From: Priestia megaterium
GTDB lineage: Bacteria; Bacillota; Bacilli; Bacillales; Bacillaceae_H
Direction of reading: 5' to 3'
Assembly: GCF_023824195.1 (NCBI RefSeq)
Contig: NZ_CP085442.1
Location: forward strand, 2,580,001 to 2,644,000
DNA: 64,000 bases
Shown: in pieces, positions 1-64,000 of the stretch
How positions within the stretch are numbered: position 1 is the first letter of the stretch
Layout of the letters: each line of letters opens with the position of its first letter
Program-made: the position numbers and the translations under genes
The notes under the pieces: generated by a model
Seen by the model: only the letters and a program-made list of their open reading frames with translations
The model's database searches: none
What the model was told of the DNA's origin: nothing

Positions 1-314
1 ATCGAGACAGCTTTTTTGATTTAGCGAGTGAAACGGATCGTTCTCTACCTGTCATTGCAATGGATCATCAGCCGCTTTCTTTAAAAGAAGCTGAACAAGC
101 AGGAGTAGATTTGCTACTATGCGGCCATACTCACAGAGGGCAAATGGCACCTAATCATTTAATCACAAAGCGGTTATTTGAAATTGATTGGGGCTACAAG
201 CAAAATAATCAACTGCATACCATTGTCTCTTCAGGATTTGGCTTTTGGGGTCCTCCGCTTCGAATCGGGAGCCGATCAGAAATTATTCAAATTGATATTT
301 CATTTACAAAATAG
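1..314 (+). CDS. metallophosphoesterase, C-terminal part
   Basis: The reading frame is open from the left edge (first full codon at position 3) to a stop at 312-314, so this is the 3' end of a longer gene. It carries the motif LLCGHTHRGQ, the metal-binding GHTH box that closes the calcineurin-like phosphoesterase fold, followed by the usual beta-strand tail. Bacillus homologues are membrane-linked YkuE/YpbG-type phosphoesterases, but the N-terminal half that would decide this lies outside the window. A stem-loop directly after the stop separates it from the convergent glycosylase gene. The family call is firm; the subfamily is unknown. Confidence 0.8.
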   Translation, partial: RDSFFDLASETDRSLPVIAMDHQPLSLKEAEQAGVDLLLCGHTHRGQMAPNHLITKRLFEIDWGYKQNNQLHTIVSSGFGFWGPPLRIGSRSEIIQIDISFTK

Positions 315-340
315 AGAAAGCCTTGAGGCTTTCTCTATTT
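310..340. terminator. bidirectional terminator between convergent genes
   Basis: The 13-bp inverted repeat AATAGAGAAAGCC / GGCTTTCTCTATT with a TTGA loop ends in TTT on the plus strand. It lies between the phosphoesterase stop and the glycosylase stop and overlaps the last codons of the glycosylase gene. Confidence 0.7.
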
Positions 341-847
341 TAATGTACGCAGCAGCTTCGGAAGCTCTGCATAAATGGCGACTACTTCATCTACTTTCAT
401 TCGAACGAGCCCGCTTGAAGACGGAGCAACAAAGTCCATTATTCCTGATACCATCGATTTTTCTTGCTTGCCCCACTTTACTTGCTTGCGTCCGCTGTAC
501 TGCTGATAGACACCTTTTCCAACAAAACAAACGATTTTAGGCGTATATGTAGCAATTTTTTTCTTTAAGATTTCTCTGCCTTCTGCATATTCTTCTTTTG
601 TAATCTCATCAGCTGCCTTTGTAGGACGCTCTACAATATTTGTTAAACCATATCCTAGCTGTAGCAGCGAGTGATCTTCCTCCGGATGATACTTACGATC
701 TGTCAAACCTGCTTTATGAAGAATCGTCCAGAAACGATTGGTTGGATTAGCAAAATGATGACCCGTTTCACCGGAACGGATGCTTGGATTAAAACCGACA
801 AATAAAATATCTAAGTTGGGTTGTATATGATCAAAAATAGAATTCAT
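335..847 (-). CDS. mug: mismatch-specific uracil/thymine DNA glycosylase (Mug family)
   Basis: Excises uracil, or thymine and ethenocytosine, mispaired with G during base-excision repair. The N-terminus has DILFVGFNPSIRSGETG followed by HFANPTNRFW, matching the Mug/TDG active-site segment (GxNPG-type) and the HFANP-NRFW block. The C-terminal loop PSSSGLVR corresponds to the NPSGLSR wedge of E. coli Mug, with Asn replaced by Ser or Ala. The length of about 170 aa is normal. The frame extends upstream to 886, but AAGGAG sits 9 nt before the ATG at 847, and an ATG at 853 is the alternative. Monocistronic, convergent with the phosphoesterase. Confidence 0.85.
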   Translation of the reverse strand: MNSIFDHIQPNLDILFVGFNPSIRSGETGHHFANPTNRFWTILHKAGLTDRKYHPEEDHSLLQLGYGLTNIVERPTKAADEITKEEYAEGREILKKKIATYTPKIVCFVGKGVYQQYSGRKQVKWGKQEKSMVSGIMDFVAPSSSGLVRMKVDEVVAIYAELPKLLRTLK

Positions 848-915
848 AGTCATACGCTCCTTACAATGTAAAAAGAAAACACCCAAATTGGATGTTTTCT
901 TTTTACTATACCCTA

Positions 916-2256
916 TTAAATACGAACTACGCGTCCGTTGAATTTTTGTTTCCAGTAGCCGCTGCTCATGTTTGCAATTGCAACACCCGTTGAGCTTTGA
1001 GCACCGATGAACTTGCCGCCTCCTACATAAATGCCAACGTGGCCGTCTTTTTTATATGTATCGAAGAAAACAAGATCGCCAGGCTGCATTTGACTAGAAG
1101 AAACTTGTGTTCCAGCATGTTTTAACGTTTCTGTACTTACAGATCCAAGAGGTCCAAGGTTAACGCCTACCTGAGCATATGCCCAGTGTACAAATGATGA
1201 GCAGTCAAATAAACCGTGGTTAATATCAGACTGGCTGCGTCCTCCGCCAAATACGTAAGCAGAGTTTCCAATCCAGCGGTTTCCTACTGTTACAACATTG
1301 CTAGCTTTTGGAGCCGGAGCGCTTGTTGGTGCCACATCATTGCTGCTTGCTTTTGGTGCTTCTGCCTTAGCAGAAGATGAATCGGCTTTTTCAGCTGGTG
1401 CAGCCGCTGCTTTTTGAGCTTGCTCAGCTGCTTTCTTAGCTGCCTCTTTAGCCGCTTGTTCAGCCGCTTTTCTTGCTGCTTCTTCTGCAGCTTTTTGATC
1501 TTTAATATTTTGTTCAAGCGTAGACTGTTCATTTGCAAGAGAGCTGTCTTTTGCTTGTAGAGAAGCTTTTAATTCTTCATTTTTTGCTTCTTTATCTTTT
1601 AGTTCTTTTGCCAATGCATCTTTTTGTTTCTTTTGAGCTGAAAGTTGAACAGTCATTTCATCTAGCTCCGCTTTCATGTCTTCTAAGCTAGCTAGCTTAG
1701 ATTTAACATCAGCTTGTTTTGTTTTTAATTCGTCTTGCATATTTTTAGTTTCTTTTAAAATACCACGGTCTGCATCTACAATAGTCGAAACAGCTAGCGC
1801 GCGGTCTACAAAATCACTGAAGCTTGAAGAACCAAGTAAAACTTGTAAATACTCTACGTTACCGCCGCTTTCTTGCAGGGAACGTGCACGATCTTTTAAA
1901 ATATCGTTTCGCTTTTCAAGTTTTTCTTGAAGCAGCTTAATTTCTTTTTCAAGCTGCTCTACTTGTTTAGACGTTTCTTTAATATCTGCTTCTGTTTTTT
2001 GGGCTTTTTTATTATTTTCTTCTTCTGCTAATGTTAATCGCTCAAGCTGTGCTTTCATTTGATCTTGTTCTGCTTGAAGGCGTGTCAATTCATCAGAAGC
2101 TGCTTTGATGTTAGATTGCACATCTTGACGCTGATTTTGAATTTGAGATTTTTGCGATTCCATATCCTGAATGGTAGAGGCATACGCTGGAGTTGATAAA
2201 ACTCCTCCCAGGCCTAATAAAACCGTTGTGTTAAGTAAAAGCATTTTCTTTTTCAA
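916..2256 (-). CDS. cwlO: secreted peptidoglycan DL-endopeptidase, CwlO-like (NlpC/P60)
   Basis: Cleaves the D-Glu/mDAP bond of wall peptides and is expected outside the membrane in sidewall growth. Layout: signal peptide with hydrophobic core at residues 5-20 and cleavage after AYA; a long Ala/Glu/Lys/Gln-rich coiled coil at about 28-260; a low-complexity Ala/Lys/Pro linker at about 260-325; and an NlpC/P60 domain at about 330-446 with catalytic Cys in HGLFDCSSFVHW, His in DGHVGIYVG, and IGA near the C-terminus. This architecture is the CwlO (YvcE)/PcsB type rather than the LysM-containing LytE/LytF type. The start is TTG with GGAGG 8 nt upstream. In B. subtilis cwlO is WalRK-controlled and activated by FtsEX; I found no convincing WalR box here. 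Confidence 0.88.
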   Translation of the reverse strand: MKKKMLLLNTTVLLGLGGVLSTPAYASTIQDMESQKSQIQNQRQDVQSNIKAASDELTRLQAEQDQMKAQLERLTLAEEENNKKAQKTEADIKETSKQVEQLEKEIKLLQEKLEKRNDILKDRARSLQESGGNVEYLQVLLGSSSFSDFVDRALAVSTIVDADRGILKETKNMQDELKTKQADVKSKLASLEDMKAELDEMTVQLSAQKKQKDALAKELKDKEAKNEELKASLQAKDSSLANEQSTLEQNIKDQKAAEEAARKAAEQAAKEAAKKAAEQAQKAAAAPAEKADSSSAKAEAPKASSNDVAPTSAPAPKASNVVTVGNRWIGNSAYVFGGGRSQSDINHGLFDCSSFVHWAYAQVGVNLGPLGSVSTETLKHAGTQVSSSQMQPGDLVFFDTYKKDGHVGIYVGGGKFIGAQSSTGVAIANMSSGYWKQKFNGRVVRI

Positions 2257-2808
2257 TATGAATTCCTCCGCTTTCTCGCTCTGTTAAACTAGTAATTTCT
2301 AATTATGTATCAATATGTATAAAGGTCTGACAATTTATGTAAAGTTCGCTGTATTTGTCGATAAATAGCTAAATATGCTAATGAAAATCTACGAAAATTA
2401 TACCACGATAAACGTTGAAAAAAAGAATAACAATATTACAATTGTATTTCAGTAGTGTAACAATTAACGCTGGTATATACATTTACTTCTTCTCTACAAA
2501 AATACACCTCTATAACCCCATCAAAATAAACAGTCTACTAGACTTTACACAGCACTGTTTTTAACCTGTGGAACTAGGTGATTAACATTTTTTAAGCTGG
2601 CTGAATGTAAGTTATTTCTATAGTGAACGTAACAATTTTTTAACATCTACGTCTATTTTTTACCTTTTTCTACCGTTTTTACAATATTTGAAAATGATTT
2701 TCTGGAATAGTAACTGATTTATTCTTATTCATTGCTTGAAGTATTCAAAAAGAGAGTGATTGGCAATTATTAAACACAATATTCGACAAAGTATAGATTA
2801 AGTCATAC
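2257..2808. other. long AT-rich intergenic region upstream of cwlO
   Basis: About 550 nt with no supportable gene on either strand. It should hold the cwlO promoter and an unusually long leader. Visible elements are a 13-bp palindrome AGTCTACTAGACT at 2531-2543, a Fur-like 7-1-7 palindrome at 2689-2703, and a TGTAAA / TGTATT direct repeat at about 2338-2355 that resembles a WalR box but has 6 instead of 5 spacer bases. None is decisive. Confidence 0.5.
2689..2703. promoter_or_regulatory. Fur-like box candidate
   Basis: TGAAAATGATTTTCT resembles the Bacillus 7-1-7 Fur consensus TGATAATNATTATCA, with mismatches at the fourth base of each arm and at the last base. It is more than 400 nt from the cwlO start and no iron gene is adjacent, so it may be a chance AT palindrome. 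Confidence 0.2.
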
Positions 2809-2810
2809 AA

Positions 2811-2844
2811 AAAACCTTCTCGCTGTGAGGCGAGAAGGTTTTTT
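2811..2844 (-). terminator. terminator of the iclR-hemD-like unit
   Basis: The stem ACCTTCTCGC / GCGAGAAGGT with loop TGTGAG is flanked by A and T tracts. It lies just beyond the stop of the HemD-like gene on the minus strand. Confidence 0.85.
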
Positions 2845-3652
2845 AATCACGCTGCTGATAATAGTGTTCTAAAGCTACAATTGCGCTTCCCATTCTTTCT
2901 TGATCAGGAATAACAATACGACCTACTCCTTCTTCTTTTAAAGCAGCAGCGGTTACTTTCCCAACGGCCACAGCTACTACAGAGCTTTCAAAGAGTTCTC
3001 TAATTCGATCGGCTTGTCCTTGTTCTCTCGCAAACGAAAATAAAAATCGGGCTTGGGGAGCACTTGTGAAATTGACTGCATCGACTTTCCCGCTTATTAA
3101 TTCGTTTATAAGCTGTTCCATGACTTCTGCTTTTGGAGGAATATGCTGATACGGTAAAATCTCTTTAAATTGGGCTTTTTGATTCGAAAGAAAGTCAATC
3201 AACTTTGGTGCAGGATCTCCGTGAAGCTGAAGCGCTACATGCTTTTCTTCAAAAGAAAATGAATGAAGTGCCCTGACTAGTCCCGCTGTACTTCCATCAT
3301 CATCTCGAACGGTTGGAGTAATGCCTAGCTTTTTTAACATATTTACGGTTTTATACCCGCGTGCAGCAATATTGGCTGCTTGTAAAGAAGAAAGAAATTT
3401 GTCAGCCAGCCCTAGCTTATCTGCTGTTTTATACAAAATTTCTGTACCGACCCCTGTCGTAAAAATAAACCAATCATAATTTCCTTTTACCAGTTCTTTA
3501 ATATCTGCTTCTAAATGTGTGTCATCTAAAAAGATGGTTCCTTGTGCAGGTCGTACAAGCGGGGTCCCGCCAAGATTTTCAACAATTTTGCTGATTTCTT
3601 CTACTTTACGCTGACCTACTAATGCGACTGTTTTACCTTCTAATCGTTTCAA
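2843..3652 (-). CDS. uroporphyrinogen-III synthase family protein (HemD-like)
   Basis: A 269-aa protein with the two-lobed HemD pattern: N-terminal GKTVALVGQRK, then DWFIFTTGVGTEIL (usually FTS.NGV), and in the second half DAVNFTSAPQARF, VVAVAVGKVTAAAL and GRIVIPDQ. HemD cyclises hydroxymethylbilane to uroporphyrinogen III. The gene is not beside other hem genes: it follows the IclR regulator by 27 nt and is probably cotranscribed with it. It may therefore be a paralogue with a specialised role rather than the housekeeping enzyme. Start TTG with GGAGG 7 nt upstream. The fold call is good; the physiological role is open. Confidence 0.8.
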   Translation of the reverse strand: MKRLEGKTVALVGQRKVEEISKIVENLGGTPLVRPAQGTIFLDDTHLEADIKELVKGNYDWFIFTTGVGTEILYKTADKLGLADKFLSSLQAANIAARGYKTVNMLKKLGITPTVRDDDGSTAGLVRALHSFSFEEKHVALQLHGDPAPKLIDFLSNQKAQFKEILPYQHIPPKAEVMEQLINELISGKVDAVNFTSAPQARFLFSFAREQGQADRIRELFESSVVAVAVGKVTAAALKEEGVGRIVIPDQERMGSAIVALEHYYQQRD

Positions 3653-3679
3653 TGGTTTACCTCCATTTTTCTATGTATG

Positions 3680-4444
3680 CTACTTTAATGATCCTTGATA
3701 ACCGAGTTTTTCAGAAATAACTCTCGCCGCTTCCGTTACTTTTTGAATAATGAACGGCAGTCTGTCTCCTTGAAATCTTGCTTCAATTCCCGCTACGCTA
3801 ATGCCTGCAACCACTTCATTTTGATGATTCACAATTGGCGCACTCACGGATGTTGTAAAGTTTTCTAATTCAGAGGTGCTAATGGTATACCCTTTTTCTT
3901 TTGCTTCTTTTAATGCATCTCTTAATTTCTTTTTATCTGTAATAGTTCCAATGCCTATTGGAGCGAGCTCCGTTTGGTTAATATATTTCTCTTGTTCTTT
4001 TTCGGGTAAATGCGCCAAGATAATGCGTGAACAAGCTCCTGCATAAAGAGGTGAACGCCTTCCGATGGATGTATAGAGACGCACTGGATGAAGCGTATCT
4101 ACTTTTTCAATATACATAGCTTCATTCCCGTCTCGTACAATTAAATTAACCGCTTCTTCTACTTCGTCTCGGAGCGTTTCCATTACAGGCTTCGCAACAC
4201 TTCTAATATCTAAACGATTAGCCACTAGCTGGCCAAACTGTAAGAATAAAAGTCCAAGCGAATAGTACCCTTGCGCATCTTTTGTTAAAAAGCCCATCTC
4301 TTCAAGCGAGCCAACCATTCGATGCAAAGAAGTTTTGGGAACGCCCGAATATTCCATCATTTCTGTGAAAGTCAGTTTAGGGTACTTAATAAAAAGCGTG
4401 AGAATCTGCATGGATTTAACGACTGTTTTATTGTTAGCTTGCAT
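3680..4444 (-). CDS. kipR: IclR-family transcriptional regulator, KipR-like
   Basis: 254 aa. An N-terminal winged helix-turn-helix (about 10-75, with KTSLHRMVGSLEEMGFL as the recognition region) precedes an IclR effector domain (about 80-250: LYTSIGRRSPLYAGACSR, VSAPIVN, VAGISVAG). It lies just downstream of the pxp-acc operon in the place that kipR occupies in B. subtilis, so it probably controls that operon. The matching operator candidate is the tandem AGTTCC-type element at 11185-11219. A terminator separates it from accC, so it likely has its own promoter in the 130-nt gap. Start ATG with GGGAG 8 nt upstream. Confidence 0.85.
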   Translation of the reverse strand: MQANNKTVVKSMQILTLFIKYPKLTFTEMMEYSGVPKTSLHRMVGSLEEMGFLTKDAQGYYSLGLLFLQFGQLVANRLDIRSVAKPVMETLRDEVEEAVNLIVRDGNEAMYIEKVDTLHPVRLYTSIGRRSPLYAGACSRIILAHLPEKEQEKYINQTELAPIGIGTITDKKKLRDALKEAKEKGYTISTSELENFTTSVSAPIVNHQNEVVAGISVAGIEARFQGDRLPFIIQKVTEAARVISEKLGYQGSLK

Positions 4445-4533
4445 AAAACCTTCTCCCTTATTTATGCGAATATATGTATTTGATAGACATATAGCTTACT
4501 AGCTAATGGTATGTTCTTTTTATTATACATGAA

Positions 4534-4577
4534 GAAAAAAAGGAAAGCACTCCTTTATAAGAGCACTTTCCTTTTTT
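4534..4577 (-). terminator. terminator of the pxp-acc operon
   Basis: The outer stem AAAAAAGGAAAG / CTTTCCTTTTTT with an inner CTC/GAG helix and a T-tract on the minus strand overlaps the accC stop. It ends the seven-gene operon before the IclR gene. Confidence 0.8.
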
Positions 4578-5940
4578 ACACTATTTCTAGTTCTTTAATG
4601 GAAATAGGATTACTTTCTAGAAATTTGGTTGTAAAATCCCCTTCCTTAAACGAAGGATGATTCAGTAATTCTAAATGAAAAGGAATGGTTGTATGAATAC
4701 CTATAATGATAAATTCCTCGAGCGCACGTTTCATTCGTTGAATCGCTTCATTTCGATCTTTCCCCGTTACAATTAATTTCGCCACCATTGAATCATAAAA
4801 TGGAGAAATTTCATAGCCTGGATAAACCGCGCTGTCTACACGAACGCCGTAGCCGCCAGGAGGTAAATACATCTCGACTTTTCCAGGAGAAGGCATAAAG
4901 TTTTTAGCCGGATTTTCTGCATTGATCCGGCATTCAATTGCCCATCCTTTTAACTGAACATCCCGTTGAGCAAATGATAGCGAGTAACCTGCTGCTACTG
5001 AAATTTGTTCTTTAATTAAGTCAATGTTTGTTACAAGTTCTGTAACAGGGTGTTCAACTTGAATCCGCGTGTTCATTTCCATAAAGTAAAAATGCCCGTG
5101 CTTATCTAACAGAAACTCAACTGTTCCGACACCTGTATAATCGACTGCTTTAGCTGCTGAGACCGCCGCTTTGCCCATTTTAGCACGAAGGTTTTCATCT
5201 ACCGCAGGAGACGGAGCTTCTTCTACCAATTTTTGATGACGGCGTTGAATCGAACAATCTCGTTCACCTAAATGAACCACATTCCCTTCTTCATCAGCAA
5301 TAATTTGAATTTCGATGTGTTTTGGCTCTTCTAAATACTTTTCAAGGTATACGCCGCCGTTTCCAAAGGCTGTTTCTGCTTCATGCTGAGCTTGACGAAT
5401 TGCTTTTTCTAGCTCTTCTTCGCTATGAGCTAGACGCATTCCTTTTCCGCCGCCTCCCGCTGTGGCTTTTACGATGATTGGATAACCTATTTCTCGTGCT
5501 ACTGGAATAGCGGTGCTGCTATCTTCAATCAGCCCTTCTGTTCCAGGTACAATAGGCACGCCGGCTTGTTTCATTGTATCTCGTGCTACAGCTTTTGCTC
5601 CCATTTTACGGATGGCTTCCGCTTTTGGACCAATAAAGGTAATGTCATAGGATTCACACATCTCAGCAAAATCAGCATTTTCAGCTAAAAATCCGTAGCC
5701 GGGATGAACAGCGTCTGCCTTGGTTACTTGCGCTACGGTAAGCAGACTCCGAATGTTTAAGTAGCTTTCTTTAGAAGACGTTTTACCAATACAAAATGAC
5801 TCATCTGCTAGCTTCACATGAAGTGCATCTTTGTCTGCTTCTGAATACACGGCCACGGTTGCAATACTCATCTCTTTACAAGCCCGAATGATACGAACTG
5901 CAATCTCGCCGCGGTTTGCGATTAAGATCTTTTTGAACAT
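4576..5940 (-). CDS. accC: biotin carboxylase subunit (AccC-type), pxp-linked
   Basis: ATP-dependent carboxylation of biotin on the carrier protein. The 454 aa match a full-length biotin carboxylase: [19 protein letters not shown] at the N-terminus, [10 protein letters not shown], the glycine-rich ATP loop [23 protein letters not shown], and [15 protein letters not shown] carrying catalytic Glu, Arg and Lys. It lies 28 nt after the linked accB. Because the gene sits in the pxp operon, it is probably a paralogue of the acetyl-CoA carboxylase subunit that serves a different carboxyl acceptor, perhaps a lactam or urea-like amide. That substrate is inference. Start ATG with AGGAGGAG upstream. Confidence 0.9.
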
Positions 5941-5968
5941 AATGACTCCTCCTGACAGTATGTATACT

Positions 5969-6436
5969 TTAGTGTGATTTTACGGTAAATAAAGGCTGTC
6001 CAAACTCAACAACATCTCCGTCTTTCACAAGGATTTCAAGCACTTCTCCTTCCATTCCCGCATCTACTTCGTTAAACAGCTTCATCGCTTCAATCACACA
6101 CACAACATCTTTACGTTCAATTGTTTGCCCTACTTGAATAAAGGGATCAGCGTCTGCTTCTGGCTTGGCGTAAAACGTTCCGACCATTGGTGATAAAATT
6201 TGCTTTTCATTAATGTCTGCTGAGTTTACAGACAAGGAATCTTGAGGCGCTTGTTCAGTGGCAGCGGCTTTTGCTTGTACTTCTTCAGTTTTCACTTCTG
6301 TAACAGCTGTGTCCTCTAAAGGAATTCCTGCTTTATCAATGACAACTTTTGTTCCTTCATGTTCAATGTGGAGCTTTTGAATACCAGATTCATTCATTAA
6401 CGAAACAACTTCTTGCAATTCACGTACGTTTATCAT
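5969..6436 (-). CDS. accB: biotin carboxyl carrier protein (AccB-type), pxp-linked
   Basis: 155 aa. An N-terminal helical segment (about 1-45, [18 protein letters not shown]) as in AccB, an Ala/Glu/Thr linker at about 45-80, and a C-terminal biotinyl domain (about 80-155) with the biotinylation motif [12 protein letters not shown] (modified Lys in EAMKL) and the opening [11 protein letters not shown]. The carrier moves carboxybiotin from the carboxylase to a carboxyltransferase. It lies 22 nt after pxpC and 28 nt before accC. PxpB and PxpC are related to the carboxyltransferase half of urea carboxylase, which makes this a plausible carrier for that complex. Confidence 0.9.
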
Positions 6437-6458
6437 CTATTGTCACTCCTGTTTTGTG

Positions 6459-7454
6459 TTATTTAGTTGACGCAAGGTTAATAGCAATTTTCAATTCTTG
6501 AAGCAGCTGTTCTTTTTCTAAATAGATTTTTTCTGCTTCATGAAGCGAAATGTGAGAAAAGTAAATGGACTCGCCAGGCTTTATTTGAGCTAAAAGCGGT
6601 AAATCCGCTGTGATGACTTGAGCAATTTTAGGATATCCTCCCGTGGTTTGACGATCTGCTAACAGAATGATAGGATTTCCATCTGGCGGAACTTGAACAG
6701 AACCTTGTGAAACGGCTTCAGACAGTAACTCTTTTTTTTCTTGAAGCTGAAGAGAAGGTCCGGCCATTCGATAGCCCATTCGATCTGATTGATTCGATAC
6801 TTTAAAAGGCTCTTTCATAAAATGACTTTTGCTTTCAGCTGTAAATAAATCAAATTGACTGCCATTCATAACACGGACCGCTGGTTTCTTTGTAAAATGA
6901 ACAAATTCCTTATAATTTACGGACCATGAAGAAGTATATACTCCGTTTATCAGTTCATTTGAAAGAAAAGCAGGCTTTGAAGCAGCAGGAACAGATAGAG
7001 GTAAAACATCGTCTGTTTGTAATGCTCTTCCTTTGTAGCCCCCGATTTCACCTCTTAAATACGTGCTTTTACTATTTAACACTTCATCAATAGCAAATCC
7101 TCCCGCTACAGATAGATAGGAACGACACCCGGTTTTGCAAGGACCAAATGATAAAGTGCTTCCTTTTGGAATAAATAAAGGTTTCCACATCGGGACTGGC
7201 TTTCCGTTGACCGAAGGAGTTAAATCTCCCCCTGTGATCGCTACTAAACAATCACTTTCTATTTCAAGGGTAGGCCCCATTAGCGTAACTTCAAGTCCCG
7301 CTTCTTTTTCATTGTTACCAACTAGTAAATTAGCAATTCGAAGGGAATAAGAATCCATTGCACCGCTTACAATCACACCGTGCTGCTGAAATCCTCTTCT
7401 TCCTAAATCTTGAATGCTCGTTAATAACCCGGCTTTACTGACTCGCATACTCAT
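6459..7454 (-). CDS. pxpC: 5-oxoprolinase subunit C (PxpC/KipA), carboxyltransferase-like
   Basis: 331 aa of the KipA/AHS2 (CT_A_B) family: MRVSKAGLLTSIQDLGRRGFQ, SGAMDSYSLRIAN, LEVTLMGPTLE, and ADRQTTGGYPKIAQV near the C-terminus. With PxpA and PxpB it forms the ATP-dependent prokaryotic 5-oxoprolinase that converts pyroglutamate to glutamate. B. subtilis KipA also counters KipI in kinase A control of sporulation. The family is homologous to the second half of the urea carboxylase carboxyltransferase. The start ATG overlaps the pxpB stop by 4 nt (ATGA), showing tight coupling, with a GGAGGGGGGG ribosome site. Confidence 0.92.
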   Translation of the reverse strand: MSMRVSKAGLLTSIQDLGRRGFQQHGVIVSGAMDSYSLRIANLLVGNNEKEAGLEVTLMGPTLEIESDCLVAITGGDLTPSVNGKPVPMWKPLFIPKGSTLSFGPCKTGCRSYLSVAGGFAIDEVLNSKSTYLRGEIGGYKGRALQTDDVLPLSVPAASKPAFLSNELINGVYTSSWSVNYKEFVHFTKKPAVRVMNGSQFDLFTAESKSHFMKEPFKVSNQSDRMGYRMAGPSLQLQEKKELLSEAVSQGSVQVPPDGNPIILLADRQTTGGYPKIAQVITADLPLLAQIKPGESIYFSHISLHEAEKIYLEKEQLLQELKIAINLASTK

Positions 7455-8206
7455 TTCCCCCCCTCCTTTGCCTGCATTTCTTGATACTCTTCTTTAGAGA
7501 TAGGCTCGAATTTTACAATATCTCCAGCTTGCAGCAAACTTGGGGGATTTTGTTCCGGTAAAAACAGCTTAATAGGCGTTTGACCAATTAACTGCCATCC
7601 TCCGGGAGTGGAAATAGGATACACTCCTGTTTGCATTCCTGCAATACCAACCGAACCCGCAGGAATAGAGGTGCGAGGAGACGGCCGGCGAGGCGTAGCA
7701 ATTCTTTCAGATAATCCTCCTAGAAATGGAAATCCAGGAGCAAACCCAATCATGTACGCTAAGTATTCGCCTTCAGAATGAATACTAATTACCTCTTCAG
7801 TTGTTAAGTTATGGTGACGAGCGACATATTCAAGGTCAGGTCCATACTCTCCCCCGTAGCAAACTGGAATGGAAACCGTACGATGGTCTAACTCTTTTTC
7901 TGTCTGTTCGTTTTCTAGTTTACTTTGAACGATGGAACATACTACTTCAAAAGGAGAAACAAATTCCTTCTTCTGCTTTTTTCTCCCGGCTGCTACAACT
8001 TCAAGAGGGTTATAGAAAATTGTAAGATTTGTAAATGCCGGCACGCATTCAACAAACCCTGGGAAAGGATTTAATTCTATCGAATCTTTACACGTTTTGA
8101 TTTGTTTATGAGTGTCGTACTGAATGCTATCTCCAAACGTTATAACAAGCGCTGAGTCGCCAAGCGGAGAAATAACAGCCGACGCTTTTGTTACGGTTTG
8201 ATTCAT
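7451..8206 (-). CDS. pxpB: 5-oxoprolinase subunit B (PxpB/KipI)
   Basis: 251 aa of the KipI/AHS1 (CT_C_D) family: DSALVITFGDSI near the start, then the signature MIGFAPGFPFLGGLSE and TPGGWQLIGQTP in the cyclophilin-like C-terminal domain. It partners PxpC in 5-oxoproline cleavage. In B. subtilis the same protein inhibits autophosphorylation of the sporulation kinase KinA. It carries an insert of about 20 residues (AAGRKKQKKEFVSP) near position 75 that I cannot place in the family. It lies 17 nt after ycsI; start ATG with AGAGGTG upstream. Confidence 0.92.
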   Translation of the reverse strand: MNQTVTKASAVISPLGDSALVITFGDSIQYDTHKQIKTCKDSIELNPFPGFVECVPAFTNLTIFYNPLEVVAAGRKKQKKEFVSPFEVVCSIVQSKLENEQTEKELDHRTVSIPVCYGGEYGPDLEYVARHHNLTTEEVISIHSEGEYLAYMIGFAPGFPFLGGLSERIATPRRPSPRTSIPAGSVGIAGMQTGVYPISTPGGWQLIGQTPIKLFLPEQNPPSLLQAGDIVKFEPISKEEYQEMQAKEGGK

Positions 8207-8223
8207 ATCTACACCTCTTTCTT

Positions 8224-9015
8224 TTATAAAACACCTAGTTTTTCATCTCGAATATCTGTGATAAACATATGCCCCGGAGCATGTGTAATCATAATAGAAG
8301 GTTTTGTTTCCATTGCTACCGCTTGAGGGGTTACACCACAAGCCCAAAATACGGGAACTTCCCCTTCCTTAATCGAAACAGCATCGCCAAAATCTGGAGA
8401 ATGGAGGTCTTCAATACCTATCGCAGCGGGATCTCCGATGTGAACAGGCCCCCCGTGCACAGCTGGAAAACGCGAAGTTACTTGGGCTGCCCGCACTACG
8501 TCTTGCTGAGGAATTGGACGCATACTAACCACCGTCGAGCCACGAAATATTCCTGCTTCAGTGCACGAAATATTTGTTTTATACATAGGAACATTACAAT
8601 TTTCTTCAATGTGACGAACAGATATGTCATTGTTTAAAAGTGCGTGTTCAAATGTAAAGCTGCAACCGATAAGGAAAGCTACCATATCTTCTGTCCAATA
8701 GTCTGTGATATCGGTTACTTCTTTTACTAGTTCCCCATTTTCATAGATTCGATACTTTGGAATGTCTGTTCGAATATCTCCGGACGGAGCTGCAAATTTT
8801 GGTACCGGGGATCCAACGTCTGTTACATCTAAAAGAGGACAAGATTTAGGGTTACGCTGACAGAACAATAGAAAGTCAAAAGCTTGTTTCTTTGGTAAAA
8901 TAGCTAAATTAGCTTGAGCATAGCCGTTTGCCATGCCTGCTGTTGGTTGAATAAGCTGATTGTTACGGATTTGCTGACGAAGTTCAGCTGGAGTTAGTTG
9001 TGAAAGGTTTGTCAT
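8224..9015 (-). CDS. ycsI: putative hydro-lyase, DUF1445 / YcsI family
   Basis: About 263 aa, matching the normal DUF1445 length: LTPAELRQQIRNNQL, GYAQANLAILPK, FLLFCQRNPKSCPLLDVTDVG, FLIGCSFTFEHAL, VVSMRPIP, HGGPVHIGDP, VFWACGVTPQ and ITHAPGHMFITD. DUF1445 is also one domain of mammalian D-glutamate cyclase, which makes 5-oxo-D-proline from D-glutamate. Position in an oxoprolinase operon fits a role in supplying or handling 5-oxoproline; this is inference. The ATG at 9015 has GGGAG 8 nt upstream and is preferred to the longer frame beginning at 9042, which would begin inside a strong hairpin. Confidence 0.85.
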   Translation of the reverse strand: MTNLSQLTPAELRQQIRNNQLIQPTAGMANGYAQANLAILPKKQAFDFLLFCQRNPKSCPLLDVTDVGSPVPKFAAPSGDIRTDIPKYRIYENGELVKEVTDITDYWTEDMVAFLIGCSFTFEHALLNNDISVRHIEENCNVPMYKTNISCTEAGIFRGSTVVSMRPIPQQDVVRAAQVTSRFPAVHGGPVHIGDPAAIGIEDLHSPDFGDAVSIKEGEVPVFWACGVTPQAVAMETKPSIMITHAPGHMFITDIRDEKLGVL

Positions 9016-9033
9016 ATTTCTATCTCCCATCAT

Positions 9034-9060
9034 TGCCCGCACGCAACTTACGTGCGGGCA
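9034..9060 (-). other. GC-rich intercistronic hairpin between ycsG and ycsI
   Basis: A perfect 10-bp stem TGCCCGCACG / CGTGCGGGCA with a 7-nt loop lies between the ycsG stop and the ycsI ribosome site. No U-tract follows on the minus strand, so it is not a classical terminator. A role as mRNA-stabilising or processing element that lets ycsG and downstream genes differ in level is possible. Confidence 0.6.
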
Positions 9061-9067
9061 CCTTGTT

Positions 9068-10306
9068 TTATTTAAATAATTGAGGAAGTTGATCCATTAA
9101 CGTATAGCCGCCCATTAAAGCCATTACAATAACGACAAGTACACCAGAAATAGTGAGCCATAAAGGGTGTTTATACTCGCCAACGATGCTTTTTTTGTAA
9201 GCCGCAATCAGTAATGTTCCAAGAGCAACGGGCAAAATTAATCCATTGAGTGCTCCAACTAAAAGCAGAACTTTTACAGGTTTTCCAATTAAGACAAACG
9301 ACAGAGTTGAAATAATAATAAACCCAATAATAATCCAGTTTGAGTTTTTATTAAGTTTTTCACTAAAGGTTTGAATAAATGAAACGGATGTATAAGCAGC
9401 TCCTACCACAGACGTAATAGCGGCAGACCACATGACAATACCAAAGATTTTATAGCCGACGTTTCCTGCTGCAAGCTGAAACACGGATGCTGGAGGGTTG
9501 GCCGGGTCAATTTGCAAACCTTTAGACACAACGCCAAGTACAGCTAAAAACAAAGCAATTCGCATAACGGAAGTGATGAGAATTCCCGTTACAGAACTTT
9601 TTGTTACTTGAGGTAAAGAATCGATACCTTTTACGCCAGCATCTAAAAGACGATGTCCACCAGCAAAGGTAATGTAACCACCGACTGTTCCTCCAACAAG
9701 CGTAACGATCGCAATAATGTCAATTTTGTCAGGAGCAAAAGTTTTCACTACAGCTTCTCCAACGGGAGGTGAAGTGGTAGCCGCTACATATAGCATCAGC
9801 CCAATCATGACAAAACCTGCAATTTGCGTGAAGCGATCCATTGCTTTTCCAGCTTCTTTTACAACGAAGATTAGCACGGCAATAACTGCACTAATTGCAG
9901 CTCCGGCGGTTGGAGAAATACCCGTAATAGCATTTAATCCAAGCCCGGCACCGGCAATATTTCCAATATTGAAAGCAAGTCCTCCAATAACAATTAAAAT
10001 AGCGAGCACGTACCCTAATCCGGGAAATACCATGTTGGCGATTTCTTGTCCGCGTTTTTCAGAAACCGCAATAATTCTCCATACGTTGGTTTGAGCAAAG
10101 ATATCAAGAATAATTGAAATTAAAATAACGAATCCGAAGCTTGCGGCTAAATTTTGTGTAAATACGGTAGTTTGAGTTAAAAAGCCTGGTCCAATAGCCG
10201 ATGTGGCCATTAAAAAAGCGGCTCCAAGCATTAACGTCCAGTTTACTTTAGGCGCAGCCGAAAGCTTTTGCTGAGGTGTTGATTTTTTAATTGGCTCCAA
10301 TATCAT
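9068..10306 (-). CDS. ycsG: NRAMP-related transporter, YcsG family
   Basis: About 412 aa with some 11 hydrophobic segments. The N-terminal helix reads AFLMATSAIGPGFLTQTT, where true NRAMP metal transporters have the DPGN metal-binding motif; here the Asp and Asn are absent, so manganese or iron transport is unlikely. Location between pxpA and ycsI, conserved in B. subtilis, suggests uptake of the operon's substrate (5-oxoproline or a related amide); that is inference. SD AGGAGG lies only 3 nt before the ATG at 10306, and a TTG two codons later (10300) has better 9-nt spacing. It follows pxpA by 24 nt. Confidence 0.82.
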   Translation of the reverse strand: MILEPIKKSTPQQKLSAAPKVNWTLMLGAAFLMATSAIGPGFLTQTTVFTQNLAASFGFVILISIILDIFAQTNVWRIIAVSEKRGQEIANMVFPGLGYVLAILIVIGGLAFNIGNIAGAGLGLNAITGISPTAGAAISAVIAVLIFVVKEAGKAMDRFTQIAGFVMIGLMLYVAATTSPPVGEAVVKTFAPDKIDIIAIVTLVGGTVGGYITFAGGHRLLDAGVKGIDSLPQVTKSSVTGILITSVMRIALFLAVLGVVSKGLQIDPANPPASVFQLAAGNVGYKIFGIVMWSAAITSVVGAAYTSVSFIQTFSEKLNKNSNWIIIGFIIISTLSFVLIGKPVKVLLLVGALNGLILPVALGTLLIAAYKKSIVGEYKHPLWLTISGVLVVIVMALMGGYTLMDQLPQLFK

Positions 10307-10330
10307 CTTCCTCCTGATTGTATGTAGTTT

Positions 10331-11092
10331 TTATTTTGAAATAGCTTTAACTACTACTTCTGATGCTTGTAAAGAACGGTTCACATGACGAGCAAATTCA
10401 AGTGCGTGAGCCCCGTCTCCATGGATGCAAATCGTGTCTGCCTGCAATTCTACATCCTTACCTTGCTGAGATTTCACCTTCCCTTCTTTCACCATTGTAA
10501 TAACTTGGGATACAGCTTCGTCATCATTTTCAATTAAAGCATTTGGTTCTGTGCGAGCAGTGAGAGAACCGTCTAATTGATAAGTACGGTCTGCAAATAC
10601 TTCGTTAGCTGTTTTTAAACCAATTCTGTTACCTGCTTGAATCAGCTCACTTCCAGATAACCCAAACAAAATCAGCTCAGGATTTACGTTGTAAACAGCT
10701 TTTGCTATTGCTTCAGACAATGCTTTGTTTTTGGCCGCCATGTTATATAGTGCACCGTGAGGTTTTACATGCTGCATCGATAACCCTTCCGCTTGCAAAA
10801 AACCGTTTAATGCCCCAATTTGATAGACCACGATATCATAGGCTTCCTGAGGTGAAATATTCATGTTTCTGCGTCCAAAACCGATAAGGTCCTGCAAACC
10901 AGGATGAGCCCCAATTTGCACCTTTTTTTCAGCAGCCAATTTCACCGTTTTTCTCATGACGCTCGGATCCCCTGCATGAAATCCACAGGCTACGTTCACA
11001 GACGTCACATGCTCTAAAATTGCTTCATCATTGCCAATACGATAAGCACCAAAGCTTTCCCCTAAATCACAGTTTAAATCTACTTTACTCAA
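10331..11092 (-). CDS. pxpA: 5-oxoprolinase subunit A (PxpA, LamB/YcsF family)
   Basis: About 253 aa with the LamB/YcsF signature [13 protein letters not shown] at the N-terminus, [39 protein letters not shown] and [10 protein letters not shown]. First gene of the operon and the conserved partner of PxpBC. The frame extends to 11158, but the conserved domain begins at the TTG at 11092, preceded by AAGGGGGAAG, so that start is chosen. An extended -10 promoter and a tandem IclR-like operator lie just upstream. Confidence 0.92.
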
Positions 11093-11184
11093 TGCGTTCT
11101 TCCCCCTTAATCCCTTTAGTGTAAGCGTAATCATTTGCAGATAGTAAGTAAAATTCAAGCTGTATTATCTGCATCAATACTTTA

Positions 11185-11219
11185 AGTTCCATTTTTCGGA
11201 ACTACAGTACCGTTTTTCA
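11185..11219 (-). promoter_or_regulatory. tandem IclR-like operator in the pxpA leader
   Basis: AGTTCC-ATTTTTC-GGAACT (11185-11203) is a perfect 6-bp inverted repeat. A degenerate copy AGTACC-GTTTTTC-AGTT (from 11206) starts 21 bp further, two helical turns. The GTTCC/GGAAC form resembles IclR-family operators. It sits just downstream of the predicted pxpA start site, fitting repression by the KipR-like regulator. Confidence 0.5.
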
Positions 11220-11230
11220 GTTATATTTGG

Positions 11231-11259
11231 ATTTTAGCATGAGATGATGAATTGAACAA
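11231..11259 (-). promoter_or_regulatory. predicted promoter of the pxp-acc operon
   Basis: On the minus strand TTGTTC (-35, 11259-11254), a 17-bp spacer ending in TGC (extended -10), and TAAAAT (-10, 11236-11231) form a good SigA promoter. Transcription would start near 11224, giving a leader of about 130 nt that contains the tandem operator. Confidence 0.55.
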
Positions 11260-11438
11260 CAACATTGTCAGAATATTTGACATAGTCATTATTTTCACTT
11301 GGATAATACTCCCTTATTTTATTGCTATCTTCTATCTATAGCCTTAATATAACGCAACCGCTTAATGTCATTAGACGCAGTAAACAAATAGGTTGTCAGA
11401 ATAATTACTAGTTCAAAATAATCAAAATGAAATTTTCG

Positions 11439-11468
11439 TTGTAATCGTTTTCAAATAGGTGCTATATT
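11439..11468 (+). promoter_or_regulatory. amylase promoter overlapped by cre box 1
   Basis: TTGTAA (-35, 11439-11444), an 18-bp spacer and TATATT (-10, 11463-11468). The segment TTGTAATCGTTTTCA (11439-11453) matches the CcpA cre consensus WTGNAANCGNWNNCW at every defined position, so bound CcpA would block the -35. Confidence 0.7.
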
Positions 11469-11485
11469 TCAATTGTAGTCAATTT

Positions 11486-11500
11486 ATGCAAACGATTGCA
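11486..11500 (+). promoter_or_regulatory. cre box 2 of the amylase gene
   Basis: ATGCAAACGATTGCA is a second full match to the cre consensus, nearly palindromic, and lies between the predicted start site and the ribosome binding site. Two cre sites around one promoter predict strong glucose repression. Confidence 0.75.
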
Positions 11501-11518
11501 AAAAAAGGGGATGAAACG

Positions 11519-13081
11519 ATGAAAGGGAAAAAATGGACAGCTTTAGCACTAACACTGCCGCTGGCTGCTAGCTTATCAACAGGCGTTCACGCAGAAACCG
11601 TACATAAAGGTAAGTCTCCAATAGCAGATAAAAACGGTGTTTTTTATGAAGTGTATGTAAACTCTTTTTACGATGCAAATAAGGATGGACATGGTGATTT
11701 AAAAGGTCTTACACAAAAGTTGGATTATTTAAATGACGGCAATTCTCATACAAAAAATGATCTTCAAGTAAACGGGATTTGGATGATGCCAGTCAACCCT
11801 TCTCCTAGCTATCATAAATATGATGTAACGGACTATTATAATATTGATCCGCAGTATGGAAGTCTGCAAGATTTTCGCAAGCTCATGAAAGAAGCAGATA
11901 AACGAGACGTAAAAGTTATTATGGATCTCGTTGTGAATCATACGAGCAGTGAACACCCTTGGTTTCAAGCTGCGTTAAAAGATAAAAACAGCAAGTACAG
12001 AGATTACTATATTTGGGCTGATAAAAATACCGACTTAAATGAAAAAGGATCTTGGGGACAGCAAGTATGGCATAAAGCTCCAAACGGAGAGTATTTTTAC
12101 GGAACGTTTTGGGAAGGAATGCCTGACTTAAATTACGATAATCCTGAAGTAAGAAAAGAAATGATTAACGTAGGAAAGTTTTGGCTAAAGCAAGGAGTTG
12201 ACGGGTTCCGCCTAGATGCTGCGCTTCATATTTTTAAAGGTCAAACACCTGAAGGCGCTAAGAAAAATATCGTATGGTGGAATGAGTTCAGAGATGCGAT
12301 GAAAAAAGAAAACCCGAACGTATATCTAACGGGTGAAGTATGGGATCAGCCTGAAGTCGTGGCTCCTTACTATCAATCGCTTGATTCTCTGTTTAACTTT
12401 GATTTAGCAGGAAAGATTGTAAACTCTGTAAAAGCAGGAAATGATCAAGGAATTGCCACTGCAGCAGCGGCAACGGATGAGCTTTTTAAATCATACAATC
12501 CAAATAAAATTGACGGCATTTTCTTAACCAACCATGACCAAAATCGCGTCATGAGTGAGCTAAGCGGCGATGTAAATAAAGCAAAATCAGCTGCTTCTAT
12601 CTTACTTACGCTTCCTGGAAATCCGTATATTTATTACGGTGAAGAAATTGGAATGACAGGTGAAAAGCCTGATGAGTTAATCCGTGAACCGTTCCGCTGG
12701 TACGAAGGCAACGGACTTGGACAAACTAGCTGGGAAACACCTGTATACAATAAAGGCGGCAATGGTGTGTCAGTAGAAGCACAAACAAAACAAAAGGATT
12801 CTTTGTTAAATCATTACCGTGAAATGATTCGCGTGCGTCAGCAGCACAAAGAGTTAGTAAAAGGAACGCTTCAATCTATTTCAGTAGACAGTAAAGAAGT
12901 CGTTGCCTATAGCCGCACGTATAAAAGCAAATCGATTAGCGTGTATCATAATATTTCAAATCAACCTGTAAAAGTATCTGTGGCGGTGAAAGGTAAATTG
13001 ATTTTTGCTAGTGAAAAAGGTGCTAAGAAAGTCAAAAATCAGCTTGTGATTCCGGCTAATACAACGGTTTTAATAAAATAA
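11519..13081 (+). CDS. secreted alpha-amylase (GH13)
   Basis: 520 aa. Endo-hydrolysis of alpha-1,4-glucan outside the cell. Signal peptide MKGKKW followed by a hydrophobic core, cleaved after GVHA (about residue 25). The GH13 barrel shows MDLVVNHTS (region I), GFRLDAALH (nucleophile Asp), TGEVWD (acid/base Glu) and FLTNHDQNR (third acidic Asp). A small C-terminal beta domain ends the protein, and there is no starch-binding module. An upstream in-frame start at 11459 would run through the promoter and cre sites; the ATG at 11519 has AAAGGGG 8 nt before it. Single gene with its own terminator. Confidence 0.93.
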
Positions 13082-13084
13082 TAG

Positions 13085-13117
13085 AAAAATCCGTGGGTTA
13101 TATCCACGGATTTTTTT
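13085..13117. terminator. terminator after amylase, bidirectional
   Basis: AAAAATCCGTGG / CCACGGATTTTTTT with a 7-nt loop. It ends the amylase mRNA and reaches the stop of the convergent GNAT gene. Confidence 0.85.
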
Positions 13118-13574
13118 ACAGCTCTTTTTCCAAGCAGTTAACTTGATTATGATGCAGCGGCTTAGTGGCATACTGCGCAAAACCAAGGCGTTCCCAAAAC
13201 AGCTTGGCTCTAGGATTTTGAGACAGAACGCCAAGAAGAAGAACTGAAACTCCTTCTTCTTTTAGCTTGTCTTCAAACGCTAGATACGCCTGCGTTCCGA
13301 AACTGAAATTATGATAGGCGCTATGAATGATAAAAGCTCCAATCCATGGATGGTCATCGTTTGGGTTTTGTTTCATGTAATCAATAACCCCTACGTATGT
13401 ATCGTCAGCTTTTATAAAATAACTGTCTGTTTTTTCATTCATGTATTCTTTAAAAAGCTCTTCTTCACTCCGCTCTTTCTTGCCGTTTTCTAACACATTA
13501 TATGCTTCGTTCGAATTGATAATCTCTGAAACAATATACATCGTGTCAGCTGTAATAGGTTCAAATGAAATCAT
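13116..13574 (-). CDS. GNAT-family N-acetyltransferase
   Basis: About 152 aa of the GNAT fold: FEPITADTMYIVSEI at the start, YVGVIDYM (beta-4), IGAFIIHSAYHNFSFGTQAYLAFE (acetyl-CoA pyrophosphate-loop region, with FSFGTQA for the usual QxxGxA) and LLGVLSQNPRAKLFWERLGF. The substrate is unknown. The longer frame to 13634 lies inside the upstream gene; the ATG at 13574 has GAAGGG 7 nt ahead. It overlaps the 3' end of the acyl-CoA ligase gene by 14 nt, so the two are translationally coupled. Confidence 0.82.
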   Translation of the reverse strand: MISFEPITADTMYIVSEIINSNEAYNVLENGKKERSEEELFKEYMNEKTDSYFIKADDTYVGVIDYMKQNPNDDHPWIGAFIIHSAYHNFSFGTQAYLAFEDKLKEEGVSVLLLGVLSQNPRAKLFWERLGFAQYATKPLHHNQVNCLEKEL

Positions 13575-14994
13575 ATGTCTTCCCTTCTTTCTCTGTAAAG
13601 TAGCTGTATATCGTTGCTTTGTCAATTTTACCATTTTTCATTCGCGGAAAGGACGTTAAAACTCTCCATACGCGCGGGATTTTATAAGCAGATACTCGTT
13701 TTGTCAGCGCTTGTCTTACATCAGAAAGAGAAATGTTCTCTAAGACAATTGCTGCACCTACGACTTCTGAACGTTCAGCATCTACTACGCTAAAAACGGC
13801 TGCTTCGCTAACGCCCGGTATTTGTAAAAGCAGTTCTTCAATTTCTTCAGCATATACTAAGCTTCCGCTGCTTTTAATCACGTTTTTATCTCTCCCTACG
13901 ATGGTAATGCTTCCGTCTTGAAGCTGAATCGCAATATCATGCGACGTAACATATCCGTTAAAAAACGAGCGGTTTGTTTCTTCGCTGTCATTAACAAACC
14001 CTTCGAATGCTTGAGTTGTTTTTACAAATAGTGTTCCTTTATCTCCTTTTTCTACTTCTTTTCCACGTTCATTAAGGATTAAAACGTCTACACTGTCAAC
14101 AGGATAGCCTACTGTATGAGGCATCGTTTCAGCTGTATCTGGTGAAAGCACCGTAACAAATCCCATTTCAGAAGATCCGTAATATTCATAAAGGGCGGCA
14201 ATGGGAAATGTTTGTGAAAATTTCTTTCGAACGGAAGGCGATAATTTATTGCCTACTGAAATCACGGTCTTTGGCAGAAATCGTTTTTCTTTCGGTCTGC
14301 TTTGTACATAACGAAGCAACGGAGAAATTAATGCGGGTGTAATAGACATACAGCTAGCTTCCTTGTAAAAAACAGATGAAGGTGTAAACGCTTCTAGCAT
14401 AATAGCGTGCATGCCGCTGCAAAGCGCATGTAAAACTGGGTAAAGCTGCGCGGAATACGAGATATGTAAAGGAACAAGCACTTTGTCGTGTTGCTTTAAA
14501 GAAAATATGTCTGACCATTCTTGAAACGATGAAGACCAAGAATGATGCGATTTTACAAACCCTTTAGGCCTTCCTGTTGACCCGGAGGTAAATCCAAATA
14601 AAAATAGATCGGACAGTGCATTTCCTTGCCGTACGGGCAGCAGAGGTTTTTCTTTTGTTATGTTAGTTAAAGAAGAAGTTTCCCATAGCCAATTCGGAGA
14701 TTGAATCGAAAAATAAGTATCGATTTCAGCGTCTGTTAACTCATTGTGTAAAAGCATCACCACTCCACCGGCTTTTAAAATCGCTAAAAACGACACAATA
14801 GCTTCTACATTGTTTGGCATACTTAAAGCAACAAGCTCTCCTTTTTCCATCCCTTTTTCCTGCAGCTGTTTTTCGGCTTTGCATACACGATCCCACATTT
14901 GACTATAGCTTAGTTCATCAATAGAATCCGATAGTGCGAGTCTGTCAGGATTTTGTTGACACTGATTAAAAACTATTTCTTCAATTCGTTTCAT
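13561..14994 (-). CDS. yhfT: acyl-CoA synthetase (AMP-binding), YhfT-like
   Basis: 477 aa of the ANL superfamily. It activates a carboxylate with ATP and CoA. Motifs: FLFGFTSGSTGRPKGFVKSHHS (P-loop, A3), YEYYGSSEMGFV (A5), DIAIQLQDGSITIVGRDKNVIKSSG (A7-A8) and PRMKNGKID carrying the A10 catalytic Lys. In B. subtilis the yhfT, yhfS and yhfU (BioY) genes form one BirA-controlled unit; here yhfT is divergent from bioY-yhfS and shares the control region, suggesting a biotin or pimeloyl-precursor role. Start ATG with GGGAGC upstream. Confidence 0.85.
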   Translation of the reverse strand: MKRIEEIVFNQCQQNPDRLALSDSIDELSYSQMWDRVCKAEKQLQEKGMEKGELVALSMPNNVEAIVSFLAILKAGGVVMLLHNELTDAEIDTYFSIQSPNWLWETSSLTNITKEKPLLPVRQGNALSDLFLFGFTSGSTGRPKGFVKSHHSWSSSFQEWSDIFSLKQHDKVLVPLHISYSAQLYPVLHALCSGMHAIMLEAFTPSSVFYKEASCMSITPALISPLLRYVQSRPKEKRFLPKTVISVGNKLSPSVRKKFSQTFPIAALYEYYGSSEMGFVTVLSPDTAETMPHTVGYPVDSVDVLILNERGKEVEKGDKGTLFVKTTQAFEGFVNDSEETNRSFFNGYVTSHDIAIQLQDGSITIVGRDKNVIKSSGSLVYAEEIEELLLQIPGVSEAAVFSVVDAERSEVVGAAIVLENISLSDVRQALTKRVSAYKIPRVWRVLTSFPRMKNGKIDKATIYSYFTEKEGKTYDFI

Positions 14995-15061
14995 TACTGC
15001 GTAAGCTCCCTTTTTATTTTACTTTTAGTGTACCGTAAATGCAGGTTTGAGAAAAGAAAAA

Positions 15062-15093
15062 ATGTAAACTTACATAAAAATAAAGTTGACTAA
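15062..15093. promoter_or_regulatory. BirA-like biotin operator
   Basis: Half-sites ATGTAAAC (15062-15069) and GTTGACTA (15085-15092), separated by 15 bp, form an imperfect palindrome like the Bacillus BirA operator (TTGTTAAC ... GTTAACAA as I recall it). The right half contains the -35 of the bioY promoter. Genes on both sides belong to the known BirA regulon family. Confidence 0.6.
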
Positions 15094-15115
15094 TTTAAGT
15101 TTAATAAGATACGAT
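15086..15115 (+). promoter_or_regulatory. bioY promoter
   Basis: TTGACT (15086-15091), 18-bp spacer, TACGAT (15110-15115). The -35 lies inside the BirA-like operator, so binding would exclude RNA polymerase. Confidence 0.6.
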
Positions 15116-15149
15116 AGTCATGTTTTATCATACATAGCGGAGGTTTACG

Positions 15150-15707
15150 ATGAAAACAAAAGATATGACGTACGTTGCATTATTCACAGCTATAATGGGA
15201 GCTCTAGGACTCGTCCCTCCTATTTTTTTATCTTTTACACCCGTTCCGATTACTCTTCAGCCTATGGGTGTCATGCTATCGGGAGGAATTCTTGGAGCTA
15301 GACTAGGAGCTTTAAGTCAATTTCTTTTTTTATGTTTGCTAGCAGCTGGCGTTCCTTTACTTGCTGGAGGGCGCGGAGGAATCGGGGTATTCTTGAGTCC
15401 GAGTGCTGGGTATATCATTGGCTATGTGTTTGCAGCTTTCTTTATTGGGTGGACGCTATCACGGTTAAAAAATGTAACGGTTGCAAAGGCATTTGCCGTA
15501 AATGTGTTATTTGGCATTGTGTTAGTATACGCATGCGGCATTCCTGTACAGGCAATGCAGCTTCACATTCCGTTTCTGAAGTCCCTTCAGCTAAGCTTTG
15601 TTTATCTTCCGGGTGACTTCATAAAAGCAGCGGTCGCGGCGTATTTAATTACAAAAGTTCGAAAAGCAGTAGCGGTACCTGGCCGTTCTAAAACGGCTTC
15701 TATGTAA
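15150..15707 (+). CDS. bioY: biotin ECF transporter S component BioY
   Basis: 185 aa with six hydrophobic segments. BioY signatures: FTPVPITLQPMGVMLSGGILGARLG and GGRGGIGVFLSPSAGYIIGY, the conserved biotin-binding loops. It binds biotin for uptake with an energy-coupling module or alone. RBS GGAGG 8 nt before the ATG. It is followed 13 nt later by the thiolase gene, and both are downstream of a BirA-like operator, as in B. subtilis yhfU. Confidence 0.95.
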   Translation: MKTKDMTYVALFTAIMGALGLVPPIFLSFTPVPITLQPMGVMLSGGILGARLGALSQFLFLCLLAAGVPLLAGGRGGIGVFLSPSAGYIIGYVFAAFFIGWTLSRLKNVTVAKAFAVNVLFGIVLVYACGIPVQAMQLHIPFLKSLQLSFVYLPGDFIKAAVAAYLITKVRKAVAVPGRSKTASM

Positions 15708-15720
15708 GGAAGTGATGACC

Positions 15721-16815
15721 ATGTATCAAGCAGCAGTTGTAAAAGCGAAGCGTACAGTGATTGGAAAAGAAAACGGCGCACTTAAAAATTTTCGCGTTCA
15801 AGAGCTAGCGGCTCCTTTATTAAAACAGCTTAGCGCTGGAATCGAGCATGAAATTGATGACATTATTTTAGGAAATGTTGTAGGTCCAGGAGGAAACGTA
15901 GCTAGGCTATCCGCTTTAGAAGCGGACCTCCCTTTTTCTATCCCGGGAATGACCATTGATCGTCAGTGCGGAGCCGGCTTAGAGGCAATTCGAATGGCCA
16001 GCTATTTGATAAAAGCGGGCGCCGGAACGTGTTATTTAGCTGGAGGCGTTGAAAGTACAAGTACTTCTCCTTTTGAAAAAAGAGCACGTTTTTCTCCTGA
16101 TAAAATTGGTGACCCTGACATGGGAATTGCAGCAGAAAACGTGGCCCAGCGATACAACATATCTAAAGACCAGCAGGACAAGTACGCTCTTTTAAGTCAT
16201 AAAAGAAGCTGGGAGGCTTTTGAGAAAGGAATGTTTGAAGAAGAAACGCTTCCTCTTCCAAATGTGATGCAAGATGAAGCATTTACGAAAAAACGAAACC
16301 TAACAAAGCTGCTTCAAAAAGCCAGTCCCGTCTTTTTGAAAAAAGAAGGTACCGTCACCGCAGCAAACAGCTGTGGAATTAACGACGGGGCCTGCGTTAC
16401 CCTTGTGATGGAAGAGCAAAAAGCACGCGCCTTAGGATTTCAGCCCGTTTTACGTTTTATAGACGCTGATATTTCAGGCGTGTCGCCTCTATACCCTGCT
16501 ATTGCGCCCGTTTCTGCGATTAAAAATATCTTGAAGCGAAATTCTCTTACGATAGATGACATTGACTTATTTGAAATCAATGAAGCCTTTGCCGTTAAAG
16601 TTGTTGCTTGTATGCAAGAACTGGGGATATCAGAAGAGAAAGTAAATATTCGCGGAGGAGCGTTGACGCTGGGACACCCGTACGGAGCATCAGGAGCTAT
16701 TTTAGCTACGCGCCTTTTTTATGAAAGCAAGCGCCAAGACATACGATATGTAATAGCTGCTTTAGGGAGCGGAGGCGGAATAGGAACAGCGGTATTATTT
16801 GAAGTCATCAAATAA
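15721..16815 (+). CDS. yhfS: thiolase-family protein, YhfS-like, second Cys missing
   Basis: About 364 aa. Thiolase motifs: TIDRQCGAGLEAI with the acyl-accepting Cys (about residue 79), FEINEAFAVK, and GGALTLGHPYGASGA with catalytic His. The C-terminal box is ALGSGGGIGTAV, where active thiolases have xLCxGGGxG; the Cys that acts as base is replaced by Gly. It may thus be a ketoacyl-synthase-like or altered thiolase. Linked to bioY by a 13-nt gap and by the BirA-like operator, perhaps making a pimelate-chain precursor. ATG at 15721 has AAGGAA 9 nt upstream; GTG/ATG at 15712/15715 are alternatives. Confidence 0.85.
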   Translation: MYQAAVVKAKRTVIGKENGALKNFRVQELAAPLLKQLSAGIEHEIDDIILGNVVGPGGNVARLSALEADLPFSIPGMTIDRQCGAGLEAIRMASYLIKAGAGTCYLAGGVESTSTSPFEKRARFSPDKIGDPDMGIAAENVAQRYNISKDQQDKYALLSHKRSWEAFEKGMFEEETLPLPNVMQDEAFTKKRNLTKLLQKASPVFLKKEGTVTAANSCGINDGACVTLVMEEQKARALGFQPVLRFIDADISGVSPLYPAIAPVSAIKNILKRNSLTIDDIDLFEINEAFAVKVVACMQELGISEEKVNIRGGALTLGHPYGASGAILATRLFYESKRQDIRYVIAALGSGGGIGTAVLFEVIK

Positions 16816-16830
16816 TACCGCTGTTTTTTA
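16785..16830 (+). terminator. 18-bp terminator inside the thiolase 3' end
   Basis: AACAGCGGTATTATTTGA and its exact complement flank a 5-nt loop and run into TTTTT. The upstream arm is coding sequence for the last residues, so the terminator and the gene end overlap. Confidence 0.85.
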
Positions 16831-17484
16831 TCCTTTTCTTATCACGTTGTGCTGTATTAAATATTGCTCAATATCTTTAAATGTCTCAACCAGAACAAAT
16901 GGAACGTTTTGTTCGCGCAGTAAATCCTGCAAAGAATCTTTTGCAAATGTGACGTCTGCATATTTTGCCGGATGCGAATCCGGCTCGCTGTCTCCCGCAA
17001 AATAAATCGTTTCGTATGCTTCCTTTAGTTCTTGAATAACAGCCGATTTATCAATGCCGTAGCGCTCTGAATGCCATCTGTGAGCAGGATCTAGACGCAA
17101 ATGAACATTGTTTTGATGAAAATATCCTTCATTCGAATAAACTTCCACTTTTTCAACACCGTATTTATCTAAAATCGGTTTAATATAGTACGTTGTTCCA
17201 GCGCTTAAAATATAAAAATCTCCGCCGTTTTTCTGAACAGCTGTAATAAAAGCGGGCACGTATTCATCAATTGGAATATTCGCTACTTCTTCTAAAATTT
17301 TCGGCTCTTCCTGGTGAATCGATTTGAAAACAGTAGATAAAAAATCAATATCTTTCATCTCTCCTGCTTTCCATCGGCGGAAAAGTTCTTCACCTTCTGG
17401 AAAATACTTTTCAATCACAATCCAGTAAAAATCTTTTTTTGAAATCGTTCCATCAAAATCTGATACAAACGCCCATTTTTTCAT
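16828..17484 (-). CDS. HAD-IB phosphatase, MtnX-like
   Basis: 218 aa. HAD motif I DFDGTISKKD at residues 9-18, motif II ILSAGTTYYIKP, and motif III/IV YFAGDSEPDSHPAKYAD. This matches the MtnX/SerB-like group (2-hydroxy-3-keto-5-methylthiopentenyl-1-phosphate phosphatase), but none of the mtnKSWBD salvage genes are nearby, so the substrate is uncertain. It lies 17 nt after the SNF2 helicase gene and is probably cotranscribed with it. Start ATG with TGAGGA directly upstream. Confidence 0.8.
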   Translation of the reverse strand: MKKWAFVSDFDGTISKKDFYWIVIEKYFPEGEELFRRWKAGEMKDIDFLSTVFKSIHQEEPKILEEVANIPIDEYVPAFITAVQKNGGDFYILSAGTTYYIKPILDKYGVEKVEVYSNEGYFHQNNVHLRLDPAHRWHSERYGIDKSAVIQELKEAYETIYFAGDSEPDSHPAKYADVTFAKDSLQDLLREQNVPFVLVETFKDIEQYLIQHNVIRKG

Positions 17485-17501
17485 TCCTCACACATCCTTT
17501 G

Positions 17502-20500
17502 CTACATACTAAGCAGTTCTCGAAGCTCTTCTTCTGTCAAACTGGAAAGCATTGTTTCTCCCGGCTGAATAACCTGTTCGATAAGTTCTTTTTTCTTTTG
17601 CTGCAAGCCATAAATTTTTTCTTCGATGGTTCCTTGAGAAATAAGCTTGATGACCTGCACAACATTTTTTTGCCCAATGCGGTGTGCACGGCCTGCCGCT
17701 TGTTCTTCAATCGCCGGGTTCCACCATAAGTCATATAAAATAACCGTATCGGCTCCCGTTAAATTTAAGCCTGTGCCTCCGGCTTTTAATGAAATTAAGA
17801 AAATGTCTTGTTCTCCATTATTAAACCGATCCGCCATTTCCACTCGTTCTTTTGATGGCGTTTGACCGTCTAAATAAAAGTATGAGAGATTTTCTTTTTG
17901 AAGCTCTTCTCGAATAATGTGAAGCATGCTTGTAAACTGAGAAAAGATTAACAAACGTTTTCCATTGGCAACCGCATTTCTTGTAATCTCAAGCAGCTGC
18001 TCTAATTTGCTTGAATACCCTTCGTAATTTTCAACGAATAAAGACGGATGACAGCAAATCTGGCGAAGTCTTGTTAATCCCGCTAAGATCTTCATTCGGT
18101 TTTTATTAAAATCTTCACCGGCTAAAGATGATTTTAATTGCTCTAAATAGCCTACATATAACTCTTTTTGTTCTTTAGTCAGCTCAGATAAATGAGTTGT
18201 TTCAATTTTATCAGGCAGTTCTTTTAACACATCCTTTTTTACTCGTCGCAGTAAAAATGGTCTTACAATTCGACTGACCTGCTCCGATGACATGTTTTTA
18301 AACTGGCGAAGCCCTGGAAATAAACCAGGAAGAATGGTCTGGAAAATTGACCAAAGCTCATCAAGTGAGTTTTCAATAGGCGTACCGCTCAGCGCAAAAC
18401 GTTTTTTAGCTGAAATAGTCCTAACAGCTACTGCTGTCTTCGTTGTATGATTTTTAATACTCTGAGCCTCATCTAGAATTAAAGCATGAAAATGAAGGTG
18501 CTGATATAAATCAATATCTTGACGCAGCGTTGGATAAGATGTGATCCATACGTCAGCTGTTCGTTTTAGCTTTTCCTCACGCTCGCTCGGCGTTCCTGTA
18601 ATGGTTTGAACCGTTAAATTCGGTGCAAATTTCTCCAATTCGTTGCGCCAGTTATAAATCAAGGAAGCCGGCACAACAATTAAAAAGGCACTGCTATCTT
18701 CATCAAACTCTTTTTCGGATAAAATATAGGCAATGCTTTGAAGCGTTTTTCCAAGCCCCATATCATCAGCCAGTACGCCTCCTAAAGAGTAGTGAGACAG
18801 AGACTTAAACCACTTAAACCCATTGCGCTGATAATCACGCAGTGATGCCTGCAAGGATTCCGGTACTTCCCAATCCATTTCCTCTGGAGATTTGAGCTGT
18901 GTAAGTAACCTTTTAAATGCTGAGCCAAACTTAGCAGCTGATTTATCACCCGCACTCATAATCTCTTCCACTTGCATCCCTCTGTATAAAGGTACTTGCA
19001 ATGAGTTATCCTTTAAGTCTTTCTCGGTTACGTTCAGCTCACGAAACAAGTTTTGAATATGTTCAAAGCCTTCGTTTTCAAGAGGAATAAACGCACCGTT
19101 ATCTAGACGATGATAGCTTTTCTTTTCTAAAACAGATTTTAAAACATCTTGAACGGTCTGATGATTAATGTCTCCTAAATCAAAATTAATTTCTAATAAC
19201 CCATTGCTGTTTTTGATGTCAACCGTTGTTACTGGCGCAGAAAAATCCGTATAAGCATAATCTTTCATCTCATCCGTAATATACACATCCGCTATTTCAT
19301 CAAGCTTTGGAACAATATGAAACAAAAATTCATATAAAGATGATTCATCTTGATTTAAATACAGCTGGTTTTTATAAATGTTTAAAGGAGCTGTTTCAAT
19401 TAAATCCATCACGCGGTCTTCTTTTTCTAAATCTCGTATCAAGATTTTATCGTATTTTTCAGGTTGAGGTAAAAATGGATTAATTGAAATCTCTCCGTAG
19501 TGGTACCGAAGCGTCACAAACAGCTGTTCATCTTCCCGGTCAATAAATACTTTTGCTTTTAGTTCAGGTGCAATAATCTGATGGGATACTTCTTTTGCGA
19601 TATCCACTTTCCCCACCTTTTTTAGTCCTGGAACGACGTGAGATAAAAAATTGCCCATCTGCTCTTCTGCTATAGGTACGACTGGCTTCAAAGGCGCCGT
19701 TTTTCGAAGCCCTTCAAGAAGCATACGCTGATCTTGAGATAGCTCATAAAACGTCCCGTTTAAAAATAGCCACCCGTATCGATCAAAAAATGAAGCTTGA
19801 TGAAGTTCCGTAAAGTCTAGCTCAAATCCAGCTGCGGGGTGCTTGTTTATTTGAAACGAAAAAGGAGCTGAGCTTTCCGCAAAGATAATATTTTCATATG
19901 AGTGCCCGTCATGAATAAATGTAAAGTTCCGATCTTTGAGCAATTGAAATAACTCTTTGGCTATGATGGAGGGAATGATTAGTTCTCTGTTATTTGCAGA
20001 AGAACGATACATGGAATAAGAATTTTTATAAAATGATTCATTTGTCATAATATCCATCAGCAGCTCAATGATTTTCCTATCTTCTTCTATAAAAAAATGT
20101 TCCGCCGGGTCATATTCGAAGCGCTTGGTAAATTCGTGAGTTTGGAATTCTTTAGCGTCTGTTAAAAATTCTTGAATGTTTTTTACTACATACGTCCGGT
20201 CGACGCCTACTTTCATTTCAAGCGCTACGTACATTCCTTCTGAACGTAAAAATTCTTCTGAGTAAGACTTGCAAATAAATTCCACTTTCAACGGATCTTT
20301 ATCTGCATATTTTCTGTGGTCGCTTATTGTTTGCTGATAGCTTGAAAATAAGTCGATAAAATGATTTACATTCTCGTATTCTTTGCTTTGGCGAAAAGGC
20401 TTGGTTTTAATTGGCTGTGGCTTTGCTCGCTCATCGCAAATGGTTAATAAAACAGCTACTTCGTGTTTGCATTCTGAAAACTCGTGATAAGCAGGACAAT

Positions 20501-20741
20501 CGCAGAATGAATAAAAAGAATTTCCTTTTTGTTCAACCATTACCGTATACATTTCCGCACCACGAACGGATGCTGTCCACGTAGTGGTCTGTTCATTGTA
20601 TTCCAAATCAAGCACGCGCCCCTGCTTGTAATACGTGTGTCCTCTATAGTACGTTCTGCTTGAGTACGAATCTTTTAATTGTTCTTTGTTTAATGTTTTA
20701 TTTATCATCGCTTCACAATCTTCCAATCGCATAACAGTCAA
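17502..20741 (-). CDS. SNF2-family helicase with SWIM zinc finger
   Basis: 1079 aa. Order: SWIM zinc finger (about 55-100; CDCPAYHEFSECKHE, CxC...CxH), a long middle bacterial SNF2-associated domain (about 120-600), SNF2 ATPase (about 625-800; LADDMGLGKTLQ Walker A, LILDEAQSIKN Walker B, LSGTPIENSLDELWSIF), and helicase C domain (about 900-1050; SQFTSMLHIIREEL, LKAGGTGLNLTGADTVI, GRAHRIGQ). Likely an ATP-driven DNA translocase acting with RNA polymerase or in repair. The frame starts at 20741; ATG at 20732 or 20708 are alternatives, and no strong ribosome site decides. A 17-bp palindrome lies in its leader. Confidence 0.9.
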   Translation of the reverse strand: MTVMRLEDCEAMINKTLNKEQLKDSYSSRTYYRGHTYYKQGRVLDLEYNEQTTTWTASVRGAEMYTVMVEQKGNSFYSFCDCPAYHEFSECKHEVAVLLTICDERAKPQPIKTKPFRQSKEYENVNHFIDLFSSYQQTISDHRKYADKDPLKVEFICKSYSEEFLRSEGMYVALEMKVGVDRTYVVKNIQEFLTDAKEFQTHEFTKRFEYDPAEHFFIEEDRKIIELLMDIMTNESFYKNSYSMYRSSANNRELIIPSIIAKELFQLLKDRNFTFIHDGHSYENIIFAESSAPFSFQINKHPAAGFELDFTELHQASFFDRYGWLFLNGTFYELSQDQRMLLEGLRKTAPLKPVVPIAEEQMGNFLSHVVPGLKKVGKVDIAKEVSHQIIAPELKAKVFIDREDEQLFVTLRYHYGEISINPFLPQPEKYDKILIRDLEKEDRVMDLIETAPLNIYKNQLYLNQDESSLYEFLFHIVPKLDEIADVYITDEMKDYAYTDFSAPVTTVDIKNSNGLLEINFDLGDINHQTVQDVLKSVLEKKSYHRLDNGAFIPLENEGFEHIQNLFRELNVTEKDLKDNSLQVPLYRGMQVEEIMSAGDKSAAKFGSAFKRLLTQLKSPEEMDWEVPESLQASLRDYQRNGFKWFKSLSHYSLGGVLADDMGLGKTLQSIAYILSEKEFDEDSSAFLIVVPASLIYNWRNELEKFAPNLTVQTITGTPSEREEKLKRTADVWITSYPTLRQDIDLYQHLHFHALILDEAQSIKNHTTKTAVAVRTISAKKRFALSGTPIENSLDELWSIFQTILPGLFPGLRQFKNMSSEQVSRIVRPFLLRRVKKDVLKELPDKIETTHLSELTKEQKELYVGYLEQLKSSLAGEDFNKNRMKILAGLTRLRQICCHPSLFVENYEGYSSKLEQLLEITRNAVANGKRLLIFSQFTSMLHIIREELQKENLSYFYLDGQTPSKERVEMADRFNNGEQDIFLISLKAGGTGLNLTGADTVILYDLWWNPAIEEQAAGRAHRIGQKNVVQVIKLISQGTIEEKIYGLQQKKKELIEQVIQPGETMLSSLTEEELRELLSM

Positions 20742-20769
20742 TGCTGTTTCTGTTTAATTTCTATTCAGA

Positions 20770-20810
20770 ACAAATAATGTTCAACGTCATAAACGTTGAA
20801 CATTATTTGT
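20770..20810. repeat. 17-bp perfect inverted repeat upstream of SNF2 gene
   Basis: ACAAATAATGTTCAACG and its exact complement flank TCATAAA. No T-tract follows in either direction. On the minus strand an extended -10 (TGTTATAAT, about 20833-20825) would start transcription just before it, so it is either an operator or a 5'-leader hairpin for the helicase gene. Confidence 0.75.
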
Positions 20811-20840
20811 CAATTCCTCTATTATAACATGCAACAGACA

Positions 20841-22061
20841 TTATAAAACACTCTTAAGCAATGCAGACTGTTTTCGCTGTTTTCTTTTGTAGATTATCCA
20901 GCCCGCTCCAGCGGATGATAATAAAAGCAGACTAAGTCCTAAAAAAGCCAGTCCTATACGATCGTTAGCCGTAACGTACGTAAAGAAGAAAATCAGTAAA
21001 ATTCGAATACCTAACGTGATAAAGCGAAAAAAGCTGTCGACTCTTCCCACGATGATATTCGGTATTTTCTGCATCATAAACGTATTTCGAGCTACTCTTG
21101 TACCTGCATTTGCAAAAGCAAGAAGAAATACAATAGAAAAATAAATCGGCAGAAGCTTCATAAAGAAGATGATAGATATTCCGAGTGCAAAAAGGCTTAT
21201 ATTCAGCATAATGGCTAGCTCTGTGCCTGTTCTTTTCATAATAGATACGATGAATACCCCTGCCGTTAACGCCCCGAAACCATATACAGCACTTTCAATC
21301 CCATATGCTGCTGGACTTGCGTTTAATTCTTGAGTTAGATAAATAGGAAATAAATAGTTCGTCATCATCACAGCGATGAAAGGCATAAAAGAAAGCAGTA
21401 AAAAAATAGAGACCGAGCGATTTTCTTTTATAAATGTTAAACCTTCTTTCATAGCAGTGTGTTTCTTGTCGCTTCGTTCACTGCTTTGTTTATATGGAAT
21501 ACTCAATAGACAAAGGAATGCAGCTATATACGTAGCTGCATCTACTGTTAAAATCCATTGAAGCGACCAACGAGTAATGACTAGACTCGCTACAGCGCCT
21601 GCAAGCATACTCGATAGCTGACCTTGTATTTCCATGATACTGTTTAATGATTGAAACGCATCTTTTGAAAAAACTTCTTGATTTAAAGCAAAAATCGTTG
21701 GATAAAAAAACGTGTAGTAAAGGTTTCCGGTTCCGTATAAAATCACGTAGTGAATCGTTGAATAGTCTGTCATAAAACCAACGATAACAAATAGCATGAC
21801 CGTGGTAAAACCGATAAGTTCTACCGTTAGCAATAACTTTTTCCGTGACATTCGATCAATAAGAACACCTATATACGGGGTAGCTGCAAAGCTAATCACC
21901 GTCATAATCAGCATAATCGTGCCAAATAGTCTATTTCCATTTGGAGATGCAACTAACAGTAAAGGAATGGCAAGCATCGTAATACCGGAACCAATAGAGG
22001 ATAAAACATTAGCAGCTACTACGGCTTGAAAGCGCCGGTCTTTATAAAGCGCCTTCATCAA
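20841..22061 (-). CDS. MFS transporter, multidrug-efflux type
   Basis: 406 aa with about 12 hydrophobic helices. The loop between helices 2 and 3 reads GVLIDRMSRKKLLL, the MFS motif A form found in MFS_3 (enterobactin/macrolide exporter type) proteins. A positively charged C-terminus ends the protein (YKRKQRKQ). The start ATG overlaps the stop of the FMN reductase gene by 4 nt, so the two are coupled. The substrate is unknown. Confidence 0.85.
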   Translation of the reverse strand: MMKALYKDRRFQAVVAANVLSSIGSGITMLAIPLLLVASPNGNRLFGTIMLIMTVISFAATPYIGVLIDRMSRKKLLLTVELIGFTTVMLFVIVGFMTDYSTIHYVILYGTGNLYYTFFYPTIFALNQEVFSKDAFQSLNSIMEIQGQLSSMLAGAVASLVITRWSLQWILTVDAATYIAAFLCLLSIPYKQSSERSDKKHTAMKEGLTFIKENRSVSIFLLLSFMPFIAVMMTNYLFPIYLTQELNASPAAYGIESAVYGFGALTAGVFIVSIMKRTGTELAIMLNISLFALGISIIFFMKLLPIYFSIVFLLAFANAGTRVARNTFMMQKIPNIIVGRVDSFFRFITLGIRILLIFFFTYVTANDRIGLAFLGLSLLLLSSAGAGWIIYKRKQRKQSALLKSVL

Positions 22062-22597
22062 ACATTTTGCTTAGCTTCTAAAATTTGCTTAGACACTTGT
22101 GTATACAGAGTCAGCTCATTAACTAATTCATGAATTCCGTCAGCTGCGTTTTTTCGCAAAGTCCCTTTTTCCACGATGTCTGCAGGGTCTAACACCAGCT
22201 GCTTAGATAGAACATTCGCATACAAAGCGCGTGTAACGGTTCTAAGGTTATTTAAAGCATTAATGCCTCCTTTTCCTCCTCCTGATACTGCTAAAAGTGC
22301 CACGGGCTTATGGGCAAAATACGCACTGTTTAAAAAGTCAAACGCGTTTTTTAACGCTCCGCTCATAGCTCCGTGGTACTCGGGCGTCGCAAGCAAAATA
22401 CCATCTGCTTTTTCTATTTTTTCAATCAGCATTTGTACTTCTTCTGTTTCATACTGATGAGGTTCACCTGTGAATATAGGAAGCGATAATTTACTTAAAT
22501 CTAAAAAAGAACTTTGATAGCTTTTGTGAAGCTCTCTCGTCACTTGTGTTGTTCGGCCTGTTTCTCTAGGACTTCCATTCATAATAAGTATGTTCAT
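22058..22597 (-). CDS. azr: NAD(P)H-dependent FMN reductase, YhdA/azoreductase-like
   Basis: 179 aa flavodoxin-like protein: ILIMNGSPRETGRTTQV (phosphate-binding loop), LLATPEYHGAMSGALKNAFDFL (flavin-binding), ALLAVSGGGKGG. It reduces flavins, quinones or azo compounds with NAD(P)H. In B. subtilis yhdA follows yhcYZ in the same order, and that synteny is kept here, though a terminator now separates it from yhcZ and an MFS gene is added downstream. Start ATG at 22597 with GAGGAGT upstream. Confidence 0.88.
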   Translation of the reverse strand: MNILIMNGSPRETGRTTQVTRELHKSYQSSFLDLSKLSLPIFTGEPHQYETEEVQMLIEKIEKADGILLATPEYHGAMSGALKNAFDFLNSAYFAHKPVALLAVSGGGKGGINALNNLRTVTRALYANVLSKQLVLDPADIVEKGTLRKNAADGIHELVNELTLYTQVSKQILEAKQNV

Positions 22598-22713
22598 GTT
22601 TATCTACTCCTCTGTCGTTTGGTTATATGTATAGTATAGAAATGATCGAGCTTTTTTTCGTCATGCTATTGATAGAAATAAGGCTACCAATATAGACGGA
22701 GAAGCACAGAGAA

Positions 22714-22740
22714 AAACCTACAACTAAAGTCGTAGGTTAG
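22714..22740 (-). terminator. terminator after yhcZ
   Basis: Minus strand AACCTACGACTT ... AGTTGTAGGTTTTTC forms a hairpin followed by T residues, overlapping the yhcZ stop. Confidence 0.7.
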
Positions 22741-23375
22741 GAAATGCCGTGCTGCACAGCATATAGAGCAGCTTGGGTGCGGTCTTGAACACCAAGCTTC
22801 GATAAAATATTAGATACATGTGTTTTTACTGTTTTTTCTGTAATATGTAAGGAAGCACCAATTTCTTTGTTGCTTTTACCTTTTGCAATTTCTTTTAATA
22901 CGTCTTTTTCTCGTTTCGTTAAGTGGTCAATAAAATTGACTTTCTTTTCGCTGCTTTTGGTTAACCGTGTTAGCAAGTGTGTGGTGACTTTTGGATGAAG
23001 CTGATTTTCTCCATTCATTAGCTTTCGAATAGCTGCTACAAGTTCATCTGGGTCACTTTCTTTTAGCTGATAGCCTGAAGCTCCAGCTTCTAGTGCCGGT
23101 ATCACATGATCTTGATCCGAAAAGCTTGTTAAAATCATGACTTGTATATGCGGTGCTTGTTTTTTTAATTCTTTTGTTGCTTCGATTCCGTCGAGAACCG
23201 GCATCGATAAATCCATTAAAACAATATGGGGCTCTAGGGATGTCGCTAACTTTAAAGCTTCCTCTCCGTTAGAAGCTTCTCCTACAATTTCTAAGTCCGG
23301 CTGCGTCTGTAAGAAAAAGACAAGTCCTTTTCGGACAACGTGGTGATCATCTGCGATTAGAATCTTTATTTTCAT
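22737..23375 (-). CDS. yhcZ: NarL/LuxR-type response regulator, YhcZ-like
   Basis: 212 aa. Receiver domain 1-120 with acidic pair ADDH (about 8-10), phosphoacceptor Asp in IVLMDLSMPVLDG (about 55), Thr/Ser in MILTSFSD and Lys in YQLKES. LuxR HTH at about 148-210 (LTKREKDVLKEIAKGKSNKEIG, ITEKTVKTHVSNIL). Partner of the kinase 15 nt upstream. The signal and regulon are not known from the sequence. Confidence 0.92.
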   Translation of the reverse strand: MKIKILIADDHHVVRKGLVFFLQTQPDLEIVGEASNGEEALKLATSLEPHIVLMDLSMPVLDGIEATKELKKQAPHIQVMILTSFSDQDHVIPALEAGASGYQLKESDPDELVAAIRKLMNGENQLHPKVTTHLLTRLTKSSEKKVNFIDHLTKREKDVLKEIAKGKSNKEIGASLHITEKTVKTHVSNILSKLGVQDRTQAALYAVQHGIS

Positions 23376-23390
23376 GTGCGCTCCTTTCCA

Positions 23391-24509
23391 TTATGAAAGA
23401 GGAATAGATACTTCCACAACCGTTCCGTTTCCTATGCTGCTTGTAACAGATAGTTTTCCATTTAATCTATTTATTCGCTCCTGCATAGTTTTTAACCCAA
23501 GCGTCGGCAATTCTGCTGAAGCGCTATACATAAACCCATTGCCACTATCTTGGACTTTCATGATCACTTGTTCTTTGCTTATATTTACGTTTAAATGTAC
23601 ATCTGCTGTACCCGCATGCTTTCGGCAATTATTAAAAGCTTCTTGCCCGACTCTCCACAGTGTCTCTTCAATCACAGCAGGCAAAACGGACACGCCTTTA
23701 ATTTGTTCTGTTACGTTAAGCCCTAGCATTTGACCATAGCTTTTTAACGCACTGACAATGCCGTTTTCTAATCCTTGAGGACGAAGCTGCCAAATTAATG
23801 CTTTCATTTCCACTTGAGCATGCTGAGCGGTTTCTTGGATTAAGGAAAAAGTCTCTTTTAACTGCACATCTTTCGCTAAGCTGCTTCCGGCTTTGGCTGT
23901 GACATTAATCGAAAATAACAGCTGATTAACAGAATCGTGAAGATCTTTGGCCAGTCTGTTTCTTTCTTCAATAAGTTTTACCTCCTGCTGAGATTGAGTC
24001 AGCTTAATCCGCTTGATAGCCGTGCCAATTTGAAGAGCGACAGATCCTAATAAATCAAGCTCTCGCTGTTCAAAATGAATTTTATGAGGGGCAGCTACAT
24101 TTAATAATCCAAAGCGCTCATCCCCTGCTTGTAAAGGAACCGTTGCGTGATGGGTAATGTCGTGTGTATCTCCCCACTCATGAATGACGGAATCTTCAAG
24201 TCTCTTGCACTCCATAATATTAGACGCTTTTTGAAGCCGGCCATCCATATACCGATCAACACACCAGCATCTTCCGTTACACATAGGCTGAGCGGTTTTA
24301 TTTAATAAAGCTGGCGGCAAATGCTGAGCGGAAATCATCTCATGTTTTCCATTTTTATCAATAAAAAAGATCCATCCTGTTTGTAAATCTGTTATTTGCA
24401 GCAGTTTTAAAAGAGCATCGTGAAGCATTGTATGTAAATTAGTGCCTTCATTTAAAATCTCGGCAATGTCTTTTAAAATCTTAAGCTCTGAAATATGGTC
24501 TTTTTCCAT
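23391..24509 (-). CDS. yhcY: GAF-domain sensor histidine kinase, YhcY-like
   Basis: About 372 aa, no transmembrane segment, so a soluble sensor. An N-terminal GAF domain (about 10-165) holds a cysteine-rich patch CNGRCWCVDRYMDG, which could bind a metal or cluster, or sense redox. A HisKA_3 dimerisation domain follows (ERNRLAKDLHDSVNQ with phospho-His), then an HATPase (EEAFNNCRKHAGTADVH; DSGNGF). This order fits NarL-type partners. The frame extends to 24539, but AGGAG lies 7 nt before the ATG at 24509. Confidence 0.9.
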   Translation of the reverse strand: MEKDHISELKILKDIAEILNEGTNLHTMLHDALLKLLQITDLQTGWIFFIDKNGKHEMISAQHLPPALLNKTAQPMCNGRCWCVDRYMDGRLQKASNIMECKRLEDSVIHEWGDTHDITHHATVPLQAGDERFGLLNVAAPHKIHFEQRELDLLGSVALQIGTAIKRIKLTQSQQEVKLIEERNRLAKDLHDSVNQLLFSINVTAKAGSSLAKDVQLKETFSLIQETAQHAQVEMKALIWQLRPQGLENGIVSALKSYGQMLGLNVTEQIKGVSVLPAVIEETLWRVGQEAFNNCRKHAGTADVHLNVNISKEQVIMKVQDSGNGFMYSASAELPTLGLKTMQERINRLNGKLSVTSSIGNGTVVEVSIPLS

Positions 24510-24845
24510 AGCCTCTCTCCTATATGATGTATTTTCCATTTTTTATTTTATCACAATTAAAGACGATTCCGACTCATAGGACGTTATTTTTAAGGTGTTT
24601 CCGCTTAGGTATGTAAGAGTTTTTGACACCAATAATAAAAATTTTAAAAAGTATGTCAGGTAGTTTAACAATTAGCTAGAGTCTTTACGTAAAACGAACT
24701 ATACTACAGATAATTCACGTAAGAAAAGAAAAAACGAAAGGAAATGAGAAGAAAAAAATATTAAAATTAATCAATTGAAAACGCTTCCAAATGTGAAGGC
24801 ATAGTGCTATTATATAATTATTAACAGAATAGGGATGTGAGAAAG
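24510..24845. other. intergenic control region
   Basis: About 335 nt between the divergent yhcY and a small unknown gene, AT-rich and without a supportable ORF. The only recognisable element is the cre box at 24775-24789. Confidence 0.5.
24775..24789 (+). promoter_or_regulatory. cre box upstream of small unknown gene
   Basis: TTGAAAACGCTTCCA matches WTGNAANCGNWNNCW fully. It lies 56 nt before the small gene start, a position that would allow CcpA control. Confidence 0.65.
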
Positions 24846-25184
24846 ATGAATAAATTATTTTTAGAAGAGTTACGATACATTATCTTGTGTGAAGTGCCTA
24901 TGACAAAGTACCGAGTAGAGCAGCTTCAAGACAAATTTGATCAAAGCCCATACTTAATTAATGAACTTTATCAACTCCTATTCGAAAAGCGTCACATTTT
25001 AGCTTTTGTTGATGATATTGAATCATCCCTGTATGACTATATTGTGAATAAAGAAATGATGGATGCTAAAACGTATTACGGAGCTATTGCACATGTAGCA
25101 AATCTTTTCGGCGAAACGCCTACATATATAAAATGCAAAATAAAAAAATATAGACAGTCTTCGATTTCAAGTATCAGCGCCTAA
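24846..25184 (+). CDS. small conserved-looking protein of unknown function
   Basis: 112 aa (115 aa if the GTG at 24837 is used). I do not recognise a family. It is predicted largely alpha-helical, with charged stretches (EELRYIILCEVPMTKYRVEQL; NELYQLLFEKRHIL) and a basic tail KCKIKKYRQSS; no signal or membrane segment. The ribosome site is weak (AGGG about 11 nt before the ATG). A cre box upstream and a terminator downstream argue for a real single gene under carbon control. The next gene also encodes a small helical basic protein. Confidence 0.6.
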   Translation: MNKLFLEELRYIILCEVPMTKYRVEQLQDKFDQSPYLINELYQLLFEKRHILAFVDDIESSLYDYIVNKEMMDAKTYYGAIAHVANLFGETPTYIKCKIKKYRQSSISSISA

Positions 25185-25215
25185 AAGTCGCGCACAGCTG
25201 ATTCAAATAAAAATC

Positions 25216-25250
25216 AAAAAAGAAATCCTAGCACAAGGGTTTCTTTTTTG
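25216..25250 (+). terminator. terminator after the 112-aa gene
   Basis: AAAAAAGAAA-TCC ... GG-GTTTCTTTTTT hairpin ending in T6. Confidence 0.8.
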
Positions 25251-25279
25251 TACCACTAACATATAGGGAGGAAAATAAG

Positions 25280-25564
25280 ATGAAGACATTTTTTATCACG
25301 AATCGCTATTCGTTTCTTGAAACGCAAGTAAATGAATACATGCAATCTTTATTGGTAAAAACGCCCGAACAAGTGATTTTATATTTCGAAAGGCAAATTC
25401 GAAAGTATAAATTATATTTACAGAAAAAACATCATTACCCAGAGTGTATGGTTCAATCTATCCACCGTTTGATTGAAGAATATTCATTAATTATCATTAG
25501 AGTGAAAAAATATATTAGCTATCAAAACAAGCTGATGAATAAACAGCTATTAGAGCCGCAGTAA
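25280..25564 (+). CDS. small helical protein of unknown function
   Basis: 94 aa, rich in Tyr, Gln, Lys and Ile, with no recognised domain. It begins MKTFFITNRYSFLE and contains repeated amphipathic helices (YFERQIRKYKLYLQKK). A clear ribosome site (GGGAGG 8 nt before the ATG) supports translation. It is separated from the previous small gene by a terminator. The stop codon lies inside the left arm of a 19-bp inverted repeat. Confidence 0.65.
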   Translation: MKTFFITNRYSFLETQVNEYMQSLLVKTPEQVILYFERQIRKYKLYLQKKHHYPECMVQSIHRLIEEYSLIIIRVKKYISYQNKLMNKQLLEPQ

Positions 25565-25602
25565 AACGAATCATTTTTTATGGTTCGTTTTACTGCGGCT
25601 CT
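25552..25602. repeat. 19-bp perfect inverted repeat between convergent genes
   Basis: AGAGCCGCAGTAAAACGAA and its exact complement flank a 13-nt T-rich loop. It overlaps the stop of the 94-aa gene and ends 7 nt before the stop of the XRE-cupin gene. Only TTTT follows after a GCCG gap, so it is an unusual bidirectional terminator or mRNA 3'-end protector. Confidence 0.75.
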
Positions 25603-25608
25603 GCCGTT

Positions 25609-26166
25609 TTACTCCTCGTATTTTAGCAGTAAATGCAGAACAGCGGGACGTTCTTCAAGATTTTTGTATGAGTGTACATGACTTCCTTCAAATTTTATAG
25701 AGTCAAATTGTTTTAGCTCGTATAGCTCTTCTTCTATTTTCATTTCAATTCTTCCTTCCATTACCGTTGCTACTTCAATTAATCCTTTATGATGAGGTTC
25801 GGGATAGTATGTAGCGAGAGGAGAAAGAAAGGCTCGGTACATTTCAATAGTTGAATCTATTTGATTTTGAAAAATAAATTCTACTTTCCACGCTTCGTCC
25901 GGTCCTTTGAGAGAAAAACCTTCTCCGCACTTAGATACAGCCACTGAAGGTTCTACTGACACTAATTTAGTTAAAGGGATATTTAAACCTGTTGTTATTT
26001 TCCACATTACTCCTAGGGTTGGATTAGTCTCCCCTCTTTCAATTTTCCCTAACGTGAGTTTGCTGACTCCCGTCCTATCTGCTAATTCATCGAGTGTGAA
26101 TTCTCGCTGTGTTCTTATTTTTCTAAGCTCGTTGCCTACCTTTTTCATCATTTCTTCTGAATGCAT
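25609..26166 (-). CDS. XRE-family regulator with cupin domain
   Basis: 185 aa. Helix-turn-helix at about 12-66 (LRKIRTQREFTLDELADRTGVSKLTLGKIERGETNPTLGVMWKI) and a C-terminal cupin at about 105-180 (HHKGLIEVATVMEGRIEM; FEGSHVHSYKNL). This HTH-cupin layout is typical of regulators of amino-acid or drug metabolism. It is divergent from the DMT transporter gene with 100 nt between, so it probably controls that gene through the repeats at 26186-26222. Confidence 0.88.
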   Translation of the reverse strand: MHSEEMMKKVGNELRKIRTQREFTLDELADRTGVSKLTLGKIERGETNPTLGVMWKITTGLNIPLTKLVSVEPSVAVSKCGEGFSLKGPDEAWKVEFIFQNQIDSTIEMYRAFLSPLATYYPEPHHKGLIEVATVMEGRIEMKIEEELYELKQFDSIKFEGSHVHSYKNLEERPAVLHLLLKYEE

Positions 26167-26185
26167 TTTTTTCTTCCTTTCTTTT

Positions 26186-26222
26186 GTATACTATGATACA
26201 CTTTTTTTGTATATAAGTATAC
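26186..26222. promoter_or_regulatory. paired GTATAC repeats, candidate operator
   Basis: GTATAC occurs at 26186-26191 and 26217-26222, 31 bp apart, with TGATACA / TGTATATAA between. It lies in the divergent gap between the XRE regulator and the transporter, where a shared operator is expected. Confidence 0.45.
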
Positions 26223-26266
26223 TATAAGGTACATTTAGGTGTTTTTATTAATTAGGAGGAAAAAGT

Positions 26267-27244
26267 ATGAAAGCAATTTTATGGGGGCTTCTCTCGTCTA
26301 TGTTCTTTTCTGCTACATTTATTGTGAATCGTGCCATGAATGTATCTGGAACAAGCTGGGCTTGGACAGCATCTCTTCGTTTTTTATTAGCACTACCTAT
26401 TTTACTCATTTTAGTACTTGTACAAAAGAAGTTTACACCATTATGGATGGAAATGAAAAAGCATCCTTTCGCTTGGTTAGGCTGGGGAACTCTTGCAGGA
26501 ATTGGATTTTATTCATTATTAAGTTTTTCTTCACTTTTTGGACCGTCATGGCTTATAGCTGGAACGTGGCAAGTAACGATCTTGGCAGGTGCGCTCATTT
26601 CTCCACTTTTCTATGTAACGATTCAAAATGCAGACGGAAACAAAAAAGTAAGAGGAAACATTCCACTCAAAACGCTTGGTATTTCAACGTTTATTTTAGC
26701 GGGTGTGATTCTCATGCAAGTTAAAGAAGCTGAAAACATCACGCTTTCACAGTTTGTGTTGGGTTTTCTCCCTGTCGTCATGGCTGCTTTTTTATATCCT
26801 CTGGGAAATCGAAAAATGATGGAAGTTTGCAAAGGAAAATTAGATACATTTCAACGTGTTTTAGGTATGGCTATCGGCAGTATACCGCTAAGTATCATCT
26901 ATGCGATATATGGATTTTATACAACTGGTATGCCAACAGCTCCTCAATTTTCGCAAGCTTTTATATTAGCGATGAGTTCAGGTGTAATTGCGACAATGAC
27001 GTTCTTTCACGCAACAGACTTGGCAAAAGAAAATTTAGCTTTGTTGGGAGCTGTCGAAGCAACTCAATCGGGCAGCATGATTTTTACAGTGTTTGGAGAA
27101 GTGTTTTTATTAAATGGGCGTGTGCCAACAGGGATAGCTTTAGCTGGTATGATGGTAATCGTAATCGGAATGATTATGAACAGTATGCTAAACAAAAAAA
27201 CAAAACTGTCTTCGGCCGGTCCTTCACGTACTCTATCAAAATAA
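26267..27244 (+). CDS. DMT-superfamily efflux transporter
   Basis: 325 aa with about 10 hydrophobic helices, in the multidrug resistance efflux (EmrE-like, two-repeat) group. N-terminus LLSSMFFSATFIVNRAMN; second-half motif GAVEATQSGSMIFTVFGEVFLLNGRVP resembles the last helices of EamA proteins. RBS TAGGAGG 8 nt before the ATG. Divergent from the XRE-cupin regulator, its likely controller. The substrate is unknown. Confidence 0.85.
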   Translation: MKAILWGLLSSMFFSATFIVNRAMNVSGTSWAWTASLRFLLALPILLILVLVQKKFTPLWMEMKKHPFAWLGWGTLAGIGFYSLLSFSSLFGPSWLIAGTWQVTILAGALISPLFYVTIQNADGNKKVRGNIPLKTLGISTFILAGVILMQVKEAENITLSQFVLGFLPVVMAAFLYPLGNRKMMEVCKGKLDTFQRVLGMAIGSIPLSIIYAIYGFYTTGMPTAPQFSQAFILAMSSGVIATMTFFHATDLAKENLALLGAVEATQSGSMIFTVFGEVFLLNGRVPTGIALAGMMVIVIGMIMNSMLNKKTKLSSAGPSRTLSK

Positions 27245-27245
27245 G

Positions 27246-27292
27246 AAAAGAGGAGATGAAAATCTGTTTAAAGGTTTTCATCTCCTCTTTTT
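27246..27292. terminator. bidirectional terminator
   Basis: AAAAGAGGAGATGAAAA and its exact complement with a 12-nt loop lie between the DMT gene and the convergent WGR gene. Confidence 0.85.
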
Positions 27293-28079
27293 AATATTCG
27301 AGATGATTGTTCCAATAGCGACTCCAAAGCGCAGGGAATCGCATCTGTAAACCATCCTCATCATCTTCATCCCAATCAAGATCCAAATCTTGCTCATCGT
27401 ACCACATTGGGTCAAACTGGTCATATTTATCATAATAATAGTCGTTATCTAAACCTGTTTTTTCTTCATAAGCTTCACACGCTACAGAAAGTAATTCTTC
27501 TAATTGAGGAGCATAGCCTTCTGCTTCTAGTGGTTTAAGTACAGAAATCATCGTCTCAGGAGATTCAATTGCTTTATAATATATGTCTTTTCCTTGATAT
27601 AAAAGCCACCCTCTAAAATAATCAAAACAATCATCTGAACAACCGCCCATTACAATATAAGCTGCTGCCCACAATGAAGAAGTATAGGATTGATCAAAAT
27701 GCTGACTTAATAGCTGATCAAAGCGGAAAATGTCCTTTTCAGAACGCTTTGCTAGCGTGGAGCGGAGCCATTCCATTTGCTCGTCGACATCTAATTTTGT
27801 CTTCGCCTTTTTTATCAGTTCCCAAAAGAGAGCCTCTGACATCGTGCTGTCTTTCATTACTTGCATCGAACAAGTTAAAGGCTTATATCCTTTCTTCAAT
27901 TTTGCACGAATCAGCTTTTCAGCTTCTGCTTCACAAGCTTCTGCGGAAGCAAACTCTTTTACTTGCATGCGGCCAGCTGTATCAACTTTTCCAAAGTGAA
28001 TCACTAACTTGCTGTCTCTTCTTTCAACTTTCCAAAATTTATTCGATTGCTCATCTTTATACACTAAGGTTATTTGCAT
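27291..28079 (-). CDS. WGR and DUF4240 domain protein
   Basis: 262 aa. The N-terminal WGR-like domain (about 1-75) reads NKFWKVERRDSKLVIHFGKVDTAGRMQVKEF. The DUF4240-like region (about 80-215) contains FWELIKKAKTK, LWAAAYIVMGGCSDDCFDYFRGWLLYQGKDIYYKA. The very acidic C-terminus (DLDWDEDDEDG) ends in FPALWSRYWN. WGR domains bind nucleic acid in PARPs; the bacterial role is unknown. Single gene, start ATG. Confidence 0.82.
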   Translation of the reverse strand: MQITLVYKDEQSNKFWKVERRDSKLVIHFGKVDTAGRMQVKEFASAEACEAEAEKLIRAKLKKGYKPLTCSMQVMKDSTMSEALFWELIKKAKTKLDVDEQMEWLRSTLAKRSEKDIFRFDQLLSQHFDQSYTSSLWAAAYIVMGGCSDDCFDYFRGWLLYQGKDIYYKAIESPETMISVLKPLEAEGYAPQLEELLSVACEAYEEKTGLDNDYYYDKYDQFDPMWYDEQDLDLDWDEDDEDGLQMRFPALWSRYWNNHLEY

Positions 28080-28444
28080 GATACATTCCCCTTTTTCATC
28101 CCACTACTATTATGAATATTTCTCTTTTTACAAGTTATGTAGAGCCACGGCGCTTCATAATCCCTTTTCTTTCCTTTTTTAACATGTTCCAGTTGATTTT
28201 AATTCTTTCTAAAGTTTGTTAAAAGCTGAAGGGCTATTTTTTGATCATGCTCCGCTCCTCATTTAAATTCAATGCTACTGATACAGTTCAAACAGCGAGA
28301 AATCAAACATGATTTACGCAATATTTCAGCTACTTACTTTTGTTGCATTTACAACATTTTATTTTTCCTTTATACTCTTTTTATATTAGATATCTTTATT
28401 ATACAAAAAAGAATCATAAATTCGCAGCAAAGGAAGGATTTTCG
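28080..28444. other. intergenic region upstream of GNAT gene
   Basis: 365 nt, AT-rich. It holds a plausible SigA promoter on the plus strand, TTTACA (28348-28353), 17 bp, TATACT (28371-28376), about 70 nt before the GNAT start. No other gene is seen. Confidence 0.5.
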
Positions 28445-28873
28445 ATGGAAATTAAGCATGTTACAACAAAAGAGCAGCTTGAAGACGTATTTCATATACG
28501 TAAAACAGTGTTTGTTGAAGAACAAGGAGTGCCGTTAGAAGATGAATTTGATGAACATGAAGAAACGGCAAAACATATGTTGATTTATTATAACAACGAA
28601 CCAGCTGCTTCTGGAAGATTCCGCATAGTAGACGGTTTCGCCAAAATAGAGCGGATATGTGTATTAAAAGAATTTAGAAAATACGGGCTCGGAAAAGAAG
28701 TGGTGACCAGCTTAGAAGAAGCAGCGAAAAAGGAAGGCTTAACTCAAGCGATGCTTCATGGTCAAGTTCAAGCTGAATCATTTTATCATAAATTAGGGTA
28801 TAAGACTGTTTCTGATGTATTTATGGAAGACGGTATTCCACACATTATAATGAAAAAAGAATTTACGTTTTAA
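28445..28873 (+). CDS. GNAT-family acetyltransferase, YjcF-like
   Basis: 142 aa: VFHIRKTVFVEEQGVPLEDEFDEHE at the start is typical of the YjcF/ElaA group, followed by AASGRFRIVDGFAKIERICVLKEFRKYGLGKEVV (acetyl-CoA binding R/KxxGxG/A) and FYHKLGY. The substrate is unknown. The frame extends to 28340, but the ATG at 28445 has AAGGAAGG upstream and starts the domain. Confidence 0.85.
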   Translation: MEIKHVTTKEQLEDVFHIRKTVFVEEQGVPLEDEFDEHEETAKHMLIYYNNEPAASGRFRIVDGFAKIERICVLKEFRKYGLGKEVVTSLEEAAKKEGLTQAMLHGQVQAESFYHKLGYKTVSDVFMEDGIPHIIMKKEFTF

Positions 28874-28898
28874 AAATCTTCTTGTACACAGTTACTTC

Positions 28899-28940
28899 AG
28901 TAAAGAAAAAGGCTCTCAGCAGAGAGCCTTTTTCTTTACT
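28899..28940. terminator. bidirectional terminator
   Basis: GTAAAGAAAAAGGCTCTC and its complement with an AGCA loop stand between the GNAT gene and the convergent ilvD stop. Confidence 0.88.
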
Positions 28941-28941
28941 A

Positions 28942-30618
28942 TTAGATTTTCATAATTCCGCCCGTGCTTGCAGAAGTTACAAGTTTAGAATATCTTGCAA
29001 GATAGCCTTTTTTCACTTTTGGCTCAAAGCCTTTCCAGTTTGCTTTTCGTTCTTCCCAAACATCTGGAGAAACTTGAACATTCATCGAACGATCTTCAAT
29101 GTCAATCACGATGTGGTCGCCATCTTCTACAAATGCTAGCGGGCCGCCTTCAGCAGCTTCTGGAGATGCGTGACCAATTGATAATCCACGAGAAGCGCCA
29201 GAGAAGCGTCCGTCCGTTAATAGAGCTACTTTTGCACCTAGTCCCATTCCCATGATTTGAGAAGTTGGAGCTAACATTTCAGGCATTCCCGGGCCGCCTT
29301 TTGGTCCTTCATAACGAATGACTACGACATGTCCTTCTTTTACTTTGCCGTTAGCAATACCGTGCAGCGCCTCGTCTTGAGACTCAAATACAATTGCTGG
29401 TCCTTCGTGACGAGTAATACCGTCTTGAACACCGCCTGTTTTAATGATCGCGCCGTCTGGAGCTAAGTTACCAAACAATACAGCAAGTCCCCCTTTTTCG
29501 GTGAATGGCTTATCGATTGGATGGATAACGTTATAGTCTTTTACATCGCATCCGGCAATGTTTTCACCTAACGTTTTTCCAGTAACTGTCATAGTATCTA
29601 AATGAAGAGCCCCTTCTTTTTTAGATAGCTCGTTTAAAGCAGCTGATACGCCTCCTGCTTCATGTAAGTCTTCAATAAATACATCAGAAGCCGGAGCCAG
29701 TTTTGCCAAGTGAGGCACGCGTTCTGCCACTTCATTAATACGCTCTAATGGATACTCAATTTCAGCTTCATTCGCAAGAGCTAGCGTATGAAGAACTGTA
29801 TTTGTAGAACCACCTAACGCCATGTCCAAAGCAAACGCGTTGTCGATTGCTTTTTCTGTTACGATATCACGTGGTTTTAAATCTAATTTAATTAATTCCA
29901 TAAGCTGTTTAGCTGATTTTTTAACAAATTCTCTACGTTCAGGAGCAACTGCTAAGATTGTACCATTTCCAGGTAAAGCAAGTCCTAACGCTTCAGCTAA
30001 GCAGTTCATTGAGTTCGCTGTAAACATTCCTGAACAAGATCCGCATGTCGGACAGCCGAATTGTTCTAATTCAAGTAATCCTTTATCATCAAGTTTACCA
30101 GCTTGATGAGCTCCTACGCCTTCAAATACTGAAGAAAGAGAAATCTTACGACCGTCGCTCGTTACGCCAGCCTTCATTGGTCCGCCGCTAACAAAAACTG
30201 TCGGAATATTCAGACGTAATGAAGCCATTAACATCCCAGGCGTGATTTTATCACAGTTTGGAATACATACCATTCCATCAAACCAGTGAGCAGATACTAC
30301 CGTTTCAACTGAGTCAGCAATGATTTCACGACTTGGTAATGAATAGCGCATACCGATATGTCCCATCGCAATACCGTCATCTACACCGATAGTGTTCATT
30401 TCAAAAGGTACGCCACCAGCTTCGCGAATCGCATCTTTTACGATTTTACCAAACTCTTGTAAGTGAACATGACCTGGTACAATATCAATATATGAATTGA
30501 CAACCGCAATAAACGGTTTGCCGAAATCCTCTTCTTTTACACCAGCTGCACGCAGTAGGCTGCGGTGGGGTGCTCTGTCGAATCCTTTTTTGATCATGTT
30601 ACTTCTTAATTCTGCCAC
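28942..30618 (-). CDS. ilvD: dihydroxy-acid dehydratase IlvD
   Basis: 558 aa, the normal length. Dehydrates 2,3-dihydroxy-isovalerate and -methylvalerate in valine, leucine and isoleucine synthesis with an Fe-S cluster. Cluster cysteines are seen in [13 protein letters not shown] and [26 protein letters not shown] and [11 protein letters not shown] are family signatures. The frame extends to 30639, but GGAGG lies 8 nt before the GTG at 30618. Not beside the ilv-leu operon; ilvE lies 3.4 kb upstream in the same orientation. No T-box leader seen. Confidence 0.95.
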
Positions 30619-30843
30619 AATAATTCCCTCCGTATTCATCTAACCTATTAAAAACTGAATCTTTTTAAATTGTTTAATAATTTTTAATATAAATACTAAT
30701 TTAACAAATCACATAAAGGTTTGTAAAGGTTTATGACAAAATAATCATTTTTTATTTCAAAATAGTAAAATCACCTACATAAATTAGTATAATATATACA
30801 TATATCCCTTATTTTACAGGAAAGCAGAAGGTGGATACTGAGC

Positions 30844-31775
30844 ATGAAACAATCCTTTTACTACAGAGGTCATCAGGAAAAAGAAATATTTGCACAAAAA
30901 TGGAATGTTGAAAAAATGCCTGCAAAAGGTGTTGTCCAAATAGCCCATGGGATGGCCGAACATATCGGACGCTACGAATACTTTGCTAATGTATTAACTC
31001 AACATGGCTACATCGTATATGGAAATGATCACCGCGGTCACGGTCAAACAGCTTTAAAAGATGAAGAAAAGCGTTTTTTTGCTGAAGAAAATGGTTTTGA
31101 CACCGTAGTTTACGACATGATTGCTCTGACTAAGCACATTTCAACGGAACACACCGGCCTACCAATCTTTCTTTTCGGTCACAGCATGGGGTCTTTTCTA
31201 ACGAGAAGATATATTCAATTGAATACAGAGCACATTCATGGTGTGATGGCAGCATTCCTTCCCTTTCACTGCAGGGCGGCATATTAGCTGCGAAAATAGA
31301 GAAAAAAAGAAAAGGATTACGATCTGCTAGTCCATTGCTTGATAAGCTTTCTTTTGGACAGTACAACAAATCCTTTCATCCTGCTCGAACACCTTTTGAT
31401 TGGTTAAGTCAAGATAATGAGGCTGTAGATTTATATGTAAATGACCCTTATTGCGGAGGAGTTTTCACGGCGGGATTTTTCTATGACTTATTAACAGGAA
31501 TCAAACAAATCTCTAACTTAGCTAATATAAAGCTAGTACCATCAAGCCTGCCTATTTATTTAATATCTGGAGAACATGATCCAGTAGGCAGCTATACAAA
31601 AGGTGTACTCAAAGTATATAACGACTTTAAAAAAGCAGGATTGCAGGATGTAAGCTACCGCTTTTTTACACAGTGCCGTCATGAGTTGCTTAATGAATTA
31701 AATAAAGATGAAGTGATAGAAGATATACTAAATTGGCTTGACGTGCAAATGGACAAAAAAACGGTTCGTGTTTAG
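30844..31775 (+). pseudogene. alpha/beta hydrolase (lysophospholipase-like), frameshifted
   Basis: Two adjacent frames together give one complete hydrolase of about 310 aa: first half HGMAEHIGRYEYFA, YGNDHRGHGQTA, FLFGHSMGSFLTRRY (nucleophile Ser); second half YLISGEHDPVG (acid) and CRHELLNE (base His). The first frame ends at 31287. The frame switch maps to about 31246-31252, where a one-base deletion after HGVM would restore HGVM..SIPSLSLQGGIL. The second frame runs to 31775. All catalytic residues remain, so the change is recent or a sequencing error. Start ATG at 30844 with AGAAGGTGG upstream. The family is YtpA / monoacylglycerol-lipase type. Confidence 0.85.
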
Positions 31776-31793
31776 ACACGAACCGTTTTTTTT
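31755..31793. terminator. bidirectional terminator
   Basis: ACGGTTCGTG / CACGAACCGT with loop TTTAGA, flanked by A7 and T8. Shared by the hydrolase gene and ppaC. Confidence 0.9.
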
Positions 31794-31794
31794 A

Positions 31795-32721
31795 TTAAGC
31801 AAATACAGATGTTAATACAGGTACTACTTGTTTTTTACGTGATACAACGCCTTCTAAGACAGCTGTATTGTTTTCAAGCGTTACGTTGTATGCTTCTTCT
31901 ACTTTTGAAGCAGCAGAACCTAATGCTAATGCAGTAGAGTTGCTGTTTAAAATATCTGTAACAACTAAAAGGAATAATTGTAATCCTTTTTCTTCGATTG
32001 TTTTAGTAATAGCTTCTTCCAATTCAACTTTGCGTACTAAAACGTCATTTACGTCAATTGCATTCACTTGTGCAATTTCTACTTTGCTTGTACCCATGCT
32101 GAATTCTTTAGCATCTAATGAAATTAATTGTGAAGCTGTTTTATCGCCTAAGTCAGCTCCAGCTTTCAGCATTGCTAATCCGTACTCTTCTGCATCTACG
32201 CCTGCAATTTCCGCTAATTCTTTAGCAGCTGCAACGTCTTGGTCTGTGCAAGTTGGTGATTTGAATAATAAAGAATCAGAAATGATAGCTGATAGCATAA
32301 GACCTGCGATGTTAGGTTCGATTTCTACGCCGTTTTCTTTATACATCTTGTTTAAGATCGTTGCCGTACATCCAACTGGCTCTGCACGATAGTATAAAGG
32401 ATCTGCTGTTTCAAAGTTAGCAATACGGTGATGATCAATTACTTCAAGCACACGAACTTGATCAATATCGTTTGCACTTTGTTGGCGTTCGTTGTGGTCC
32501 ACTAAAATAACTTCATTTGTTTCTTTAGATACTTCATCAACGAAACGTGGTAGTTCAGCGTTGAACTTTTCAAGAGCAAATTGCGTTTCACCGTTAATAT
32601 CGCCTAATCGAACTGGTTCAGCGTCTACACCTAATTTATTCTTTAAATCAGCGTATGCAATTGCAGAACAGATTGTATCTGTGTCAGGATTTTTATGTCC
32701 AAAAATTAACGTCTTTGCCAT
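31795..32721 (-). CDS. ppaC: manganese-dependent inorganic pyrophosphatase
   Basis: 308 aa, family II (DHH) pyrophosphatase. It hydrolyses PPi to two phosphates in the cytosol. Motifs: [19 protein letters not shown] (metal ligands His, Asp, Asp), [22 protein letters not shown] (DHH), and the C-terminal [10 protein letters not shown] substrate-binding box (SRKKQ). Full length; start ATG with AGGAGAG upstream; monocistronic with a long gap upstream. Confidence 0.95.
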
Positions 32722-33130
32722 CTTAAATCTCTCTCCTTCTTACGTATGTAAATAGCATTCTTGCGTAAATTTAATTAATTCGTTCACGCAACATTGCCAT
32801 TTTAACATAAACTTTTACATTATTTTAATTTTTTTGCGAAAAATGATGTTCATCCGCAGATATTTTGCCATTTTGTATCTTTTTCATAGTAAAAACACCT
32901 CTATTTCCGATATAAATAGAGGGTTTTATACGTTCATTATATAAAAGTTAGCGATAAAACACAACCCGGCTCTCTAACACCTGATAGATAACTTAAACGC
33001 AGTATCTTGCCAATTTTGATAAAGAAAAAGTAAGGAAGCAATGACTATTATTAAAGAGAAAATGTATTATTTTGTCCTTGTTTATATAAAATAACCAAAA
33101 AAGCCCCCTTGTTAAAGGGCACTTTTTTGA
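32722..33130. other. intergenic region upstream of ppaC
   Basis: 409 nt. It holds an imperfect hairpin at 32892-32927 (CCTCTATTT / AAATAGAGG) with T5 on the minus strand, and the terminator of the next minus-strand gene at 33097-33128. Otherwise AT-rich with no supportable gene. Confidence 0.5.
33097..33128 (-). terminator. terminator after 93-aa gene
   Basis: Minus strand AAAAAAGTGCCCTTT-AAC-AAGGGGGCTTTTTT: hairpin with U6, just after the stop of the 93-aa gene. Confidence 0.75.
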
Positions 33131-33412
33131 TTATCGTCGCAGTGTAAAATCGAAATGTTCATTTACTTTGGCTCCTAGCTCTTCAAGAAACTGCTGAGCC
33201 GTCATTCCTTCTACGCTTTGGGTATACCAAGCAAGCTGAGATTTTTTATGAACATTGTTGTAATATACATCTCTTGACCAATATGTTTTTGATCGGTATG
33301 TATAATTAAAGTGAATGAATAGTTCACTCCCGTCTGGACACTGCAACAATACGCGGTAATGTGGATTACGACGATTTTTATCTAAACTCATTTCTTTGAT
33401 CTGCGCTAACAT
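33131..33412 (-). CDS. small protein of unknown function
   Basis: 93 aa, rich in Tyr, His and Arg. It contains YRVLLQCPDGSELFIHFNYTYRSKTYWSRD, predicted as a beta-rich fold, then a helix TAQQFLEELGAKVNEHF. No signal or membrane segment. I do not recognise a family. RBS AGAGGTG 4 nt before the ATG and its own terminator support expression. Confidence 0.65.
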   Translation of the reverse strand: MLAQIKEMSLDKNRRNPHYRVLLQCPDGSELFIHFNYTYRSKTYWSRDVYYNNVHKKSQLAWYTQSVEGMTAQQFLEELGAKVNEHFDFTLRR

Positions 33413-33549
33413 TATTCACCTCTAAAGCCATTACTTAATCATTTAAAGGTAAATGCCACACCGCGCTATATCCTAGCTCTGCCATCAACTAGAAAATCAT
33501 ATATTTTCTAAAATTCTACACGATATAGGGCAAAAGAGGAAGAGATAAT

Positions 33550-33777
33550 TTATTGATGGACATGTAAAGTTTCATATAAATCTTTTAACTGCTCAGGGTA
33601 TTGAGACCTTACGTAATAACCTGTAGGACGGTGCTCGATTAAATGAGAAGCAAATAAATAGCCGATGAGCACGTGCATTTGTTCATCTGAGGTTTCTTGG
33701 TTTAATTCTCTTTCGAGTCGTTCAGCTAAGTGTGAAGCCAGCTGTTTAATTTTTTCATCATGTGATAAAAAAAGCAT
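33550..33777 (-). CDS. small protein of unknown function
   Basis: 75 aa, acidic and helical: LSHDEKIKQLASHLAERLERELNQETSDEQMHVLIGYLFASHLIEHRP. No domain recognised. The frame extends to 33831, but AAGGGGGAG lies just before the ATG at 33777. No clear operon partner. Confidence 0.65.
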   Translation of the reverse strand: MLFLSHDEKIKQLASHLAERLERELNQETSDEQMHVLIGYLFASHLIEHRPTGYYVRSQYPEQLKDLYETLHVHQ

Positions 33778-33942
33778 TTTGTTCTCCCCCTTATAACGAA
33801 TAAATAATGCTGTGAATTTCAATAAAGACAAAGTATTGCTTTTATAAGGATGATTATATTTTATTTTACAATAAAAGTATATAAATAGTTCTAAATATTC
33901 AAATACGACTTGTTTCTTTTGGACTATTCGGCAACAAACAAA

Positions 33943-33972
33943 AAAAGAAGCGGGAGCTGTCCCGCTTCTTTT
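33943..33972 (-). terminator. terminator after ilvE
   Basis: AAAAGAAGCGGGA / TCCCGCTTCTTTT with loop GCTG, 28 nt past the ilvE stop. Confidence 0.88.
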
Positions 33973-34000
33973 ACGTAAAAAGATATTCGATTACCGAAAT

Positions 34001-35074
34001 TCATTCTACTTCCACTGCCCAGCCGAATGGATCTTCTACTGTACCATTTTGAATACCTGTTAGAGTGTCATACAGTTTTTGTGATACTTCTCCTGTGTTT
34101 CCACCATTGATGACCATTTTCTCATTATTCCAAAATAGTTCGCCAATTGGAGAAATAACTGCAGCTGTACCTGTTCCAAATGCCTCTTCTAGTTTGCCTT
34201 CGGAATAAGCTTGCTTAATTTCTTCCATAGAAATACGGCGCTCAGTTACAGGCATATTCCAGTGTTTTAGCAGCTCAATGATGGATTTACGCGTAATTCC
34301 TTCTAAAATGCTTCCGTTCACAGATGGCGTTACTACTTCTCCATCGATTTTGAAGAAAATATTCATGCTTCCTACTTCTTCAATGTACTTGCGTTCAACT
34401 CCGTCTAACCACAGTACTTGTGAATAGCCTTTTGAGTCAGAAAGCTGCTGAGCTTTTAAGCTTGAAGCATAGTTTCCTCCTGTTTTAGCTGTCCCTGTCC
34501 CTCCGGCTACAGCACGAACAAATTCGCTTTCAACCGCAATTTTTACAGGAGCAATTCCTTCTTTGTAATATGAACCAACTGGAGATAGAATAATGATAAA
34601 TTGATAGCGGTCAGATGGCGCTACTCCTAAGTAAGGCTCTGTCGCGATGACAAACGGGCGAATGTATAGTGATGTACCTTCAGCAGTAGGAATCCATTCG
34701 CGGTCAATTTTAATCAGCTGCTTTAACGCTTCTAGCGCTAAGTCTTCATCAACATGAGGAATACAAAGACGATCGTTTGATTTATTTAAACGTTTGAAGT
34801 TCTCATCTGGTCTAAATAATAATACTTGCTCTTTTTTTGTTACATATGCTTTTAGTCCTTCAAAAACAGACTGCCCGTAATGAAAGATCATGGATGCCGG
34901 ATCTAATGTGATAGGTTGATAAGGTACAATACGAGCATCGTGCCATCCTTGGCCTTCTGTATAATCCATAATGAACATATGGTCCGTGAAGATTTTCCCG
35001 AATTGCAATTGATCAGATTGCGGCTTTTCTTTTTTTGTTTGACTTAGTGTTACATCGATTGAATAAGTTGTCAT
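34001..35074 (-). CDS. ilvE: branched-chain amino acid aminotransferase
   Basis: 357 aa, class IV PLP aminotransferase. Last step of Val, Leu and Ile synthesis with glutamate as donor. Motifs: [41 protein letters not shown] (PLP Lys in AKTGGNYA), [21 protein letters not shown], and [14 protein letters not shown]. The long form (about 355 aa) is the IlvK/YbgE type of Bacillus. Start ATG. A CodY-like box lies 105 nt upstream. Confidence 0.95.
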
Positions 35075-35178
35075 AGTTGTTTCTCCTTGCTCTTTATATT
35101 TACGGGTTTTTCGCTTAAACCTCTATATAAGTTACATTGTACAACTTTAGGGAAGCGTGTCACAATAGTTAGAGACGA

Positions 35179-35193
35179 AAAATTCTAAAAATT
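35179..35193 (-). promoter_or_regulatory. CodY-like box upstream of ilvE
   Basis: AAAATTCTAAAAATT has 3 mismatches to the CodY consensus AATTTTCWGAAAATT, within the usual range for real sites. Branched-chain genes are typical CodY targets, but AT-rich sequence makes chance matches common. Confidence 0.4.
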
Positions 35194-35215
35194 TTATAAA
35201 AATTATAAAGAAATA

Positions 35216-35239
35216 GCACCTAATCGAATTAAGTGCTGA
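35216..35239 (-). terminator. weak terminator-like hairpin
   Basis: AGCACTTAAT / ATTAGGTGCT with a 3-nt loop and a G-U pair, then a T-rich but interrupted tract on the minus strand, past the stop of the 161-aa gene. Confidence 0.45.
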
Positions 35240-35293
35240 ATTGAAAAGGTTTTCTTTCTGAAAAAACTATTTCTACATTTTATTTACAACCAT

Positions 35294-35779
35294 TTATAAA
35301 CCAATTTTCACTCGAAGCTTTTCATCTTGTATTGAAAATTGTTTGATTTTTCCTACTGGAATGACCTTCACTTTATCAATTTCATTGAGATTGATATGAA
35401 TTTGTTTTTCTTCATACGTAGTAACAGGCGGCTTGTGAAAAATTCGATAGTTGATCCAATTTTGATTAAGAGGTTTCATTTCATGGATTTTGAATAAAAG
35501 CGTACGTTCTTTTGCTTCAAGAGGTTCTAGCACAATGGAAAATGGAATTCTCACCAGAAATTTTTTAATAATTCCATTCACGTGAATATAGGAGTCTTGA
35601 AATGAAATAGAAAATTGCTGAATTTGATCTTGCTTTGTCATTTGCTTTTGAAAAATTCGCATGAGCATAGAAGCGGATATAGGAACGGTTACACCGCTTT
35701 CAGCCATCTTTTCTTTCATTTTTGCCTGCACATCATCACTAATCACATCGTTTAGCTTTCTCTGTACCCAATCCTTCAT
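35294..35779 (-). CDS. protein of unknown function, PlsC-linked
   Basis: 161 aa. Helical N-terminus (WVQRKLNDVISDDVQAKMKEKM), then a predicted beta-rich domain with regular alternation (FSISFQDSYIHVNGIIKKFLVRIPFSIVLEP; EEKQIHINLNEIDKVKVIPVG). No membrane segment, and no family recognised. GGAGG 6 nt before the ATG. It lies 20 nt after plsC in the same direction, so a role in membrane lipid handling is possible by context only. Confidence 0.65.
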   Translation of the reverse strand: MKDWVQRKLNDVISDDVQAKMKEKMAESGVTVPISASMLMRIFQKQMTKQDQIQQFSISFQDSYIHVNGIIKKFLVRIPFSIVLEPLEAKERTLLFKIHEMKPLNQNWINYRIFHKPPVTTYEEKQIHINLNEIDKVKVIPVGKIKQFSIQDEKLRVKIGL

Positions 35780-35799
35780 GATGCACCTCCGCTATGAAG

Positions 35800-36387
35800 T
35801 TATTTTTCTGTTTCCTCTAACGCACGAATCGAAGCTGTTAAGCGATTTGACACGTCGGCAAGGCGGTCTTTTGTTAGTTTATCTTCTCCAAGGTAGATGG
35901 GCTTTCCAAAGGAAATGACAATGGGATCCTTTGAAAATAGCTCTTTTACATTTGAGGGTCCTTTGTAAACCGCGGGTACAATAGGAACCTTTGCCATACT
36001 TGCTATAGTGACTGCCCCTCTTTTCAAAGGAACGTCTTCCTCTGTTCGAGTGCCGCTAGGGAAAATTCCTACTATATGTCCTTGTTTTTCCAATTTAATA
36101 GGTGTTTTAATGCTGCTGGGTCCTGGATTGTTACGATCTACTGGGAATGCGTTAAGTTTTTTTAATACATTACTAGTAAGTATATGATTAAACAGCTCCT
36201 TTTTTGCCATAAAATGAATTTGGTGAGGCAAAACAGCTGTACCAAGCGCTACGACGTCTACCCATCCCTTATGCGAACAAGCGATCACAAAGCCTGTATC
36301 CGCTGGCAGATACTCTCTGTTCCTTACGTGAAGCTTCCCTCTCCTTTTTAATAAAAATTTACATGTGTGAGCCGCAACATTATACAT
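35800..36387 (-). CDS. plsC: 1-acyl-glycerol-3-phosphate acyltransferase (PlsC)
   Basis: 195 aa. Acylates lysophosphatidate at the membrane. Motif I CSHKGWVDVVALG (HX4D), motif II-like FPVDRNNPGPSS, motif III FPSGTRTEED (normally FPEGTRS; Glu replaced by Ser), motif IV IVPAVYKG. The Glu-to-Ser change in motif III is unusual and could affect glycerol-phosphate binding. Start ATG with GAGGAAA upstream; the unknown gene follows closely. Confidence 0.87.
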   Translation of the reverse strand: MYNVAAHTCKFLLKRRGKLHVRNREYLPADTGFVIACSHKGWVDVVALGTAVLPHQIHFMAKKELFNHILTSNVLKKLNAFPVDRNNPGPSSIKTPIKLEKQGHIVGIFPSGTRTEEDVPLKRGAVTIASMAKVPIVPAVYKGPSNVKELFSKDPIVISFGKPIYLGEDKLTKDRLADVSNRLTASIRALEETEK

Positions 36388-36605
36388 AAATGTTTCCTCT
36401 TCTCTCTATTATTTGAAAATATATACAAAATTATATCACTTACTATTAAGAGTTGGTACTAAAAAAGAATGTAACATCTTTTCACACAATAGCTTCACTG
36501 CTTCTCTCTACATTGTATAAAATCAGATATTGTCTCTTCTGTTTTTAGTCAACTTAACTAATGACATCTCTTAAAAAACATTTTACTATTAATGTATCAT
36601 TTTAA

Positions 36606-36639
36606 ATGTAATATTTATTAACATTACATGTGATATAAT
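36606..36639 (+). promoter_or_regulatory. urate permease promoter with palindromic operator
   Basis: ATGTAAT (36606-36612) and ATTACAT (36623-36629) form a 7-bp inverted repeat with a 10-bp spacer. It covers the -35 region of an extended -10 promoter TGATATAAT (36631-36639). It does not match the PucR box as I recall it, so the regulator is unknown. Confidence 0.5.
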
Positions 36640-36655
36640 TAAAGGAGGTTTTTAG

Positions 36656-37978
36656 GTGAATAACCAAAATCGACCGTTTCGACTAGCTTCATTGGGATTA
36701 CAGCACGTACTTGCTATGTATGCGGGTGCCATTCTCGTTCCGCTGATGGTCGGACGCGCATTGAATTTAAATGCGCATGACTTATCCTATCTCGTGGCCA
36801 TTGATTTACTGACATGCGGACTAGCTACACTGTTACAGGCATGGACGAACAGGTGGTTTGGGATTGGTCTTCCTGTTGTACTTGGAAGCTCATTTGTAGC
36901 GGTGACTCCTATGATTGCAATTGGAACTCAATATGGGATTAGCGCTGTTTACGGAGCGATTATTGCCGGTGGTATTTTCATCGTACTGGCAGCAAGTTTT
37001 TTAGGCAAAATTATTAAATTTTTCCCTCCCGTTGTCACCGGAACGGTTGTGACGATGATTGGTTTATCGCTTGTACCATCCGCCGTGCGAAATATGGCAG
37101 GAGGAGTGGGAAGTAAAGATTTTGGTTCTCTTTCTAATCTTCTTCTTTCTTTTGGTGTTCTAGCGCTTATTTTAATTTTAAATCGATTTTTCAGCGGTTT
37201 TCTTCGTTCTCTTTCTGTGTTGATTGGAATTGTAGGTGGAACAATAGCCGCTGTATTAATGGGGAAAGTTGATTTTACTAATTTCAATGAAGCTTCTTGG
37301 CTGCACATTCCCACTCCTTTTTATTTTGGGATGCCCACTTTTGAAATCGGCCCTATTTTAACGATGATTCTCGTATGCTTAGTCATTATTATTGAGTCTA
37401 CAGGCGTATTTTTAGCATTAGGGAAGCTGTGCGATCGAGAATTAACGGAAAAAGATTTTACAAAAGGCTACCGTGCCGAAGGAATCGCCATTGTTCTTGG
37501 AGGGCTATTTAATGCTTTTCCTTACAATACATTCGCTCAGAATGTAGGACTGGTTCAATTATCGAAAGTAAAAACAAAAAATGTAGTGGTAGTAGCCGGC
37601 TTCATTCTCGTATTACTGGGGCTTGTTCCTAAAATTGCTGCTTTTACAACTATTATTCCCACCCCTGTTTTAGGAGGAGCGATGGTCGTGTTGTTTGGTT
37701 TAGTTATTTCGTCAGGCATCAAAATGCTAAGTGCTGTTGATTTGACCAAACAAGAAAATTTGCTGATTATTGCGTGCTCTCTTTCACTCGGCCTTGGTGT
37801 AACGGTGGTACCTGATTTATTCGCTCAGCTCCCAAATGCTTTGCGCGTAATTGTAAGCGATGGAGTTATTACGGGAAGTTTAGCTGCCATTTTATTAAAT
37901 CTCTTTTTTAACGCATCAATTGAACGAAAAGTACCTTCTGTCTCTTTAGAGAAGACAGATTATTCAGAAATAAAATAA
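36656..37978 (+). CDS. urate/xanthine permease (NCS2 family)
   Basis: 440 aa with about 12-14 hydrophobic helices. Family signatures: LQHVLAMYAGAILVPL, GLPVVLGSSFVAVTPM, and IIESTGVFLALGKLCDRELTEKDFTKGYRAEGIAIVLGGLFNAFPYNTFAQNVGLV holding the NCS2 signature (Q/N/T/S region). It resembles PucJ/PucK. The downstream uraD and uraH point to urate as substrate. GTG start with GGAGG 7 nt upstream. First gene of a three-gene operon. Confidence 0.9.
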   Translation: MNNQNRPFRLASLGLQHVLAMYAGAILVPLMVGRALNLNAHDLSYLVAIDLLTCGLATLLQAWTNRWFGIGLPVVLGSSFVAVTPMIAIGTQYGISAVYGAIIAGGIFIVLAASFLGKIIKFFPPVVTGTVVTMIGLSLVPSAVRNMAGGVGSKDFGSLSNLLLSFGVLALILILNRFFSGFLRSLSVLIGIVGGTIAAVLMGKVDFTNFNEASWLHIPTPFYFGMPTFEIGPILTMILVCLVIIIESTGVFLALGKLCDRELTEKDFTKGYRAEGIAIVLGGLFNAFPYNTFAQNVGLVQLSKVKTKNVVVVAGFILVLLGLVPKIAAFTTIIPTPVLGGAMVVLFGLVISSGIKMLSAVDLTKQENLLIIACSLSLGLGVTVVPDLFAQLPNALRVIVSDGVITGSLAAILLNLFFNASIERKVPSVSLEKTDYSEIK

Positions 37979-37990
37979 AGGTGGTGTAGT

Positions 37991-38518
37991 ATGAATAACG
38001 TATCCGTGCAGTATGTAAATCAGCTTAGCAAGAAGCATTTCGTTTCATTAGTTGGTGATATATTTGAACATTCACCTTGGGTTGCAGAAGAGGCTTATTC
38101 TAAAGGCCCTTTCTCTTCCGTTGAACAACTTCATGGCATGATGAAAGAAATTGTAGCGCAAGCATCTGTAGAAAAACAGCTGAAGCTGCTGCAAGCTCAT
38201 CCAAATCTAGGTGAAAATATCGCCATGACATCTGCTTCTACTGAAGAACAAACCAAAGCAGGCTTACAAAACTTAACGCAAGATGAGTATGAACAGTTTT
38301 CTTCTCTTAATGGAACGTATATGGAGAAGTTTCCTTTTCCTTTTATTTTGGCAGTACGAGGTAAACAAAAAGAAGATATCTACGAGGCAATGCAAAGTCG
38401 CTTACTAAATACCGAGCAAACGGAGTTTGATACAGCGTTAGAAGAAGTATATAAAATTGCTTTCTTTCGCTTAACTGATAAAATTACTGAAGATAAGGAG
38501 ACAAAGAAACGAGCATGA
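37991..38518 (+). CDS. uraD: OHCU decarboxylase (UraD)
   Basis: 175 aa. Decarboxylates 2-oxo-4-hydroxy-4-carboxy-5-ureidoimidazoline to (S)-allantoin. Motifs: VGDIFEHSPWVAEEAY, LLQAHPNLGE (catalytic His), TEEQTKAGLQNLTQDE, NGTYMEKFPFPFILAVRGK. In B. subtilis this domain is fused to uricase in PucL; here it is a separate protein and no uricase is adjacent. It lies 12 nt after the permease; its stop overlaps the uraH start (ATGA). Confidence 0.93.
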   Translation: MNNVSVQYVNQLSKKHFVSLVGDIFEHSPWVAEEAYSKGPFSSVEQLHGMMKEIVAQASVEKQLKLLQAHPNLGENIAMTSASTEEQTKAGLQNLTQDEYEQFSSLNGTYMEKFPFPFILAVRGKQKEDIYEAMQSRLLNTEQTEFDTALEEVYKIAFFRLTDKITEDKETKKRA

Positions 38519-38871
38519 CTAAAATCACAACGCATATTTTAGATCTTACCCACGGATGTCCGGCTGCTTTTGTCAAAGTTGATTTTTATCATATTCAGTC
38601 GCAAAGTAAACGAATAAAAATTTCACATGGTACTACAAATGAAGACGGGAGGTTAGTAACTCCGCTCTTCTCTTCTGAAGCGTTTGAATCAGGAGATTAT
38701 GAACTTCTGTTTCATATTGGGGAATATTATAAAAAACAAGAAGTCCAAACAACAAATCCGCCCTTTTTAAATCAAGTTTCTGTTCGAGTCGGATTGTCTT
38801 CTGAACAAGAACACTATCATATCCCTTTGCTTGTGTCACCGTGGGGATACCAAATTTACAGAGGAAGTTAA
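38515..38871 (+). CDS. uraH: 5-hydroxyisourate hydrolase (UraH, transthyretin-like)
   Basis: 118 aa. Hydrolyses 5-hydroxyisourate to OHCU. Motifs: THILDLTHGCPAA (His, family Leu-Asp start), TNEDGR, and the C-terminal tetrapeptide YRGS, the diagnostic TRP/HIUase end. The start overlaps uraD by 4 nt. A terminator follows, ending the operon. Confidence 0.93.
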   Translation: MTKITTHILDLTHGCPAAFVKVDFYHIQSQSKRIKISHGTTNEDGRLVTPLFSSEAFESGDYELLFHIGEYYKKQEVQTTNPPFLNQVSVRVGLSSEQEHYHIPLLVSPWGYQIYRGS

Positions 38872-38909
38872 AAAAAGAAACGGCGTCTTTAAACGTCGTT
38901 TCTTTTTTA
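38869..38909. terminator. bidirectional terminator
   Basis: AAAAAAGAAACGGCGT and ACGTCGTTTCTTTTTT with a short loop, between uraH and the convergent GNAT gene. Confidence 0.85.
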
Positions 38910-39407
38910 GTTGAGCAATTTAGACATATAGTACTCATCAATGAACAAACCGCCAATTCGCAGTGAATGTTTTTTCGTTCCTTCAATTTCAAATCCTACT
39001 TTGTCATATAAAGAAAGAGCCTTTTCATGCTGTACAGCAACTGTGAGCTCAAGACGGTGAATATGGTGTTCTCTTGCCCATTCTTCAAGCGCAGCGAATA
39101 AAGCCTTACCAATACCTTGATTTTGAAACGTTTTTCGAATACCTAATGTTAAAGAAGCGATGTGAGCGTTTCGGTTAGCTTCACCTCCTGTTGCAGCTAT
39201 ATATCCCACAAGCATCTCGTTTTCTTCTGCTACAATAATCGTAGAGTTTGGCTGTTGCTTAAAGATTTCGATGTTTTTCTCCTGCTGATCTGTGCTCAGC
39301 TTTCGCTCTCCGCTTTCAAACAGCATAAACTTACTTTCTTCTTCAATCTGTTTAAGCAAATCTACAAAGTTTGCAGCATCATGTAATTCTAGTTCTCTAA
39401 TTTGCAT
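38907..39407 (-). CDS. GNAT-family acetyltransferase
   Basis: 166 aa: MQIRELELHDAANFVDLL, VGYIAATGGEANRNAHIASLTLGIRKTFQNQGIGKALFAALEEWA (acetyl-CoA loop QNQGIGKAL), RLELTVAVQHEKALSLYDKVGFEIEGTKKHSLRI. The last segment resembles small-molecule or peptide N-acetyltransferases such as PaiA/YhhY. The frame extends to 39479, but AAGGGGG lies before the ATG at 39407. Single gene. Confidence 0.85.
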   Translation of the reverse strand: MQIRELELHDAANFVDLLKQIEEESKFMLFESGERKLSTDQQEKNIEIFKQQPNSTIIVAEENEMLVGYIAATGGEANRNAHIASLTLGIRKTFQNQGIGKALFAALEEWAREHHIHRLELTVAVQHEKALSLYDKVGFEIEGTKKHSLRIGGLFIDEYYMSKLLN

Positions 39408-39823
39408 GCTGATCCCCCTTTTTATGTGTCCCTTTTGTTTATATATGTATCGGTTCACCTTTATAAAATATAGCTTCACAGTTTTTTACGAAAAACACCA
39501 CTTTTTAAGAAGCGGAAGTAGAACCAAAAACCTACTAATCTCCCTTTCTTTGAAATGCTTTTTTCTTCTGTATAATTTTAAATCACTTATCAACTTCTGT
39601 AAATTTTTTAGATTCCCTCTTTTAATTTCCATTTATCTTCCTTTTATATGGGTTTGAATTGGATCTAAGGAGACATTTTATAGAAAACACATGACTATTA
39701 TCCTGTTTTTTATGAAGAAAGAAAGCAATAAATGTAATTTTACTTGTAATCGTTTAGAATAGAAAAAGTGGAAATTTTATGTACATATCCTCCTTAATTA
39801 TTGGTCTGTGAAAGGAAATTATT
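39408..39823. other. intergenic region
   Basis: 416 nt, AT-rich, no supportable gene. A near-cre TTGTAATCGTTTAGA at about 39744-39758 misses the last conserved C, so CcpA control of the next gene is doubtful. A 23-codon frame at 39691 lacks a well-spaced ribosome site. Confidence 0.45.
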
Positions 39824-40318
39824 ATGAAAGTACTACCCACAAAATGTGGTGTATATGTCTTAAGCGGTCTAGGAGCTGTTATTGTGTTCTTCTTACTTTT
39901 ACTTAAGAACAGTGCTTTCTTTCTAGAGGAAGAATACGATCAAAACAAACCTGAAGCTGCACTTACGGTCAACGAACATACCTATCACCTTCACAAAGGT
40001 TCTATTAACTGGTCAAACGGCCGTTCAACAACAAAAAAAGAAATAAATGTATATGATTTATATACATACATATCGCAGCAAAAAAGTATACCATTGAAGC
40101 AGCAACAATTGGTTAAGCTCCATTTTTCCAACCTAGACGGCGCTTATATTCGTAGTATGAGTGTGCATATATGGAGAGATAACGGTGAAAAAACCAAGCT
40201 GTTTGTCAAAAATAATGAATTTAAGATTCCTAAAAATCAAGGTTTTTACGTTGTAGATATCGTGATTAACTCTACAAGAGGAACAATGCAATATGCGGCA
40301 AATGTGCAAATACAGTAA
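39824..40318 (+). CDS. membrane-anchored extracytoplasmic protein, unknown
   Basis: 164 aa. One N-terminal transmembrane helix (about 9-27, VYVLSGLGAVIVFFLLLL) with no lipobox, so probably anchored with the rest outside. The soluble part (about 35-164) is predicted beta-rich: EAALTVNEHTYHLHKGSINW, VKLHFSNLDGAYIRSMSVHIW, GFYVVDIVINS. No family recognised. RBS AAAGGAA 7 nt before the ATG. It stands alone between two regulatory regions. Confidence 0.65.
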   Translation: MKVLPTKCGVYVLSGLGAVIVFFLLLLKNSAFFLEEEYDQNKPEAALTVNEHTYHLHKGSINWSNGRSTTKKEINVYDLYTYISQQKSIPLKQQQLVKLHFSNLDGAYIRSMSVHIWRDNGEKTKLFVKNNEFKIPKNQGFYVVDIVINSTRGTMQYAANVQIQ

Positions 40319-40462
40319 GTTTTTATATGTTTAGGTTTGGTTAAGAAAATTGGATAAAAAAGCTCCCGTTGCAAGTAGGAAACGATGTATGGAATAAAAA
40401 ACGATGAAAAAGAAGTATTAAAAATATAGTGAAGCATTCAAACAAAAAACTTTTTTGATCAG

Positions 40463-40497
40463 TAAGGGTAGCAAAAGGCTAAAAGTCCCTGACTTTT
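40463..40497 (+). other. nested hairpin with T6 tail
   Basis: AGGG TAGC AAAAG GCTA AAAGT CCCT folds as a stacked hairpin and is followed by GACTTTTTTC. It may be the terminator of the membrane-anchored gene or part of an unknown RNA. Confidence 0.4.
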
Positions 40498-40517
40498 TTC
40501 GGAAAGTAATCCCCCCA

Positions 40518-40546
40518 AAAAAAGAGAGCTATATGCTCTCTTTTTT
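40518..40546. terminator. bidirectional terminator
   Basis: AAAAAAGAGAGC / GCTCTCTTTTTT with loop TATAT: a perfect 12-bp stem with A and T tracts on both sides. Confidence 0.88.
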
Positions 40547-40551
40547 ATAAA

Positions 40552-40670
40552 ATGAAAAAGACGTCCACGCAGGACGTCTTTGATGCGTTTGTGGCGGGGA
40601 CCGTGTGACCACATTCACACGTTTAGCTCGAAAGCATGTCCTTCGACTTACACAAATTAGCTCATCGCTT
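40552..40670 (-). ncRNA. candidate small structured RNA
   Basis: On the minus strand a promoter (40703-40675) is followed by about 118 nt ending in a rho-independent terminator (AAAGACGTCC / GGACGTCTTT then T-rich, 40581-40552). In between, helices can form: GAUG/CAUC, UUUGUG/CACAAA (40656-40651 with 40593-40588), a UCGAAG/CUUUCGA hairpin, and a perfect 7-bp CGUGUGA/UCACACG hairpin (40621-40602). No open frame fits on the minus strand, and no minus-strand gene follows. I do not recognise the class; it could be a new sRNA or an orphan aptamer. Confidence 0.55.
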
Positions 40671-40674
40671 TATT

Positions 40675-40703
40675 AATATAACATCCGCCACAGAAAAAAG
40701 CAA
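40675..40703 (-). promoter_or_regulatory. promoter of the candidate small RNA
   Basis: Minus strand TTGCTT, 17-bp spacer ending in TGT (extended -10), then TATATT (40680-40675). The predicted start site is near 40669. Confidence 0.5.
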
Positions 40704-40809
40704 TCAATTTTTAAATAGTTTTTTCTATTTATACATATTTCGCGAGAATCCACAAAATAATATGCATGCGTAGCTATTCACTCTCTACATTTTTAGTCTA
40801 TTTTAACTC

Positions 40810-41799
40810 ATGTACGAATATACTAATAGACCAACCTATGCGCAGTTTTTGAAAAAGGATGTGAATAGCTTGTTTCAAATCACTGATTTCCCTGAATTTT
40901 CATGGTCGTACTCCAGGCATAAAATGGTCACACAGTGCAACCGAAAGTATGCATATCATTATTATGCCTCACATAACGGATGGCTTGACAGCGCTTCTGC
41001 GCAGTCTCAGAGTGCTTATCGTTTAAAAAAGGTTTCCACTTTATCTATGTACGCCGGACAAGCCGTTCGTCAAGTGATTACAGAGGCCATTTCTGACTAT
41101 ACATCTACAAAGCTTGTCCCGAATGAACAGAGCTTAGTCGAGAAAGTGCAGCAACTACTAAATAACGCACTGCGTGATTCTACTGACTATGGAGAGCTTT
41201 GGTATCATAAGCCTGCTCAGTATAAGATGCTTTTAGAATTCTACGAAAACGGCTATATTTCTAAAAAAGATCTTAAAGACATGCAAAAACGGGTACACAT
41301 TTGTGTACATCACTTTTTACAAAGTAAATCGTTTTGCGACATCTTATCTTCACCTTTTTTAGAAGTAGAGCCTCATCAGTCGTTTCGTTCTATAAATGTG
41401 TATGATCATAAAGTATATGCGCCTTTTCATTCTCTTTTTAAAAATCCAGTCACAGACCAATTTACGATTGTTGATTGGAAAACAAGTAAACAAACAAAAG
41501 ATGATTTGTTTCAACTGGCGATATACGCCCTCTACGTGCTAGCTGAATATAATATTTCCGTTGATAAGATAAAAGTCCGAAACGAATACTTGCTTTCAGG
41601 CAGTTCGCGTACGTATCAGCTTACTCTTCACGAAATTGAAGCGATTCTTTGGCAAATCGATACAAGCATTGATTATATGAAAACTTTTTTGGAACACTCA
41701 GAGGTAAATCAGCCTCTTCCGCTTGAGCATTTCCCTCAAGCAGATACGCCCGCTTCCTGTCACGGCTGTGCATTTAAAGAATTGTGCCAAACGAGATAA
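40810..41799 (+). CDS. PD-(D/E)XK nuclease-like protein with Fe-S cysteines
   Basis: 329 aa resembling the C-terminal nuclease part of AddB/RecB or Cas4. Cysteines: one in VTQCNRKYAYHYY (about 44) and three in CHGCAFKELCQ (about 318-327), the iron-staple spacing CX2C...C of AddB. The catalytic core shows IVDWKTSKQ (DxK, about 220), but the usual GxxD upstream reads VYAPFHSLF, so the first metal-binding Asp seems replaced. No helicase partner or cas genes adjoin. The ATG at 40810 lacks a ribosome site; TATTTT 11 nt before it could mean leaderless mRNA, or a later start. Confidence 0.75.
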   Translation: MYEYTNRPTYAQFLKKDVNSLFQITDFPEFSWSYSRHKMVTQCNRKYAYHYYASHNGWLDSASAQSQSAYRLKKVSTLSMYAGQAVRQVITEAISDYTSTKLVPNEQSLVEKVQQLLNNALRDSTDYGELWYHKPAQYKMLLEFYENGYISKKDLKDMQKRVHICVHHFLQSKSFCDILSSPFLEVEPHQSFRSINVYDHKVYAPFHSLFKNPVTDQFTIVDWKTSKQTKDDLFQLAIYALYVLAEYNISVDKIKVRNEYLLSGSSRTYQLTLHEIEAILWQIDTSIDYMKTFLEHSEVNQPLPLEHFPQADTPASCHGCAFKELCQTR

Positions 41800-41842
41800 A
41801 AAATATCTGAAGATGATTTATATTTTTCACTAAACTTTTTTA

Positions 41843-41888
41843 TTGTCAAAAGAACCTTTGTTAGCATATAATTTGCATTAAGGAAACA
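41843..41888 (+). promoter_or_regulatory. mntH promoter with MntR box
   Basis: TTGTCA (41843-41848), 18 bp, TATAAT (41867-41872). AATTTGCATTAAGGAAACA (41870-41888) matches the Bacillus MntR operator form AATTTGCCTTAAGGAAACT closely and covers the start site. This predicts repression by MntR with manganese. Confidence 0.85.
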
Positions 41889-41955
41889 TTTTATACTTCA
41901 TATAAAAAAATTAGCTTGGGCTATTTATTGTTCATCAAAGAAAGGAGCACTAGAC

Positions 41956-43236
41956 ATGAAAGATCAAAACGGCAGTAAAGCCTTATCAGCTATGCAGTTA
42001 AGTGCTCAAGACGTATTGTCAGGTAAAACAAAAGGAATTAAGCGATTATTGCCTTTTTTAGGGCCTGCTTTTATCGCAGCGGTTGCCTATATTGACCCAG
42101 GGAATTTTGCAACTAACATTGCAGCAGGCTCTCAATACGGATACATGCTGCTTTGGGTTGTATTAATTTCTAACTTAATGGCTGTCTTAATTCAATCGTT
42201 ATCAGCTAAATTAGGGATTGCAACGGGCTTGAATTTACCTGAGATAGCACAGGAACACTTCCCGTCCTTCGTTTCTTTTGGGCTTTGGATCCAAGGGGAA
42301 TTGGTCATTATGGCGACGGATTTAGCAGAATTTATTGGGGCTGCTCTTGGAATTTATTTATTATTTCATATTCCTTTGTTCCCAGCTGCACTTATCGCAG
42401 CGGTAGGTTCTTTTGCTATTTTAGAGTTACAAAGACGAGGTGTTCGACTGCTAGAAGCAGCTATTGCGGCGATGGTTTTTATTGTAGTATTAGCTTTTGG
42501 GACTCAAATGTTTCTTGCGCATCCAGACGGCGCAAGTATTGTCCACGGCTTATTTGTCCCTCAGTTTCACGGAACAGACAGCGTGCTGTTAGCTTCTGGG
42601 ATTTTAGGTGCTACAGTTATGCCGCACGCGATTTATTTGCACTCAGCTCTTACGCAGCGCCGCGTGGTAGGAACTACAGAATCGGAGAAAAAAGCGATTT
42701 TCCGCTTTGAATTTATTGATATTGTTATTGCCATGATTATCGCTGGTGCAATTAATGCAAGCATGCTGATTGTCGCAGCCGCTCTATTCTTTAAAAACGG
42801 ACTAAACGTGCAAGATTTGGACGTGGCTTTTACACAATTTGAACATTTAATTGGTCCCTTTGCAGCTATTGCGTTCGGCGTTGGATTATTATCTTCAGGA
42901 CTTTCAAGTTCTTCGGTCGGAACAATGTCTGGAGATGTCATCATGCAAGGATTTATTAAACGCAGAATTCCTTTATATCTTCGCCGGTTCATTACAATTA
43001 TTCCGCCGCTTTTGATTATCGGATTTGGCGTAAATCCAACAAGTGCACTAGTTGTCAGTCAAGTTATTTTATCGTTCGGAATTGCATTTGCGCTTGTTCC
43101 TCTTATTATGTTTACGAGTAATAAAAAAATCATGGGCGGATTGGTTAATCATAAAGCAACAACTACTGTAGCTTGGGTGATAGCTGCATTAGTCATTTGT
43201 TTAAATATCTTTTTGATTTATCAAACGATAGCATAG
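41956..43236 (+). CDS. mntH: Nramp manganese transporter MntH
   Basis: 426 aa with 11 hydrophobic helices. Proton-coupled Mn(II) import. The metal-binding motif AAVAYIDPGNFATN in helix 1 and GATVMPHAIYLHSAL in helix 6 are intact, and the loop GELVIMATDLAEFIGAALG is typical. RBS AAAGGAG 9 nt before the ATG. The MntR box upstream confirms the role. Confidence 0.95.
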   Translation: MKDQNGSKALSAMQLSAQDVLSGKTKGIKRLLPFLGPAFIAAVAYIDPGNFATNIAAGSQYGYMLLWVVLISNLMAVLIQSLSAKLGIATGLNLPEIAQEHFPSFVSFGLWIQGELVIMATDLAEFIGAALGIYLLFHIPLFPAALIAAVGSFAILELQRRGVRLLEAAIAAMVFIVVLAFGTQMFLAHPDGASIVHGLFVPQFHGTDSVLLASGILGATVMPHAIYLHSALTQRRVVGTTESEKKAIFRFEFIDIVIAMIIAGAINASMLIVAAALFFKNGLNVQDLDVAFTQFEHLIGPFAAIAFGVGLLSSGLSSSSVGTMSGDVIMQGFIKRRIPLYLRRFITIIPPLLIIGFGVNPTSALVVSQVILSFGIAFALVPLIMFTSNKKIMGGLVNHKATTTVAWVIAALVICLNIFLIYQTIA

Positions 43237-43287
43237 CAAACTAAACAACTTACCCAAATAGTGCTTTTTTTAAGAAGAAAAAAAGCA

Positions 43288-43341
43288 AAAAAAGAGACCA
43301 CATTTGTTAGGCTGCATCTAACTTTTTGAGGTCTCTTTTTT
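43288..43341. terminator. bidirectional terminator
   Basis: AAAAAAGAGACC and GGTCTCTTTTTT enclose a 30-nt loop with a small inner pairing (GTTAG...CTAAC), between mntH and the convergent membrane-protein gene. Confidence 0.8.
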
Positions 43342-43353
43342 AGTATTCTTTTA

Positions 43354-43863
43354 TTAAACCATAGCAAAAATGAAATAGACGAGAGTTCCAATAATAGCCG
43401 ATAGCACTAGGTAACCCACTGGATATAAATAAGAGTAGTTTTTTTTACGGATTGAAAGAATACGATCAACAATAAAAATAAGAATGACGCCCATCATTCC
43501 GAATTCAAACATTAAAAACCCAAAAATGGCGTGGAATATGAATGACATGATAAAATCATTTTTTTTACTACGGTCTTTTACAAAAGCACTGACTAATAAA
43601 TCAACGATAACCGTGCCTAACGTCCCCATTATTAGAAAGAATGGCGTAAAGAATAAGAGATATAAAGGAAATAAATCGATGAAATGCGGGCTGTTTTGTT
43701 TAATAGAAAAATTAGGAATTGACTCTTTTATACCTGGTATAAAACAAAAAAGCAAAGCGAAAAGAAACGCAGCTATAATAACGGCGGATAGTTTTCTATT
43801 TAAATGCATGTTTATTTTTTTATTACTGAATTCAGTGTTTGTTTTTGTATTATTATAGTTCAT
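43354..43863 (-). CDS. integral membrane protein, unknown
   Basis: Up to 169 aa with about four transmembrane helices (about 24-44, 67-92, 105-135, 147-168). Asn/Thr/Lys-rich hydrophilic N-terminus. No domain recognised. Neither the ATG at 43863 nor one at 43809 has a good ribosome site, so the start is uncertain. Terminator after the stop. Confidence 0.6.
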   Translation of the reverse strand: MNYNNTKTNTEFSNKKINMHLNRKLSAVIIAAFLFALLFCFIPGIKESIPNFSIKQNSPHFIDLFPLYLLFFTPFFLIMGTLGTVIVDLLVSAFVKDRSKKNDFIMSFIFHAIFGFLMFEFGMMGVILIFIVDRILSIRKKNYSYLYPVGYLVLSAIIGTLVYFIFAMV

Positions 43864-44164
43864 TATGTCTTTAGCGTAATGTACGCACCTTTTCCTTTCT
43901 CATAACTTTTTATTCAAATTTTATCTCCAGCTGTTTTTACCGACACTTACAATGATACACGTTCTTTTTGAACTTGACTATACTAACGCGCTTTATGTCT
44001 ATTCTCTTTTTATGTCTATCGTTTGCTACGCTTCCCTTGTATATTCCTTCTTTTTATTCAGGGGTTGTAGTATCGTTTGCTCTTTCTATGAGAAACAAGA
44101 TGGTTTTACAAAAAACGCCTTCTTTTTCTATAAAACAAAAGACAGGCATTTTTTCTGTATGTAA
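43864..44164. other. gene-free stretch
   Basis: 301 nt. A 66-codon frame at 43968 encodes a hydrophobic peptide but has no ribosome site and reads like low-complexity AT sequence. I see nothing firm here. Confidence 0.4.
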
Positions 44165-44788
44165 TTAATAATCTTGTTTGGCTTCTTCAAACTTAAATAC
44201 ATCTGCTCGTTCTGATTGCTGTGTAATTAACAGGTTATACGTATGGTTGGCCTTTTTTGGAATTTTAAATGCGACATCGAGTTTGAGGGGTTCATCGTTA
44301 AATAGTGACGGTGATGAAAAAGCTGTCCACAGGGTGTGCGGGGTTTCTGTAGCTAAATTTCCTCCATCAGACGGTTCGTAGGTTTGATGAGTTGCCGTGT
44401 CTTGTAATGTAAACGTTGTGTCGTTTAATACTACAGTCGAATGTTCATTAAGTGTTCGCTGGAACTGAACGGATACGACAATGTACTGGGTGTTTACTTG
44501 TTTAGCTCCTTTAACAGGATAAAATTGGGCATCCGTTGGGGACACATAATATTGACCGTGTTTTGATCGTTCTCCAAATGCTAATCGATCATCGGTTTCA
44601 TCTTCTTGAGCTACCCGACTTACAGGGGCCATCGTTTCATCTGTTGCTGAAATGGTGTCTGCTCCCGGGGCATGTTTAGGTTGAGGGGTTTTGTAAGTGA
44701 CGTGCGTATCGCCTTGTTTGTCTTCGCAAGCGGCGAGACTTGTGAACAAAACAGCCGCTACAAGGCTTCTGGTAACTATTTTCTTCAT
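44165..44788 (-). CDS. putative lipoprotein (DUF4352-like)
   Basis: 207 aa. Type II signal peptide ending in the lipobox SLAAC (Cys about 21), so lipid-anchored outside. The C-terminal half (about 85-200) has the beta pattern of DUF4352-type immunoglobulin-like domains: NTQYIVVSVQFQRTLNEHSTVVLNDTTFTLQD and PLKLDVAFKIPKKANHTYNLLI. RBS GGAGG 6 nt before the ATG. The function is unknown; single gene. Confidence 0.75.
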   Translation of the reverse strand: MKKIVTRSLVAAVLFTSLAACEDKQGDTHVTYKTPQPKHAPGADTISATDETMAPVSRVAQEDETDDRLAFGERSKHGQYYVSPTDAQFYPVKGAKQVNTQYIVVSVQFQRTLNEHSTVVLNDTTFTLQDTATHQTYEPSDGGNLATETPHTLWTAFSSPSLFNDEPLKLDVAFKIPKKANHTYNLLITQQSERADVFKFEEAKQDY

Positions 44789-44949
44789 GTTATTCCTCCA
44801 ATGACTAGTCTACATTCTATGCTACATGGTATTTAAATGGGAATAAAGGATAAAATTGGTTAAATATGAAGAAAGAAGAAAAAATTACTGAAGTCAGTGG
44901 GATTTGGAAAGGATATAGGACCTGCAAAGACTGCTGTGCTTATTTTTAT

Positions 44950-44985
44950 AACAAAAAAGAGACGATTTACGCCTCTTTTTTGTTT
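44950..44985 (-). terminator. terminator after HAD gene
   Basis: AACAAAAAAGAG / CTCTTTTTTGTT around an 11-nt loop, 8 nt past the stop of the HAD gene. Confidence 0.8.
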
Positions 44986-44992
44986 GTTCGTA

Positions 44993-45781
44993 TTATGAAT
45001 TTAGTTCATCTAAAATTGAATGCAGTTCACTTAAATGGGTAATTTCATAAGTAGGAATGACTTCATTTCGCTCTTTATCGTGACGATTAATCCATACAGA
45101 TTTCATTCCAACGCGAGAAGAACCCAGTATATCTGTCATTAAATTATCTCCAACCATAATCGCTTCATCTTTCTTTAAATCCATAAGTGATAAAGCATGG
45201 TCGAAAATAGATGGATCAGGCTTACCGCGGCCAAATGCACCTGAAATCACAATCTCATCAAAATATGGAACTAGTTCTGATGTAATATCTAATTTGGTAT
45301 TTTGTAAGTCAGGTGAACCGTTTGTTAACAGCAGCAGCTTGTACTTTCCTTTTAATTGATCAAGCACCTCAAACGTTTCTTCGTATACAAACGGTGTTTT
45401 GCGGCGCTCTAATGGAAAACGCTCAGCTAGCTCTGCTCCAAAAGCATCATCGTGAATTCCTAGGGCACGAAGGCCTCGAGTCCAAGCTTCTTTGCGATAA
45501 GTAGGAACAATATCTTTCATTTTGCGGAATTCATCATGATCGTCTAAAAAATCCCCCCATAATCCTTCAAATGGATTAATGCCAATCATTTGCGTAAATT
45601 CATAGGTTTCATACGAAGCATATAATTCTCTTGCTTCCTTACGCACTGCTTCTTCTAGTTCTTCAGGTTTTAAATTATATTTCTCACTTGCATATGTACA
45701 TGTTGCAACGAATGCTTCTTTTACGCTTTTTTGATCCCAAAGTAGCGTGTCATCTAAGTCGAAAAATACTGCTTTAATCAT
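44993..45781 (-). CDS. HAD-superfamily hydrolase (YfnB/YjjG-like)
   Basis: 262 aa. Motif [12 protein letters not shown], an alpha-helical C1 cap (about 15-120), motif [11 protein letters not shown], motif [15 protein letters not shown], motif [20 protein letters not shown]. This is the HAD-IA subfamily of nucleotidase or phosphoglycolate-type phosphatases; the substrate is not predictable. Start ATG with AGGGGG upstream. Monocistronic. Confidence 0.87.
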
Positions 45782-45979
45782 GGATGTGTGTACCCCCTAC
45801 TGTTTTTGAAAAAGTTTAACTATTCTTACACTAGATTACAAGGATACACACAATAAGTCTAGTGTATTTGCGATTTATTCTCTAAATTTATTTTTATAAA
45901 GCGCCCTCTTTACAAACAAATTTACAGAAATAAAAACAGCTGATATAATCACAGCATGTATGTATGCAGGAGGTTTTAT

Positions 45980-46432
45980 ATGGAATCGTTAGAAGAAATA
46001 TTCGGCATTCCCACAGTTCGTACAAGTAAGCGCTTAAGCAGAGTAGTTGCCGCACGCTTGCGCCCTTTTGGGATTACGCCAGAACAGTGGACCGTTTTAA
46101 AACGCGTATCAGAAGCTGAATATAGTACGCAGAAACAATTAGCTGAACGAGCGGATAAAGATCAAGCGACGCTGACTAAAATTTTAGATTTACTAGAAAA
46201 GCAAAATTGGATTCAGCGTATCAGAAATCCAGAAGATCGCCGCTCGTTTTTTATTCAAATAACAGAAGACGGCCTGCGTTTAAAAACAGAAGTAACGCCT
46301 GCTGTGGAGCAGGTATTTTTCGAATTGACGTCCGAATTAAACGAACAGCAGGTGAAAATTTATACCGAAACTTTACAAAAACTTGAATACCGCGCCGAAC
46401 AACTGCTTCAAGATGCAGAAGACCTGCGTTAA
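45980..46432 (+). CDS. MarR-family transcriptional regulator
   Basis: 150 aa, winged helix: SKRLSRVVAARLRPFGITPEQWTVL, STQKQLAERADKDQATLTKILDLLEKQNWIQRIRNPEDRRSFFIQIT (recognition helix and wing DRR). C-terminal dimer helices. The upstream extension to 45956 is not needed: AGGAGG sits 6 nt before the ATG at 45980. No obvious target gene is adjacent; the next gene is convergent. Confidence 0.9.
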   Translation: MESLEEIFGIPTVRTSKRLSRVVAARLRPFGITPEQWTVLKRVSEAEYSTQKQLAERADKDQATLTKILDLLEKQNWIQRIRNPEDRRSFFIQITEDGLRLKTEVTPAVEQVFFELTSELNEQQVKIYTETLQKLEYRAEQLLQDAEDLR

Positions 46433-46437
46433 ATACC

Positions 46438-46471
46438 GAAAACCCCACAGCTAACATCCTGCGGGGTTTTA
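46438..46471. terminator. bidirectional terminator
   Basis: AAAACCCC ... GGGGTTTT stem extended by CAG/CTG, between the MarR gene and the convergent 144-aa gene. Confidence 0.75.
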
Positions 46472-46903
46472 CACGTAGTTGGCGATGCACAGTACTTCTT
46501 TAATTTTTGAAATCACTTGTTTGGTTTCATCTGTTAAAGAGGTGAATTTAAAAGCGATGGATTCTGCATTTGGATTAATGAAGGGTTCTTTGTTTGTGTC
46601 TTTGCGGTAGTCTTCAATTTGTTCTAAACAATATTTTAAAATAAACGACAAGTTCGCACGTCGAAATCTCAAGCTAACAGTAGAAGGCCATCTTTTTTGA
46701 AACTGATTGCTTCCCTCATACTGAATTGCTCCAATATAGCGCTCTCCCGATAAAAAAGACTCTTTGCTTCGATATAGCTGAACGGTTTGGGCTGTTCCGC
46801 TCCAGTCAATATAAATACCTGCTGTTTCACAAACTTCGTATATGTAATGAAAAAGCTCCGTTACTTCTCCGAAATGGTAGTGAAGCGGATGTTTAGCCGT
46901 CAT
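46469..46903 (-). CDS. protein of unknown function
   Basis: 144 aa, soluble, mixed alpha/beta: LHYHFGEVTELFHYIYEVCETAGIYIDWSGTAQTVQLYRSKESFLSGERYIGAIQYEG. No recognised domain. GGAGGG upstream of the ATG supports it. It stands between MarR (convergent) and the integrase gene (same direction, 142 nt away). Confidence 0.65.
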   Translation of the reverse strand: MTAKHPLHYHFGEVTELFHYIYEVCETAGIYIDWSGTAQTVQLYRSKESFLSGERYIGAIQYEGSNQFQKRWPSTVSLRFRRANLSFILKYCLEQIEDYRKDTNKEPFINPNAESIAFKFTSLTDETKQVISKIKEVLCIANYV

Positions 46904-47044
46904 AGGTAGCTCCCTCCTTTATCGACTTTCTACCATTATATTGTAGGAAAAGTAACTTATTCATTTATACAACTTATTTCATACGCATAAGCAGTAAAAA
47001 TGAAAATATATGTTTTTTAGTTTACATAAAAATATTATAAGTAA

Positions 47045-48127
47045 TTAGCGATAACCCGATTTCCGAAACGCGTCGTATACCGTATCCTCTTGAAGTTTTT
47101 CAAGATAAACGTTCGTTGTAGCAATAGAAGAGTGCCCTACTACTTGCTTCACAACCGCAAGCGGAACGTCATTAGCTAAACTGTTTGTAATAAAGGTATG
47201 ACGAAACCAATGAGGAGAAATAGACGCGTTTCCTTTTACTTTATAAACAGCTGATTTAATCGTTCGATACAACGTTGTATAGGATAATCGCTTCTTTTCG
47301 CCGGTACGATAGTACTCTTTAATGGAATAAAAAAGCGGTTCGGTGTCAAAAGGACTTAGTTCAGTGCTTTCATTTAACGCTTGCCGGTAAGTGAAAAGCG
47401 TTTCTTTCACATCATCAAACACGGGAATAGTTCGTTCTTTTTTTCCTTTACCAATCACATCTACAACCAAATTTCCGCGGCGGTCTTCGCGGAAGCTTCC
47501 CCAATTTAAACTCAGCAGTTCACTTGAACGCATTCCACTCATATACAAAAGCATTCCCATTAAGCGATTACGCGCTTTGAATTCCTTTTCATGCTGGCGA
47601 ATGCGCACGACTGATTCTAACGCATTTACAATCACCTGGGCTTCGCGGTCGGTTAACTCTCGGTACTCGGTGCGATTTTGTTTTTCCTTGTCGCTGTAAT
47701 GTCCTTTTGCAATAGATGGTTTTTCAATCCACGTGGTATACAGCGAAGGATAAAAATGAGTAGCGTGTCCAAACTCTAGCATTCTTCTAAAAAATTCCAG
47801 TTTTCTTGCAGCGGTGCGATTTGCATATTGATTCATCATTTCTTCATTAAATAATTTGACTTCCATAAATCCAATCGATTTTAATGCAATCTCTCGTTCA
47901 TAGAAAAAAGACAGAATCGTTTTCATGTCTTGATTATAAGATCTGATCGTATGAGGAGAAAGTGATTTTTTGATAATACGCATCGAAAAAAAGAGCTGAA
48001 TAAATTCTTCATCTGAAACGTGCTTTAAATTCAAGTTATTATCTTCATCTAGCAACTCTGCCTCTTCCCACTGCTCTTTAAGCTGGCGAAACGAATTTTT
48101 CGCAGGCGACAATTCAAATTCTTCCAT
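47045..48127 (-). CDS. tyrosine recombinase / integrase
   Basis: 360 aa. N-terminal SAM-like core-binding domain (about 50-150, SLSPHTIRSYNQDMKTILSFF) and catalytic domain (about 180-355) with all active residues: Arg in YMSGMRSSELLSL, Lys in GKGKKERTIPV, HWFRHTFIT (HxxR), VVGHSSIATTNVY (His and the Tyr nucleophile). The frame extends to 48214, but AGGAGGGG lies before the ATG at 48127. There are no phage genes, attachment repeats or transposon ends nearby, so it is a lone recombinase. Confidence 0.92.
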   Translation of the reverse strand: MEEFELSPAKNSFRQLKEQWEEAELLDEDNNLNLKHVSDEEFIQLFFSMRIIKKSLSPHTIRSYNQDMKTILSFFYEREIALKSIGFMEVKLFNEEMMNQYANRTAARKLEFFRRMLEFGHATHFYPSLYTTWIEKPSIAKGHYSDKEKQNRTEYRELTDREAQVIVNALESVVRIRQHEKEFKARNRLMGMLLYMSGMRSSELLSLNWGSFREDRRGNLVVDVIGKGKKERTIPVFDDVKETLFTYRQALNESTELSPFDTEPLFYSIKEYYRTGEKKRLSYTTLYRTIKSAVYKVKGNASISPHWFRHTFITNSLANDVPLAVVKQVVGHSSIATTNVYLEKLQEDTVYDAFRKSGYR

Positions 48128-48462
48128 TTTACCCCTCCTAATTATTAAAAACAAAGGAATCCCTTTTAAACAAACCAGAATGAAGTATAATGAAATTTTA
48201 TCAATTTGCAACAAATACCATTAAAAGTTTTTAAAAACCTCCCAAAACTCAATTTAGAAAGTCATTTTTTTAAGATTTTAATGCAGACATCCATTATATG
48301 TAAAATTAATTCTGTTTTCTGCTTATTTCTCTACTTTATCATATGAACGCTTGATAAGGAAGAGTTATCTTGCGTTAGTTAAGTAAAGGATTTTAATTGT
48401 GTTAGACAGCAATGTTTTGGGAATACTATTAGGAGTTTAGGTAATAATTGGAGATACCGATT
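48128..48462. other. intergenic region between divergent genes
   Basis: 335 nt, AT-rich. The only suggestive element is a SigB-like promoter for the DUF3231 gene: GTTAGA (48401-48406), 12 bp, GGGAAT (48419-48424). It differs from the consensus GTTTAA/GGGTAT in both boxes. Confidence 0.35.
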
Positions 48463-49458
48463 TTGGATAATCAGAAAAGTAGATTGACGTCATCAGAAAT
48501 TACAAGTTTATGGACACAATACATCCAAGACACCATGTCTGTTTGTATTAGTAAATATGTGTTAGCAAAGGTTAAAGATCCTGAGGTTTATTCTCTTTTT
48601 GAATTTACTTTAGAACTGGCTGAAAAACATTTGCACATGCTTAGAGATATTTTTAAAGCTGAAAAATTAGATTTGCCGATTGGCTTTACTGATAAAGATG
48701 TAAATCTAGATGCTCCTCCTTTGTTTACGGACACCTTTTGGTTAGTATATATACACGAAATGACTATGCATGGATTAGCTGGATATAGTATATCTTTTAG
48801 TGTTTCAGCACGCAAAGATATACGTGACCATTATTATCAATGCAATATTGATGCGATGGATCTTTATAATAAATCTATTGAAATTCTTATATCGAAAGGT
48901 ATTTATCAACGATCTCCCTACTTTTCTAAAACAGAAAGAGGTCACTTGATTACAGAATGGGGATATGTTATGGACCTATTCGGAGACAAAAGACAGCTGA
49001 ACTCAATGGAAGCTGGAAATATTTATTTTAACTTAAAAAAGAGTATTGCAGCTAAAGCGCTTGTGAATGGCTTCAAACAGGTAACGAAAAATAAAGATAT
49101 CCATAGCTTTATGGAGGAATGTTTGCACACAGCCAGTAAGAATATAAACATTTTTTCTTCCTTACTTCAACAAGAAAACCTGCAGTCTCCGCGCTTGTTG
49201 GATGCTGAAATTACAAATTCTGACGTAGCCCCTTTTTCTGATAAACTAATGGTATTTCATGCGGGATTTTTGTTTCATTTAGCTACTACATATTATGCTG
49301 CAGCTATGATAACTAGTATGAGAATAGACGTAGCCGGACATTGTGATGCTTCTATTTTAAGGGATTTAAAAACCATCTCTTCTTTTGGGCGAATAATGAT
49401 CAAAAAAGGATGGATAGAAAAACTGCCAAGAGCAGATGATCGGAAAGAATTATCTTAA
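48463..49458 (+). CDS. DUF3231 family protein
   Basis: 331 aa with two tandem copies of the four-helix DUF3231 module (about 8-165 and 175-330). Each holds helices with conserved His or Glu: LTSSEITSLWTQYIQDTMSVC, LELAEKHLHMLRDIF, IHEMTMHGLAGYSISFS in copy one; AKALVNGFKQVTKN, ECLHTASKNINIFSSLL, DKLMVFHAGFLFHLATTYYAAAM in copy two. Common in spore-formers, some in spore or stress regulons; the function is unknown. The TTG at 48463 has GGAG 9 nt before it; another TTG at 48448 is possible. Confidence 0.82.
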   Translation: MDNQKSRLTSSEITSLWTQYIQDTMSVCISKYVLAKVKDPEVYSLFEFTLELAEKHLHMLRDIFKAEKLDLPIGFTDKDVNLDAPPLFTDTFWLVYIHEMTMHGLAGYSISFSVSARKDIRDHYYQCNIDAMDLYNKSIEILISKGIYQRSPYFSKTERGHLITEWGYVMDLFGDKRQLNSMEAGNIYFNLKKSIAAKALVNGFKQVTKNKDIHSFMEECLHTASKNINIFSSLLQQENLQSPRLLDAEITNSDVAPFSDKLMVFHAGFLFHLATTYYAAAMITSMRIDVAGHCDASILRDLKTISSFGRIMIKKGWIEKLPRADDRKELS

Positions 49459-49483
49459 TATCCTGCGAACTTATCTGTAAATA

Positions 49484-49515
49484 AAAAACATCACGCTCTG
49501 TGTGATGTTTTTTAA
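49484..49515. terminator. bidirectional terminator
   Basis: AAAAAACATCAC / GTGATGTTTTTT with a 7-nt loop, between the DUF3231 gene and the convergent lipoprotein gene. Confidence 0.85.
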
Positions 49516-50702
49516 AGTGATTCAATTTTAGTCAGGTGCAGCTGTTTATTGCTGTAGGAAACGGTATAGGTTCGATAATACTCTTTTTCCTGACTTTGAC
49601 CGTTCGTTGTAATTGAAATGACTTCTTTCGTTTGGATTGTATAGACCGCTTCGCCCTCTTCTTCACTCACAGATTCCACGTCTAATACCGAATAATCAAC
49701 GAGCTCTTCTCGAATGTCTCTTTCATACAGCATTTTCACAAGCTGCTTTTGATCATTCCACAAAACACTATCCCGCTGGATATAAGGCTGTACGTGTTCA
49801 AATTTATTCGTGTTAATGGACTTTGTTAAATCTCGCAAATAATGTTCAATAAAAATATCCGCTGTTTCTTGATCAACTTTTTGGATGCTTTTTAAATTAA
49901 AATCTTTTTCTTCCTTCTCTTCTTTTTCTTTTTTATCTTCTTTAAAATCGTCGATTCGCTGAGAGCTGTTTTTGCTAATGGCATACTTTGTATTGTTCTC
50001 TTTGAAAACCAAGATTTCTTCCTTTTCCCCTTTTTCATTTGTACGGGTTGTTTCGCCTTGGTATGAAATATCACTAGAAGGATTAATTGACTTCACGTAT
50101 TCGATATATTCATCGGCCGTAATGTTGAGGTATTTTTGATGATAGGTAACTTCATCCCATTCATTTAACTTCCAGTGCTTATTAACGTATTTAAAATTCA
50201 TGTAAATGGTCAGTCCGCCGCTTCCTTCTTTACTAATTGGCTCAATAGCCGAGACCGAAAATTGCCCAGCATGATTGTTAATAAGTTCAAATCGAATAAG
50301 ATGAGTTACATCAGGAAAAAAGCTCATATTGCATTCTTTGCAGTAATAATTAGTAGAGATACTTTTTAACTTTGTTGCAATTAAAGATGATGTTGCATAT
50401 GGCGTTAACGCTTTTTTTAGCGTTTCGTAATCAGCAGGATTAGATTCATTTTCCCATTCATACTCTTCGCCTAATTCTTTATAGGTACTTGAAATTTTGT
50501 TCATCGTCTCAACCGCAGTTTTTTCTGCTTTTTTTTCTGATACAAGATCAGGCGGAAGAGATGACTTAGCTTGATCTTTTGGGATCACTTCATCTGAGGA
50601 AGGTTCAGTTGGTTTGGATAACTTAACTGTTTCTTTTTCTTCACAGGCTGTCAAAACCATTAGCAGCAGTAGAACGAATGCAATCGTCCATTTTTTATGC
50701 AT
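49512..50702 (-). CDS. lipoprotein with TcaA-like tail domain
   Basis: 396 aa. Lipobox VLTAC (Cys about 20). A Ser/Pro-rich spacer, then an N-terminal domain (about 60-215) with a CKEC pair (about 121-124) that could bind metal or form a disulfide, a charged run KEDKKEKEEKEEK (about 258-270), and a C-terminal NTF2-like domain (about 280-395) as in TcaA-type proteins. It lies 48 nt after a second lipoprotein gene, probably one operon. Role likely at the cell envelope; not determined. Confidence 0.72.
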   Translation of the reverse strand: MHKKWTIAFVLLLLMVLTACEEKETVKLSKPTEPSSDEVIPKDQAKSSLPPDLVSEKKAEKTAVETMNKISSTYKELGEEYEWENESNPADYETLKKALTPYATSSLIATKLKSISTNYYCKECNMSFFPDVTHLIRFELINNHAGQFSVSAIEPISKEGSGGLTIYMNFKYVNKHWKLNEWDEVTYHQKYLNITADEYIEYVKSINPSSDISYQGETTRTNEKGEKEEILVFKENNTKYAISKNSSQRIDDFKEDKKEKEEKEEKDFNLKSIQKVDQETADIFIEHYLRDLTKSINTNKFEHVQPYIQRDSVLWNDQKQLVKMLYERDIREELVDYSVLDVESVSEEEGEAVYTIQTKEVISITTNGQSQEKEYYRTYTVSYSNKQLHLTKIESL

Positions 50703-50750
50703 AAGGTGTCCTCCTCAATGCCGAATTTAGTCTGTTTTTTAAAATGATCT

Positions 50751-51689
50751 TTAATTCTCAAACGTATCGAGCACGTAATCACCGCTTGGAATTCCCCACT
50801 TTGCCTTTTTGCTTTGATCTGTTTTAGCAAGTAATGAAATGGAATTTTCTTTGAGCGTAATGACAATTGTTCCTTTATTTCCTTGTCCATCATTTTCATA
50901 TTTAATGGCTGCTTGGTTATTTTCAAAGCGAATATTTTTTTGTTCAACGGTTGACACGCGGATTTTGCTAGGTGGCTGGTACGAATTTATTTTAATCGTT
51001 GCTTCCGAGTTGGATGTAGCAAGAAATTGAATGATAGGAGATCCGTTATCATTGCCAGTGGTCCATTTTCCATCGTAGTCGTGTAAATCTGTTGTTTGTG
51101 TAGTGGGAGTTTCAGTGCTTGCATTTGGTTTAGATGAAAAGTCAAATGGTTCTACACTCGATAACTTTAACGTATCGTTTTGATAAACGGCTGTATAAAG
51201 GCGGTCACAAATTTTAGTATAAGGATCTTTACCCGGCTGCTTTAATAAGCTTTCTTCGTGGGTTTGTATTTTGAACACATGGTTAGGTTCTTCATACCAA
51301 TTGACAATATGAAACGTTTGCTTCTTCTGCTCGATGCCTTGGCGTGTGAAATTTTCAACAAGAAGGTTCTGCTCTTTATAAAAAGAACTGTCCGCTTTCA
51401 AAAAAGCTTTTAGATCATCAAAGGAGTTTTGATCAACTGCTTTTCCAAACGCTGAAAAGTAATCAGTCATCCAGGCTGTAATAAATTTTCCGCTCATTGC
51501 TTCTTTATTTAAATCAATCGATTGAATGCTTTCCACCTGTGTTTTTGGTTCATTTAGTACTTTTTTTGCATCTTTTTCTACTATCATTGTATTTCCGTCT
51601 TTTATTGTCTCTTCTTGCTGACAGGCTGATAACAGAATAGATGAAACAACCGTGATCGTGATAATGATTGTATTACGTTTGTTCATCAT
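50751..51689 (-). CDS. lipoprotein with NTF2-like domain
   Basis: 312 aa. Lipobox LLSAC (Cys about 23). Residues about 65-185 form an NTF2-like/TcaA-type module (FITAWMTDYFSAFGKAVDQNSFDDLKAFLK), similar in plan to the C-terminal domain of the next lipoprotein, suggesting a shared origin. A C-terminal beta domain (about 200-312, YDGKWTTGNDNGSPIIQF) could be a lipocalin-like barrel. RBS AGGGGC before the ATG. First gene of a two-lipoprotein operon. Confidence 0.72.
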   Translation of the reverse strand: MMNKRNTIIITITVVSSILLSACQQEETIKDGNTMIVEKDAKKVLNEPKTQVESIQSIDLNKEAMSGKFITAWMTDYFSAFGKAVDQNSFDDLKAFLKADSSFYKEQNLLVENFTRQGIEQKKQTFHIVNWYEEPNHVFKIQTHEESLLKQPGKDPYTKICDRLYTAVYQNDTLKLSSVEPFDFSSKPNASTETPTTQTTDLHDYDGKWTTGNDNGSPIIQFLATSNSEATIKINSYQPPSKIRVSTVEQKNIRFENNQAAIKYENDGQGNKGTIVITLKENSISLLAKTDQSKKAKWGIPSGDYVLDTFEN

Positions 51690-51792
51690 AATTGCCCCTT
51701 CTTTATCTAATATAAATGTATGTATATTCTTCCAACAAACAGACCTAGTATATCATTCTACAAAAAAACGCTCAACCCTTTAATTTCACAAG

Positions 51793-51827
51793 AAAAACGG
51801 CTTGCCTTTACAGCGAGCCGTTTTTCC
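51793..51827 (-). terminator. terminator of the eut-eat operon
   Basis: AAAAACGGCT / AGCCGTTTTT around a 13-nt loop, just beyond the eat stop. Confidence 0.8.
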
Positions 51828-51829
51828 TC

Positions 51830-53179
51830 CTATTTAATGGATGCTTCTTGATACGAATTGGCTGCTTCTTTTTTGAGCTGTCTAGAACCATAAAAGACAT
51901 AGTAAATAATTGAAAGAAGGAAAATTCCAAGAATCACATAAATTAAAGGTAGAGAAACGCCAAACAGCATTAAATTTGTTGTAAGAACACTGTATTTTAT
52001 GATGCTGTACAAGCATAGAATCCCTAATACTAAGGCAATGCTTGGCACTACCGGGTATTTCACTTTAAAAGGACGGGATAAGTTAGGTTCTTTTTTGCGT
52101 AAAATAAAAAGAGAAACTAAACTGATGCAGTACATCATCATTGCTCCGAACACGGATAAGATAATAAGTGCATTGGCAAACGTTGCAGATCCTGCACAAA
52201 TCACGCCGATTGCTCCCGGAATCAACAAACCGCCAACAGGAACTCCTTTTTTATTCGTTTTAGCAAGAAATTTAGGAAAGTAACCATCTCGTGCAAGCGC
52301 ATAGGTTTGTCTTGAAAAACCCATGATGATTCCATTTAAACTAGCAATCAATCCGAATAATCCAATAATAGCAACAACGGTTGAAATGCCGTTTCCGTAT
52401 ACAGAAGACAGTGCCTGTGGAAGTGGATAATCGGCTAGCTTTCCGCTGCCTCCGCCAAGTCCTGCTGTTACAAATAGTGTAAACAACGTTGCGGTTGCTA
52501 GAGTAATAATCGCTCCAATAAATCCTTTAGGAATGTTTTTCTTAGGATTTTCCACTTCTTCCGCTGCCATTGCTCCCCCTTCTATTGCCAGATAAAACCA
52601 AACAGCGAATGGAATAGCTGCTAGTACTCCTGTTGAACCATTAATAAATGAATGATCATTAAAAATATTTGATGTTTGTACATGAGGCAAACCAGCGACA
52701 TAAAAAATAGATAAACCAATTAGTGCAACAATGGTAGCTGTAAGCTCAATCACCGCTACTTCTTTTACCCCGATTAAATTTAGTAAAATAAAGAAAATAA
52801 AAGCGCCTACCGTTGCGTATACAGGGTTAACGGCTGGAATAAGAAAGTGCAGGTATGCTCCTGTTGATACGGCAATAGCAGGAGGAGCAAAAATAAATTC
52901 AAGCAAACATGCGATTCCTGCAATATATCCGCCAAAAGGTCCAAGTGCTCTTCTTGCATAAGCTGAAGGTCCGCCGGCTTGTGGGATAGATGTTGAAAGC
53001 TCTGCATAACTGAACATAAACGTTGTGTAAAACACGGTTACAATTAAGGTTGCGATTGCAAGTCCAATAATTCCGCCTTGTTCAAACCCGTAATTCCACC
53101 CAAAGTATTGTCCTGAAATAACCATACCAACTGAAATAGCCCATAAATGAATAGGTTTTAATTGTTTTTGTAACGCCAT
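51830..53179 (-). CDS. eat: ethanolamine permease
   Basis: 449 aa APC-family transporter with 12 hydrophobic helices. N-terminal IHLWAISVGMVISGQYFGWNYGFEQGG and EGGAMAAEEVENPKKNIPKGF are characteristic of Eat rather than amino-acid permeases. Imports ethanolamine for the lyase encoded upstream. It lies 21 nt after eutC; RBS AGGAGG before the ATG. Last gene of the operon. Confidence 0.92.
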   Translation of the reverse strand: MALQKQLKPIHLWAISVGMVISGQYFGWNYGFEQGGIIGLAIATLIVTVFYTTFMFSYAELSTSIPQAGGPSAYARRALGPFGGYIAGIACLLEFIFAPPAIAVSTGAYLHFLIPAVNPVYATVGAFIFFILLNLIGVKEVAVIELTATIVALIGLSIFYVAGLPHVQTSNIFNDHSFINGSTGVLAAIPFAVWFYLAIEGGAMAAEEVENPKKNIPKGFIGAIITLATATLFTLFVTAGLGGGSGKLADYPLPQALSSVYGNGISTVVAIIGLFGLIASLNGIIMGFSRQTYALARDGYFPKFLAKTNKKGVPVGGLLIPGAIGVICAGSATFANALIILSVFGAMMMYCISLVSLFILRKKEPNLSRPFKVKYPVVPSIALVLGILCLYSIIKYSVLTTNLMLFGVSLPLIYVILGIFLLSIIYYVFYGSRQLKKEAANSYQEASIK

Positions 53180-53200
53180 GTCTTCTCCTCCTTTTGATGT

Positions 53201-53914
53201 TTAGACAATAAGATGTACGCCGCTTGTTTGCTGCGTGATCATTTTATCAATCATGGTACCGATATGTGCGGCTGCCTCAATAGGAGGCGTCCCTCTTTTA
53301 TGAATATTAGAAATAACCATACGATCAGACTCTTTTTTCCCTTTATTAGGTTCATAGCACATGTAAGCACTCATTGATTCAGCACTTACCAGTCCAGGTC
53401 GCTCTCCAATCAATAGCACAAGTGCTTTTGGCTTTATGATCTCACCAATTTCATCCATACAGGCAACTCGTCCTCCTTTTACAAAAAATGAAGTACCGAT
53501 ACGAAGTCCATATGACTGCAGGGAGTCAATTAAAGCTGGATACACGTCGCTTATGTTTTCTTCGATTGCCTTGGCGCTCAGTCCATCTGAGACTACTACT
53601 TGTACATCAGGCTGCTGCACGCAGTTTTTAAAAATTTCTTTCTTAGCGTTATCTGCTAATAATCTTCCTTGATCCGGCCGTTTTAAATAATGTTCTTTTG
53701 ACTCCACGCGTGTATTCACAGAGAAAAGGTTAAACTCAGCTAAAATATCTTCTGAAACTGCTCCATATACAGAATCTACGGCTGCAGCATGATCCGTACG
53801 AAAAGATAAAACGTCTTTTGTTAGCGGCCTTGTTCCTGTACGGCCGACACCTATGCGGGCAGGGGTAAATTGTTTAAGTGTTTCAAGCGGATCGCGATTT
53901 GACTTTGGTATCAT
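53201..53914 (-). CDS. eutC: ethanolamine ammonia-lyase small subunit EutC
   Basis: About 237 aa. With EutB it splits ethanolamine into acetaldehyde and ammonia using adenosylcobalamin. Motifs: ARIGVGRTGTRPLTKDVLSFRTDHAAAVDSVY, KPKALVLLIGERPGLVSAESMSAYMCYEP (GERPGL). The frame begins at GTG 53923, but AAGGAAG lies 9 nt before the ATG at 53914. 14 nt after eutB. Confidence 0.95.
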   Translation of the reverse strand: MIPKSNRDPLETLKQFTPARIGVGRTGTRPLTKDVLSFRTDHAAAVDSVYGAVSEDILAEFNLFSVNTRVESKEHYLKRPDQGRLLADNAKKEIFKNCVQQPDVQVVVSDGLSAKAIEENISDVYPALIDSLQSYGLRIGTSFFVKGGRVACMDEIGEIIKPKALVLLIGERPGLVSAESMSAYMCYEPNKGKKESDRMVISNIHKRGTPPIEAAAHIGTMIDKMITQQTSGVHLIV

Positions 53915-53928
53915 AGTAAGCACCTTCC

Positions 53929-55299
53929 TTAAATCAAATTCATAAAAATAGTTGGGTCTCCGGCTCTTGATGTAAAGCGTCCGTTTTCCATAATACGCTG
54001 ATCTTCAAGCCACTTTTGAAATAACGGCGTTGGGGTACGGCCTAACACATTGCGTACCGTTGCGATGTCATGATAACTAAGAGACTGGTAGTTTAGCATG
54101 CAGTCATCAGCCATGGGCACTCCTATTACAAAGTTCACTCCAGCTGTTCCCAAAAGCATACTTAAATTATCCATGTCATTTTGATCAGCATCCATGTGGT
54201 TGGTGTAACATACGTCTACTCCCATAGGCAGGCCGTGCAATTTGCCCATAAAATGATCTTCTAACCCAGCTCGTAGAACTTGTTTGCTGTTATATAAGTA
54301 TTCAGGTCCAATAAATCCAACAACTGTGTTAACTAAGAAAGGCTTGTAGTGACGAGCTAAGCCGTAGCATCTAGCTTCGAGCGTTACTTGATCAATGGTA
54401 TAGTGAGCTTCGGCTGATAGTTCAGAACCTTGTCCTGTTTCAAAATACCAGCGGTTTGGACCTTTTGCCGTCCCTTTTTCATGAATTAGCGCTGTCGCTT
54501 CATCGAGCATAGACAGTGAAATGCCAAATGAGTCATTACCGGCTTCTGTGCCTGCTAAACTTTGAAAAATCAAGTCAGCAGATGCTCCTTTTTCGATTGC
54601 TCTCATCTGACTCGTCACATGTGATAACACACAGTTTTGAGTAGGGATTGACCATTCATTGATTATATTTTTTGTTTCATTTAAAAGCGCGTAGATATTA
54701 TCCGTGGTGTCAATAACAGGGTTAATTCCGATAACCGCATCCCCAATTCCATAGCTTAATGCTTCGTATAGAGATGCTCTCATTCCCTTTAAGTTATCTG
54801 AAGGATGATTAGGCTGGGCTCTAGAAGCCAATACTCCTTTTTGGCCGATAGTCGTTTGACAAGTAGTTTGCACTTCTATCTTGGCAGCTCCTTGAATTAA
54901 ATCTAAATTGGACATAATTTTAGTAGCCGCCGCAATCATTTCGCTGCTTAATCCTTTGCCAAGTGCAAGAAGGTCTTCTCCGCTATGCTGATCGGATAAA
55001 ATATATTCTCTTAAATCCCCTACTGTCCAATTTTTAATAATGTCGTAAACAGATGAATCAATCTGACTTTCGATTAATGCCGAGACATTGTCTTCATCTG
55101 CACTGAGCAGCGGGTAGTTTCGAATATCAGCAAGTGTGATATCAGCTAGAACCTGTTTGGCAGCCATTCGTTCTTTCATTGACTCAGCGCTAACTCCCGC
55201 TAGCTGATCTCCAGAACGTTCTTCGTTTGCTTTGGCCATGATTTCTTTTAAGCTATAAAATGAAAATGTTTCTCCTAACAATCGGCTAGTTTTAAACAT
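53929..55299 (-). CDS. eutB: ethanolamine ammonia-lyase large subunit EutB
   Basis: 456 aa, full length. TIM-barrel catalytic subunit: KANEERSGDQLAGVSAES near the N-terminus, SRAQPNHPSDNLKGMRAS, GDAVIGINPVIDT, GLEDHFMGKLHGLPMGVDVCYTNHMDADQNDMDNL. Requires adenosylcobalamin, which P. megaterium relatives make. RBS AAGGAGG 5 nt before the ATG. 26 nt after eutA. Confidence 0.96.
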   Translation of the reverse strand: MFKTSRLLGETFSFYSLKEIMAKANEERSGDQLAGVSAESMKERMAAKQVLADITLADIRNYPLLSADEDNVSALIESQIDSSVYDIIKNWTVGDLREYILSDQHSGEDLLALGKGLSSEMIAAATKIMSNLDLIQGAAKIEVQTTCQTTIGQKGVLASRAQPNHPSDNLKGMRASLYEALSYGIGDAVIGINPVIDTTDNIYALLNETKNIINEWSIPTQNCVLSHVTSQMRAIEKGASADLIFQSLAGTEAGNDSFGISLSMLDEATALIHEKGTAKGPNRWYFETGQGSELSAEAHYTIDQVTLEARCYGLARHYKPFLVNTVVGFIGPEYLYNSKQVLRAGLEDHFMGKLHGLPMGVDVCYTNHMDADQNDMDNLSMLLGTAGVNFVIGVPMADDCMLNYQSLSYHDIATVRNVLGRTPTPLFQKWLEDQRIMENGRFTSRAGDPTIFMNLI

Positions 55300-55325
55300 C
55301 GTTTCCTCCTTGTGTGTTTAATTGA

Positions 55326-56744
55326 TTATGATGAAAAAGCGAGCGTTTTAACGGAAACGGAGATCGCTTCTCCAGCTACTGGTAACCCTAGATCAATGTA
55401 ATCTCCGTGTGTAAAATCAATTTGATCTAAACAAATAATTTCTAACTCTTTCCTCTGTTTAGCTAATGCTTGTCCTAAAGCTTTTGCAATATCTTGTTCG
55501 CATAAAACAATGAGGCATTTAGCTCCTTTAAAACAAGCAATAAATTCAGCGCTTATTATTTTTGCTAATTCTTGAAGCATCTTATAGCTGCAGTAAGGAA
55601 AATGAGATAAAGCAATAGCAGCGGGGGGATCTTCTGCGCTGAAAATAGTTGAAGCCTGTATACATGCCGCTCGAGCTCTTTTTTGAAACAGCTGTGTATT
55701 CCATTCCTCCTCTTGCTGTACGGCTATCTCTATAATCGGAATATTTTTTAGCGGCAGCCGTTTAGATCCGATGTATACGGTTGATCCGCTAACTTCTGTA
55801 TTTTGCATGCCAGCCCCAATGACAGTAGCGCGCGTTGTTTCAGCGGCTTGATATACGTGTATGGATTGAAAGTGATATGCTAGCAAGGGACCGATGTCTC
55901 CGTGTATAGATACTTCTTTCACTGTTGTTGGCTTTTGCTTCTCCATCATTGCTCCTACTCCTCCTGAAACCATGATCGTTTCGGGGTGTATAGAAGATCT
56001 TGTATGAGGAGAAACGAGCAGCGAGGTATTTTGATTCCGCGCTTTTACATAATTTACGGTTTCTTCAGCTAGTAATTGACAGATAGACGAGAGCTTTTCA
56101 AATGTTGCTTTATCACCTTCTTGAAGCATCAAAGAATTATTTTTTAAAAATTCAGTTAAATGAGACGAAACGTAGGTAACAAGACCGTCTTCGTTTAGTC
56201 GAATTAATCTCCCGCCTACATGCAGTGTAAACGTTTCTATCACTTTTCCATTTTGACATAAAGCGATGTTAGCAGTGCCTCCTCCTACATCAATATTGGC
56301 AATTATTGCATTTGTTTCAGCAGAACGTTCGATTGCTCCTGATCCTTTTGCTGCTAATATTCCTTCCAAGTCAGCGCCGGCTGTTGCAACAACAAAATCC
56401 CCAGCATGTTCGGCTAGATAGTGAACGATACTTTCTGCATTTTGCTTTCTAGCAGTTTCTCCTGTAATGATCACAGCACCTGCCTCCACTTGATCTAAGG
56501 AGATTCCTGCATTCTTATACTCTTGTTCTAGTAGTACCGTTAATCTTTGAACATCGATTTCAACATCGTTTAGCATAGGGGTGGTATAGATAGAACTTGC
56601 ATACGTCACGCGACGATCAATAATTTGACAGCCTGGCAGCGTAAACTGATTTTGTTGATTTGTTATTAACAGCTTGCTTACAATCAGTTTTGTCGTGCTT
56701 GTTCCAATATCTAAACCTATGCTCGTGATCCATTTCTGTAGCAT
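55326..56744 (-). CDS. eutA: ethanolamine ammonia-lyase reactivating factor EutA
   Basis: 472 aa of the EutA/actin-like ATPase family: SIGLDIGTSTTKLIVSK (phosphate loop 1), IITGETARKQNAE, ANIDVGGGTANIAL (phosphate loop 2), HVGGRLIRL, MVSGGVGAMM. It swaps damaged cobalamin out of EutBC. First gene of the operon; AAGGGA 8 nt before the ATG. No eutVW regulators, microcompartment shell genes or cobalamin riboswitch lie beside it. Confidence 0.93.
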   Translation of the reverse strand: MLQKWITSIGLDIGTSTTKLIVSKLLITNQQNQFTLPGCQIIDRRVTYASSIYTTPMLNDVEIDVQRLTVLLEQEYKNAGISLDQVEAGAVIITGETARKQNAESIVHYLAEHAGDFVVATAGADLEGILAAKGSGAIERSAETNAIIANIDVGGGTANIALCQNGKVIETFTLHVGGRLIRLNEDGLVTYVSSHLTEFLKNNSLMLQEGDKATFEKLSSICQLLAEETVNYVKARNQNTSLLVSPHTRSSIHPETIMVSGGVGAMMEKQKPTTVKEVSIHGDIGPLLAYHFQSIHVYQAAETTRATVIGAGMQNTEVSGSTVYIGSKRLPLKNIPIIEIAVQQEEEWNTQLFQKRARAACIQASTIFSAEDPPAAIALSHFPYCSYKMLQELAKIISAEFIACFKGAKCLIVLCEQDIAKALGQALAKQRKELEIICLDQIDFTHGDYIDLGLPVAGEAISVSVKTLAFSS

Positions 56745-56863
56745 GCTATCAATCCCTTATCTCGTTTGAATATGGTGATTATCATAAAATAGTTTTTTGA
56801 ATATTTCACTAACTGTGTTATCAAACCTGACACACTTTTGTGTAAACAAAGGCGACAAATGAC

Positions 56864-56899
56864 AAAAAAGACTAAATCTTGGTAGATTTAGTCTTTTTT
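56864..56899 (-). terminator. terminator after thiT
   Basis: AAAAAAGACTAAATC / GATTTAGTCTTTTTT with a 6-nt loop, next to the thiT stop. Confidence 0.9.
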
Positions 56900-56900
56900 A

Positions 56901-57476
56901 TTATGAGTGTGATTTAGTTACAATCATTCTTGATGCGGATGGAATTAACAGTGAAAGAATGATTAAGCAGGCTATTAGTGACCCTACCATTGAAATACCG
57001 TTCATTGAAAAAGAATACCATAGAGCGGACATGCCCTTTGGCGCATATGATCCCCAGAAAATAATACCCGCAATAAAGTGCCAGAAATACCGTGCGAAGC
57101 TGCCGATAATAAGGGATAAAACAATCAAAACAAAAGCTTTTGATCTGTTATTGTTAGCTAAATTTGTTTTAATAGATTGCGAAAAAATACCTCCAAAACC
57201 TATAAAAGCAAAAGCCACAATATATTCAATAAATGTTTGTAGCGCTGTTAAAATATAAGCGGTTCCTGTTGCCAACTGCAAAAGCCCCCATAATAGACCA
57301 GATAGAGCCCCGCCTTTTACTCCCCAGCGAAAGCACATAATAAAAATGGGCACCATGGAGAACGAAATGCTCACAGCCGTTGCAATCTTAATGGAAGGCA
57401 AAAGATCAAGTAGAAGTGCCAATGCTGCAAAAATAGCTATTTCAATTTTAGCCTGTAAAGGTAATGCTTTATTCAC
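56901..57476 (-). CDS. thiT: thiamine ECF transporter S component ThiT
   Basis: 191 aa, the usual ThiT length, with six hydrophobic segments. Motifs: LDLLPSIKIATAVSISFSMVPIFIMCFRWGVKGG, GLLWGLLQLATG and SFARYFWHFIAGIIFWGSYAP, the thiamine-site helices. The frame extends to 57554, which would lie inside the riboswitch; the GTG at 57476 has AGGAG 8 nt upstream. Regulated by the TPP riboswitch directly before it. Confidence 0.93.
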   Translation of the reverse strand: MNKALPLQAKIEIAIFAALALLLDLLPSIKIATAVSISFSMVPIFIMCFRWGVKGGALSGLLWGLLQLATGTAYILTALQTFIEYIVAFAFIGFGGIFSQSIKTNLANNNRSKAFVLIVLSLIIGSFARYFWHFIAGIIFWGSYAPKGMSALWYSFSMNGISMVGSLIACLIILSLLIPSASRMIVTKSHS

Positions 57477-57480
57477 GTTT

Positions 57481-57531
57481 CTCACTCCTGTTTTTGAATC
57501 ATTCATATCAAACGGTTTACACAGGAGTAAG
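57481..57531 (-). promoter_or_regulatory. SD-sequestering hairpin of the thiT riboswitch
   Basis: CTTACTCCTGT (57531-57521) pairs with ACAGGAGTGAG (57491-57481), 11 bp with one U-G wobble. The second arm contains the thiT ribosome binding site AGGAG. No U-tract follows, so control is expected at translation initiation. Confidence 0.75.
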
Positions 57532-57548
57532 CAAATATATGCTACTAT

Positions 57549-57640
57549 TCCCACATTCCTACGCTAGCGTTAACTAACAGGTTCGAAGGGTCTGAACAAT
57601 TTGTTCACTCTCAGCACGGCGGCTCCCCCTGTGGTACGTT
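57549..57640 (-). promoter_or_regulatory. TPP riboswitch (thi box)
   Basis: The minus strand holds the thi-box order: CCACAGGGGGAGCC, GCTGAGAGTG, GACCCTTCGAACCTG, GTTAACGCTAGCGTAGGAA, closed by CCACA/TGTGG as P1. The conserved CUGAGA and ACCUG/GCGUAGG-type segments that contact thiamine pyrophosphate are present. It precedes thiT, a standard target. Confidence 0.95.
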
Positions 57641-57671
57641 CGGATATTTATGTAGTATTATGACATCATTC

Positions 57672-57677
57672 ATTATA
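57672..57677 (-). promoter_or_regulatory. thiT promoter, extended -10
   Basis: Minus strand TGG-TATAAT gives an extended -10; the -35 is weak. The start near 57665 puts about 25 nt before the aptamer. Confidence 0.5.
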
Positions 57678-57744
57678 CCATATGTAACAAAATAGATTCG
57701 AGAGATTTCAAAGATGTTTCTATTTTCTGAATCTATTTTTTATA

Positions 57745-57773
57745 ATGACAATCGTTTTAGTATTTGATATACT
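57745..57773 (+). promoter_or_regulatory. lysP promoter
   Basis: ATGACA (57745-57750), 17 bp, TATACT (57768-57773), giving a start near 57780 just ahead of the lysine riboswitch. Confidence 0.6.
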
Positions 57774-57794
57774 TCTTTTATGTCAAATGAATAT

Positions 57795-57821
57795 AAAAAA
57801 CCCTCATCCTAATCGATGAGG
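57795..57821 (-). terminator. minus-strand terminator within lysine P1 region
   Basis: Minus strand CCTCATC-GATTAG-GATGAGG followed by GTTTTTT is a compact terminator. Its first arm is the complement of the 5' P1 strand of the lysine aptamer. It would stop antisense transcription of the lysP leader before thiT. Confidence 0.55.
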
Positions 57822-58056
57822 TAGAGGTCGCAGTTTTTAATAGTAAAGTAACGGAAATGCAGAGAACATTGAGGATGTTGCTTGAAAGGAAAAATTGCCG
57901 AAGTTTAGATCACTTCTCGGTTGATTTAAGCTGGGGCTGTCTCCGAACAGGAACAGAACTGTCACATCATGCAAGTGATGTGAAGAGCTATCTTCACGGA
58001 AGGTTGACGCGGTTTTCAGATTTAAAAGCGCGCACATATACTGCGGGCTTTTTTTA
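57811..58056 (+). promoter_or_regulatory. lysine riboswitch (L box) with terminator
   Basis: Lysine aptamer elements appear in order: GATGAGGTAGAGG, TTTTTAATAGTA, TGCTTGAAAGG, TTGCCGAAG, CTGGGGCTGTC, ACAGAACTGTCACAT, GAAGAGCTATC. A terminator AAAAGCGCGCA / TGCGGGCTTTT with T7 (58024-58055) follows before the ribosome site of lysP. High lysine should end transcription there. Confidence 0.95.
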
Positions 58057-58100
58057 TGTTATCCCGTCTCTTTCCGTACATTCGAAAGGAGTATTTATCT

Positions 58101-59540
58101 ATGCAAGAGCAGCAAGAATTAAAACGTGGGTTGAAATCTCGCCACTTAACGATGATTTCATTAGGAGGAGCCATTGGAACAGGCTTATTCCTAGCAAGTG
58201 GTGGAGCAATTCACACAGCAGGACCTGGGGGAGCGCTTTTAGCTTACGCTATCATTGGCGTCATGGTTTACTTTTTGATGACCAGCCTGGCGGAGCTCGC
58301 AGCTTATATGCCTGAAGCTGGTTCGTTTAGTACGTATGCGTCTCGGTTTGTAGATCCATCCTTTGGTTTCGCTCTCGGTTGGAACTATTGGTATAACTGG
58401 GCTATTACGATTGCAGCTGAATTATCCGCTGGAGCCCTTATTATGAAATTTTGGTTCCCAAACTCTTCTTCTATTTTATGGAGTGCCCTGTTTTTATTAA
58501 TTATGTTTGGGCTTAACTACCTTTCTGTAAAAGGATTTGGTGAATCTGAATTTTGGTTTTCGTTAATTAAAGTAGTAACGGTTATCATCTTTTTAGTTAT
58601 TGGTATTATGATGATTTTTGGTATCTTTAACAATGAAGCACCAGGTTTTAAAAACTTCACGCTTGGTGATGGACCCATTCACGGTGGATTCTTTACTGTC
58701 CTAGGTATTTTTATGGCTGCTGGTTTTTCATTCCAAGGAACAGAGTTGCTTGGAGTCGCAGCTGGAGAAAGTGAAGATCCGGAAAAAACGGTTCCTCGCG
58801 CAGTTAAACAAGTCTTCTGGCGCATCTTGTTATTTTATATTTTAGCTATTTTTGTTATAGGGATGCTTATTCCATACACAGCGGATTCATTAGCAAGTGA
58901 TGATGTGCGGGTAAGTCCGTTTACTCTAATATTCGAACGAGCAGGTCTGGCGTTTGCAGCATCGGCTATCAATGCCGTTATTTTAACAGCCGTTTTATCT
59001 GCTGGTAACTCAGGTATGTATGCTTCTACGCGTATGCTGTGGAACTTAGCGAAAGATGGAAAAGCACCAAGGTTCTTAGCAAAAGTGAATAAACGAGGCG
59101 TTCCGGTTAATGCTTTAATCGCAACGGCACTTGTTGGTACACTTGCATTTGGTGCTTCATTTTTTGGAGACGGTGCGGTATACACATGGTTACTTAACGC
59201 TTCGGGTATGTCTGGTTTTATTGCTTGGTTAGGAATTGCAATCAGCCACTATCGTTTTAGAAGAGCATTTGTTGCCCAAGGTCATGATTTGAGTGAACTT
59301 CCATACCATGCAAAACTTTTCCCGTTTGGTCCTATCTTTGCCTTTATTTTATGTGCTGTTGTTATTTTAGGTCAAAACTATTCGGCGTTTATGGGTGATT
59401 CGATTGACTGGTACGGTGTACTTGTTTCTTATATCGGACTTCCTTTATTCTTAATTGTTTGGTTAGGATACAAATGGACAAAAAAGTCAAAACTTATTCC
59501 GTTAAAAGAATGCCAAGTAACAGTGAAAAAATACGAATAA
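58101..59540 (+). CDS. lysP: lysine-specific permease LysP
   Basis: 479 aa APC-family amino-acid permease, 12 helices: ISLGGAIGTGLFLASGGAI, PGGALLAYAIIGVMVYFLMTSLAELAAYMPEAGSF, FQGTELLGVAAGESEDPEKTVPRA. The lysine riboswitch upstream fixes the substrate as lysine. The frame extends to 58056 but overlaps the terminator; AAAGGAG lies 9 nt before the ATG at 58101. Single gene with a strong terminator. Confidence 0.95.
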   Translation: MQEQQELKRGLKSRHLTMISLGGAIGTGLFLASGGAIHTAGPGGALLAYAIIGVMVYFLMTSLAELAAYMPEAGSFSTYASRFVDPSFGFALGWNYWYNWAITIAAELSAGALIMKFWFPNSSSILWSALFLLIMFGLNYLSVKGFGESEFWFSLIKVVTVIIFLVIGIMMIFGIFNNEAPGFKNFTLGDGPIHGGFFTVLGIFMAAGFSFQGTELLGVAAGESEDPEKTVPRAVKQVFWRILLFYILAIFVIGMLIPYTADSLASDDVRVSPFTLIFERAGLAFAASAINAVILTAVLSAGNSGMYASTRMLWNLAKDGKAPRFLAKVNKRGVPVNALIATALVGTLAFGASFFGDGAVYTWLLNASGMSGFIAWLGIAISHYRFRRAFVAQGHDLSELPYHAKLFPFGPIFAFILCAVVILGQNYSAFMGDSIDWYGVLVSYIGLPLFLIVWLGYKWTKKSKLIPLKECQVTVKKYE

Positions 59541-59578
59541 AAAAAGCTCTCTATTCTTTTGAATAGAGAGCTTTTTTT
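59539..59578. terminator. bidirectional terminator
   Basis: An 18-bp perfect stem AAAAAAAGCTCTCTATTC with loop TTTT, ending in T8, between lysP and the convergent unknown gene. Confidence 0.92.
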
Positions 59579-59946
59579 TATGTGATCTGATCAGCAAAAT
59601 GAAGAGATATATAGGCGGGCTGGTTTTTCATAACAAGCATATAACCTTTGAGGGGACGATTACAGTAATCAGCAGCTTCTATATAATAAATATGCTGAAT
59701 TAACCTGCTTAAATGGGTTACAAAAGATGGAAGTTGATGAGTAGGAATGCTTTGGATGTAGTCTATGATTTCTTGTTTAGTTTGAAGGCCCGAATGGGTA
59801 CATTCTAACAGATGAAAAAGCAGATCTGCTGCTATAGTAGATAGTTCAGAATTGTGTTTGATTCTATTCAGCTGGATATGCAGTTCTTTTTTGGACCATC
59901 TTTTTGGAATAGCTCTTAGATGATGATATTGAAAATGTGTATTCAT
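59578..59946 (-). CDS. protein of unknown function
   Basis: 122 aa, helical and His-rich: YHHLRAIPKRWSKKELHIQLNRIKHN, LLFHLLECTHSGLQTKQEIIDYIQSIP, FVTHLSRLIQHIYYIEAAD. No recognised domain. The frame extends to 60093, but AAAGGTG lies 9 nt before the ATG at 59946 and the extension overlaps the neighbouring gene. Expression alone is likely. Confidence 0.65.
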   Translation of the reverse strand: MNTHFQYHHLRAIPKRWSKKELHIQLNRIKHNSELSTIAADLLFHLLECTHSGLQTKQEIIDYIQSIPTHQLPSFVTHLSRLIQHIYYIEAADYCNRPLKGYMLVMKNQPAYISLHFADQIT

Positions 59947-60049
59947 GATAGCTAACACCTTTCGTATTAAAATAATAAAACGACTTATTATTTTAATAAC
60001 CTTTACACATGAAACTAAAACGTTACAATGTGTAAAGGTGTCATACATC

Positions 60050-60541
60050 TTATAAAATAAGCTGATAAAAAAGCACATCTTGCCATTGATCAAATTTCCA
60101 GCCTACTTCTTTAAATTCTCCGCAAAATGTAAAATTAAATTGCTCATGCATTTTGATACTGATATCATTCCCTTTTGTAATCCCTGAAATGACAACGTGA
60201 TGGTTGAGTTCTTTAGCTAATTCCAAAATCCGCTTCATAAGCAGTTTTCCAATGCCATGCCCCTGTTGATTTTTATCAATATAAATCGATAGCTCTACCG
60301 TTTGAATGTACGCTTCTTTATCTCGATAAGAAGAAAGCGAAGCATAGCCCGCTACTAACCCATCTTTTTCCGCGACAATAAGCGGAAAAAGTTCATTGCT
60401 AATATGATTATTAAACCAGCTCCTTCTTTGTTCTACTGTTACAGGCGTTAAGTCAAAAGTAGCAGCACTCGTTTGAACAGACTGGTTATAAATTTCAACA
60501 AGCATAGGTAAATCTTCTTCTTTAGCATAACGAATGATCAT
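60050..60541 (-). CDS. GNAT acetyltransferase, phosphinothricin-acetyltransferase-like
   Basis: 163 aa: MIIRYAKEEDLPMLVEIYNQSVQTSAATFDLTPVT is typical of the PAT/YwnH group, and the loop QQGHGIGKLLMKRILE binds acetyl-CoA. C-terminal GEFKEVGWKFDQWQDVLFYQL matches the group's HxxGxKxxxWxDVxxxQ box, with GEFKEVG for HFREVG. Probable substrate an amino acid or methionine-sulfone-like toxin. ATG at 60541 with AAGGAG 9 nt upstream. Confidence 0.88.
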   Translation of the reverse strand: MIIRYAKEEDLPMLVEIYNQSVQTSAATFDLTPVTVEQRRSWFNNHISNELFPLIVAEKDGLVAGYASLSSYRDKEAYIQTVELSIYIDKNQQGHGIGKLLMKRILELAKELNHHVVISGITKGNDISIKMHEQFNFTFCGEFKEVGWKFDQWQDVLFYQLIL

Positions 60542-60607
60542 ATGTACAAACTCCTTATAGTATAGAATTATCTTTATTTTACTTCTTTTAAGAAACATAA
60601 TCTACAT

Positions 60608-60641
60608 AAAAAACTGATGTGCGTATGCACATCAGTTATGA
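60608..60641 (-). terminator. terminator at the isochorismatase gene end
   Basis: AACTGATGTGC / GCACATCAGTT with loop GTAT, then T-rich on the minus strand; it overlaps the gene's stop codon. Confidence 0.7.
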
Positions 60642-61219
60642 TTTTGAGCATATTGAAAGGTTTGAAGAACTTGAAGTGTCTCTTTTGTAGAAACGACTGT
60701 TGCAAACTCCTCATGCAAAGAAGACAATGCGAATGTATGTACATCTTCTGCAGGAAGCCTTGTTTTTCCATCGTAGGACATACAATCAAAGCAAGCTGTT
60801 GCATCGTTTACAACGTACGTCCTGTACCCTAGATTTCCAGCCATGCGGGCAGTTGTAGAGACGCAGTGATTAGTAGTTAGTCCTATTAAGATAAGCGTAT
60901 CATAGCCATTTGCTTTTAAATAACTGTCTAGCTCTGTTCCAATGAAGCAGCTGTTCACGTGTTTGCGAATTAAGTATTCGTCTTCTTGTGGACCAAATCC
61001 TTCTTTGAACTGAAACCCCTTCGAACTTGGGTGTAAAGGAGAATCTGGATTTTCCGATGCATGCTGTACGTGAATGACAGGATAATCTTGGCGCCTCCAT
61101 GCTTGCAGTAGCGTCAGCATATGTTTTTCTGCATCTAGATTGTTTCTTTCCCCCCACTCGGGTGAATAAAATCCTTCTTGTACATCGATAAGCAGCAGCA
61201 CTGGCCGGGAACGTAGCAT
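60632..61219 (-). CDS. isochorismatase-family cysteine hydrolase
   Basis: About 195 aa. Triad: Asp in LLLIDVQEGFY, Lys in YLIRKHVNSCF, Cys in LIGLTTNHCVSTTARMAGNLGY, with the usual cis-peptide region before it. The family includes nicotinamidases and N-carbamoyl hydrolases; the substrate here is unknown. It lies 12 nt after the cupin gene, with which it is likely cotranscribed. Start at ATG 61219 or 61228. Confidence 0.87.
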   Translation of the reverse strand: MLRSRPVLLLIDVQEGFYSPEWGERNNLDAEKHMLTLLQAWRRQDYPVIHVQHASENPDSPLHPSSKGFQFKEGFGPQEDEYLIRKHVNSCFIGTELDSYLKANGYDTLILIGLTTNHCVSTTARMAGNLGYRTYVVNDATACFDCMSYDGKTRLPAEDVHTFALSSLHEEFATVVSTKETLQVLQTFQYAQNHN

Positions 61220-61240
61220 AAGCATCATCTTCTTTCGTCT

Positions 61241-61549
61241 TTATTTTAAAATGGAAATAACGTATGTGCAGCCATCAGGACCGGCTTTTGAAGAATGAAC
61301 CGTTTGTTTCGGTAAATGTATCCGATCTCCTGCCTGACATAGAACCGTATCACGTTCAACTGTAAAGTAAATAGATCCTTCAAGTATATGAAGAATTTCA
61401 TCAGTTGGATGCGTATGAGATGGGTGCGTTTGAAAAGCAATATCGTGCTGTACTTCAACGTATCCAGTATACGCCGGAAGCAGTTCTTTAATTACTTCTT
61501 CAAACTTTCCGCCAACTCCTTTTTTAATAGAGGCTTTTTTTACGTCCAT
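61241..61549 (-). CDS. single-domain cupin protein
   Basis: 102 aa. Cupin motif 1 FQTHPSHTHPTDEILHILEGSIYF (His-His-Glu metal ligands) and motif 2 GDRIHLPKQTVHSSKAG (His). A small beta-barrel that may bind a metal and act as isomerase, dioxygenase or sensor. It overlaps the 3' end of the YqcI/YcgG gene by 26 nt and is followed by the isochorismatase gene, forming a three-gene unit. ATG at 61549 has AAGGAG 8 nt upstream. Confidence 0.87.
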   Translation of the reverse strand: MDVKKASIKKGVGGKFEEVIKELLPAYTGYVEVQHDIAFQTHPSHTHPTDEILHILEGSIYFTVERDTVLCQAGDRIHLPKQTVHSSKAGPDGCTYVISILK

Positions 61550-62291
61550 GCTGCTCACTCCTTTTTAATTTAAACGGACACTGTCCGGTAGTATAGTTGT
61601 TATCATCGTGTAAAAAATATTGCTTCCACTCTCGGTTTCCCTGCTGTCCATACCATCCTAACTCAGGGTGAGCTGATACGTCATCATATGTTTTTAACCG
61701 ATCGCGGACCACCTTTTGTACGTGCCGCCCCATTTTTGAATCTCCTGTCATACCTTCAAACACCCACCGAGGCTGAAATGTAATCATAAATCCTCTACTC
61801 TTACGACTTTTACGTAAAGAATGAGCAGGCGTATTACAGACGACAAAAATAGGTTCTCCGTGAAAGCAAAATTCCCATAATGGATCTTTTGGGTCTTTTG
61901 GAATGTCTTGCGGCCATTTCTTTTGATCAATTTGATGAAGAAACGTCAGCGTATCCCAAAACATCGTTTCGTACTCTTCCATTGAACGTTCTTTATGTTC
62001 AGGCTTAAAGAATAACACAAAGGATGTATAGCGACCTATAGTCTTAAACGTATCTATGTATTCTCTAAGCGCCGACGCTGCATTCCTAATATCTTGGTAG
62101 TTATAAGGAGTAGTCACAAATGAAAAACGCAGTAAATCTTTTTTAAAGCCTTCTACCCCTAATATACAAGGAAATGGATTTTCTTCTGATAATATATCGC
62201 TTTGGAAATATTGAAAAGCATCTTTTCCCCAAAACGGGACATGCGTTGACTCTAAAATCTCATTGGCTCGAAAAAGCATTTTTGATGCCAT
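61524..62291 (-). CDS. YqcI/YcgG family protein
   Basis: 255 aa. Family motifs: FPCILGVEGFKKDLLRFSFV, LWEFCFHGEPIFVVCNTPAH, SRGFMITFQPRWVFEGM, and a C-terminal DNNYTTGQCPFK. The fold is heme-oxygenase- or nitric-oxide-related in some members, but I cannot assign a function. The frame extends to 62354, but AAGGAGG lies 6 nt before the ATG at 62291. First gene of a unit with cupin and isochorismatase. Confidence 0.82.
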   Translation of the reverse strand: MASKMLFRANEILESTHVPFWGKDAFQYFQSDILSEENPFPCILGVEGFKKDLLRFSFVTTPYNYQDIRNAASALREYIDTFKTIGRYTSFVLFFKPEHKERSMEEYETMFWDTLTFLHQIDQKKWPQDIPKDPKDPLWEFCFHGEPIFVVCNTPAHSLRKSRKSRGFMITFQPRWVFEGMTGDSKMGRHVQKVVRDRLKTYDDVSAHPELGWYGQQGNREWKQYFLHDDNNYTTGQCPFKLKRSEQHGRKKSLY

Positions 62292-62443
62292 TAAAATCCT
62301 CCTTATGGAACTCAACGTTACATGTGTATTAAAGAAAAGAAAGTTTATGAGCATTTTTAACTAAATGCCGCTTCTAAATTATAAAACTCTAATCTATATA
62401 TATATAAGCTACTATTGGACAAGTTAGAAAGGAGGCTGTGTTT

Positions 62444-63085
62444 GTGGAGTGGTTTTTGATTGCTATAAAACAAATAATTCTAGGTATTAGTCTCGCAGCA
62501 CCGGTAGGTCCAATTAATATAGAGATGATTAAAAAAGGTCTGACAAAAGGATTTTGGGCTTCTTGGCTAGTTGGTTTAGGAGGCATAACGGCCGATATTT
62601 TATTTATGCTTCTCATTTTAATAGGGTTAACGCCTTTTGTTCAGATGCAGGCTGTTACTGTTTCCCTGTATGCAACTGGTTTTGTCATGCTCACATTTGT
62701 TGGCTTTCAAAGTATGAAACAAGCTGTCTCTCGTTCCTTTTCAGTAGATGTAAATAAACCCTCTATTAAAAGAGATAAGTCGTTTTTTACAGGTTTCTTC
62801 ATTGCTCTTATGAACCCTTTAAATATTGTGTTTTGGTTTGGTGTATTTGGGTCAAGCTTAAGCGAAAGCCTCCAAAGTCAAACGTGGCTATCTGTCTTTT
62901 TTCACAGTTTCTTTATTATCTTTGGCATCCTTCTTTGGAATTTAAATATTGCCAGCAGCATTTATTTTACAAGAAAATTTATCACGCCTAAGCTTCTTCG
63001 CTTCATTACGTTAGGTGCCGGTTTTTTACTTTTTTTATTTGGCTGCCAATTCGGTTTTAAATGTGTATCCTTACTTATAGGCTGA
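62444..63085 (+). CDS. LysE-family translocator
   Basis: 213 aa with six hydrophobic helices. Start motif ILGISLAAPVGPINIEMIKKGL and GFFIALMNPLNIVFWFGVFG, both LysE/RhtB signatures. Exporter of amino acids or derivatives. GTG at 62444 has GGAGG 8 nt upstream; GTG 62438 is too close. Divergent from the YqcI/YcgG gene, and its 3' end overlaps the convergent hydrolase gene by 15 nt. Confidence 0.88.
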   Translation: MEWFLIAIKQIILGISLAAPVGPINIEMIKKGLTKGFWASWLVGLGGITADILFMLLILIGLTPFVQMQAVTVSLYATGFVMLTFVGFQSMKQAVSRSFSVDVNKPSIKRDKSFFTGFFIALMNPLNIVFWFGVFGSSLSESLQSQTWLSVFFHSFFIIFGILLWNLNIASSIYFTRKFITPKLLRFITLGAGFLLFLFGCQFGFKCVSLLIG

Positions 63086-63892
63086 GTTTTTAGCGATGAG
63101 TTCAATAAGAGTGTCATTTACTTTCTCGCGTTCATCATAAAAAAGACCGTGTCCACTATTTTCAAATGGAATAAGTGTAGAAAATGAAATATGACGATTC
63201 ATATCTTTTGCAAGATCAAATGGACAAATTTGATCTTTTTTTCCGTGTAATATATATGTCTCAGCGAAAATTTGACTCAAATCTTCCCGTAAGTCTTCGT
63301 CTCGTAAAGACACCGCAGTTTTAATCGTACCATGACCAGATGCCTCTAAACCTAAATCTTGAAACCATCCTCTAAAAGCTGAGCTGATAGGCTGATTAAA
63401 AAACTTTTTCCCAAATCCTTCAAGCATGTTAGGACGATCTCTATACGTATTTTGGATAATTGTATTTACTTCTTCAGAAGGAAGTCCATATGGAAAATCA
63501 GTTTTTTGAATAAAGCTTGGAGCCGCTGCCCCTAATAAAATTAACTTTTTCACGCCATATCCTAAATGTCTGCTCATATATCGAATGGCAATGGCTCCCC
63601 CCATAGAAAAGCCTACGAGCGTATAATTTTTAAGCCCCAGTCTTTCTACTAACATGCGAATATCATCCGCTAATTGATTATAAGAATAGCCGGTGAAAGG
63701 CGCATCTGATTTTCCGAATCCGCGAAGATCAGGAGCGATACATCGAATACCGCGGGCCGGCAACGTTGTAAATTGGTATTCGTACATTTTAGCGTTAACA
63801 GGCCACCCGTGAAGAAAAAGAACGGGTTTCCCTTTTCCAATATCCCGAACAAAAAGTTTAGTCTTAGGAGTTACGTGAATAAAATAGCTCAT
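63071..63892 (-). CDS. alpha/beta hydrolase
   Basis: 273 aa. Oxyanion HGWPVNA, nucleophile Ser in LVGFSMGGAIA, Asp in LHGKKDQICPF, His in ENSGHGLFYDE. N-terminal FVRDIGKGKPVLFLHGWP fits haloperoxidase or esterase-type enzymes (perhydrolase group). Single gene; AGGAGG 8 nt before the ATG at 63892. Confidence 0.88.
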   Translation of the reverse strand: MSYFIHVTPKTKLFVRDIGKGKPVLFLHGWPVNAKMYEYQFTTLPARGIRCIAPDLRGFGKSDAPFTGYSYNQLADDIRMLVERLGLKNYTLVGFSMGGAIAIRYMSRHLGYGVKKLILLGAAAPSFIQKTDFPYGLPSEEVNTIIQNTYRDRPNMLEGFGKKFFNQPISSAFRGWFQDLGLEASGHGTIKTAVSLRDEDLREDLSQIFAETYILHGKKDQICPFDLAKDMNRHISFSTLIPFENSGHGLFYDEREKVNDTLIELIAKNSAYK

Positions 63893-64000
63893 ATATAACA
63901 CCTCCTAGATGTTCTTATATATATATGTTTAGGACAATTTGAACATTCAAAAGTTTCTTAGAGGCTTGTGTAGGAAATGTATGAGGCTTATTGGGGATAA

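Follow-up and report, generated by a model that had tools for sequence, protein, structure and literature searches.

Organization of the operon

The window (the whole stretch of DNA analysed, 64,000 nucleotides long) comes from Priestia megaterium, a soil-type bacterium. A single compact unit, pxpA-mntG(ycsG)-ycsI-pxpB-pxpC-accB-accC, occupies 4576 to 11092 on its minus strand, and all seven genes were found in the same-direction order given by the initial annotation. The features of the locus are as follows.

11266-11282, no strand assigned: palindromic box of the TnrA/GlnR type, an exact match to TGTNAN7TNACA about 170 nt upstream of the pxpA start
10331-11092, minus strand: pxpA (LamB/YcsF family; Pfam/NCBIfam), TTG start at 11092
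9068-10306, minus strand: mntG/ycsG/pxpT, Nramp-family transporter (Pfam/NCBIfam)
9034-9060, minus strand: GC-rich hairpin between mntG and ycsI (z -3.9; the terminator scan lists it on the plus strand)
8224-9015, minus strand: ycsI, D-glutamate cyclase (DUF1445) family (Pfam/NCBIfam), ATG at 9015 read from the sequence
7451-8206, minus strand: pxpB (kipI), CT_C_D, the C-terminal half of a urea carboxylase-type carboxyltransferase
6459-7454, minus strand: pxpC (kipA), CT_A_B, the N-terminal half of a urea carboxylase-type carboxyltransferase
5969-6436, minus strand: accB, biotin carboxyl carrier protein with an EAMKL biotinylation site (TIGR00531, 150 bits, cut-off 115)
4576-5940, minus strand: accC, biotin carboxylase, an additional genome copy (TIGR00514, 770 bits, cut-off 626)
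4536-4577, minus strand: terminator-like hairpin 3' of accC (-23 kcal/mol, z -6.7)
3680-4444, minus strand: kipR, IclR-family regulator downstream of the accC hairpin (Pfam/NCBIfam)

Intergenic gaps read from the sequence were 24 nt (pxpA-mntG), 17 nt (ycsI-pxpB), 22 nt (pxpC-accB) and 28 nt (accB-accC), with a 4-nt overlap of pxpB and pxpC and a gap of 52 nt between mntG and ycsI if ycsI starts at ATG 9015, which agrees with the short gaps, and the roughly 50 nt with a hairpin at ycsG-ycsI, described initially. An earlier ycsI start in the open reading frame list, GTG 9042, overlaps this hairpin. The hairpin 3' of accC has 19 pairs and a T-rich 3' arm and begins inside the accC stop codon; it is absent from the listing of the consensus terminator scan. 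Nine matches to TGTNAN7TNACA, the TnrA/GlnR-type box consensus, occur in the window against 1.42 expected.

The closest known system is PxpABC, encoded by ycsFGI-kipIAR in B. subtilis and pxpTABC in C. glutamicum, and activity was reportedly reconstituted from recombinant B. subtilis PxpA, PxpB and PxpC in 2017 work by Niehaus. The window has pxpA, the transporter, ycsI, pxpB, pxpC and kipR in the same order as B. tequilensis (locus L107) and shares the TnrA/GlnR-type box with the B. subtilis system. Unlike the B. subtilis-type operon, which in L107 is without accBC as the initial annotation states for B. subtilis, it carries accB-accC between pxpC and kipR and a terminator-like hairpin after accC. 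According to an excerpt of PMC3412718, the B. megaterium ycsFGI-kipIAR operon is preceded by a GlnR site, and the transporter names mntG, ycsG and pxpT appear in excerpts of PMC10448178 and PMC13274462; the latter still states the division of labour in PxpABC as an assumption. A search that covered mainly open-access literature found no description of a pxp-accBC linkage.

Family assignments and other copies in the genome

Pfam and NCBIfam placed the seven products in the LamB_YcsF/PxpA, Nramp, D-Glu_cyclase (YcsI), CT_C_D/PxpB, CT_A_B/PxpC, BCCP and AccC families. The PxpA, PxpB and PxpC families (NF003813, TIGR00370, TIGR00724) were above their cut-offs in one cluster, and AccB and AccC both exceeded equivalog cut-offs. 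PxpC fell below the NCBIfam equivalog NF045499 (282 bits, cut-off 500), as did a second, accBC-free PxpC copy in the genome (298 bits), so this model may be narrow. Biotin carboxylase, biotin carrier and carboxyltransferase-type components are encoded together, and the assignments bear out the view that the operon supplies the four urea carboxylase domain types as separate subunits, plus PxpA. The urea carboxylase model TIGR02712 was missed (cut-off 1304), its best match being AccC alone at 557 bits, with the subunits separate. Unlike urea carboxylase and urea amidolyase (TIGR02712; PDB 3VA7, 5I8I), which are modelled as a single BC-CT-BCCP polypeptide, the operon uses four separate subunits, includes PxpA and has no allophanate hydrolase among its seven genes.

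No ATP-binding domain was recognised by Pfam in PxpB or PxpC, and AccC is the sole ATP-grasp protein of the operon. AccB keeps EAMKL and AccC has all three sequence patterns tested; since the genome's other AccC matches only one of the three, these patterns mark the family and do not prove catalysis.

AccB and AccC belong to the same equivalog families as those of acetyl-CoA carboxylase AccABCD. Unlike that enzyme, the operon has no AccA or AccD partner, neither being found by Pfam or NCBIfam among the nine proteins scanned at the locus, and the carboxyltransferase partner would be PxpBC. The operon accBC is an extra pair: a genome search found another accBC at 4.36 Mb (AccC 67% and AccB 39% identical to the operon copies), one accA over the cut-off, elsewhere at 4.66 Mb (C1:4660652), and a further pxpBCA-mntG operon that lacks accBC.

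Recurrence of the linkage

The genome survey of accBC with pxpBC suggested by the initial annotation found the combination repeatedly. It was present in 16 of the best 80 of 566 related loci, a selection biased to window-like PxpC, spread over Bacilli, Clostridia and Negativicutes, with pxpA within the examined stretch in 14 of the 16 (L118 is a 4 kb contig; L115 has no pxpA within 17 kb). In most lineages the accBC pair follows the pxp genes; in Paenibacillus it precedes them. Among PxpC-bearing genomes of the order, 6/112 were linked, with coordinates compared by eye and AccB sought at E <= 1e-15, a threshold that diverged carriers may escape. Linkage was also found in 7 of 13 plasmid regions hand-picked from two ranked lists among 743 records with a match, all seven being from Pseudomonadota. 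An even phylum sample of 37 loci, some on short contigs, from 35 of 48 other PxpC genomes contained no accBC, which makes this a minority architecture; because the linkage recurs in several gene orders and two phyla, it is more than chance. Viral contigs held no relatives.

Co-inheritance of AccC with PxpBC

Distances of PxpBC correlated with those of the linked AccC at r = 0.83, compared with 0.36 for another AccC of the same genomes (Mantel, 0 of 5000), the latter 'housekeeping' AccC being the genome's next AccC in the search listing, chosen irrespective of neighbours and distant for Sporomusa, Propionispira and C. guangxiense; Pelosinus was left out of this test. In 11/11 genomes compared, the linked AccC was closer to a linked AccC from a different genome than to the next AccC in its own, and PxpBC paired more tightly with linked AccC than with PxpA (0.79 against 0.48, 10 genomes). 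Physical linkage alone could explain why PxpBC and AccC travel together.

In the AccC tree the linked lineages are mostly separate from other Bacilli AccC, with the exception of L084. A single origin of the linked Bacillota AccC (AU p 0.104; 16-row linked group) is compatible with the data, which do not establish it. L160 (a urea carboxylase), L163 (AccC beside a diverged PxpC) and L084 (AccC close to the other copy in that genome and separated from pxpC by 6.5-7 kb) were among the 32 other rows of the AU test and were excluded from the co-inheritance test though labelled linked in the tree.

PxpC without biotin carboxylase and PxpBC residues

At E <= 1e-60, 21 of 49 PxpC-bearing Bacillota genomes lacked any match to biotin carboxylase (pyruvate carboxylase counted), 15 of the 21 being at least 95% complete. 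PxpABC as a class therefore cannot need biotin carboxylase, and PxpBC does something without it in these genomes.

A residue signature specific to linked PxpBC was sought and rejected: no column split 17 linked from 104 unlinked sequences at thresholds of 85% and 25%. Columns that split linked PxpBC from that of genomes without biotin carboxylase mostly occur in many unlinked relatives and so look like descent. The general-base Lys of urea carboxylase (K1605 in the carboxyltransferase domain of K. lactis urea amidolyase, PMC5770610) is Arg in PxpB of all 17 linked and all 104 unlinked rows of the 121-row tree set; in the window it is Arg173, and K is kept in L160, L161 and K. lactis. Linked PxpBC was no closer to urea carboxylase than were 18 from genomes without biotin carboxylase (0.293 v 0.297; 0.382 v 0.381).

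Proposed mechanism and alternatives

This recurring, little-noticed gene combination suggests a biotin-dependent carboxylase activity for some of these enzymes. We put at close to an even chance the reading that the operon product is a 5-oxoprolinase of derived type, coupled to AccBC, in which PxpBC is a carboxyltransferase acting on 5-oxoproline or a near lactam. Gene content and order, the family signatures of carrier and biotin carboxylase, recurrence, co-inheritance and fold are observed here; assembly of the subunits, carboxyl transfer and substrate are inferred. AccC would spend ATP and bicarbonate in carboxylating biotin on AccB, PxpBC would transfer that carboxyl onto the ring nitrogen of its substrate, 5-oxoproline or a closely related pyrrolidone, and PxpA would open the activated ring; the resulting N-carboxyglutamate would lose CO2 to give glutamate, at a net cost of one ATP, equal to that of ordinary 5-oxoprolinase. 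More tentatively, this would be a biotin-dependent enzyme of a new kind, a 5-oxoprolinase that carboxylates its substrate (a lactam carboxylase): the ATP would be consumed by AccC instead of PxpBC, and the lactam would be N-carboxylated by PxpBC and then opened by PxpA, with recycling of CO2.

Of the multi-subunit biotin-dependent carboxylase proposed in the initial annotation, the extra accBC pair and its co-inheritance with PxpBC speak in favour, as does PDB 9YX5 (released 2025-11-26). By its entry title and chain names, this entry holds the M. smegmatis long chain acyl-CoA carboxylase complex, with its biotin subunit AccA3, to which the PxpBC homologue MSMEG_0435-0436 is bound. AccA3 is a shared subunit there, whereas the window operon has dedicated AccBC; for MSMEG_0435-0436, excerpts of PMC11001197 and PMC4617892 give only expression data. 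Against the proposal stand the genomes without biotin carboxylase, Arg in place of Lys, the lack of linked-specific residues and the activity reportedly reconstituted from B. subtilis PxpA, PxpB and PxpC.

One alternative, which we consider unlikely, is that the linked PxpBC is a neofunctionalised lactam or amide carboxylase for another substrate and that the second, accBC-free pxpBCA operon is the ordinary 5-oxoprolinase. A further PxpC scoring 150 bits or more was commoner in accB- or accC-linked genomes (5/7 compared with 4/105 unlinked, Fisher p 1.9e-5; accB-linked only, 4/6 compared with 5/106, p 2.8e-4), counts that were made by eye and rest on just 6 or 7 linked genomes. Around the Pseudomonadota versions lie aminotransferases, RraA-type aldolases, SDRs and ABC transporters in various combinations, and the PxpB motif is altered in several of these versions. 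However, the genes around PxpBC in the window, mntG, ycsI and kipR, match the neighbours found in the B. subtilis-type 5-oxoproline operon of L107, and one clade of 27 rows contains both the B. tequilensis and the window PxpBC.

It is likewise improbable that the operon is an ordinary ATP-dependent 5-oxoprolinase whose extra AccBC serves acetyl-CoA carboxylase, the linkage being one of expression convenience. The equivalog scores of AccB and AccC, the retention of PxpC without biotin carboxylase and the missing residue signature all fit such a role, yet the operon is without accA, for which the genome has a single copy over the cut-off, the linked AccC form mostly separate lineages that track PxpBC, and accBC is paired with pxpBC again in other phyla and in different gene orders.

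AccBC might instead bind PxpBC for regulation or sequestration, coupling biotin or bicarbonate state to nitrogen recovery without carboxyl transfer. The unchanged PxpBC residues are consistent with this, and the title of 9YX5 indicates binding, not activity; the EAMKL site of AccB and the three AccC patterns, the latter being marks of the family, are kept and would be needless for a scaffold, and we regard this explanation as quite unlikely. Universal biotin dependence, in which all PxpABC use carboxybiotin, usually from housekeeping AccBC, with linked accBC as a private supply, was first favoured on 9YX5, with its shared AccA3, and fits PxpBC having no ATP site recognised by Pfam, but was dropped as very improbable since the 21 of 49 genomes contradict it unless their biotin carboxylase is too distant for the search.

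Lombard and Moreira, in an excerpt of PMC3199775, ask whether such carboxyltransferase halves cooperate with biotin carboxylases other than their own or derive from a different reaction. A lactam carboxylase, if true, would answer that they do cooperate, in a subset with AccBC of its own or borrowed. Homologues of PxpBC occur widely, and the accBC operons together with 9YX5 make collaboration with biotin carboxylase directly testable, the PxpC-bearing genomes in which no biotin carboxylase was detected forming a matching negative set.

Structure and genomic setting of the operon

The gene names given to the operon in the initial annotation matched the domain models, and the compactness claimed for it was borne out by the short intergenic gaps read from the sequence.

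11092 to 4576, minus strand: seven-gene run pxpA-mntG/ycsG-ycsI-pxpB-pxpC-accB-accC
9068 to 10306, within this run: YcsG

The start codon of pxpA is TTG, mntG/ycsG encodes an Nramp-type transporter, a perfect TnrA/GlnR-type box lies upstream of pxpA and a strong hairpin lies directly 3' of accC. In B. megaterium, a GlnR site upstream of ycsFGI-kipIAR is on record (PMC3412718); a term count in the main text of that paper gave zero occurrences of "biotin" or "accB". Published roles of YcsG conflict, one report describing a Mn importer (PMC10448178) and another pointing, through the YcsG homologue PxpT, to 5-oxoproline transport (PMC13274462).

PxpB and PxpC scored above the TIGR00370 and TIGR00724 cut-offs, respectively, while PxpC fell below the narrower NF045499 (282 bits against 500 needed), as did the second PxpC copy of the genome. 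The closest public relatives of both proteins were from Priestia. AccB and AccC exceeded the acetyl-CoA carboxylase equivalog cut-offs and retained the sequence patterns that mark their families.

The 5.98 Mb genome carries another accB-accC pair at 4.36 Mb (39% AccB and 67% AccC identity to the operon copies), one further AccC-like gene, a long biotin carboxylase (BC)-domain protein at 1.35 Mb that is pyruvate carboxylase-like in appearance, and a single accA above cut-off at 4.66 Mb. A second pxp operon, pxpB-pxpC-pxpA-mntG, was found at 0.956 Mb (L040, G000:C1:948000-965000); its PxpC is 50% identical to the window copy, and both accBC and a TnrA-type box were absent from the 17 kb opened.

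Distribution of the pxp-accBC linkage

The proposed genome survey for accBC beside pxpBC showed the architecture to be in the minority but to recur across two or more phyla. In an even sample of 149 genomes from the phylum, 49 had PxpC, and none of the 37 loci opened from 35 of these contained AccB or AccC (two weak AccC matches of 81 bits sit within ORFs of >1000 codons). Of the 80 highest-ranked among 566 named loci, 16 had accB, or accB and accC, within ~3.3 kb of pxpC: Bacillus sp. 03113 (gene order identical to the window), Domibacillus (four), Paenibacillus (four, accBC upstream), Bacillus chungangensis, Bacillus sp. FJAT-44742, Clostridium guangxiense, Sporomusa (two), Propionispira and Pelosinus. 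pxpA lay within the fetched stretch in 14/16; it was not found in the 17 kb at L115, and the contig of L118, 4 kb long, ends inside accB. Within the taxonomic order, PxpC was detected in 112/120 genomes, with AccB <100 bases from PxpC in six and AccC adjoining a diverged PxpC in one more (coordinates compared by eye).

At locus L163 (G157:C1 near 3870674), a diverged PxpC is immediately followed by a short ORF resembling a carrier (42 bits to AccB) and then by an AccC-like gene, which scores 595 bits against the model for urea carboxylase; the locus may encode a further split carboxylase. The accBC of locus L084 (14498-16400), 6.5-7 kb from pxpC, resembles that genome's other AccC and is apparently a recent, independent arrival. 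Four Negativicutes operons (L086, L088, L119, L122) contain two PxpBC pairs, one diverged and one adjoining accBC, with a single pxpA in the fetched stretch.

Seven of 13 hand-picked plasmid regions, all seven from Pseudomonadota (P. aeruginosa pCF39S, Terrarubrum, Sinorhizobium, Bradyrhizobium, Mesorhizobium and two Rhizobium), contained pxpA, pxpBC, a carrier and accC; on the Mesorhizobium plasmid pxpA, carrier and accC lie ~4 kb off on the opposite strand. Carrier and accC were absent from five regions. Agrobacterium vitis pAvCG78a (L208) has two biotin/lipoyl carriers adjoining pxpBC, with no accC found within 6 kb. At L208 and at six Pseudomonadota loci that do have accBC (L198, L199, L200, L201, L204 and L205), the neighbours were combinations of an aminotransferase, RraA/4-carboxy-4-hydroxy-2-oxoadipate aldolase, an SDR and transporters, as if the substrate might be a 4-substituted 5-oxoproline.

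Co-inheritance of PxpBC and the linked AccC

The accBC label changed 8 times on the concatenated PxpBC tree, compared to 16.2 in shuffles (0/500 as low), on a quick tree in which near copies cluster by themselves. A 27-row clade held 13 of the 17 linked rows together with unlinked enzymes, including that of B. tequilensis. Except for L084, linked AccCs fell outside the clade (support 90 in a quick tree) that the remaining Bacilli AccC form. Across 11 genomes, PxpBC distances tracked the linked AccC (r 0.83; Mantel 0/5000) and not the same genome's next AccC (r 0.36), with partial correlations of 0.81 and -0.16, respectively; in 10 genomes the fit was better to linked AccC (0.79) than to PxpA (0.48). 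Joint transfer of neighbours explains this signal in part, and because gene orders differ, more than joint transfer is indicated.

Biotin dependence and interpretation

A multi-subunit biotin-dependent carboxylase acting on 5-oxoproline or another lactam or amide had been proposed in place of a simple ATP-dependent oxoprolinase. With an AccC query at E 1e-60, which also detects pyruvate carboxylase-like proteins, no BC match was obtained in 34 of the 149 phylum-sample genomes, including 21 of the 49 with PxpC (15 of the 21 at least 95% complete). PxpC was commoner in Bacillota genomes without detectable BC (21/34) than with it (28/115; Fisher p 1.2e-4). PxpABC as a class therefore does not require carboxybiotin, and the proposal can hold only in a derived subset.

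For the operon itself, we tentatively give most weight to an AccBC-coupled variant whose substrate would be 5-oxoproline or a closely similar lactam. The grounds are a dedicated AccBC pair with its family marks intact, the co-inheritance and recurrence of that pair, and a solved structure of a homologous contact. That contact is in PDB 9YX5 ("Structure of the long chain acyl-CoA carboxylase complex from Mycobacterium smegmatis with MSMEG_0435-MSMEG_0436 bound"), which by entry title, chain names and alignments combines PxpC-family and PxpB-family chains with AccA3; its PxpB-family chain retains the Arg (PxpB Arg173) found where urea carboxylase has its general-base Lys.

Alternatively, the linked enzyme may act on a different substrate, for which the frequent second PxpC of linked genomes leaves room (5/7 linked vs 4/105 unlinked; 4/6 vs 5/106 when only AccB-linked genomes are counted). 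This excess fits a division of labour.

Each part is already known. NCBI names PxpC relatives "biotin-dependent carboxyltransferase family protein", and which BC serves such carboxyltransferases is a question already in print (PMC3199775). No paper on the pxp-accBC linkage was found in the open-access literature searched.

Other features of the window

Exact TGTNAN7TNACA boxes numbered 9 across the window compared to 1.42 expected, and nitrogen-regulated genes may be abundant in it. Further features were:

2843-3652: uroporphyrinogen-III synthase-like gene, 27 nt 3' of kipR
40558-40668: BsrF sRNA (Rfam)
57539-57639: TPP riboswitch (Rfam)
57814-57998: lysine riboswitch (Rfam)
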